IMG/VR virus record: IMGVR_UViG_3300047550_002074
Span: 1 to 27,217 of that record
Strand: one strand, 5' to 3'
DNA from: a virus
DNA: 27,217 nucleotides
Shown one piece after another: positions 1-27,217 of this stretch. How positions within the stretch are numbered: the stretch's first letter is position 1; the number at the start of each line of letters is the position of its first letter. The position numbers and the translations under genes were made by a program. Under the pieces are notes generated by a model. The model made no database searches, was not told the DNA's origin, and saw only the letters and a program-made list of their open reading frames with translations.

Positions 1-178
1 CACCAGAACCAACGGACTGATAATTAACCCTACTCCCAGAAGTTCGTGCATAATCTTGGAACCAACGTTGATAAAGAGGTGCAGGGAAGGTGGCACCTGT
101 ACCATTTAGAGCAGGTCCAGCAATAGCAGCAACAGGAGCAGCAAGCAGACCAATAGCAAAAATGTATTTGAGTTTCAT
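1..178 (-). CDS. pstS: PstS phosphate-binding protein, N-terminal part (runs off left edge)
   Basis: This is the first 59 codons of a periplasmic phosphate-binding protein of the high-affinity Pst ABC transporter. The start ATG is at 178. Residues 1-20 form a signal peptide (MKLK, then a hydrophobic run ending AAIAG), so the protein is exported. The mature N-terminus has the family's GATFPAPLY motif followed by WFQDY and YQSVGSG, which form part of the phosphate-binding loop. The rest lies beyond position 1. Phage pstS genes are well known in marine cyanomyoviruses, where they are induced by host phosphate starvation. The Pho box and -10 just upstream (202-246) fit that regulation. No clear Shine-Dalgarno is visible. 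The identification is firm despite the truncation. Confidence 0.92.
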   Translation of the reverse strand, partial: MKLKYIFAIGLLAAPVAAIAGPALNGTGATFPAPLYQRWFQDYARTSGSRVNYQSVGSG

Positions 179-201
179 AAAAAGTGAATAACTACAAAGA
201 A

Positions 202-246
202 ATTCTAAAAGAGATAAAAGTAAAAATCAACTAAGAGAAGGTTAAG
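202..246 (-). promoter_or_regulatory. Pho box and -10 element of pstS
   Basis: Read on the minus strand there are three 8-bp units spaced by 3 bp: CTTAACCT (239-246), CTTAGTTG (228-235) and TTTACTTT (217-224). The first is the cyanobacterial Pho-box consensus. A -10 element, TAGAAT (202-207), begins 9 bp after the third unit, about the spacing used by PhoB-activated promoters without a -35. This is consistent with control by the host PhoB response regulator. Confidence 0.75.
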
Positions 247-253
247 GTTTTAA

Positions 254-529
254 TTACCTGATATTAACAGGTTGTCCTTCACCTTCAGGAAGTTTGACCT
301 TGAACTCTTGAAGTTGATTTACTTCACCTTCAGGAAGCCCAATTTGTCCTGGAAGTTGTTTATCGTAAGTAGAAGTAATATCAATTACTTGATCCATAAT
401 GAACTTCTGTTTTCTATAACTTCTATTATTAGTATCAAATTCATACATCATAATTGCATCTCTTTCTTCACCACAATGAGCAATTACTCTCCCAGTAGAC
501 CTTTCTGTTACAACCCAATAATCATACAT
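254..529 (-). CDS. Hypothetical protein, 91 aa, between porin and pstS
   Basis: I do not recognise this family. The 91-residue protein starts at ATG 529, with GGAG about 7 nt upstream. It is predicted soluble, with no signal peptide or membrane segment. The N-terminal half (DYWVV, GRVIAHCGEERDAIMMYEF) looks like a small alpha/beta domain. The C-terminal half is hydrophilic and contains the repeated tetrapeptide LPEG twice. It follows the porin terminator (546-572) and ends 7 bp before the pstS Pho box, so it probably needs read-through or its own promoter. Sitting between two nutrient-uptake genes does not by itself show that it takes part in uptake. Confidence 0.75.
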   Translation of the reverse strand: MYDYWVVTERSTGRVIAHCGEERDAIMMYEFDTNNRSYRKQKFIMDQVIDITSTYDKQLPGQIGLPEGEVNQLQEFKVKLPEGEGQPVNIR

Positions 530-545
530 TTAATTTCTCCACATT

Positions 546-572
546 AAAAAGGAGGGGTTTTATCCCCTCCAA
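546..572 (-). terminator. Intrinsic terminator after the porin gene
   Basis: A perfect 7-bp stem, GGAGGGG (551-557) with CCCCTCC (564-570), has a 6-nt loop. On the minus strand it is followed by a run of five T (complement of 546-550). It lies 22 bp downstream of the porin stop codon. Confidence 0.88.
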
Positions 573-593
573 GTTTACCACACTTTCAGATTA

Positions 594-2066
594 TCAGAAA
601 GTAAACTTAGTCTGGATAACACCACCCCACTTGGAGGCATCACCGATCAGGCGCTGATTATCACTTGCATAGAAGATTGCAGGAGTGATGCTGATATTGT
701 CCGAAACTTGATACTTGTAGAAGATTTCAAGCATCGTTGCAGACTCCAGATCTTGACCCGTAGGTGCCTGACCCACAGCAATACCAGCAGAATTACCTTT
801 AGCAAACACATCTGCCCACTGGAGACCAGCGAACCAGGATTGACTATCGGTAGCAGCACTCTCAGTACCACTTACGGTGTTCCAACCATAGGCAGCAGAG
901 ACCGAAGGAACCCAACCAGATTGCTTGGGTTGCCAGTATGCGTTGATAGCATAACCGTTGGAGGTTTGACCAGGAACCAGAGTACCAGAAGCACCGTTCA
1001 GACCGTTGTAGGTGCGAACACGGGTGCCTTCAGTACCATAACGATAACCGAATGCAATACCGTAGTTAGTACCACGATAACCGATTTGTGCCAGAGTGTT
1101 CAGAGCACCAGTCTCATCAAACTCACCTTTGGAGGAATCGGAACCAGACTGTGCCACATAGTTTACACCAGCAACGAGACCAGTCTTACCTTGACTCCAG
1201 AGAGCACCGAAACCAGCACCAGTTGCCTTGTTATAAACACCAGGAGCACCAGCAACAGCAAAGAAGTCCAGAACCTCAGACTTGTATGCAGAAGGAATCC
1301 ATGCCATTTCGGTGTTACGAACCTTAGCACCAGCAGTCAGGGTTGCACGGTTATTGAATGCAGGGAACTGATAGTACAGACGGTCAAGGACTACATTATC
1401 ACCATTAGCACTGGAGAAGTTGTCTGCCTTGTCCAGTTTGAACAGGGAAGAAGAAGAACCGAAAGGATCAGCACTGAAGTTAGAGGAACGAAGACGGGTA
1501 CGAAGCAGATCCGAACCAGTAAACGAAGTATCGAAGTTCAGACGAACATCGTAGTTGAAAGCAGTACGAGTGCTTACATCATCCTTGGTATCATAACCAG
1601 GAACACCACCCAGAACGAAAGTCGTTTCACCACGCAGTTTGGTAGTGGTGGAGAATTGAGTTGCTTCCAGTTGACCGATGCGTGCCTCAGCAGCATCAAC
1701 ACGACCACGAAGAACAGCAAGTTCCTGAGCAAATTCTGCTTGGAGACGCTTCAGTTCATCGGTAACTTCTGTTACACGATCAAGACAGGCATTCAGTAGT
1801 GCTGCTGCTTCATAGCGGGTCATTGCCTTGCCACCACCATAGGTTCCATTAGGATAACCAGCAACGCAACCATAACGCTCTACGAGATTGCTGAGTGCTT
1901 GATATGCCCAGTCAGTGGGCTTTACATCAGAGAACTGAGAGACACTTGTGACCTGTTCAGAAGAATACTGGTTGACTGCTGCAATATTAAGATCTGCCGC
2001 ATTCGCAGCAACAGGAGCAACCATTCCCAGAGCAACAGGTGCAAGCATCAGTTGTTTGAGTTTCAT
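594..2066 (-). CDS. Outer-membrane porin with SLH domain (picocyanobacterial Som/OprB-like type)
   Basis: This 490-residue protein should form a beta-barrel pore in the host outer membrane. Residues 1-23 are a signal peptide ending ANA. Residues 42-97 are an SLH domain (FSDVKPTDWAYQAL, then the GYPNGTYGGGKAMTRYEAA signature) that binds peptidoglycan-linked polymer. Residues 98-137 are a coiled coil (LKRLQAEFAQELAVLRGRV). The rest alternates aromatic and polar residues as barrel strands do and ends QTKFTF, with the terminal Phe used for outer-membrane assembly. This architecture is that of major porins of Synechococcus and Prochlorococcus, so host origin is likely. The GC- and C-rich codon choice differs from the AT-rich neighbours. 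It has its own promoter and terminator, and the nearby pstS suggests a role in uptake of phosphate or other anions during infection. Confidence 0.9.
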   Translation of the reverse strand: MKLKQLMLAPVALGMVAPVAANAADLNIAAVNQYSSEQVTSVSQFSDVKPTDWAYQALSNLVERYGCVAGYPNGTYGGGKAMTRYEAAALLNACLDRVTEVTDELKRLQAEFAQELAVLRGRVDAAEARIGQLEATQFSTTTKLRGETTFVLGGVPGYDTKDDVSTRTAFNYDVRLNFDTSFTGSDLLRTRLRSSNFSADPFGSSSSLFKLDKADNFSSANGDNVVLDRLYYQFPAFNNRATLTAGAKVRNTEMAWIPSAYKSEVLDFFAVAGAPGVYNKATGAGFGALWSQGKTGLVAGVNYVAQSGSDSSKGEFDETGALNTLAQIGYRGTNYGIAFGYRYGTEGTRVRTYNGLNGASGTLVPGQTSNGYAINAYWQPKQSGWVPSVSAAYGWNTVSGTESAATDSQSWFAGLQWADVFAKGNSAGIAVGQAPTGQDLESATMLEIFYKYQVSDNISITPAIFYASDNQRLIGDASKWGGVIQTKFTF

Positions 2067-2084
2067 AAGTTTGTTTTATTTTGT

Positions 2085-2163
2085 ACTATAGGACAAATGT
2101 TAAGAATTACAACTGAATTCTTAAGTACTTATTTAGTATAGAGGAGACTTGAAAGGTTGTCAA
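2085..2163 (-). promoter_or_regulatory. Porin promoter (TTGACA-N17-TATACT) with possible second -10
   Basis: On the minus strand TTGACA (2158-2163) is separated by exactly 17 bp from TATACT (2135-2140). The -35 contains the TGA stop codon of the upstream GT25 gene (2160-2162). Closer to the gene there is a second -10-like TATAGT (2085-2090), preceded by CTTAAC (2099-2104) and CTTAAG (2120-2125). These resemble Pho-box half units but their spacing is irregular, so Pho control of the porin is only possible. Confidence 0.75.
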
Positions 2164-2966
2164 GAGGTTTGTTGATTTGATGGTTCAGTTATTCTACCAA
2201 GGTAAGGATCATAGTCCATATACTCTTTAATATCAATCTGAGCACCATTTTGCTGCCAAAACTCACTCAACGCATTGAAATTTGCCTTATGATAAATGTC
2301 AACGTGTTCTGGATGGATAGACGATCCAAGTTCAATCCTATACAAAAGAAGAGGGATTGAATAAGTATTGCCAGAATTATAAATTAAATCATCTGCAACT
2401 GGACGAGGTTTGACACCATTATCAAGTTTATACTTATCACCACGAACGTGAAATTTTAAAAGTTTTTCTGCGTGATGTCTATTAATTAAATAACAAGCAG
2501 TTGAAAAATCATTAACAAATCTCTTATGCAATTTAACGTGAATATCTCCAGTACAAATAATTGCAATTTGAACTACGTCCCAATCATATGGAATATGTGC
2601 ATAAAAATCTGACCAGGTAAAGTTCCAATACTTTACAAGATCAAGATTGCAATCATCTTCCATAATAATCACATATGGACTATTAGAAGTTTCATACCAA
2701 TGTTTAATTGCCTTTAAGTGAGAAGTAATACAACCAACTTCTCCGGAAGTCATCATTTCGGGATAACGACCAACAATAATATCACTCAAGTCATCTTCAC
2801 GACCATCATATGCAGATATGCGAGTATAATTTTCAATTTCCCAATATTTAAATTGGTCTTCCATATATTTTCGTCTCTCTGGTTGACCATCAAGATTCAA
2901 ATAATATATTGGACCAATATTTTTAAGTTTATATGTAGATTTATTTTTGTCTATTAATTCGTTCAT
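2160..2966 (-). CDS. Glycosyltransferase family 25 (LPS-type)
   Basis: This 268-residue cytoplasmic glycosyltransferase belongs to the LPS-biosynthesis GT25 family, which uses nucleotide-sugar donors (often UDP-galactose). The N-terminus has the family opening YYLNLDGQPERRKYMEDQF. It continues with the RISAYDGRE segment, EVGCITSHLKAI, and the acidic motif VIIMEDDC that binds metal and donor. The last third (PEHVDIYHKANFN) is less typical. It is the last gene of the glycan operon: its ATG overlaps the preceding dehydrogenase stop as ATGA, and its own stop lies inside the -35 of the porin promoter. Donor and acceptor cannot be read from the sequence. Confidence 0.85.
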   Translation of the reverse strand: MNELIDKNKSTYKLKNIGPIYYLNLDGQPERRKYMEDQFKYWEIENYTRISAYDGREDDLSDIIVGRYPEMMTSGEVGCITSHLKAIKHWYETSNSPYVIIMEDDCNLDLVKYWNFTWSDFYAHIPYDWDVVQIAIICTGDIHVKLHKRFVNDFSTACYLINRHHAEKLLKFHVRGDKYKLDNGVKPRPVADDLIYNSGNTYSIPLLLYRIELGSSIHPEHVDIYHKANFNALSEFWQQNGAQIDIKEYMDYDPYLGRITEPSNQQTS

Positions 2967-4105
2967 AATTCAATCCAATAAACTTCTTCATTAGGAATTC
3001 CATTAACAATTACTAAATCTTCATATTTTTTTTCTAAGTAGTCTCTTACTTGCTCAAGAATAGCAAGATTATCTAAGATATAAACTTTATACCCTTCATT
3101 AAGAAAATCTAAACAAAGGCGATATTGTTGACTTTCTGCGAGAATGTCTGTCCCTTCCTTATAAGAAATGTAATGAAAAGCAAAAGGAAGTTTTCTATCA
3201 TTCTTTTTAATGAAATAATCTTTCAAAAACTTAGCGTGTTCATTATTAAAATCATCTGTTGTTTTTCCAAGATTATATTCTAATCCAAGTTTTTTTGCAT
3301 AAGCAGCAAAAGAACGATTGTCTCTTGGTAAGCACGGACCACCAAACCCATATCCATAATTAAGATATTTTCTACCAACTCTACTATCATCACCAATTGC
3401 TCCAAGAACAGTGGAGATTTCATCCTCTAGACCTGCCAAAGTCATAACTTCACCGACCATATTAGCATAACTAATTTTAGTTGTGAGGAAACAGTTCACT
3501 GCCAACTTCACAAGTTCAGCAGCAGTGGTAGACATAATATTAATACTCGGTGGAGTTTCTTGAATTTTATTATAAAGTTCACAAAGTTGATAATAAACTT
3601 CATTTCTCTTTCCACCTATCAAGACCATATCAGCACGTCTCAAATCTCGGATGATGGATCCCTGTGCGATAAACTCTGGATTATAAAACACATCAACTCC
3701 ATAAGGTTCTAATTGTTTTTGGAATAACTCACAGTCTCCAGGATTGGTAGTACATCCAACAACAAAGGTTTTACCTTTAACATTTGGTGCTGATTGTACA
3801 TCATTTACAACTTTCCAAACAGCACTTACATCATAATCTCCAGATGGTAGAGATGGAGTGGCAACTAAAGTATAAATTAGATCACACTCATCAATTACAT
3901 CTAGATTACTTATAGTTGCTTTTAGTTTTGTACTCTTAGAAAGAAGTTCTTGAACCTCAGGTTCATTAGTAGAAATCTTTTTATTTTTGAGATCTTGAAT
4001 ATAGTCTTCTCTAATATCAGATACAACTACATCATAACCCGCTTGTTCGCAAAGGAGAGCAAAACAAATTCCAAGTCTCCCAGCTCCGATTACTCCAATT
4101 TTCAT
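2963..4105 (-). CDS. UDP-glucose/GDP-mannose-type 6-dehydrogenase
   Basis: This 380-residue enzyme oxidises C6 of a nucleotide sugar to a uronic acid with two NAD+, as UDP-glucose dehydrogenase does. The N-terminal Rossmann motif is GAGRLG (residues 7-12). The central region has NPEFIAQGS (142-150). Catalytic K200 is in AELVKLAVN. The catalytic cysteine C258 sits in GFGGPCLPRDN. The C-terminal third is a second, degenerate Rossmann fold. Length is a little below the usual 390-430. The ATG overlaps the stop of the NAD-synthase-like gene (ATGA), and GT25 follows with another ATGA. The product may be UDP-glucuronate or a related uronate; the sequence does not settle whether the base is UDP or GDP. 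Confidence 0.9.
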   Translation of the reverse strand: MKIGVIGAGRLGICFALLCEQAGYDVVVSDIREDYIQDLKNKKISTNEPEVQELLSKSTKLKATISNLDVIDECDLIYTLVATPSLPSGDYDVSAVWKVVNDVQSAPNVKGKTFVVGCTTNPGDCELFQKQLEPYGVDVFYNPEFIAQGSIIRDLRRADMVLIGGKRNEVYYQLCELYNKIQETPPSINIMSTTAAELVKLAVNCFLTTKISYANMVGEVMTLAGLEDEISTVLGAIGDDSRVGRKYLNYGYGFGGPCLPRDNRSFAAYAKKLGLEYNLGKTTDDFNNEHAKFLKDYFIKKNDRKLPFAFHYISYKEGTDILAESQQYRLCLDFLNEGYKVYILDNLAILEQVRDYLEKKYEDLVIVNGIPNEEVYWIEL

Positions 4106-4929
4106 AGTTTAAATGTAGGAATAGATATCATTTTATGTTTGTTTTGTGTGTTGAATTTTTTGTATTGCTTAATCGCAGACTTCTGTTCTTCTGTTAATTC
4201 TTTGTCCATCCACATAGTCAATGCTTCAGAATCATAAGAAGAATCAATAATTCTCGATTCCATAACCCATTCAAGAAGTTCATAAGAAGCACCAATCTGA
4301 TCTTCATCAGTTCGGCTATCTTCCCATAGTCCATCTGTGGGAGGTGCGTCAATAATACGTTGATCTACCCCAAGATGTTTTCCAAGTTCCCATACTTCAG
4401 TTTTATAGAGATCTGCGATAGGAGCAATATCAACTCCACCATCACCATATTTAGTATAAAATCCTACACCGTAATCTTCAACTTTATTACCAGTACCTAC
4501 AACGATACCACTAACATTACCAGCAACCTGATACAAAGTTACCATACGAATACGTGACTTTGTATTGGCATTTGCTAGATTGTTTAAAGTTAATTTTCCA
4601 CTACCAGTCCAGTAATCAAAAGAACTGATTAGTTGATCATAAACTGAGGTCAGATCAATTCTAATCTTTGTTACATTATCATACTTTTTCTCAAGGTAAT
4701 CCGTATAATCATCGGACAGAGCATCATTCTTAGAAATAGAATGAAGAGGCATAGATAAAACATAAGTAGGTAGTCCAGTCTCTGCACAAAGAGTAGAAAC
4801 TACTGCAGAATCAATACCACCAGAAACACCAACAACTAGAGATTTAATACTTGGATTCTGTAAAATGTAATCCCCAATCCAACCAGTAATTTTATTTTTT
4901 AACTCTTCGTAATTTGTAATTCTATTCAT
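4102..4929 (-). CDS. NAD synthase family protein (ATP-pyrophosphatase amidase, NadE-like)
   Basis: This 275-residue member of the ammonia-dependent NAD+ synthase family has about the length of classical NadE. The ATP-pyrophosphatase P-loop SGGIDS is at residues 36-41. It also has GTGNKVED, the FYTKYGDGGVDIAPIADLYK block and DAPPTDGLW, all hallmarks of the family. These enzymes adenylate a carboxylate and convert it to an amide with ammonia. There is no glutaminase domain. I start at ATG 4929, which overlaps the GT11 stop as ATGA; an in-frame ATG at 4950 would lie inside the upstream gene. The gene sits directly before the uronate-making dehydrogenase. It could replenish NAD+ or act as an amidase on a sugar acid; see findings. 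Confidence 0.85.
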   Translation of the reverse strand: MNRITNYEELKNKITGWIGDYILQNPSIKSLVVGVSGGIDSAVVSTLCAETGLPTYVLSMPLHSISKNDALSDDYTDYLEKKYDNVTKIRIDLTSVYDQLISSFDYWTGSGKLTLNNLANANTKSRIRMVTLYQVAGNVSGIVVGTGNKVEDYGVGFYTKYGDGGVDIAPIADLYKTEVWELGKHLGVDQRIIDAPPTDGLWEDSRTDEDQIGASYELLEWVMESRIIDSSYDSEALTMWMDKELTEEQKSAIKQYKKFNTQNKHKMISIPTFKL

Positions 4930-5783
4930 AACACTTTCCAATCTGAACAATAAAGGTCTTTTGTATCTTTATCAGCATATGCAGGACCAAACCACATTTT
5001 GGGAGCAATGACTTTTTTGTTTGGATTTGAAATCAACCAAGCACCCCACCAACTTAAACTACTATTAGCAATAATAGCATGAGAGCATAAAGACATCAAG
5101 CACAAATCTGAATATGGAGTATATGATCCATCATCATATTTTTCTTGTGGTTCTGAAATTAAGAACCTATCGCTAGAAAAGAATTCTTGTTCTTTAACCC
5201 ACTCAGGAGAATCTGAAAATACAACTACTGGTTGACTATCATCAAACTCAGATAAAGCCTTTTCATAATATTCAAGAGGTTGAACTGGATGTTGATCTCC
5301 GCATTGAGTATAACTCCATTTAAATCCACGAGGGTCAACTAGATTTGGATCACCACGACGAACGTGAAGCATAATTGGTTCTTGTCCTTCTATGGTATCC
5401 ATCATCTCTTTACACGGTCCCAAATGCTCATCGTGAAAGGTAAAGTCTTTACGAATTTCATCAGAAATATGTTTGAAGTATTTTTCCGATTGAAAGAATC
5501 CATGAAGACTTACATTGTCTGGACAGTTTTCAAAAAGTTCTTCATCAAAATGAAAAAACCTTTCTTGTACATACTGATAATGATCAAGATAATTTAGATT
5601 ATCTTCCTGCACAGATTCTAACTTAAAACAGTAATGAAGACTGTAATTTTCAATACCCTTTTTACTATAAGGAGGAATACACCAATCGTATCCGTGATAG
5701 AAAGCAATTCCTCGCAAAGCAGCATACTCGAACATTTGATTTCCGAGTCTACCAAGATTTCCAATTTGATTAAATGCCAACAT
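4926..5783 (-). CDS. GT11 family glycosyltransferase (alpha-1,2-fucosyltransferase type), copy 1
   Basis: This 285-residue member of GT11 normally moves L-fucose from GDP-L-fucose onto galactose. The N-terminal GRLGNQMF (11-18), the donor-binding HVRRGD (140-145) and NSSLSWWGAW (240-249) are all intact, and HPVQPLEYY is also typical. No membrane segment is seen, so it should act in the cytoplasm. It is strikingly similar to the product at 7937-8740: both share FFQSEKYF/YFQSEKYF, EQEFF and DRFLISE blocks. The donor may be GDP-L-galactose rather than GDP-fucose, because the operon has a GDP-mannose 3,5-epimerase but no fucose genes. Confidence 0.87.
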   Translation of the reverse strand: MLAFNQIGNLGRLGNQMFEYAALRGIAFYHGYDWCIPPYSKKGIENYSLHYCFKLESVQEDNLNYLDHYQYVQERFFHFDEELFENCPDNVSLHGFFQSEKYFKHISDEIRKDFTFHDEHLGPCKEMMDTIEGQEPIMLHVRRGDPNLVDPRGFKWSYTQCGDQHPVQPLEYYEKALSEFDDSQPVVVFSDSPEWVKEQEFFSSDRFLISEPQEKYDDGSYTPYSDLCLMSLCSHAIIANSSLSWWGAWLISNPNKKVIAPKMWFGPAYADKDTKDLYCSDWKVL

Positions 5784-5787
5784 AAAT

Positions 5788-6381
5788 TTACTCTTTAATG
5801 GTCAAATCAAAGTACCTATTAAAATTAACTAATCCACTTCCATGATGCCCGTGAGCAATATCTGAAATATCAAAAACTTCATGCCGATCTTTATCAATGC
5901 TTTCCCAAAATACACGCATTTGACTCAAATTAATGTCATCCAAAAATAAAAGACCACCTCTCCAATTTTTTTGGAGATGTTTTACCATCTCTATTTCTTC
6001 CACTCCATTATGAGCAGCATCGATAGTAATTAAGTCAATTTGACTATAATCAATTTTATCAGACATGAAATTACCAATACGAAAATCGATTCCTCTCAAA
6101 TTACCATCAGGAACTGTATCTTGCTTAACAACATCATAACTAATAATTTTATTTTTTTGGTTATGGGACATCATAATTGCAGATCCACCTTCGGAGGTTC
6201 CTATTTCTAAAATAGTAGTATTATCAACTAATGTCGAAAAATATGCATAAAAAGGATAATCACTAATTCCCGGTTTATTGTAATTTCCTTTACAATTCAT
6301 AAATTCAAGAAGATATTCATACTCTTCATAGGCAGATGATAGTAGAAAATTCTTATCGATGATAATTTTTTTCTTAGTCAT
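5788..6381 (-). CDS. SAM-dependent methyltransferase (class I, Methyltransf_24-like)
   Basis: This 197-residue class I methyltransferase has the S-adenosylmethionine loop EIGTSEGGSA at residues 59-68, preceded by a beta strand (TTILEIG). The acidic strand end is SYDVV, and DLITIDAAHN resembles the conserved motif of the Methyltransf_24/cephalosporin-hydroxylase-like group. A second acidic pair, FLDDIN, may bind metal or the acceptor. It starts at ATG 6381, overlapping the upstream GT stop as ATGA, and ends 4 bp before the next gene. In this operon it probably methylates a sugar, but no acceptor can be assigned. The same fold occurs again at 15403-16161. Confidence 0.78.
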   Translation of the reverse strand: MTKKKIIIDKNFLLSSAYEEYEYLLEFMNCKGNYNKPGISDYPFYAYFSTLVDNTTILEIGTSEGGSAIMMSHNQKNKIISYDVVKQDTVPDGNLRGIDFRIGNFMSDKIDYSQIDLITIDAAHNGVEEIEMVKHLQKNWRGGLLFLDDINLSQMRVFWESIDKDRHEVFDISDIAHGHHGSGLVNFNRYFDLTIKE

Positions 6382-7190
6382 AGTAAATACTTTTTAAGAT
6401 AATTTTGATTTGAATAATATTCTAATAATTTTTCTTTATTCATCTTCCGAATCTTTTCCCATTCCTCCATATTACTTTTCATATATGGATTACTGAACCA
6501 AGAATTCTGTCCTCTTGAATGTTCTAGATGATAAACATAATCATTGATACGTCCTACATTATAACCCAATGTAGTGAATCTGTAAAACCTTTCTTTATCT
6601 TCGGGAGCATAAGCTTTGAAATTTTCATTCTCCATACCACCTTCAATATAAACTTTTTTATTGAAGAATTGAACCCATCCAAAATCTGAAGTATGAAGTT
6701 TTGAATGCTTCTCAAGATAATCAAAGTCTCCTGTTTGTAGAAAATGAGAGACTATTTCATCAGTTGCTTGTACTTGTTGCTGATACATCCCTTGACCATA
6801 AGGATAAATCACATCTTGAGTATGAAGTAAAACTGATTGATATGCTTCGTGATAAGAGTCTAAAGGAAGAAGAACATCACAATCATAATTGACTACAACT
6901 TCAGTTTTTGTTTCCGCAAGCATTTCATTTAAAACTCTTTGTCGATGAAAGAGAGTCTCATCACTTTTTTCAAAGATATGATAGATATGAGTATCAACAT
7001 CAAAGAAATCTTTTAGAACAGGAACAACATCTCTAATAAAGATAGACTCATAATCTACCTCTTTAATAATAATATTGGTATCAAAATTTTCTAAAAGAAA
7101 TGCTGTTGTAGTAATTACATTACGCAGTCTATCTTGCGATTCAATACGAATTGGAATAATAAAAGTTGCTTCTGATAAATCAATTTTCAT
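6378..7190 (-). CDS. Glycosyltransferase, GT2/GT7-like with DCD motif
   Basis: This 270-residue GT-A-fold glycosyltransferase begins with SEATFIIPIRI, typical of GT2-like proteins. A DxD-type metal motif (DCD) lies at residues 103-105. Further on are GGMENENF and APEDKERFYR, resembling the galactosyltransferase C-terminal region of GT7/chondroitin-synthase-like enzymes. I prefer ATG 7190: GGGAGA lies upstream, and the resulting overlap with the previous gene is 11 nt. An in-frame start at 7238 would need a 59-nt overlap. Donor and linkage are unknown. Confidence 0.75.
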   Translation of the reverse strand: MKIDLSEATFIIPIRIESQDRLRNVITTTAFLLENFDTNIIIKEVDYESIFIRDVVPVLKDFFDVDTHIYHIFEKSDETLFHRQRVLNEMLAETKTEVVVNYDCDVLLPLDSYHEAYQSVLLHTQDVIYPYGQGMYQQQVQATDEIVSHFLQTGDFDYLEKHSKLHTSDFGWVQFFNKKVYIEGGMENENFKAYAPEDKERFYRFTTLGYNVGRINDYVYHLEHSRGQNSWFSNPYMKSNMEEWEKIRKMNKEKLLEYYSNQNYLKKYLL

Positions 7191-7944
7191 CTGGATATTT
7201 TCTCCCACCCTTACAAAAGGTTTTATGTTTTGCTTCAATATATTCCAGTTCAGATCTATTAACTAACCACCCACCTTCAGGATGATCTATTTGAGCGTCA
7301 TAGTTAATACCGCTGGAACTTGTTCTTCCAGAATGCTCTCTATTTGCGATTAAGATATCAGAAATTATTTCAGGTGCTCCGTGCTCCATCCGCATTCTAT
7401 GATACAACTCGGTATCAATTAGGAGTTTTATATTTTCATCCATATACAGTTTACATTCATTTAGCATCGCAACACAAGATGGACTTCCCAATAAATTTCT
7501 ACCTTCAAGCATCATATCAGTCCATCTGGGAACACAATCTCTATGAGTTTCTATTCCATCAGTTGTATGCGTAAATCCGTGAAACATCCACTTACAATTT
7601 GTTTCATCAAAGGTATTCTTTATTTTTTCTAAAGCTTGGTCATCTACAAATACATCATCTTGATAGATGATTTTTAAAATTTTACTTTCAGCATTTTCTA
7701 AAGCACAATTGGTATTTGTTGATTGATATCCTCTACCACTTGGGTTTTGAATATAAGTAATCTCAAAGTCATACTCAGTGTCTCTACAGTAATTCATAAT
7801 TGACTGATCTTGACTATGATCCGATATCACAATATCAAAATCCTGAAAGGTTTGTGTTGATAGAGACTTAAATAATTCGTCAAGATATTTTACACCTTCA
7901 CCTTTGTATTCATAGGTGGGTATACATAAAGAAATTTCAGACAT
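7180..7944 (-). CDS. Glycosyltransferase family 2
   Basis: This 254-residue GT2 enzyme opens with SLCIPTYEY and continues LDELFKSLSTQTFQDFDIVISDHS, the classical donor-binding half. The metal motif is QDD in IIYQDDVF, near residue 95. The C-terminal third (LIDTELYHRM, IANREHSGRTS) is the variable acceptor half. No transmembrane segments are present, so it works on a soluble or inner-leaflet acceptor. Its start overlaps the upstream GT11 gene by 8 nt, and its end overlaps the next transferase by 11 nt. Confidence 0.85.
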   Translation of the reverse strand: MSEISLCIPTYEYKGEGVKYLDELFKSLSTQTFQDFDIVISDHSQDQSIMNYCRDTEYDFEITYIQNPSGRGYQSTNTNCALENAESKILKIIYQDDVFVDDQALEKIKNTFDETNCKWMFHGFTHTTDGIETHRDCVPRWTDMMLEGRNLLGSPSCVAMLNECKLYMDENIKLLIDTELYHRMRMEHGAPEIISDILIANREHSGRTSSSGINYDAQIDHPEGGWLVNRSELEYIEAKHKTFCKGGRKYPDEN

Positions 7945-8740
7945 CTAGATACTCCCAACGATCAACATAGATATCAGTTGGATCTTCTCCATCAGGACCA
8001 AACCATAGTTTTGGGGCAATGACATTTTCAGACTTAGATAACCAAGCACCCCACCAAGAGAAAGTAGAATTTGCAATAATCTGATACTGGCACATACTCA
8101 TCATACACATATCAGTAATATTATCGCCACCCTCAGAAATTAGAAATCTATCATCACCAAAGAACTCTTGCTCATTACACCATTTTGGATCATCAGAAAA
8201 AACAAGAACAGGAAGAGACTTATCAAATTTAGATAATGCTTCCCCATAATAACTCAAAGGAAGAACTGGGTGGAAAGAAGACTTTACAAGATGGTCTGTT
8301 CTACGAACGTGTAGTGAAATAGCATTGCCTTCTGGGATAATATTATCAAAAATTTCGTTGCACATATTCCTAACACCATCACGCCAAGTAAAGTCTTGAC
8401 GAATTTCATCTTCTATATGGGCGAAATACTTTTCCGACTGAAAATATCCATATAGATTTACATTGTTGGGACAAGTATTCACCAGTTCATCATCATACCT
8501 AAAAGAACTTTCTTGTTTATATCCCGCATCTAACATACCAATATTTTTAAGACCAGTCATCTTAAATGCCATAAAGAGTTTATGTTGCTTCTCTTCATCA
8601 TAAAACTCTTCATCAATTCTAGGACCATCGGGAATAGTAAAGTCATATCCGCGAGCAGCAGCAATACCTCTAGTTGCCGCATATTGGAACATTTGATTAC
8701 CAAACCTTCCATTTTTTCCTATGTGATTATGTCCAATCAT
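7937..8740 (-). CDS. GT11 family glycosyltransferase (alpha-1,2-fucosyltransferase type), copy 2
   Basis: This 267-residue GT11 protein has GRFGNQMF (11-18), HVRRTD (144-149; T replaces the usual G) and NSTFSWWGAW (224-233). Whole blocks match copy 1 at 4926-5783 (YFQSEKYF, DEIRQDFTW, EQEFFGDDRFLISE), so the two arose by duplication. The Gly-to-Thr change in the donor loop is common in GT11 and need not inactivate it. It is coupled by ATGA to the DUF5672 gene upstream. As for copy 1, GDP-fucose or GDP-L-galactose are the plausible donors. Confidence 0.86.
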   Translation of the reverse strand: MIGHNHIGKNGRFGNQMFQYAATRGIAAARGYDFTIPDGPRIDEEFYDEEKQHKLFMAFKMTGLKNIGMLDAGYKQESSFRYDDELVNTCPNNVNLYGYFQSEKYFAHIEDEIRQDFTWRDGVRNMCNEIFDNIIPEGNAISLHVRRTDHLVKSSFHPVLPLSYYGEALSKFDKSLPVLVFSDDPKWCNEQEFFGDDRFLISEGGDNITDMCMMSMCQYQIIANSTFSWWGAWLSKSENVIAPKLWFGPDGEDPTDIYVDRWEYLDV

Positions 8741-9441
8741 TCTAATTCAAGTCCTGGGGGTAAACGATAATGAAATCCAAATGGGGTTATTCCCTCACAT
8801 TCAGGAACTCTTGTCTCTTGTGAAAATCTAACAGCAACTTCTACTGGAGCATATTTACATCCTTGTTCAATAAAAATATGTCTATTATGAACGCACACAT
8901 TTCCATCTTCGTGATAATTCACAACACCTTCTGGCATCCAATAGAAGTCACTATTATTAGTCTCCCAAGGAACTTCTACCTTTGTTGGAACATCAAGAAA
9001 CTTTTTACTCCTTAGAGAAAAACCACCATTACCAACCCGATGATGATTACCAAAAGGATCAACATAAGCATCCTCTACATATGCCCAAGGTGCTCCAATA
9101 TAATCATATTCCAACCAAGTATTATCCCACTTTTCTGGAAAGAGAACAAATCCATCTGGCTGCACTAGTAGACAGTGGGATGTTTCTATATGATTTCCAA
9201 GATTGTAGATTACATAATGATTGTAATCGTTGTAGTCTTTAATTTCTGATACAGGAACTTCTATAACTATTCCTTCATCTTCTAATTGAGATTGATATCT
9301 TTCAATCTGCTCTTCGGTTGTTATTAATTTAACAGATCCATATTTAATACCACTCATACTAGTATATAAAGCACGAAGAGTGCCATCCAACTTTGAAGTA
9401 GTATCAATAGAAACTAATGTTACATCAGGTAATTCTATCAT
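8737..9441 (-). CDS. DUF5672-type putative glycosyltransferase
   Basis: This 234-residue protein resembles the DUF5672 group, proteins seen in surface-polysaccharide clusters and thought to be glycosyltransferases. Visible features are the opening VTLVSIDTTSKLDGTLRALYTSM, the central CLLVQPDGFVLFPEKWDN, then YDYIGAPW and VGNGGFSLRSKKF; the last two are the most characteristic. The VQPDGF segment could take the place of a DxD metal site. There is no signal peptide or membrane segment. Both ends overlap neighbours as ATGA. The family match rests on motif memory, and activity is inferred. Confidence 0.72.
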   Translation of the reverse strand: MIELPDVTLVSIDTTSKLDGTLRALYTSMSGIKYGSVKLITTEEQIERYQSQLEDEGIVIEVPVSEIKDYNDYNHYVIYNLGNHIETSHCLLVQPDGFVLFPEKWDNTWLEYDYIGAPWAYVEDAYVDPFGNHHRVGNGGFSLRSKKFLDVPTKVEVPWETNNSDFYWMPEGVVNYHEDGNVCVHNRHIFIEQGCKYAPVEVAVRFSQETRVPECEGITPFGFHYRLPPGLELE

Positions 9442-10328
9442 AAATCGCCTTCATATATGTTTGAAGTTTTTTTATACTCTTCCCATTCTATCACACATTC
9501 TTCAGGTGTAAATAGTTTCCCATCTCTATCCATATAGTGAGTGGGAAAACTATATATGCTACATCCAAGACTCCACCATCCCGGAGATAAGTTATGATGA
9601 AACCAATACTTAGGAGCAATACAATACTCCAATGTTTCACTAGTCCAAAGAGGAAAACAAGCAAAGGTTGAAGTTGAGCAAATTACATTTCTAGCATTTT
9701 TAATCGCAACATAATCCCAAGCAACATCTTCGTGATAGGCTGGATATTCGGGAAGCATTACATTTGCTGTTTTAACATCATCAGTTACAATACAAAACTC
9801 CATATTTGGATTGTACTGAAGCATATTATCAATTGCCTTTAACCAATATGATCGTGGAACAAATCCACCAGCATTTCCAACCATATCACCGCCACGGAAA
9901 TTCATAATACAGATATTTTTTCCGTTGGTATCCATATGCTCATACTCTTGCCCAACTTTCAACCAGTCCTTAACAAGATCAAGTCTGTTGCAAAAATATT
10001 CTTCAGATTGAAGGTTTCCATAGATAATAGTATTATCTGATATAGAAAAAAGATTTCTATCAGTGAGTCTTATATCAGTTCTAATCCAAGAATCAGTAAA
10101 AGCACCGTGACGATATTCATCGTACCTTGTTAACCCATCAGGAACTTCTTTACCATAATCCAGATTCATAAAGTAAAAACCTTTTTTGTTTACTCTAGAA
10201 TCTCCAGCATTTCTAAGTCCACCAATACCAAAATCATATCCAAGTTTATGTGCCAACATTCTAATTGTTACATAACAAAATAATTGGTTTCCCAATCCTT
10301 GACCGTGAATAAATTCAGTTGCTAGCAT
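9438..10328 (-). CDS. GT11-like glycosyltransferase, divergent
   Basis: This 296-residue protein carries the GT11 opening GQGLGNQLF (9-17) and the donor loop NFRGGD (143-148). It also has GNLQSEEYF, matching the QSEKYF block of the two closer GT11 copies. Near the C-terminus WTSETLEYCIAPKYWFHHN parallels the IAPKMWFGP segment of copy 1, but the SFSWWGAW block is replaced by STSTFACFPLW. It is therefore a divergent GT11 or a related fucosyltransferase-fold enzyme. It is predicted cytoplasmic. It overlaps the upstream DUF3431-like gene by 7 nt. Confidence 0.75.
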   Translation of the reverse strand: MLATEFIHGQGLGNQLFCYVTIRMLAHKLGYDFGIGGLRNAGDSRVNKKGFYFMNLDYGKEVPDGLTRYDEYRHGAFTDSWIRTDIRLTDRNLFSISDNTIIYGNLQSEEYFCNRLDLVKDWLKVGQEYEHMDTNGKNICIMNFRGGDMVGNAGGFVPRSYWLKAIDNMLQYNPNMEFCIVTDDVKTANVMLPEYPAYHEDVAWDYVAIKNARNVICSTSTFACFPLWTSETLEYCIAPKYWFHHNLSPGWWSLGCSIYSFPTHYMDRDGKLFTPEECVIEWEEYKKTSNIYEGDL

Positions 10329-11056
10329 ACCAATTCCCTCATAGTATCTGCCACTTCAAAATTGGCAATCCAAATCGTAAACAATGCTCTTTCTATCATC
10401 TGACCCTCACCAGAAACTCTTGTGTGTCTAGTAAATGTTCTTAGATTTTGATAAAAAATTTTATCATACTTTAAGATATATTCTTTTGGCACAACAAAAT
10501 TTCCACCAGGTGGAAATCTTACATACTTTGGAAGTACAGGATCTTTAAAACAAAATCTAAGAAAGTCGTTATAGTTTTGAAAATACTTTGTTGGATGTTT
10601 GGGATGATTCAAATACCAACTATCATTTGTTTCCATCCAACCACCATCACAAGATATCATTGCATATCCATTCAATAATGCCTGCTGATTTGGATCGTGA
10701 GACTTCCAATCCTCAATAGGAGTAAAGCATTTATTGTTGATTAATCTATCAAAGACTTCTTTACTTACGTGTCTGCCAATAGTGTTTCCTTTGACAAAAC
10801 AAACTACGTCGGGAAGATTATCATAATGGTCAATAATAAAAGTCATATAATCACTAATATTATATCCATTAGGATCACCATTAGTGATGTTATAATTTGG
10901 ATATCTTTCTTTTAAATTGGAAGGTGGAATAAGACCAGAGTTATCATTATCAGTTACTCCACCTGCCCAAGTCTTATCATATATTAAATGTGGGTTTGGA
11001 TAATCAGATAACCAACTTAAATCATTATTGTAATTGGAAATGCATAAAAAATTCAT
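10322..11056 (-). CDS. DUF3431-like protein, putative glycan-modifying enzyme
   Basis: This 244-residue soluble protein resembles DUF3431, proteins of unknown function associated with polysaccharide genes. Supporting segments are NGDPNGYNISDYMTFIIDHYDNLPDVVCFVKGN in the first half and RFPPGGNFVVPKEYILKY in the second. The position before YMTFIIDHYD, where family members keep an NVGRE-like loop, is changed here. I start at ATG 11056, which overlaps the upstream stop as ATGA and has GGAGAG 9 nt upstream, rather than the TTG at 11062. Chemistry is unknown. Confidence 0.65.
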   Translation of the reverse strand: MNFLCISNYNNDLSWLSDYPNPHLIYDKTWAGGVTDNDNSGLIPPSNLKERYPNYNITNGDPNGYNISDYMTFIIDHYDNLPDVVCFVKGNTIGRHVSKEVFDRLINNKCFTPIEDWKSHDPNQQALLNGYAMISCDGGWMETNDSWYLNHPKHPTKYFQNYNDFLRFCFKDPVLPKYVRFPPGGNFVVPKEYILKYDKIFYQNLRTFTRHTRVSGEGQMIERALFTIWIANFEVADTMRELVC

Positions 11057-11982
11057 AAACAACTCTCCAATGTTTTGTCGAAAAAGGTGTTCAAATCAAG
11101 TCCACTTAAATCCATAGTCTGAGCTTGTTGAAACAGATAATCACTCTCAATTAAAAGTTCTTTGGTAACTTCAGAATATTCATCAACAAATAGAACAGGA
11201 TAGTCTTTGTACAACTCAAGTAGGTATGGATGATTTTTCATAATGGGAACTCTTCTCATATAAAGAACTTCCCAGTTTCGGTGGCAATCTATAGCATTTC
11301 CTCTAGGACAAATCATAAACTTAGATTGACTTAGATTGTAAAGAAATACTGAGTAAGTAACTCTCTTATCGTGAACCTCAACCCAATCCTTTCCATTGAA
11401 AAAATCTTTTATTCCCATTCTCTCAGAATGAGAACTTTCGTTATGACTTACATACAAAAGTCCCGAAGGATTTTGTAGAAGATTTTTCATATAGGATTTC
11501 AAATCTTCAATTCTTTTATCCGATGAAGACATTCTTCTCTGCACTCCATAAGGAGCAGGAGTTACCTTTCCACCAAAAGAAACAGCATTAACAGCAGATA
11601 TGCAAACTACATTATCAGGGATCAAATCAAAAATATAATCATCTATAGGTGTATCCTCAAGATTGGTGAAGATAATAAACTTCATATCTGGGAAACAAGA
11701 ACAGAGGTGTAGTAAATCATTTTTTCGGTGAAGGGAGTTTATATACTCTTTATCATTTTCACTTACTTCAACAATAGTTCTTTTATATAAACGAATATTA
11801 TCAATAAACAAAGTCATATAATTACGACTTTTCTTTATATCAAATAACTTGCTCACAAACTCAGTATTAGTTAAATTCGCTTCTTTCATAAAGGAAGTGT
11901 AGATATTACCCCACTTCCCAGATTGATCACCAAAAGAATAATCACACAACTTAGATAATGCCACTCCTTCAATCAATTCCAT
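11053..11982 (-). CDS. Exostosin/GT47-like glycosyltransferase
   Basis: This 309-residue protein is probably a GT47-type (exostosin-like) glycosyltransferase of the GT-B fold. The diagnostic region is in the C-terminal half: SKFMICPRGNAIDCHRNWEVLYMRRVPIMKNH. It matches the family pattern of a Pro-Arg-Gly loop, an Arg two residues before W-E, and 'VPI' before the last strand. The N-terminal half has strands such as FIDNIRLYK and IIFTNLED but little I can name. The ATG overlaps the GT17 stop by 10 nt. Membership is moderately sure; donor is unknown. Confidence 0.62.
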   Translation of the reverse strand: MELIEGVALSKLCDYSFGDQSGKWGNIYTSFMKEANLTNTEFVSKLFDIKKSRNYMTLFIDNIRLYKRTIVEVSENDKEYINSLHRKNDLLHLCSCFPDMKFIIFTNLEDTPIDDYIFDLIPDNVVCISAVNAVSFGGKVTPAPYGVQRRMSSSDKRIEDLKSYMKNLLQNPSGLLYVSHNESSHSERMGIKDFFNGKDWVEVHDKRVTYSVFLYNLSQSKFMICPRGNAIDCHRNWEVLYMRRVPIMKNHPYLLELYKDYPVLFVDEYSEVTKELLIESDYLFQQAQTMDLSGLDLNTFFDKTLESCL

Positions 11983-12830
11983 TTTTTAATAAACTCTGAG
12001 TATTTTTCTTGATTATTTTGAATGTATTCTGGATAGGTATCATCAATAGGAACTGCTCTGTAAGTCATTCCTCTATTAAGGGGGTCAAGACCATTCTCAA
12101 CTTTTTCCTCAACATTAGACAAAACTTCTGCTGTGTTATTTTCAGTGTGCTCATAAGACGCTAGTTTTAGTTTAAAATTCTCAGCATTGCCAAGGAAACT
12201 AAAGTGCCACCCAGCATTCTCAATTCTATATGCATTGGAATGATCTTGTCGAAGTTGATCAATTGTAGTGTTTTTTAAATGCTTCCAAGTACAAAGTCTT
12301 GAACCCATCCAATCATCTTGATATAGAAAATTTAGTTTATAATAATAGGCATTACAAACTGCAAGATAATGATTATTTAAATCAAACCAAGAAAGATCTT
12401 CTATAACATATGGATTGATAATTTCATCGGCATCACTTGTGATAATTAAATCCTCATCAGTTGCTCCTGCCTTTTCTATTCCAAAAGCACTGTTGTTCCT
12501 ATTGTACAAAGCCCTCTGGAAACGTATTGGAAGATCTATGAACTTAGTCCCATAGGGATCAACATCACTATATGCAACGTGATACTTGGTTTTATCCAAC
12601 ATATGACTAAAATCATTAGGAATTTCTTCAGTCACGTAATGAACTATTTTATCATTCCATTTAGAAAATCTATCTTTGTTTTCTTGATAATATAATGGTT
12701 TTTCATTTCCACTAACTGTAAAAGGAGATTCTGTTAAAACAAAATAATCCACAACATCATTAAGAATGTTGAGTCTCATCTCTAACAGTTCGAGTTCATT
12801 GAAAAAAATAAAAGAATCAAATACTCTCAT
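11973..12830 (-). CDS. Glycosyltransferase family 17 (GnT-III-like)
   Basis: This 285-residue GT17 enzyme is the bacterial and viral relative of the beta-1,4-N-acetylglucosaminyltransferase family. The opening is nearly a consensus: FDSFIFFNELELLEMRLN, then VDYFVLTES, TVSGNEKPLYY and NKDRF. The metal-binding motif SDADEI is at 132-137, and GWHFSFLG is the acceptor-side motif. I use ATG 12830, which overlaps the FkbM stop in a TGATG arrangement; the codon before it is TTG. GT17 genes occur in large phages and algal viruses. The sugar moved is probably an N-acetylhexosamine, but this is inference. Confidence 0.85.
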   Translation of the reverse strand: MRVFDSFIFFNELELLEMRLNILNDVVDYFVLTESPFTVSGNEKPLYYQENKDRFSKWNDKIVHYVTEEIPNDFSHMLDKTKYHVAYSDVDPYGTKFIDLPIRFQRALYNRNNSAFGIEKAGATDEDLIITSDADEIINPYVIEDLSWFDLNNHYLAVCNAYYYKLNFLYQDDWMGSRLCTWKHLKNTTIDQLRQDHSNAYRIENAGWHFSFLGNAENFKLKLASYEHTENNTAEVLSNVEEKVENGLDPLNRGMTYRAVPIDDTYPEYIQNNQEKYSEFIKKWN

Positions 12831-13456
12831 CAAACTAAACCTCTTTTAATATAAAGAGCATCTCCCCAAGTTTGAGATCCATGCCAACCAGTAGCAACTC
12901 TTTCCATATCATAATCATTTAAAAATTCATCAAGTTCCCCAATCATAGCATTATTTTCATAAACTTCTGCTTGATTAACTTCGGTATAAATGTAATCAAT
13001 TTTTTCTAAAGTTTTTACTCCTCCTTTTAAAACTTCCAATTCATATCCCTGAGTATCCATATTCAGAAAATTATAAGTATGATTCTCTGGAATTTCATCA
13101 TCAAGTTTAGATATTTCTACATTTAAAGTTTCGGAAAAAAGAACATCTGGAGATAACTCCAAATGAAGTTTAGGTTTAAGAATGGAACCACATAAACCAG
13201 TAGGATCTGAAGTCATATCAATCCTACCATTTTTGTTACCAAGTGCTTTATTAACAAGTTTGGCAGGTAAGTCAACTTCCCTTGCCTTTATAGAAAGTTT
13301 TTCAAAACAATGAGATTGAGGTTCAAAAATAATAATATTTTCTACCCCATTTATTTTATACTCATGAAGTTCATCTCCAATATGCCCACCAACATGAATA
13401 ACTCCAGTGATGTTTATATGATACTGTTTGATTAAAGAATTAAAACTTAATAGCAT
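12830..13456 (-). CDS. FkbM-family SAM methyltransferase
   Basis: This 208-residue FkbM-type O-methyltransferase shows GVIHVGGHIGDEL as the SAM-binding loop, followed by ENIIIFEPQ. It also has FLNMDTQGYELEVLKG, the highly typical 'D-x-Q/E-G-x-E' motif, then YIYTEVN. FkbM enzymes methylate hydroxyls on sugars and polyketides and are frequent in phage and bacterial glycan clusters. The ATG at 13456 follows the cysteine microprotein after 19 nt and has only a weak ribosome site, so coupling to upstream translation is likely. It overlaps GT17 by one base. Confidence 0.88.
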   Translation of the reverse strand: MLLSFNSLIKQYHINITGVIHVGGHIGDELHEYKINGVENIIIFEPQSHCFEKLSIKAREVDLPAKLVNKALGNKNGRIDMTSDPTGLCGSILKPKLHLELSPDVLFSETLNVEISKLDDEIPENHTYNFLNMDTQGYELEVLKGGVKTLEKIDYIYTEVNQAEVYENNAMIGELDEFLNDYDMERVATGWHGSQTWGDALYIKRGLV

Positions 13457-13475
13457 ATGTCAAGTCCAATATATT

Positions 13476-13595
13476 TTAAAATTTTTTATTTGGTTTTTTT
13501 CCAATAGACAGCACTTGGCACATACCATCAGGACAAGGTTTTTCCTGACATCGGATCATTTCATCAACAATTGCCCTTTTTTCTAATAAATTCAT
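13476..13595 (-). CDS. 39-aa cysteine-containing microprotein
   Basis: This very short gene lies inside the glycan operon. It has an excellent ribosome site: GGAGGT, 5 nt before ATG 13595, overlapping the end of the epimerase gene. It encodes 39 residues ending in TAA. A central RCQEKPCPDGMC segment places cysteines at 16, 21 and 26 (C-x4-C-x4-C), followed by a lysine-rich tail. No signal peptide or membrane segment is present. The spacing suggests a small metal site or disulfide peptide; I recognise no family. The perfect ribosome site and tight packing make it a credible gene. Confidence 0.72.
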   Translation of the reverse strand: MNLLEKRAIVDEMIRCQEKPCPDGMCQVLSIGKKPNKKF

Positions 13596-13598
13596 AAA

Positions 13599-14588
13599 TT
13601 ACCTCCAATAATCGTAGATGTCTTTTGTAACTTCATATTCCATTTTCTTTACTTTTCTGTTTGGCTGCTTCATTGCCCAAACAAACATACTGTCAATTAA
13701 CTCTTCAAGATTAGTTTCATCTTTAAAGTCTATCATAGTTTTTGCTTTTGTATGATCGCAATATGCGTGTTTAACTTCGTGCCTTGGTTCACTGTGTTGA
13801 ATTGGAACATCATAACCATATTTTTTACCAATTCTTTGAACTGCTTCCGCAACTTCATTCAAAGTAAAATATTTGTCAGCTCCAATATTAAATGTCTCTC
13901 CATCATAATCAGTTAAGAGTTTATCAAACGGTTTCATATAATATTTGATATCTGAGAAAGCACGAGTTTGCTCACCATCACCATAAACTAAAATTGGTTC
14001 ACCATTCAAAGTCTTACGAATGAAAATACCGATAACGTTTCTATACTTATCCCAAATATTTTGATAAATTCCAAGAACATTGTGAGGTCTAACAATATTA
14101 TATCTCAGACCAAATTGATCATTAGCAAGTTTTAGATCACACTCAACAGCATACTTAGCAATACCATATGGATCAATTGGTTGAGGTCGCTTGTCCTCAG
14201 TGAAGGGAGGTTCTTGCTCCCCATAGACTGCCATACTTGATGTAAAAATAAACTTAGTATCGTGAGTGATACATTCATTAATCAGATTTGCTGAACAAAT
14301 GAGATTATTTCTATAGTTAAAGTTACGAATAAAAGGAGAGAGTCCTTCTGCAGCATAAGCAGCAAAATGAAGAAGAACATCGGGTTTATGTTCTTCAAAA
14401 AGTTCTACTACTTTTTTTCTCCTTTCCAAATCAAATTTGACAAAGATAAAGTTTTCTGCTTTTGGTACAAAGGCTTTATATCCGCCAGATAAATCATCAA
14501 TTCCAATTACTTGATGACCATTAGAAAGTAAGTGTCTAGTGTAGTTTGCACCCAACAAGCCAGCACATCCGGTTACAAAAATTTTCAT
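13599..14588 (-). CDS. NAD-dependent sugar epimerase/dehydratase (UDP-glucose 4-epimerase-like)
   Basis: This 329-residue extended short-chain dehydrogenase acts on nucleotide sugars. It has the NAD-binding GCAGLLG (7-13), the acidic DDLSGG after the second strand, the catalytic serine region TSSMAVYG (116-123) and Y141-x3-K145 in YGIAK. VYGDGEQTRAFSDI marks the substrate domain. The whole is closest to GalE-type 4-epimerases, although length and motifs also fit dehydratases. The ATG overlaps the GT11-like gene upstream as ATGA. It would supply an altered UDP- or GDP-sugar to the transferases. Confidence 0.86.
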   Translation of the reverse strand: MKIFVTGCAGLLGANYTRHLLSNGHQVIGIDDLSGGYKAFVPKAENFIFVKFDLERRKKVVELFEEHKPDVLLHFAAYAAEGLSPFIRNFNYRNNLICSANLINECITHDTKFIFTSSMAVYGEQEPPFTEDKRPQPIDPYGIAKYAVECDLKLANDQFGLRYNIVRPHNVLGIYQNIWDKYRNVIGIFIRKTLNGEPILVYGDGEQTRAFSDIKYYMKPFDKLLTDYDGETFNIGADKYFTLNEVAEAVQRIGKKYGYDVPIQHSEPRHEVKHAYCDHTKAKTMIDFKDETNLEELIDSMFVWAMKQPNRKVKKMEYEVTKDIYDYWR

Positions 14589-15406
14589 CTATACTCTAAA
14601 ATAAACTTTCTTTGCTCTTCTGTATTTTTCCAACTGCACGGAAAAACGGAAAGATAGTTTTCCAATTCCATCACATGCACATTGACATCTGTATTGAATA
14701 GCATACTATAATTTAGGTGCTCAGTCAATAGCAAATCTGTAGTAAAAAGATTTTGAATATTTTTTGAGCACAATGCTGCTGCCATAGCGAAAGTTCCAAC
14801 ACCAGATAAAGCAAGATTCTTTGCAGATAGAAGCGTTGAGAAGTCGGACTTTACATCCAAAGATTGAATCTGGACTTTATCATTCTTCATTAACTCGTGA
14901 ACTATTGGATTCTCCCTATCAGGTTCTGTCACCAGAATACACTTATCAAAAGAATCAATCAAGTTAAGATAATAAATTAGAGGATTGGGAATGTAATTGG
15001 TGGGAGGATCAAATACTCGATGATAGTTATCACCACTCCTGAGATGCATAACAATAGTATCGTCTCCAATCACATCCCGTTCAACAACATCTAAATGAGG
15101 AATAATGTAATTTCTACAGACACGTCTCATATTTTCGTAGACGTATTTCTTATCTACACCAATTTCATTTCCACCTTCATATATTCCCCTTTCACAATGC
15201 ACAAGTGGTTCCCAAGAATAAAATCTACCTTCATACTCTTCTGAAGATTCTTCTCTACCAAAATTAAGAACAAACTTTTTGATAACTTCGTGACTTAATT
15301 TTTGATAGAAAGCATCACCAGTGAGTTCTGCTCTCATTATACAATTAGCGACTTGCTGAATATTATTCCCAAGTCTTCCACTCCAATGCGATACTGAACA
15401 AGTCAT
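14585..15406 (-). CDS. Divergent fucosyltransferase-fold protein (GT11-like)
   Basis: This 273-residue protein has the signature of fucosyltransferase-type GT-B enzymes: SGRLGNNIQQ at 9-18 (compare GRLGNQMF) and MHLRSGD (120-126), the Arg-containing donor loop. Later, LSGVGTFAMAAALCS occupies the place of the SFSWWGAW block. It lacks the other blocks seen in the two close GT11 copies, so it is only distantly related. It ends in an ATGA overlap with the epimerase gene and begins in one with the methyltransferase gene. The donor may again be a GDP-linked L-sugar. Confidence 0.7.
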   Translation of the reverse strand: MTCSVSHWSGRLGNNIQQVANCIMRAELTGDAFYQKLSHEVIKKFVLNFGREESSEEYEGRFYSWEPLVHCERGIYEGGNEIGVDKKYVYENMRRVCRNYIIPHLDVVERDVIGDDTIVMHLRSGDNYHRVFDPPTNYIPNPLIYYLNLIDSFDKCILVTEPDRENPIVHELMKNDKVQIQSLDVKSDFSTLLSAKNLALSGVGTFAMAAALCSKNIQNLFTTDLLLTEHLNYSMLFNTDVNVHVMELENYLSVFPCSWKNTEEQRKFILEYR

Positions 15407-16161
15407 GGTTCAATTACTAATTCGTTCTCAATGTTTTCAATATCCTGATTCCAATCAACAAAGTTTAAATTGCTTCTATTGAAGTGAAGGTCATTCAACC
15501 AATTACGAATTTCAAAAACCTTTTTCCAATCTACGTTGCTCTTGAATTTTTTAATAGCATCAAGAGATTTGATTTGAACAAAAGTCATTCCATAACTTGG
15601 AGTATAGTGCTCAAGACGAATGTTTTCATCTTCATACTGATCCATTTCACGGACACTCTTGGGAAGACCAAAGAAATCGGTGACGGCAACATCAATACGT
15701 TCCCACTGCTTTCCGCCAATAACATCACCAGGACCTTCCCAATGCGAATCGTGGAAAATAAAATATCCACCTTCCTTGATATGATTACTCCAGAAATAAA
15801 GTTCTGCTAGAACTTGTTCTCTAGTATGAATAGTATCTACAAAAATAATATCAAAAGGATCTTCGTCCCAATTCTTTCCAAGAGTCACACTATCTGCCAT
15901 ATAGCAGATATAATTTTCATTTACAAACTTTGCTCCATAATTTTGAAACCCAGTGAACATCAAATCACAACCACAAACCTGATTGTTATTCTTTTCCGCA
16001 TCAATGGATAGTATTGCCGAAGAAGCTCCAAGTCTTACCCCGAGATCAATAAACCTTGCATTCTTATACTTCTTAACAAGTTCAGCAAGAATCCATGCAT
16101 TAGAACCCAAATCACAGTGGGGTTCATCAATAAAATTTTTCAGTGCTTTCATATCAGTCAT
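15403..16161 (-). CDS. SAM-dependent methyltransferase (Methyltransf_24-like)
   Basis: This class I methyltransferase of about 252 residues has RFIDLGVRLGASSAI (residues 36-50) as the SAM-binding loop, DIIFVDTIHT as the following acidic strand, and IFHDSHWEGPGDV as a metal or acceptor segment like that of cephalosporin-hydroxylase relatives. ATGs exist at 16170, 16161 and 16152. AAGGAG sits 10 nt before 16161 but abuts 16170, so 16161 is preferred. It overlaps the end of the epimerase gene by 8 nt. It is the second such methyltransferase in the operon and probably acts on a different sugar. Confidence 0.76.
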   Translation of the reverse strand: MTDMKALKNFIDEPHCDLGSNAWILAELVKKYKNARFIDLGVRLGASSAILSIDAEKNNNQVCGCDLMFTGFQNYGAKFVNENYICYMADSVTLGKNWDEDPFDIIFVDTIHTREQVLAELYFWSNHIKEGGYFIFHDSHWEGPGDVIGGKQWERIDVAVTDFFGLPKSVREMDQYEDENIRLEHYTPSYGMTFVQIKSLDAIKKFKSNVDWKKVFEIRNWLNDLHFNRSNLNFVDWNQDIENIENELVIEP

Positions 16162-17014
16162 TGTAACCATACTCCTTTTTCATTTCCACAAATACTTTTC
16201 CAATACCAGTTTCTAAATTTGTTTTTGGTAGCCACCAACCTTGAATGTAATTATCTGCTTCATTTCTTTTATCCATCTGTACGCTATCTTTTGCGATACC
16301 TGGTTTAATTTTCACATCATACTTACCTATCAAATTAAATTGTCCTTGAATAATTTGAGCAACCGTCTTAATAGATTCGGATCTAAATGAAGTGATATGA
16401 AGTGGGTCTGTTGACTTAAAATCTCCATAATAATTCATTATAGTTTCTAGTCCTTCGCAACAATCTTGAGCATATAAGAATTGTCTCTCTTCAGTACCAT
16501 CTGTCATCATTTCAAACTCACCTTCTTCAAATCCTTTACGAATGAAGTCTGTAATTACGTGAGATTTTTCGTGGTCTTTTTCTATACCATAAACATTCCA
16601 AAACTTAACAATCAACCCACCAAGATTTTGGGTGTACATCTCACCAACTCTTTTCATAACACCATATGGAGAGTAACTCATATTACTCATCTGTGATGAG
16701 GCAAAGATAAATGGTTTGCGATATTCTTTCAAGTATCCAAACACATTCGCCATAATTCTGGTGTTGTTATCAATGAAATCAAAAGTGTGTTGATACTTCT
16801 TGAGATAACGAGAACCACCTACATCAAATGCAAGAAAGAAAACGAAGTCAGATGCCTTGATGTCATCTTCAAGTTTATAGTTAGGAATCTTTCTGAGATC
16901 CTGTTCTTCTCCATTTACAACATCAAACTCAATTACATCGTGACCTTTAGTTTTTAGGTAGTCTGTGAGATAAGCACCAATCTGACCACCAGATCCAAGA
17001 ATAGTTATTTTCAT
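16154..17014 (-). CDS. NAD-dependent nucleotide-sugar epimerase/dehydratase
   Basis: This 286-residue extended short-chain dehydrogenase has GSGGQIG (7-13) as its Rossmann motif. The catalytic region is FASSQMSNM (104-112), with Y117-x3-K121 in YGVMK. KFWNVYG and RQFLYAQDCCEG are typical substrate-domain segments. It is somewhat shorter than the 310-350 residue norm, and the lid after GTEERQFLYA is compact. It follows the GDP-mannose 3,5-epimerase with an ATGA overlap, so it may act on that product, for example as a further epimerase or a 4-reductase. The exact reaction cannot be read from sequence. Confidence 0.83.
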   Translation of the reverse strand: MKITILGSGGQIGAYLTDYLKTKGHDVIEFDVVNGEEQDLRKIPNYKLEDDIKASDFVFFLAFDVGGSRYLKKYQHTFDFIDNNTRIMANVFGYLKEYRKPFIFASSQMSNMSYSPYGVMKRVGEMYTQNLGGLIVKFWNVYGIEKDHEKSHVITDFIRKGFEEGEFEMMTDGTEERQFLYAQDCCEGLETIMNYYGDFKSTDPLHITSFRSESIKTVAQIIQGQFNLIGKYDVKIKPGIAKDSVQMDKRNEADNYIQGWWLPKTNLETGIGKVFVEMKKEYGYND

Positions 17015-18060
17015 TTCTTTTTAATTTGTTCAGAAATCCAATTGTAAGTCTTACGAATTCCTTCTTCAAGAGTTTGTGAATAATCCCATCCAAGTTTTTC
17101 ACGAATTAAATCGTTATTAGAATTACGACCACGAACGCCAAGAGGAGCATCAAGAATATGTTGCTTCTCTACTATTTTACCAGCAACTCTTGCGGCAGTA
17201 TCTACAAGTTGATTGATACTAACCATTTCTTCTGAACCAATATTCACGGGTCCAATAAAGTTGGATTCCATCATTCTGCGGGTTGCTTCGATACATTCAT
17301 CAATATACAAGAAGGAACGAGTTTGTAGACCATCTCCCCACACCTCGATGGTTCCACCTTCCTCTGGAAGGTAAGCAACTTTACGGCAAATTGCCGCAGG
17401 TGCCTTCTCTCTTCCACCTTCCCAAGTTCCTTCTGGTCCAAAGATATTGTGATAGCGAGCAACCCTAACAGAAATACCATAATTCCTATGATAGGCAAAA
17501 TAGAGACGTTCTGAGAAGAGTTTTTCCCAACCATATTCAGAATCTGGATTAGCAGGATAAGCAGACTCTTCACGACAATCTGGATTGTCTGGATCTAATT
17601 GATTATGCTCTGGATACATACACGCTGATCCAGAATAGAAAATTTTGGTTTTATTTACACCTTTGAGATCGTTAAGTTGTCTTTGTGCTTCAAGGACATT
17701 AAGATTGATAGTAACAGAATTATGCATAATATCGGCATCATTTTCGCCGGTAAAAACAAAACCAGCACCACCCATATCTGCAGCGAACTGATAGATTTCA
17801 TCAAAGGGTTGGAGATACTGTGATGCTACAAAATGGTAGAAGTTTCCAAGATACCCCTTAAACCGAATCACCCTTTCAACAAAGTTCATGTCTCTCAGGT
17901 CTCCCTGAATGAACTCATTTGCTTCAGTTTCAGAGAACTCTGGACGCTTAAGATCTACACCACGAACCCAGTAACCTTCTGCTCTCAGTCTTTTTACCAT
18001 ATGGTTTCCAATAAAACCACCAGCACCAAGAACAAGTGCTGTTTTCTTATAATCACTCAT
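17011..18060 (-). CDS. GDP-mannose 3,5-epimerase
   Basis: This 349-residue enzyme converts GDP-D-mannose to GDP-L-galactose (and GDP-L-gulose). GAGGFIG (12-18) binds NAD. ADMGGAGFVFT, the SACMYPE block with C147, the YGWEK block with Y176 and K180, and EGGREKAPAAICRK with K219 reproduce the family almost unchanged. The residues sit two positions after the plant catalytic set (C145, Y174, K178, K217). WGDGLQTRSFLYIDEC and VNIGSEEMVS complete the match. A short insertion (about residues 58-87) precedes QFAADMGG. It is the first gene of the glycan operon, just behind a terminator/promoter element. GDP-mannose itself must come from the host. Confidence 0.95.
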   Translation of the reverse strand: MSDYKKTALVLGAGGFIGNHMVKRLRAEGYWVRGVDLKRPEFSETEANEFIQGDLRDMNFVERVIRFKGYLGNFYHFVASQYLQPFDEIYQFAADMGGAGFVFTGENDADIMHNSVTINLNVLEAQRQLNDLKGVNKTKIFYSGSACMYPEHNQLDPDNPDCREESAYPANPDSEYGWEKLFSERLYFAYHRNYGISVRVARYHNIFGPEGTWEGGREKAPAAICRKVAYLPEEGGTIEVWGDGLQTRSFLYIDECIEATRRMMESNFIGPVNIGSEEMVSINQLVDTAARVAGKIVEKQHILDAPLGVRGRNSNNDLIREKLGWDYSQTLEEGIRKTYNWISEQIKKK

Positions 18061-18086
18061 AGATGAATAATTTACTCTTAGTATAT

Positions 18087-18115
18087 ATTATACTAAAAAG
18101 GGTGGGTTTATGCAA
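18087..18115 (-). promoter_or_regulatory. Promoter of the glycan operon
   Basis: TATAAT (18087-18092) lies 17 bp downstream of TTGCAT (18110-18115), which sits in the loop and upper stem of the terminator before it. Only three of six -35 bases match the consensus, but the -10 is perfect and the spacer exact. It is positioned to start the 19-gene operon whose first codon is at 18060. Confidence 0.6.
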
Positions 18116-18123
18116 CCCACCCT
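18094..18123 (-). terminator. Intrinsic terminator before the glycan operon
   Basis: A perfect 10-bp stem, AGGGTGGGTT (18099-18108) with AACCCACCCT (18114-18123), has a 5-nt loop. On the minus strand it is followed by TTTTTAG. It should stop transcripts coming from the tRNA and accessory region. Confidence 0.9.
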
Positions 18124-18129
18124 ATGTGC

Positions 18130-18228
18130 TCAGGCTCGCCACCAATTCTTTGACTGGAAATTGGAAACCAGGCGGAGAAAGAATTCCCCATCCGCACCAC
18201 TTGCTCTTGAGAGAAGCAAGAAACTCAT
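18130..18228 (-). CDS. Possible 32-aa peptide, or part of a structured RNA
   Basis: A 32-codon frame starts at ATG 18228 and ends NWWRA-stop. A four-codon frame just before it (MTLL) has GGAG 7 nt upstream of its ATG and ends in an ATGA overlap with this start, a leader-type arrangement. The same DNA folds into hairpins (CTTGCT/AGCAAG, GCGGA/TCCGC, CCAATT/AATTGG) and runs into the strong terminator at 18094-18123. A noncoding RNA of about 150 nt is therefore an equally good reading. Confidence 0.4.
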   Translation of the reverse strand: MSFLLLSRASGADGEFFLRLVSNFQSKNWWRA

Positions 18229-18253
18229 AATAGGGTCATTTTTGACTCCACCA

Positions 18254-18273
18254 CTCAGTTTTAACTAACTGAG
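18254..18273 (-). other. Hairpin across the stop codon of the small membrane-protein gene
   Basis: CTCAGTT (18254-18260) pairs perfectly with AACTGAG (18267-18273) around a 6-nt loop that contains the TAA stop of the neighbouring gene. No T run follows on the minus strand, so it is probably an mRNA-stabilising or processing hairpin rather than a terminator. Confidence 0.55.
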
Positions 18274-18488
18274 AAAAGTTGTACTACTTTTGATATCTCG
18301 GAAATACCAAAGAAAGCACACAGGAATAATACATCCCAAAGTTTAAGTTTAATAGCAAAAGGTACTGTGAGTAATCCCCCAACAACTTTTAACATTAAAC
18401 CGTATTTAAAATCTCCCCATAACATAGTTTGATAACCAATTATGAGGAGAAGGTTTCCAAGATATCTTAAGATACTTGTCTTGGACAT
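18261..18488 (-). CDS. Small membrane protein, 75 aa
   Basis: This 75-residue hydrophobic protein has two or three membrane helices: about residues 8-24 (LRYLGNLLLIIGYQTML), 28-45 (KYGLMLKVVGGLLTVPF) and 48-62 (KLWDVLFLCAFFGIS). Positively charged residues flank the first and second helices. It would sit in the host inner or thylakoid membrane. GGGAG lies about 12 nt before the ATG. I recognise no family. Confidence 0.72.
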   Translation of the reverse strand: MSKTSILRYLGNLLLIIGYQTMLWGDFKYGLMLKVVGGLLTVPFAIKLKLWDVLFLCAFFGISEISKVVQLFSVS

Positions 18489-18535
18489 AAGGGGTTTGCT
18501 CCCGACCAGTACTTTTAAAGTCTCTCCGTGACTAT

Positions 18536-18769
18536 TTAATCATCTTTTACATAACAAGGAACACGATCTGGATCTAACCAACGACAATATTGATGATCTT
18601 CCATAGCAGTTAAACACTGCATTTGATTATCAAACAAATAAATGTCGTACCAGCGTTTTGTATAGTAATTCTGCTTTTGCAGACGATAATCTGGTTTACC
18701 ATTTATCTCAAGAATACCTGCTTCTATAAAGCGATATCCTTCTCGTTCAAGAAGAACTTTAGTCTTCAT
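18536..18769 (-). CDS. Hypothetical protein, 77 aa
   Basis: This 77-residue soluble protein is rich in Tyr, Trp and charged residues (YRLQKQNYYTKRWYDIYLF, EDHQYCRWLDPDRVPCY). The strand-like first half (EREGYRFIEAGILEING) suggests a small beta fold. Its ATG overlaps the stop of the gene before it (ATGA at 18766-18769), so the two are co-translated. The family is unknown to me. Confidence 0.72.
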   Translation of the reverse strand: MKTKVLLEREGYRFIEAGILEINGKPDYRLQKQNYYTKRWYDIYLFDNQMQCLTAMEDHQYCRWLDPDRVPCYVKDD

Positions 18770-18981
18770 GCAACCTCAACAGACTCAAGATCAGCAGCGA
18801 CATATTCCATAAGCATTTCATAATCATCCAGAGGATCACCAGAAAATACCACACCTTCGTTTTCATAGTAACGACGAACCTTTTTGTAGAGTTTCGGATT
18901 CTTTACATCAAGGTAGAATTCGCCATTTGCTGCACCACGAAGGGTTTGAACGTCTTTCTTGAATTTAGAAGTGAGAGTCAT
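18766..18981 (-). CDS. Hypothetical protein, 71 aa
   Basis: This 71-residue protein starts at ATG 18981. The open frame continues upstream to 19080, but that stretch runs through a promoter and into a tRNA, so the longer form is rejected. It has a basic N-terminus (MTLTSKFKKDVQTLRG), a central DVKNPKLYKKVRRYYENEG helix and an acidic C-terminus (GDPLDDYEMLMEYVAADLES). It has its own sigma70 promoter (19004-19032) and is followed by two coupled small genes. No function can be assigned. Confidence 0.75.
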   Translation of the reverse strand: MTLTSKFKKDVQTLRGAANGEFYLDVKNPKLYKKVRRYYENEGVVFSGDPLDDYEMLMEYVAADLESVEVA

Positions 18982-19003
18982 TGTTTTGATTGTTGACCTT
19001 AGT

Positions 19004-19032
19004 ATTATAGAGAAGTGATGTTTGAAAGTCAA
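19004..19032 (-). promoter_or_regulatory. sigma70 promoter of the 71-aa gene
   Basis: TTGACT (19027-19032), a 17-bp spacer and a perfect TATAAT (19004-19009), read on the minus strand. It lies between tRNA-CAU and the ATG at 18981. Confidence 0.85.
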
Positions 19033-19057
19033 GTAGGACGCTTTAGTAAGCGTCCAG

Positions 19058-19130
19058 TGCTCCTTGCGTGGATCGAACACGCCTCAGGCGAATTATGAGT
19101 TCGCTGCATTCACCAGATTGCTAAAGGAGC
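19058..19130 (-). tRNA. tRNA with CAU anticodon (elongator Met, or Ile2)
   Basis: This 73-nt gene folds as a full cloverleaf. The acceptor is GCTCCTT/AAGGAGC, the D stem GCA/TGC, the anticodon arm GCGAA-CTCATAA-TTCGC, and the T arm GCGTG-TTCGATC-CACGC, with discriminator A. No CCA is encoded. The first pair is G-C and the anticodon stem lacks three G-C pairs, so it is not an initiator. A lysidine-modified Ile2 tRNA cannot be excluded by sequence. Confidence 0.92.
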
Positions 19131-19134
19131 AAGG

Positions 19135-19222
19135 TACGAGTGGATGGATTCGAACCATCTCAAAGCCGCTAATCTGGCGGAAAAGGTTTATAAGACCTCT
19201 CTGACTACCAAGTCTCACTCGC
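19135..19222 (-). tRNA. Class II tRNA-like gene, anticodon loop reads UAU (isotype uncertain)
   Basis: This 88-nt gene lies 4 nt upstream of tRNA-CAU. It has acceptor GCGAGTG/CACTCGT, an ideal T arm (GATGG-TTCGAAT-CCATC) and a long variable arm (CCGC/GCGG). Long variable arms belong to Leu, Ser or Tyr tRNAs, but the 7-nt anticodon loop CTTATAA gives UAU (Ile). The D arm is short and the normal U8 is A. It may be an altered Leu/Ser tRNA or a decaying one. Confidence 0.65.
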
Positions 19223-19236
19223 TTAAAACCAGATCT

Positions 19237-19265
19237 ATTGTAGAGGACCTGGAACCCTTTGTCAA
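19237..19265 (-). promoter_or_regulatory. sigma70 promoter of the two-tRNA block
   Basis: TTGACA (19260-19265), 17-bp spacer, TACAAT (19237-19242), read on the minus strand and ending 14 bp before the class II tRNA. The -35 contains the TGA stop codon of the Phd-like gene. Confidence 0.87.
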
Positions 19266-19492
19266 GAACCTTCTTCGTGGTCTGTGTGTATTCGTATGAG
19301 TTCGTCACTCATACCAGATTCTTGAAATACTTGCACCACTTCGTTATATGGTACTATTACTGCATTTCCATGCTCACTTTTTATGATAAATGATTCTCCA
19401 CTTTCAACTCTATTCATAAGATTGTCAAAATCTGCCTGAAATTCTTCAATTGTAAACGTTGTAAGATCGTCAATTTCCTGATTCATTTTCAT
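19262..19492 (-). CDS. Phd/YefM-family antitoxin-like protein
   Basis: This 76-residue protein matches the Phd/YefM antitoxin pattern: FTIEEFQADFDNLMNRVESGESFIIKSEHGNAVIVPYNEV (residues 13-52). The VESGESFII and HGNAVIVPY pieces are the dimerisation and DNA-binding beta elements. The C-terminal tail (SGMSDELIRIHTDHEEGS) would be the toxin-neutralising part. No toxin gene (Doc, RelE or similar) lies beside it; the neighbours are tRNAs. A phage protein of this kind could neutralise a host toxin or act as a repressor. The stop is embedded in the promoter of the downstream tRNAs. Confidence 0.78.
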   Translation of the reverse strand: MKMNQEIDDLTTFTIEEFQADFDNLMNRVESGESFIIKSEHGNAVIVPYNEVVQVFQESGMSDELIRIHTDHEEGS

Positions 19493-19509
19493 AAAGTGAG
19501 ATTTATGAG

Positions 19510-19585
19510 TCGGAGTATTCGGATTTGAACCGAAATTATTCCTGCTCCCAAAGCAGGTGCCATGACCAAGTTAGGCGATACTCCG
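19510..19585 (-). tRNA. tRNA-Pro (UGG)
   Basis: 76 nt. Acceptor CGGAGTA/TACTCCG, anticodon arm CTGCT-TTGG in the loop TTTGGGA, T arm TTCGG-TTCAAAT-CCGAA, discriminator A. It begins at the very base after the stop codon of the 39-aa gene upstream and has a perfect consensus promoter inside that gene. Confidence 0.93.
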
Positions 19586-19705
19586 TTACTTTTCCTTCGT
19601 TGAATGTACAATCATTATACCCATTGCTGGAGCGATTGTCAAGAGGCAACCAATGACGAATAAAGACACTTGGTTGGTCAGAAGGAACTCTACAAATTTT
19701 ATCAT
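19586..19705 (-). CDS. 39-aa single-pass membrane protein
   Basis: This frame of 39 codons starts at ATG 19705, overlapping the previous stop as ATGA, and ends in TAA exactly one base before tRNA-Pro. It encodes a hydrophobic helix (VSLFVIGCLLTIAPAMGIMIV, roughly residues 13-33) with a charged tail HSTKEK. The promoter of tRNA-Pro lies inside its sequence. The tight coupling and clean membrane profile support it as real; function unknown. Confidence 0.62.
   Translation of the reverse strand: MIKFVEFLLTNQVSLFVIGCLLTIAPAMGIMIVHSTKEK
19614..19642 (-). promoter_or_regulatory. Perfect sigma70 promoter of tRNA-Pro
   Basis: TTGACA (19637-19642), 17-bp spacer, TATAAT (19614-19619): a 12/12 consensus match, placed within the small membrane-protein gene and directly before tRNA-Pro. 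Confidence 0.9.
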
Positions 19706-19791
19706 GATGGATAAGCGTGTGTCAAGGCCCAAATAATTAAATAACCAATAACTCCAAAGATTGTTATTGCAGTATATATGGTATTACTCAT
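19702..19791 (-). CDS. 29-aa single-pass membrane peptide
   Basis: This frame of 29 codons starts at ATG 19791, 5 nt after the TAA of the preceding gene, with AAGAAG as a weak ribosome site. It is nearly all one membrane helix (IYTAITIFGVIGYLIIWAL). It ends in TGA overlapping the next ATG. Three consecutive coupled small membrane genes (19586-19997) suggest a unit acting at the host membrane. Confidence 0.6.
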   Translation of the reverse strand: MSNTIYTAITIFGVIGYLIIWALTHAYPS

Positions 19792-19796
19792 CTTCT

Positions 19797-19997
19797 TTAA
19801 TTTAAAGTAATTTTAAGAAAAGGAAGTAGTGGAGGAATAACTCCAATCAGTCTTAATAGTCCTTCAGCAAATAAAGCAAGAACCACCCAACCGACGCACA
19901 TGCTAATGATAGAAGCATTACGGTTGTGTCGTCGTATTGCTGCATCGATCATCTCCTGAACTTCAGAACGTGTAATAAATTCGTCTTGAGGTTCCAT
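19797..19997 (-). CDS. Small membrane protein, 66 aa
   Basis: The 66-residue protein starts at ATG 19997, which shares one base with the upstream stop (TGATG); a GTG one codon earlier is less likely. A charged N-terminus (EPQDEFITRSEVQEMIDAAIRRHNR) is followed by one or two hydrophobic helices (IISMCVGWVVLALFAEGLL, LIGVIPPLLPFLKI). The amphipathic head before a membrane anchor suggests a cytoplasmic domain tethered to the membrane. No family recognised. Confidence 0.72.
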   Translation of the reverse strand: MEPQDEFITRSEVQEMIDAAIRRHNRNASIISMCVGWVVLALFAEGLLRLIGVIPPLLPFLKITLN

Positions 19998-20146
19998 CAC
20001 TTTTCATCTCCAAGAAATTTAGCAAGAGGATCAACTCTTGTTTTTACAATTTCAATTGCTCTTTTATAGAACATATTATCTGTATTACCAGACTTTTCAA
20101 ATGTTTCCTTTATACGGACCCAATTATTATAGGTATGTTGGTCCAT
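19997..20146 (-). CDS. Hypothetical protein, 49 aa
   Basis: A 49-codon frame runs from ATG 20146 (opening MDQHTYNNWVRIKETF) to TGA, ending one base into the next gene's ATG. The protein is helical and charged: a central KRAIEIVKTRVDPLAKF and tail LGDEK. A possible promoter lies upstream (TTGACG, near 20197, with TAGTAT 16 bp on). Translational coupling and a plausible soluble sequence support it. Function unknown. Confidence 0.65.
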   Translation of the reverse strand: MDQHTYNNWVRIKETFEKSGNTDNMFYKRAIEIVKTRVDPLAKFLGDEK

Positions 20147-20261
20147 AAGTTTTGAATGATAGTACTACTATATACTATCCACAGAACTTTCATCGTCAAC
20201 ATTTGGTGTTGAATTCTTAACACTGCTGAAGAGATTGTTAAATTTGTAACTTAACTTAAAA

Positions 20262-20346
20262 CGGAAAGGAGAGGATTCGAACCTCCGGATGCTCTCACAT
20301 CGACTGTTTTCAAGACAGTTGCCTTAAACCACTCGGCCACCTTTCC
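20262..20346 (-). tRNA. tRNA-Ser (UGA)
   Basis: 85-nt class II tRNA. Acceptor GGAAAGG/CCTTTCC, anticodon arm ACTGT-CTTGAAA-ACAGT, long variable arm, T arm GGAGG-TTCGAAT-CCTCT (one G-T pair), discriminator G. No CCA encoded. Confidence 0.94.
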
Positions 20347-20351
20347 AATGA

Positions 20352-20368
20352 GAGGTTCAGCGAACCTC
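20352..20368 (-). other. Hairpin at the end of the Zn-ribbon-like gene
   Basis: GAGGTTC/GAACCTC, a perfect 7-bp stem with a 3-nt loop, spans the TGA stop of the gene at 20357 and ends 5 nt before tRNA-Ser. No T run follows. It may define the mRNA 3' end or guide tRNA processing. Confidence 0.5.
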
Positions 20369-20608
20369 AAAATCCAAACGACGAACTTTACGTTGTCTAC
20401 GTGCTTCCTGCCAAGCAATATCTTGAGAGGTCAGTATGTTTGTTTTTGAATTTTCTTTTAAAGAGTTTAACATAACAATACGGGATAAGTCAAGTGCTGA
20501 AATCTTATCTCCGCGAATTGTTGCCATATTTGGACATCCACAACTTACTGTTTTTGAATGATGTCCTGTTAATTCTCTATTACAGTCTTTGCATCTTATT
20601 GATAACAT
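20357..20608 (-). CDS. Small protein with putative zinc ribbon, 83 aa
   Basis: This 83-residue protein has cysteines at 6, 9, 23 and 25 (CKDC, then CGC) in the first third, consistent with a four-cysteine zinc ribbon. The remainder (ISALDLSRIVMLNSL, then a basic EARRQRKVRRLDFEVR tail) is helical and could bind nucleic acid. It starts at ATG 20608, 15 nt after the Dps stop, with AGGAT upstream. Its stop lies in a hairpin before tRNA-Ser. Role unknown; a regulator or RNA-binding protein would fit. Confidence 0.75.
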   Translation of the reverse strand: MLSIRCKDCNRELTGHHSKTVSCGCPNMATIRGDKISALDLSRIVMLNSLKENSKTNILTSQDIAWQEARRQRKVRRLDFEVR

Positions 20609-20623
20609 TGTTCTTCATCCTAT

Positions 20624-21058
20624 TCATTGTAGGTGTGATCTTAACATCCAAATAAATTTACCGTGCGATTCCATTAAATCTTGAACTAAATTAGCAGTAG
20701 CATATGACTTTTGTTCTTCTGCTTCTTCTGAGATTTCTACCATCAACTCACAAAACTTTTCGTTGTTTTCAAGAAGTTCTTGAAGCATTTCCTTTGCTCC
20801 TGTCGAACTTGCTGCCTCTTTAATTTGAGTTACCTCAAGCATTCTGGAGAGAGAACTGAGAGGTTTTACATTTAAGTATCTCATATGTTCTGAGAGACGG
20901 TCAATCTCTTCAAACATAGTTTCATACTGACCACCAAAGAGTTGATGAAGTTGAGTGAAATCTTCACCAACAACATTCCAATGAAATGCCCAAGTTTTAT
21001 GGAATAAAACAAAAAGTGATGACTGAGCATCACTGAGTAATTTATACAGTTTTTCCAT
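20624..21058 (-). CDS. dps: Dps-like ferritin (DNA protection during starvation)
   Basis: This 144-residue Dps family protein is a four-helix ferritin fold that normally assembles into a 12-mer storing iron and protecting DNA from peroxide. The ferroxidase residues at subunit interfaces can be placed on the E. coli spacing: H26 (H51), H38 (H63), D53 (D78) and E57 (E82). The position of D67 is G42, a change at a metal ligand. FHWNVVGEDFTQLHQLF is the most diagnostic stretch. No basic N-terminal tail is present, so non-specific DNA binding may be weak. An AAGAG ribosome site and a late-promoter-like GATAAATA (21075-21082) lie upstream. Confidence 0.9.
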   Translation of the reverse strand: MEKLYKLLSDAQSSLFVLFHKTWAFHWNVVGEDFTQLHQLFGGQYETMFEEIDRLSEHMRYLNVKPLSSLSRMLEVTQIKEAASSTGAKEMLQELLENNEKFCELMVEISEEAEEQKSYATANLVQDLMESHGKFIWMLRSHLQ

Positions 21059-21074
21059 TATACTCTTTTATTTT

Positions 21075-21082
21075 TATTTATC
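21075..21082 (-). promoter_or_regulatory. Possible T4-type late promoter before dps
   Basis: GATAAATA on the minus strand fits the NATAAATA late-promoter element of T4-like cyanophages and is 16 bp before the dps ATG. An 8-bp AT-rich match alone is weak evidence. Confidence 0.35.
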
Positions 21083-21085
21083 AAG

Positions 21086-21158
21086 TGGGCAATCACGGAT
21101 TTGAACCGTGGACTTTCTGCGTGTAAAGCAGACACTCTGACCGCTGAGTTAATCGCCC
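21086..21158 (-). tRNA. tRNA-Val (UAC)
   Basis: 73 nt. Acceptor GGGCGAT/ATTGCCC, anticodon arm CTGCT-TTACAC in the loop, T arm CACGG-TTCAAAT-CCGTG, discriminator A. Confidence 0.93.
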
Positions 21159-21162
21159 TTAA

Positions 21163-21223
21163 GGGTGGTAGGTATTCCCACTCGCATGTTGAGAAGGTAA
21201 TTAACCGTCAACCGCGACCACCC
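21163..21223 (-). ncRNA. 61-nt tRNA-like element between tRNA-Val and tRNA-Asn
   Basis: The ends pair perfectly (GGGTGGT with ACCACCC). A D-arm-like hairpin follows (GGT, loop with GACGGTTAAT, ACC), then a short CTC/GAG hairpin whose loop AACATGC contains CAU. Only about ten bases remain where a T arm should be. It lies 2-4 nt from a tRNA on each side. It could be a decayed tRNA or a processed small RNA. Confidence 0.45.
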
Positions 21224-21225
21224 AA

Positions 21226-21297
21226 CTCCACAACCTGGATTCGAACCAGGGACCAAGTGATTAACAGTCACCGACTCTACCGCTGAGCTATTGTGGA
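21226..21297 (-). tRNA. tRNA-Asn (GUU)
   Basis: 72 nt. Acceptor TCCACAA/TTGTGGA, D arm GCTC/GAGT, anticodon arm GTGAC-TGTTAAT-CAC, T arm CCTGG-TTCGAAT-CCAGG, discriminator G. Its first ten bases overlap the end of the 59-aa gene. Confidence 0.93.
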
Positions 21298-21467
21298 TTA
21301 CTTTTTTCTTCCTTATAAAGTTTGAAGTAAAGTTTATAATAACGTTTCTTCATTTCATCAATTGTATTCATATCATCTTCAAAACCCATATACTTGGTGA
21401 AGATATAGCAACCTTCTAATTCACTTAGAAGTCTTGCGATATTTATAGAATTAATTTCAACTTCCAT
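21288..21467 (-). CDS. Hypothetical protein, 59 aa, overlapping tRNA-Asn
   Basis: The 59-residue protein starts at ATG 21467; the open frame extends to 21641 only by reading through two tRNA genes, so that extension is rejected. It is helical and charged (NSINIARLLSELEGCYIFTKYMGF, MKKRYYKLYFKLYKEEKS). The last codons and TAG stop lie in the acceptor and D stem of tRNA-Asn. An exact CTATAAATA late-promoter-like match occurs inside the gene (21440-21448 on the minus strand). Function unknown. Confidence 0.65.
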   Translation of the reverse strand: MEVEINSINIARLLSELEGCYIFTKYMGFEDDMNTIDEMKKRYYKLYFKLYKEEKSNPQ

Positions 21468-21484
21468 AAGAAAAAAGTAAGTGT

Positions 21485-21557
21485 ACCTCTGGCTGGGAAT
21501 CGAACCCAGTTTCCATGTGTGTTGTCCACCCGTCCTTACCAATAGACTACGCAGAGG
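21485..21557 (-). tRNA. tRNA-like gene with irregular anticodon arm (isotype uncertain)
   Basis: 73 nt. The T arm (CTGGG-TTCGATT-CCCAG), the D loop with TTGGTA, and six of seven acceptor pairs (CCTCTGC/CCAGAGG) are sound. The anticodon stem has only three standard pairs plus a wobble, and the loop GACAACA lacks the invariant U33. No isotype can be trusted; a pseudo-tRNA is likely. Confidence 0.6.
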
Positions 21558-21559
21558 AA

Positions 21560-21630
21560 AGCGGGTAACCGGGTTCGAACCGGTGATTCCAACTTGGAAG
21601 GATGGCGTGTTACCGCTACACCATACCCGC
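21560..21630 (-). tRNA. tRNA-Gly (UCC)
   Basis: 71 nt. Acceptor GCGGGTA/TACCCGC, anticodon arm CCATC-CTTCCAA-GTTGG, T arm ACCGG-TTCGAAC-CCGGT, discriminator T. Confidence 0.94.
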
Positions 21631-21640
21631 TTATAAGACA

Positions 21641-21669
21641 ATCATAAACTATTTAAGTTTGATTGTCAA
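21641..21669 (-). promoter_or_regulatory. sigma70 promoter before tRNA-Gly
   Basis: TTGACA (21664-21669), 17-bp spacer, TATGAT (21641-21646) on the minus strand, in the 40-bp gap between tRNA-Leu and tRNA-Gly. Confidence 0.83.
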
Positions 21670-21670
21670 G

Positions 21671-21753
21671 TGCTCCAGAGAAGATTTGAACTTCCACGCT
21701 TTTTAAGGCGGCGGATTCTAAGTCCGCTGTGTCTACCGTTCCACCACTGAAGC
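21671..21753 (-). tRNA. tRNA-Leu (UAG)
   Basis: 83-nt class II tRNA. Acceptor GCTTCAG/CTGGAGC, anticodon arm GCGGA-CTTAGAA-TCCGC, long variable arm, T arm GAAG-TTCAAAT-CTTC, discriminator A. Confidence 0.93.
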
Positions 21754-21849
21754 AGATGGAGTAAACGTAATATACCTCAAGGATATAACAGAGGCTTACC
21801 CTCTATCTTACCACGGCATTCTGGTTTATCTTTCCAGCGCAAGTGGTAA
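21754..21849 (-). ncRNA. Structured spacer RNA between tRNA-Arg and tRNA-Leu
   Basis: No coding frame is seen. A 7-bp outer stem, TTACCAC (21843-21849) with GTGGTAA (21808-21814), encloses CTGG/CCAG. A second hairpin, AGAGG/CCTCT (21790-21804), follows. It begins at the base after tRNA-Arg and ends where tRNA-Leu starts, so it is cut out with them. Confidence 0.45.
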
Positions 21850-21923
21850 CGTCTCAGGAGGGACTTGAACCCCCGACCAACTGCTTAGAAGGCAGATGCT
21901 CTATCCAACTGAGCTACTGAGAC
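21850..21923 (-). tRNA. tRNA-Arg (UCU)
   Basis: 74 nt. Acceptor GTCTCAG/CTGAGAC, D arm GCTC/GAGC, anticodon arm CTGC-CTTCTAA-GCAG, T arm GGGGG-TTCAAGT-CCCTC, discriminator G. It is the first tRNA of the main array. Confidence 0.95.
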
Positions 21924-21928
21924 AAGAG

Positions 21929-21996
21929 ACCCCCCTGTTTGAGCATTATAAAGAGGCTTGGGGGGTGAAGGATTTATGCGGAGTTTGGACCCCCGC
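21929..21996 (-). promoter_or_regulatory. Leader with alternative G/C hairpins before tRNA-Arg
   Basis: On the minus strand the leader has GCGGGGGT (21989-21996), then ACCCCCC (21960-21966), then GGGGGGT (21929-21935). The middle C run can pair with either G run, giving mutually exclusive hairpins. A second TATAAT lies inside (21946-21951) but has no matching -35. Confidence 0.5.
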
Positions 21997-22009
21997 TACC
22001 TATGAGAGT

Positions 22010-22038
22010 ATTATAAGGGACTGGTGCTCAAATGTCAA
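22010..22038 (-). promoter_or_regulatory. Perfect sigma70 promoter of the main tRNA array
   Basis: TTGACA (22033-22038), 17-bp spacer, TATAAT (22010-22015): 12/12 consensus. The -35 contains the TGA stop of the histone-like gene. The -10 and following bases, TTATAATACTCTCATA, also occur in two of the small-gene cassettes further right. Confidence 0.92.
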
Positions 22039-22229
22039 CCAGATGCTTTTGCTTCCTTACGTGCGGTCTTTTCTTCAGTGATTTCTGATCTACGTGCTTT
22101 TACAAGTTTAGCAATTTCCTGAAGTGCTTTACGAGCACGAGTACCTGCAGATGCATTACCATTAGTAAACTTTTCGTCTTCTACTTTCCACGCTTCAACA
22201 GCATCAAGTAGTTGTTGTGATGATGACAT
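22035..22229 (-). CDS. Histone H1-like (Hc1-type) DNA-binding protein, 64 aa
   Basis: This 64-residue basic, helical protein resembles the bacterial histone H1-like Hc1 group. The diagnostic stretch is FTNGNASAGTRARKALQEIAKL (about residues 21-42), followed by VKARRSEITEEKTARKEAK. Such proteins bind DNA non-specifically and condense it. Length suits the conserved core of Hc1. A good ribosome site (AGAGGT, 6 nt before the ATG) precedes it. Its stop codon forms part of the tRNA-array promoter. It may help fold host or phage DNA, complementing Dps. Confidence 0.7.
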   Translation of the reverse strand: MSSSQQLLDAVEAWKVEDEKFTNGNASAGTRARKALQEIAKLVKARRSEITEEKTARKEAKASG

Positions 22230-22269
22230 AATAACCTCTAATATAATAAGGATATGTTATTTAGACGCT

Positions 22270-22695
22270 TTAAACGCAATCTTCTCTCCAAGGAGCACAT
22301 AATCTCATTTCTCCACCAAGTTTCTTACATTCTTCAGAGTAACATATAGAATTATCAGGAGCTACTTCAATCAACCTTGGCAAAGGTATTATAGGTTCAT
22401 TTGAATACCCTGTCAAGCGTTTATATTCTTCTATTGCCCTATCAACTTCAGACTCTATATTTGCTTCAAGTTTTTTATTATTCTTTATGTCTGGTAGGTT
22501 TTCTTTTAATCCAAAATGCTGTATAATAGAGTTATAAAACTTCCAAAGTTCCTTCTCTTCAATCTTCAACCATCCAGATAAGAAAACAACTACTGCCACA
22601 ATAACAACAGCAATAATTGATCTCTTAATGTTCTTTGGACTTATATCCGGAAGAGCAGTAAATTTTCCGCTTCTAATCTCAAAAAGTTTAAACAT
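22270..22695 (-). CDS. Single-pass membrane protein, 141 aa
   Basis: This 141-residue protein has a basic N-terminus (PKNIKRS) leading into one strong membrane helix (SIIAVVIVAVVVFLSGWL, about residues 26-43). It continues with a charged linker (ENLPDIKNNKKLEANIESEVDRAIEEYKRL) and a C-terminal segment with four cysteines (ICYSEECKKLGGEMRLCAPWREDC). With the N-terminus inside, the cysteines would be periplasmic and probably disulfide-bonded. It overlaps the preceding gene by 8 nt. Family unknown. Confidence 0.72.
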   Translation of the reverse strand: MFKLFEIRSGKFTALPDISPKNIKRSIIAVVIVAVVVFLSGWLKIEEKELWKFYNSIIQHFGLKENLPDIKNNKKLEANIESEVDRAIEEYKRLTGYSNEPIIPLPRLIEVAPDNSICYSEECKKLGGEMRLCAPWREDCV

Positions 22696-22978
22696 TATCC
22701 TTTTCGTACTCTGAGATTGCTTTAGTAACCACCCTATCTATACGATAAGAGAGCAATTCTTCATCCCGAATAATATAATCGTTAATAATACTAATCGTTC
22801 CCATTTTTAATTGAATAATATCAATTAAATTAAAAACTTTCTTTTTTTCTATTCCTGGTATTAAAGAAATTATATCCAATGAACCGTGCAATACGGCTCC
22901 TATTTTTATCAATTCTTTTAGAGATTTCTTTTCCCTTCCATACTTAAACTCAAAGATATTAAACTTGGTCTTGCTCAT
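22688..22978 (-). CDS. Hypothetical protein, 96 aa
   Basis: This 96-residue protein is rich in Ile, Lys and Glu and has no clear membrane helix (FNIFEFKYGREKKSLKELIKIG, IDIIQLKMGTISIINDYIIRDEELL). It overlaps both neighbours by 8 and 20 nt, so it belongs to a coupled trio 22270-23258. No motif recognised. Confidence 0.7.
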   Translation of the reverse strand: MSKTKFNIFEFKYGREKKSLKELIKIGAVLHGSLDIISLIPGIEKKKVFNLIDIIQLKMGTISIINDYIIRDEELLSYRIDRVVTKAISEYEKDNV

Positions 22979-23258
22979 TCCAAAAATCCTCTAGAGCATC
23001 GTCCAATAGTTGTTTTGTATCTATATTCTTTTTTGGTTCTCTCAGTTTTTTAGTATCGAAAGTTAATGTTGGAGTTACATTACCATTCTCTTCAACTTTT
23101 ATCTTTGCCCCAAATGGTGTTCCTTTTGGTTGAATTTCTACTTGATTATATGAGTTGAGTTTGATTTCCCCTATATCAGTAGAAACTTTTAAATATCCCG
23201 CCTTTGAGGCAAGATTTATAATATCCTTTTCGTCGTCTGGAAGATTTTCTATAGACAT
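22959..23258 (-). CDS. Hypothetical protein, 99 aa
   Basis: The 99-residue soluble protein is read from ATG 23258 (MSIENLPDDEKDI). A GTG at 23288 would add ten residues but places a perfect terminator hairpin inside the gene. The chosen ATG directly follows the terminator's T run and has no ribosome site. The middle part (KVSTDIGEIKLNSYNQVEIQ) is beta-rich; the C-terminus is acidic and helical (LLDDALEDFWNEQDQ). Function unknown. Confidence 0.65.
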   Translation of the reverse strand: MSIENLPDDEKDIINLASKAGYLKVSTDIGEIKLNSYNQVEIQPKGTPFGAKIKVEENGNVTPTLTFDTKKLREPKKNIDTKQLLDDALEDFWNEQDQV

Positions 23259-23286
23259 AAAAAAGGGGGAGTAGTTGTTACTCCCC
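23259..23286 (-). terminator. Intrinsic terminator abutting a start codon
   Basis: An 8-bp perfect stem GGGGAGTA (23266-23273) with TACTCCCC (23279-23286), 5-nt loop, then six T on the minus strand, which end exactly at the ATG at 23258. AATAAATA, a late-promoter-like match, lies just upstream. Confidence 0.85.
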
Positions 23287-23307
23287 ACTATTTATTATTC
23301 TATTGTA

Positions 23308-23574
23308 TCAAACTTCTACCGTGATCAGTCGGTTGGCATAATCATAGGCATACGAAGTGCGGGCACCATGATGCCCCCAACCAATCCAACTATACGCATA
23401 GTTCATGTAACGATCGATAGACTTACCAGGAGTTTTCATCCTATCTACAATTCGTTTCCATTGAACCTCAGTCGTTAGATAATTAAGTTGCGTGTGAATA
23501 GACGATGGATTACCACCAGTCTTTCTAGCAAAATCACCCAATCCATAATAACGATCGGCAGATGTCCATTCCAA
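23308..23574 (-). CDS. Lysozyme-like fragment (phage tail lysozyme type), 88 aa
   Basis: This 88-residue frame resembles the second half of phage tail lysozyme domains: YYGLGDFARKTGGNPSSIHTQLNYLTTEVQW, followed by RYMNYAYSWIGWGHHGARTSYAYDYANRLI. The expected N-terminal catalytic helix with its Glu is missing. The frame begins at a TTG (23574), and an in-frame stop lies three codons before that, so it is either a truncated gene or a small stand-alone protein. Assignment is tentative. Confidence 0.5.
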   Translation of the reverse strand: MEWTSADRYYGLGDFARKTGGNPSSIHTQLNYLTTEVQWKRIVDRMKTPGKSIDRYMNYAYSWIGWGHHGARTSYAYDYANRLITVEV

Positions 23575-23576
23575 TT

Positions 23577-23732
23577 TTATTTACCAAGTTCTACTGGCAA
23601 TTTGATGTCGTTTAGTTCGTCATAAAGAAGTTTAGCAAAAATAAGATGTGGTTTCTGTCTTGTTTCTATTGCTGAACTTGTAGCAACACTCCACATAATA
23701 TCAAGTTGTAGTTTATCAGGTAGTTTCTTCAT
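23577..23732 (-). CDS. Hypothetical protein, 51 aa
   Basis: This 51-codon frame runs from ATG 23732 (opening MKKLPDKLQLDIMWSVATSS) to TAA. It overlaps the preceding gene by 17 nt and ends 2 nt before the lysozyme-like frame. The protein is helical and soluble, with tail LPVELGK. No family is recognised; gene packing supports it. Confidence 0.6.
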   Translation of the reverse strand: MKKLPDKLQLDIMWSVATSSAIETRQKPHLIFAKLLYDELNDIKLPVELGK

Positions 23733-23982
23733 CAGGTAGTTCCTTATTCAAATCAACACCATCTAAAATTTTATCTGCCCATTTTAGTGCTTCAATATTC
23801 TCAATAATAGATTTGATTTGTTTGAGATTATCATAAAGTTGTTTATTGAAATCATAACATTCAGTCAAATGTTCTATGTTGTTGTCCTCAAAGTTAGTTT
23901 CCTCACGGATTTCCCAAGACAAACCATCCATATCTGCTGCGGTTTCTGTGAGAAAGTATTCAAGAGTTTCAAGTAAAGTCAT
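23716..23982 (-). CDS. Hypothetical protein, 88 aa
   Basis: This 88-residue acidic helical protein (LLETLEYFLTETAADMDGLSW, FNKQLYDNLKQIKSIIENIEAL) probably forms a small helical bundle or coiled coil. The ATG overlaps the gene before it as ATGA. Its size and charge suit the small early proteins of T4-like phages that bind host enzymes, but no partner can be named. Confidence 0.7.
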   Translation of the reverse strand: MTLLETLEYFLTETAADMDGLSWEIREETNFEDNNIEHLTECYDFNKQLYDNLKQIKSIIENIEALKWADKILDGVDLNKELPDEETT

Positions 23983-24179
23983 AATCCTCTGCGTGATACT
24001 TCATCGTTTAGTTCCCAACCAGCATCGTGTCCTACTTTGAAACCTTTTGTATAACCCTCATCATAAAGTTCTCGGGCAAACTTCAAGAGTTGTAAAGTAT
24101 CTGCCCTCCAACAAATGTCCTCCCACTTTTCAAGAGTTAGGTGATTTTCAGCAATTTCAAGGATTTGTTCTTCAGTCAT
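23979..24179 (-). CDS. Hypothetical protein, 66 aa, behind cassette A
   Basis: The 66-residue protein starts at ATG 24179. The open frame extends to 24251 only by reading through the stem-loop/promoter cassette. The sequence (MTEEQILEIAENHLTLEKWEDICW, then LYDEGYTKGFKVGHDAGWELNDE) is acidic and helical. The first 20 nt of leader and the ATG context, CAACCAACCGATG, are shared with two other genes here, and no ribosome site is visible. Confidence 0.7.
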   Translation of the reverse strand: MTEEQILEIAENHLTLEKWEDICWRADTLQLLKFARELYDEGYTKGFKVGHDAGWELNDEVSRRGL

Positions 24180-24262
24180 CGGTTGGTTGCTTATGAGGTT
24201 ATTATAAGGCATCACAGGGGCATTTGGAGTGTCCCTGTGCCAGTTCTTCAAGTGTCCTCAAA
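24180..24262 (-). repeat. Stem-loop plus -10 cassette, copy A
   Basis: A hairpin (CACAGGG 24213-24219 with CCCTGTG 24233-24239) is followed by TATAAT (24201-24206) and a conserved leader to the ATG at 24179. The sequence from the hairpin to the upstream gene's stop is nearly identical to copy C. Comparable promoter/stem-loop cassettes (PeSL elements) are described in T4-type phages. Confidence 0.8.
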
Positions 24263-24587
24263 ACTTCTCTTCAATATCTTGTTGTGTTGCTACTTCCACA
24301 TTAGGATAACTCACATCCTCATAACCATACAATTCAAAACCCCTAATCAGGTCTGTAACAAGATTATCACACAGATAATCAGCAAAAATGTTAGGGTCAA
24401 GTTCTCCCTCATCTGTAAGCATATCATCATCCTTATGCTTTTCAGGGTCAAACCTAATATAAAAGGTCACTTTATAACCTTTTAGATTTTTTAGATTATC
24501 TTTGTGTTTTTGTTCTTCCTTATGTTTTTGGATTTGAAGTTCAAGTTCGTTGATTTGGTCTTCGGTCAGTTGCGAGAGGTCAATCAT
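24258..24587 (-). CDS. Hypothetical protein, 109 aa, behind cassette B
   Basis: This 109-residue protein starts at ATG 24587 with a charged helix and coiled coil (LTEDQINELELQIQKHKEEQKHKDNL). A beta-rich part follows (YKVTFYIRFDPEKH), then an acidic tail. The stop falls in copy A of the cassette; the start follows copy B directly. No family recognised. Confidence 0.72.
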   Translation of the reverse strand: MIDLSQLTEDQINELELQIQKHKEEQKHKDNLKNLKGYKVTFYIRFDPEKHKDDDMLTDEGELDPNIFADYLCDNLVTDLIRGFELYGYEDVSYPNVEVATQQDIEEKF

Positions 24588-24656
24588 CGGTTTGGTTGCT
24601 TATGAGAGTATTATAGACCAATAGGAGACCTTGTGGGGTCTCCCTGTGCCAGTTCA
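24588..24656 (-). repeat. Stem-loop plus -10 cassette, copy B
   Basis: The same leader and TATAAT (24610-24615) as copies A and C, but with a different hairpin: GGAGACC (24624-24630) with GGTCTCC (24637-24643), loop 6 nt. Outer bases GGCACAGGGA are still shared with the other copies. The hairpin is conserved in position, not in sequence. Confidence 0.78.
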
Positions 24657-24935
24657 AAAATTGGTCAAAACCTCAAAAGTAATTCTTTGTGTGTGAGTAT
24701 GATGTTCATAATCCATATTCATAGAAGTTACTTGTGCCTCTTTGTTTTTTATCTTTTCGGCAATCTGTAAGAAACTATCGTTAATACTATCAATATCGTG
24801 AGTTGTGAATTTTGTGATTGGAATAGTAGAAGTATCCCGAAGTTCTTTCAGTTTTTCTGTGTGTGTCTTTTGTGGTTTTGGTTCTTCTTTCTTTCCGTAG
24901 AGTTCTTCGTATTTTTGTAGGAGTGGATTAGTCAT
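24654..24935 (-). CDS. Hypothetical protein, 93 aa
   Basis: This 93-residue protein is lysine- and proline-rich near the start (YEELYGKKEEPKPQKTHTEKLKEL), with a second half of helix then strand (FLQIAEKIKNKEAQVTSM, RITFEVLTNF). The end lies at the edge of cassette B, and its ATG overlaps the previous stop as ATGA. Function unknown. Confidence 0.7.
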   Translation of the reverse strand: MTNPLLQKYEELYGKKEEPKPQKTHTEKLKELRDTSTIPITKFTTHDIDSINDSFLQIAEKIKNKEAQVTSMNMDYEHHTHTQRITFEVLTNF

Positions 24936-25117
24936 TTCATTCCAATCAGTTTAGCAAATTCGGGTGTAATAGAAATGTTTTGAGTTTTTACCAGTTCTCT
25001 TACTTCTTTACGAAGATTTATCCACTTTTTGTAGTAATCTTGTGATGCTTTTTCTGCTCTGTTTTTAGCATCAAAGTCACACTGGTGCTCATAAGTTCTG
25101 GTTTCGTAGTATCTCAT
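24932..25117 (-). CDS. Hypothetical protein, 61 aa
   Basis: This 61-residue basic helical protein (CDFDAKNRAEKASQDYYKKWINLRKEVRELVK) ends TPEFAKLIGMK. Both ends overlap neighbours by 4 nt. Its basic charge could suit nucleic-acid binding, but nothing specific is seen. Confidence 0.68.
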   Translation of the reverse strand: MRYYETRTYEHQCDFDAKNRAEKASQDYYKKWINLRKEVRELVKTQNISITPEFAKLIGMK

Positions 25118-25707
25118 CCGTCCTTCTCATCTACCCAATAAAATCCAAGACAAGTTCTCATAAAGAACCTCACCAAACGATTAGGTTTATCGGGCATATA
25201 ATACTTCAAATATTTACGGTTTCCATTCGTATAATAACCTTCGTGTGTTTTCCCCTGTTTGATTACAAAAGAACTTTCCAAAGAACTACCAGTCACAACA
25301 AAATTGGAGTAATCAAAATTGGAGTAATCAAGAGTAAGTGTTTGAGTTAGTGGAAAACTTCCGTGTTTCTTCGCATACTCAAAGTCCTGAATAATCCTAT
25401 CAAACTTTTCGTTATATCTTTTTCCAGCAAAATAGTTAGAACACTCAAACTTTTCTTTTGTTGTCTTCATAAGAGCATCAATCTTCTCATCAAGTTCTTG
25501 TGTGATTTCTTCAATACTCTTGCGTGGTGTTGGGAATGTTAGTTCAGGATGAACATAAGGAATGGTAAAGTATTCCTTTGCGACTTCATATATTGGATTA
25601 TCTACATCAATAGAAGCAACCAACTCCATAGTATAAAAGACATTCTTCACATCTTTAACTGTTTTGATTGTATCTACATTAAGTTTATGATTTAATCTTT
25701 CAGTCAT
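25114..25707 (-). CDS. Hypothetical protein, 197 aa
   Basis: This 197-residue soluble protein is the largest of the right-hand block. It has a helical central part (SIEEITQELDEKIDALMKTTKEKFE) and an aromatic, basic C-terminus (RKYLKYYMPDKPNRLVRFFMRTCLGFYWVDE). A direct duplication of five residues, DYSNF-DYSNF, comes from a 15-nt tandem repeat (25300-25331). ATG 25707 overlaps the preceding stop (ATGA). Unknown family. Confidence 0.72.
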   Translation of the reverse strand: MTERLNHKLNVDTIKTVKDVKNVFYTMELVASIDVDNPIYEVAKEYFTIPYVHPELTFPTPRKSIEEITQELDEKIDALMKTTKEKFECSNYFAGKRYNEKFDRIIQDFEYAKKHGSFPLTQTLTLDYSNFDYSNFVVTGSSLESSFVIKQGKTHEGYYTNGNRKYLKYYMPDKPNRLVRFFMRTCLGFYWVDEKDG

Positions 25708-25862
25708 TTTTGGTTCTCCTCTTCTTTTTTACATTCCCACAAATAGAGTTGGTAATGCATCATTTCTACACCTGTTTTAGTAATTAACATATCTGGATTA
25801 TCATTTTTTTCAATCTCATCCCAATCAATTGGGTTTTTTTCACTCCATTCTTCATAAGTCAT
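25704..25862 (-). CDS. Hypothetical protein, 52 aa
   Basis: A 52-codon frame runs from ATG 25862, one base after the previous TAA, to a TGA that overlaps the next ATG. It is acidic (MTYEEWSEKNPIDWDEIEK) with a lysine/glutamate tail (WECKKEEENQK). The tail DNA supplies GAGGAG before the 197-aa gene, a good ribosome site. Function unknown. Confidence 0.66.
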   Translation of the reverse strand: MTYEEWSEKNPIDWDEIEKNDNPDMLITKTGVEMMHYQLYLWECKKEEENQK

Positions 25863-25863
25863 C

Positions 25864-26052
25864 TTAGGCATCAGTTTTCCCCACAGGTAGTTCTACTTCC
25901 ATATTACTCAAAATTATTTGAACTTTATTCGCAACATTTTCTCTTGCTTCTTTTGTATATCCACCAAGAGTTCCCCCAAATCCTGCGATAGAAAGAGTTC
26001 TATACAAAGTATCTGAAATTACCATCAAATCAAGTGCCGTGAGTTTAGTCAT
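25864..26052 (-). CDS. Hypothetical protein, 62 aa
   Basis: This 62-residue protein has the opening MTKLTALDLMVISDTLYRTLSIAGF, a Gly-rich turn (GFGGTLGGYTKEAREN) and a helix VANKVQIILSNMEVEL. The ATG overlaps the previous stop (ATGA). No family is assigned. Confidence 0.68.
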   Translation of the reverse strand: MTKLTALDLMVISDTLYRTLSIAGFGGTLGGYTKEARENVANKVQIILSNMEVELPVGKTDA

Positions 26053-26258
26053 AATGCTTCAAGTTCAGTTGCGATGTTGAGAATGTCTTCTGATTTTACC
26101 ATATAAGTTCCATCTACCCACTCCTCATTATTACTCACAAGAGCACGGAGAACATTAGCAAGAGCATTATTATTAAGTTCTTGAATGGTAAAATCTACTC
26201 TTTTATCTGCGAAAGTAAAATAAAAAGCATCCCAGATTTGTTGTGCTTGGTCAGTCAT
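26049..26258 (-). CDS. Hypothetical protein, 69 aa (tandem paralogue)
   Basis: This 69-residue acidic helical protein begins MTDQAQQIWDAFY and ends DILNIATELEAL. The gene before it ends ILDIATELEAL and shares the layout MTD, QAQ, then A-rich helix with LRAL/LRVL. The two are therefore a diverged tandem duplication. The pattern of a small Ala-rich protein with 'LRALA' is common in cyanophages and their hosts, function unknown. Confidence 0.72.
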   Translation of the reverse strand: MTDQAQQIWDAFYFTFADKRVDFTIQELNNNALANVLRALVSNNEEWVDGTYMVKSEDILNIATELEAL

Positions 26259-26494
26259 AGTGCCTCCAGTTCAGTAGCAATATCTAAAATTGCCTCACGA
26301 ATACTTTCATTTCTTGTTTCAAGTGCTTCATCCCACTCTCTATGCCCCGAAAAACAGGCATAATTTTCAGGGGCAACATTATCAGCAAGAACACGAAGAG
26401 CAGCAGCAAAGCCCTCTCTAATTGTTCCTCCGTGAGAAAATACTTCATCAGCAGCATCTATGATTGCTTGTGCTTGAGGGGAAAGGTCAGTCAT
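26255..26494 (-). CDS. Hypothetical protein, 79 aa (tandem paralogue)
   Basis: This 79-residue partner of the next gene opens MTDLSPQAQAIIDAADEVF, continues EGFAAALRVLADNVAPENYACFSG and ends REAILDIATELEAL. Insertions relative to its paralogue are in the middle (REWDEALETRNESI). Both neighbours overlap by 4 nt. It is predicted soluble. Confidence 0.72.
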   Translation of the reverse strand: MTDLSPQAQAIIDAADEVFSHGGTIREGFAAALRVLADNVAPENYACFSGHREWDEALETRNESIREAILDIATELEAL

Positions 26495-26709
26495 CGTCCA
26501 GAAAGATAAGAGGTTTTCATTACTTGGATGTTCTCCAAGTGTTTATAGAGTTTTTTGAGTTCACTACTCTTTCTCTCTTTAAAAGAAATAAACTCTTCAT
26601 TGTGGTCAGCACATTCTTTGCCCCATTTACTAATAGTCACAAATACTTCATCAATCTCTTTTTGAATGAGTTGTTCGCAGTATTCGTAGGTTTCTTTGGG
26701 AGTAGTCAT
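26491..26709 (-). CDS. Hypothetical protein, 72 aa, behind cassette C
   Basis: This 72-residue helical, charged protein (YEYCEQLIQKEIDEVFVTISKWGKEC, FKERKSSELKKLYKHLENIQVM) is likely coiled coil. The ATG follows the conserved cassette leader without a ribosome site. It heads the run of coupled small genes down to 24654. Confidence 0.7.
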   Translation of the reverse strand: MTTPKETYEYCEQLIQKEIDEVFVTISKWGKECADHNEEFISFKERKSSELKKLYKHLENIQVMKTSYLSGR

Positions 26710-26790
26710 CGGTTTGGTTGCGTATGAGAGTATTATAAGGCATCACAGGGGCATTTGGAGTGTCCCTGTGCCAGTTCGTCAAGTGTCCTC
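26710..26790 (-). repeat. Stem-loop plus -10 cassette, copy C
   Basis: Hairpin CACAGGG (26744-26750) with CCCTGTG (26764-26770), TATAAT (26732-26737), then the leader to ATG 26709. It is nearly identical to copy A from the leader through the upstream gene's stop codon (TTTGAGGACACTTGA). Confidence 0.8.
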
Positions 26791-27217
26791 AAACAACTCT
26801 ACCATACCAAAAACCACTTGGAACTTCATCAATAGAATTTATGTATTTGTTTTCATTTCCATTTGTAATCCACTTTTTACCATAACAAGGATTTTTCTCA
26901 CCAAGTTTTGCCTCAATATGTTTTCTTTTTGTTTCTGGATTTTGATGAGATTTGAGTGCTGCCTGTCTATGGTTCTCAACTACTTCTGGACGATTGTGTG
27001 CTTTCTTTCCAACTCTACTTTTTAGTTTTCTCATTTCTGGATTACTCAAAGTTCTAATCAAGTTTTTTCTTGCTTTCTCTTTGAGTTTTAGATTACTCAT
27101 AGGATTGTATTCTGTTTTCATCAACTCACTTCTTTTCTTATTTGCTTCTTCACCAGCACCTTTATTACAATAAAATCCAGTAGAAGTTTGTTTTGCTCTA
27201 TTAGCAAAGTGTGGATT
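26789..27217 (-). CDS. Homing endonuclease, C-terminal part (runs off right edge)
   Basis: The frame is open from the right edge to a TGA at 26789, giving 142 residues with no start in view; the ATG at 27118-27120 is internal. Basic repeats of the NUMOD/intron-encoded endonuclease type are visible (NPMSNLKLKEKARKNL, NPEMRKLKSRVGKKAHNRPEV, NPETKRKHIEAKL). They are followed by KWITNGNENKYINSIDEVPSGFWYGR, the common C-terminal domain of GIY-YIG and HNH homing endonucleases of phages. The nuclease domain itself would be upstream, outside the window. Its stop lies in cassette C. Confidence 0.8.
   Translation of the reverse strand, partial: NPHFANRAKQTSTGFYCNKGAGEEANKKRSELMKTEYNPMSNLKLKEKARKNLIRTLSNPEMRKLKSRVGKKAHNRPEVVENHRQAALKSHQNPETKRKHIEAKLGEKNPCYGKKWITNGNENKYINSIDEVPSGFWYGRVV

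Follow-up and report, generated by a model that had tools for sequence, protein, structure and literature searches.

Introduction

RNAC and RNAD of phage T4 are situated in the T4 tRNA region. Both are described as small phage RNAs of unknown function (PMC9697503), and the 61-nt element reported here would likewise be a small RNA of a T4-type phage, lying inside a phage tRNA array and on its strand in all four distinct copies; in contrast, its host, length and fold come from cyanophage data, and we liken it to the T4 RNAs by description, claiming no relatedness. GOLLD and ROOL, also characterized as phage RNAs of unknown function, often occur near tRNA islands (PMC12286853), yet these are large, cage-forming molecules with many GOLLD members exceeding 800 nt (PMC12286853), whereas the element spans just 61 nt and matched neither family model in Rfam. 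A further comparison is offered by abiF RNA (RF03085), which shares with the element the character of a short structured RNA and a place in the same phage tRNA array, though at 37 nt and with another fold; the abiF model gave no match in positions 21060-21320 up to E 10. According to one report, a Clostridioides difficile RNA that carries a pair of abiF motifs counteracts the AbiF toxin both in cis and in trans (PMC12373285), and an abiF RNA in cyanophage S-CREM1 has already been published (PMC9964418). In our data, abiF RNA was present in three of the four distinct element carriers (the window, L093 and L139), and no AbiF-like protein was found among the 16 window ORFs scanned.

A 61-nt element with a predicted three-way junction

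The window is the whole stretch of DNA analysed, the 27,217-base contig of the virus record, in which ARAGORN called ten tRNAs. Together with a ferritin/Dps-like gene, a wcaG RNA and blastn similarity, these tRNAs point to a T4-like cyanophage, and most of the blastn records matching the region (389 of 525) were Synechococcus phages and cyanophages. Within the array (Table 1), the initial annotation had marked a 61-nt stretch with a perfect 7-bp acceptor-like stem, 2-4 nt from tRNAs on both sides, and both observations hold: on the minus strand from 21223 to 21163 the element starts with GGGTGGT and ends with the fully complementary ACCACCC, with 2 nt separating it from the preceding tRNA-Asn(gtt) and 4 nt from the following tRNA-Val(tac), all on the same strand.

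Table 1. Features of the tRNA array around the 61-nt element, in window coordinates.
Feature	Position	Strand	Remarks
61-nt structured RNA element (predicted)	21163..21223	-	three-way junction of closing stem, long arm and short arm; MFE fold, four distinct homologs, covariation
tRNA-Asn(gtt)	21226..21297	-	upstream neighbour of element; ARAGORN and Rfam
tRNA-Val(tac)	21085..21158	-	downstream neighbour of element; ARAGORN and Rfam
2-nt spacer TT	21224..21225	-	from tRNA-Asn 3' end to element
4-nt spacer TTAA	21159..21162	-	from element to tRNA-Val 5' end
ferritin/Dps-like gene (dps)	20624..21058	-	downstream of element; anchor for sister-locus search
abiF RNA (RF03085)	21929..21965	-	Rfam, 54 bits; same array, upstream of tRNA-Arg
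sigma-70-type promoter-like site TTGACA-17-TATGAT	21641..21669	-	Leu-Gly gap; consensus match only

Evaluating the fold of this single-copy element, we obtained an MFE structure of -24.4 kcal/mol (shuffle mean -15.9, z -3.09) that beat 200 of 200 dinucleotide shuffles. The structure is a three-way junction, made of the closing stem GGGUGGU/ACCACCC, a long imperfect arm whose tip GGU-UAAUU-ACC had earlier been read as a D arm with GGTTAA, and a short arm GUGGG-AAUA-CCUAC, and the element still formed its own domain when folded together with both flanking tRNAs.

A rare family with compensatory changes

To collect sister loci, we anchored a scan on the protein of the downstream dps gene and kept the best 80 of 358. 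Among these 80, L004 was the sole carrier of the element, on a contig near-identical to that of the window (10,432 aligned bases with 3 differences), such that the element occurs in 2 of 81 dps-anchored loci (window included), both from one population, and the family is rare. Searching with DNA patterns from inside the element, we found another three distinct copies, each in a different viral contig (L093, L087 and L139), and all four distinct copies lie between tRNA-Asn and tRNA-Val on the same strand, 1-6 nt from the flanking tRNAs. One such pattern search gave 13 hits, three of which belong to the element family (L002, L087, L093); another gave 45, with four members (L002, L087, L093, L139) judged by printed context, pattern hits L101, L103, L104, L106-L138, L140-L142, L089-L091 and L094-L097 lying outside the scope of the covariance-model scans. 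When the four sequences were made into a covariance model and 86 sources searched, it recovered the five carrier loci (the window, L004, L093, L087 and L139) at 91.8-94.5 bits; the other 81 sources gave no match up to E 10. Element-model hits with mispaired or missing stems came from L086 (22.4 bits, E 0.0032) and L105 (17.8 bits), both biased in that an exact fragment of the element had served to retrieve these loci.

Comparison of the copies revealed that the junction is kept pair by pair. Between the window and L087, 7 of 61 positions differ, one of them loop site 25 and the other six forming three whole-pair swaps (from window to L087, G-C to A-U at 3/59, C-G to G-C at 10/39 and G-C to A-U at 15/33), while the additional changes in L093 and L139 are confined to unpaired positions 17 and 49. 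All 23 junction pairs are thereby intact in all four sequences, with 3 changed on both sides and none broken, and the MFE structure is identical throughout. The covariation score was reached by 2 of 500 shuffles and a double change by no slid control; when seven random substitutions were simulated, all pairs survived in 3,756 of 2,000,000 trials, and 9 of the 2,000,000 combined such survival with three or more double changes. Given four distinct sequences in two clades, these compensatory changes may lie on a single branch, and the two L087-type members fold more weakly (z -1.5 and -1.6, with 14 and 15 of 200 shuffles as good). The element is 60/61 identical between the window and L093, against 91-94% over two long aligned blocks, and is retained while its neighbours vary (tRNA-Val differs visibly between the window and L093, tRNA-Asn between the window and L087). 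On fold and covariation, the 61-nt element is very probably a conserved structured RNA.

Outside the family, we found no relatives. No Rfam 15 family matched the element (scan of 21060-21320 up to E 10), and blastn at E 10 against 50,697 phage records gave no homolog, its one chance match being a Lactobacillus phage tail gene (two records). A 23-letter pattern from the element had no hits in bacterial genomes; a stem-free pattern had 11, all searched with the covariance model, and 10 of these scored at E 10 solely over a short piece around the pattern letters, so that we rejected them as homologs. Also rejected was pattern hit L003, an exact 18-mer within apparently protein-coding sequence, in a locus with no tRNA, which we attribute to chance. 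As for a type III antitoxin RNA of the ToxI kind, tandem repeats are absent and the contig holds one element copy, and no toxin family matched among the 16 distinct window ORFs scanned (10 against Pfam and 10 against PHROGs, 4 shared). Our literature search, with subscription papers mostly and preprints wholly outside its scope, returned no description of structured non-tRNA elements between cyanophage tRNAs. Small phage RNAs are a kind already known; what appears new, within the searches made, is this particular family with its fold, along with the exchange of slot contents.

Contents of the slot and of other inter-tRNA gaps

We classed the slot, meaning the sequence directly upstream of tRNA-Val, in 85 loci by motif patterns chosen by eye. 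It held tRNA-Asn in 11 loci, tRNA-Leu in 11, tRNA-His in 9 and a tRNA missed by ARAGORN in 5; the 61-nt element in 5, a 55-nt two-hairpin element in 6, a paired-hairpin element in 10, a TCACTGC element in 3 and CATAGGTAAAG in 1; and a tRNA-Asn-like sequence without T-loop motif in 6, other gaps in 14, and no tRNA-Val was found in 4. These shares are not frequencies, as 3 of the 5 element carriers, and L085 among the TCACTGC carriers, entered the set through pattern searches. The tRNA-Asn-like sequence (L073, L075, L076, L079, L081 and L083) has a perfect CTGTTAA anticodon loop and no TTCGA T-loop motif.

Extending this view to the arrays at large, 81 distinct inter-tRNA gaps of 40-140 nt fell into 40 clusters, 30 of which had a z of -2 or less (median -2.8), figures inflated by a few real tRNAs that ARAGORN missed. 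Outer stems closed the whole gap in 16 of 40 clusters, compared with 80 of 400 shuffles. Two further gap families covary, one of ~43 nt (4/7 closing pairs changed on both sides, 42/42 cells paired) and one of 55 nt (2/14 pairs changed on both sides, 98/98 cells paired), with pairs picked by the analyst from the sequences, which favours both over slid controls. The element itself is not demonstrably kin to other gap elements, its best score of 27 being matched by 15 of 60 shuffles.

Several gap contents are recorded here as observations in their own right. The ~43-nt family has the core AGTGATCCTGCG...CAAGAGC (L061:4036-4078, L071:4779-4821, L035:1184-1225 and others). A module with the core GCGCTGG...CCAGAATGCC lies at window 21809-21848 on the minus strand and also in L013, L015, L025, L040 and others, with closing stems that differ among the Arg-Leu, Asp-Glu and Ile-Met tRNA junctions. 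By blastn, the Arg-Leu gap (21755-21850) matched S-RIM8, S-SZBM1, S-SRM01, S-RIM32, S-RIM50 and S-CREM1 over differing parts of the query, and S-RIM8 has no annotated gene under the match. A tRNA-sized element, GGAAGTTAAG...GTGTAAG...AACTTCC, in which the usual T loop is missing, occurs at L047:4284-4372 and elsewhere (14 distinct, 23 total), and a tmRNA (cyano_tmRNA, 112 bits) lies within the phage tRNA array at L040:3983-4234.

Such stable elements in so many gaps (30 of the 40 clusters), together with slot contents that vary freely between phages, would suit a structural spacer that folds fast and separates neighbouring tRNAs for correct processing, with no target of its own. We consider this role unlikely: in 31 of 85 loci tRNA-Val has another tRNA just 0-4 nt away, which indicates that a spacer is not needed, and the loops, bulges and most stem letters of the element are kept (52 of 61 alignment columns invariant), beyond what a spacer would require.

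Comparison with tRNAs

The initial annotation had proposed a tRNA-like RNA missing most of its T arm, perhaps a decaying tRNA, and suggested covariance-model scoring. Near-tRNA length, position between tRNAs, the 7-bp closing stem and a best local match to a tRNA-Asn (score 27) all speak for decay of a tRNA on its way out of the array, and the element does share with tRNA (RF00005) an acceptor-like closing stem and a place in the array; it differs in having no supported D, anticodon or T arm and in forming another, covarying three-way junction. ARAGORN did not call the element as a tRNA, and Rfam, searched over 21060-21320 with hits allowed to E 10, gave tRNA matches confined to the two neighbours. 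Compared with 337 distinct tRNAs, the element showed no significant similarity, and the tRNA-Asn score was equalled by 11 of 60 shuffles, so that derivation from tRNA-Asn was rejected as lying inside the shuffle range. The CUC/GAG "anticodon stem" had a pairing probability of 0.0, and the cloverleaf, as written out by the analyst from the earlier description, reached -11.6 kcal/mol, 12.8 kcal/mol short of the junction. The cloverleaf explains just one of the three compensatory swaps, the closing-stem one common to both structures, and the retention of all 23 junction pairs in four sequences argues against the cloverleaf and against decay alike. An intact tRNA at this place in a sister phage had been put forward as a sign of simple decay; intact tRNAs do fill the slot in 31 of 85 loci (plus the 5 missed by ARAGORN), and none of those compared is significantly similar to the element, which argues for replacement of slot contents rather than decay in place. 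On these grounds decay is highly improbable, and the element is probably a separate small RNA of a functional family rather than a broken tRNA.

A cis-acting signal (leader or attenuator) for the downstream dps gene or the tRNA-Val transcript would fit an element upstream of dps on the same strand, but has very little chance of being correct, as tRNA-Val and then a separate promoter-like site intervene, no U-run follows the stem, and dps is kept in other phages with other slot contents.

A proposed small RNA acting in trans

As a whole, the observations are best explained, with a probability of roughly 0.7, by a gene for a small non-coding RNA, located within a T4-like cyanophage's tRNA array, whose product would present a fixed shape and act in trans. 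From the candidate promoter at 21669-21641, the element would be co-transcribed with tRNAs in the order Gly-Leu-small ORF-Asn-element-Val; the promoter-like site in the Leu-Gly gap and the recurrence of the gap sequence in many sister loci make transcription through Gly to Val plausible. This site sits within a palindrome, TTGACAATC...GATTGTC. Immediately upstream of the abiF RNA, at 22038-22010, is another promoter-like site, TTGACA-17-TATAAT, which matches the consensus perfectly.

RNase P and tRNA 3' nucleases act at the ends of tRNAs, and from this known action we infer how the element could be released. Maturation of the tRNA-Asn 3' end and an RNase P cut at the tRNA-Val 5' end would leave a body of ~67 nt, which the closing stem would protect from exonucleases. 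The suggestion of a small RNA that uses tRNA processing thus stands in so far as the element is conserved, structured and 1-6 nt from its flanking tRNAs in 4/4 copies, the processing itself being a prediction; on sequence and position, release as a separate RNA is reasonably likely. Once freed, the element would have no role in translation and would most likely act in trans, its fixed shape offering loop letters (UAAUY, UUC, an A bulge and ARUA) to a protein. Possible roles are those of an antitoxin-like or decoy RNA against host defence, or of a regulator. The abiF RNA in the same array, a motif with antitoxin activity in C. difficile, makes a protein-binding and perhaps counter-defence role worth testing; we give protein binding even odds, and counter-defence in particular is a tentative and rather doubtful proposal.

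Implications for phage tRNA arrays

Annotation of phage tRNA arrays usually relies on tRNA finders alone, and such tools skip a conserved element in the Asn-Val gap, a gap that sister phages fill with tRNAs or other short structured elements. More speculatively, and at odds we regard as low, the tRNA arrays of T4-like cyanophages might serve as a plug-in platform for small RNAs. Such modules, constant in the core and free to covary in the closing stem, would move in and out of the spaces between tRNA genes, be released as the tRNAs are processed and neutralise RNA-dependent defence proteins of the host; abiF RNA would be the one module already recognisable, and the 61-nt element another. Should gap RNAs prove to be set free and to bind proteins of the host, phage-host interaction would have a layer that is missing from annotation, and the abiF RNA that shares this array provides a concrete first test.
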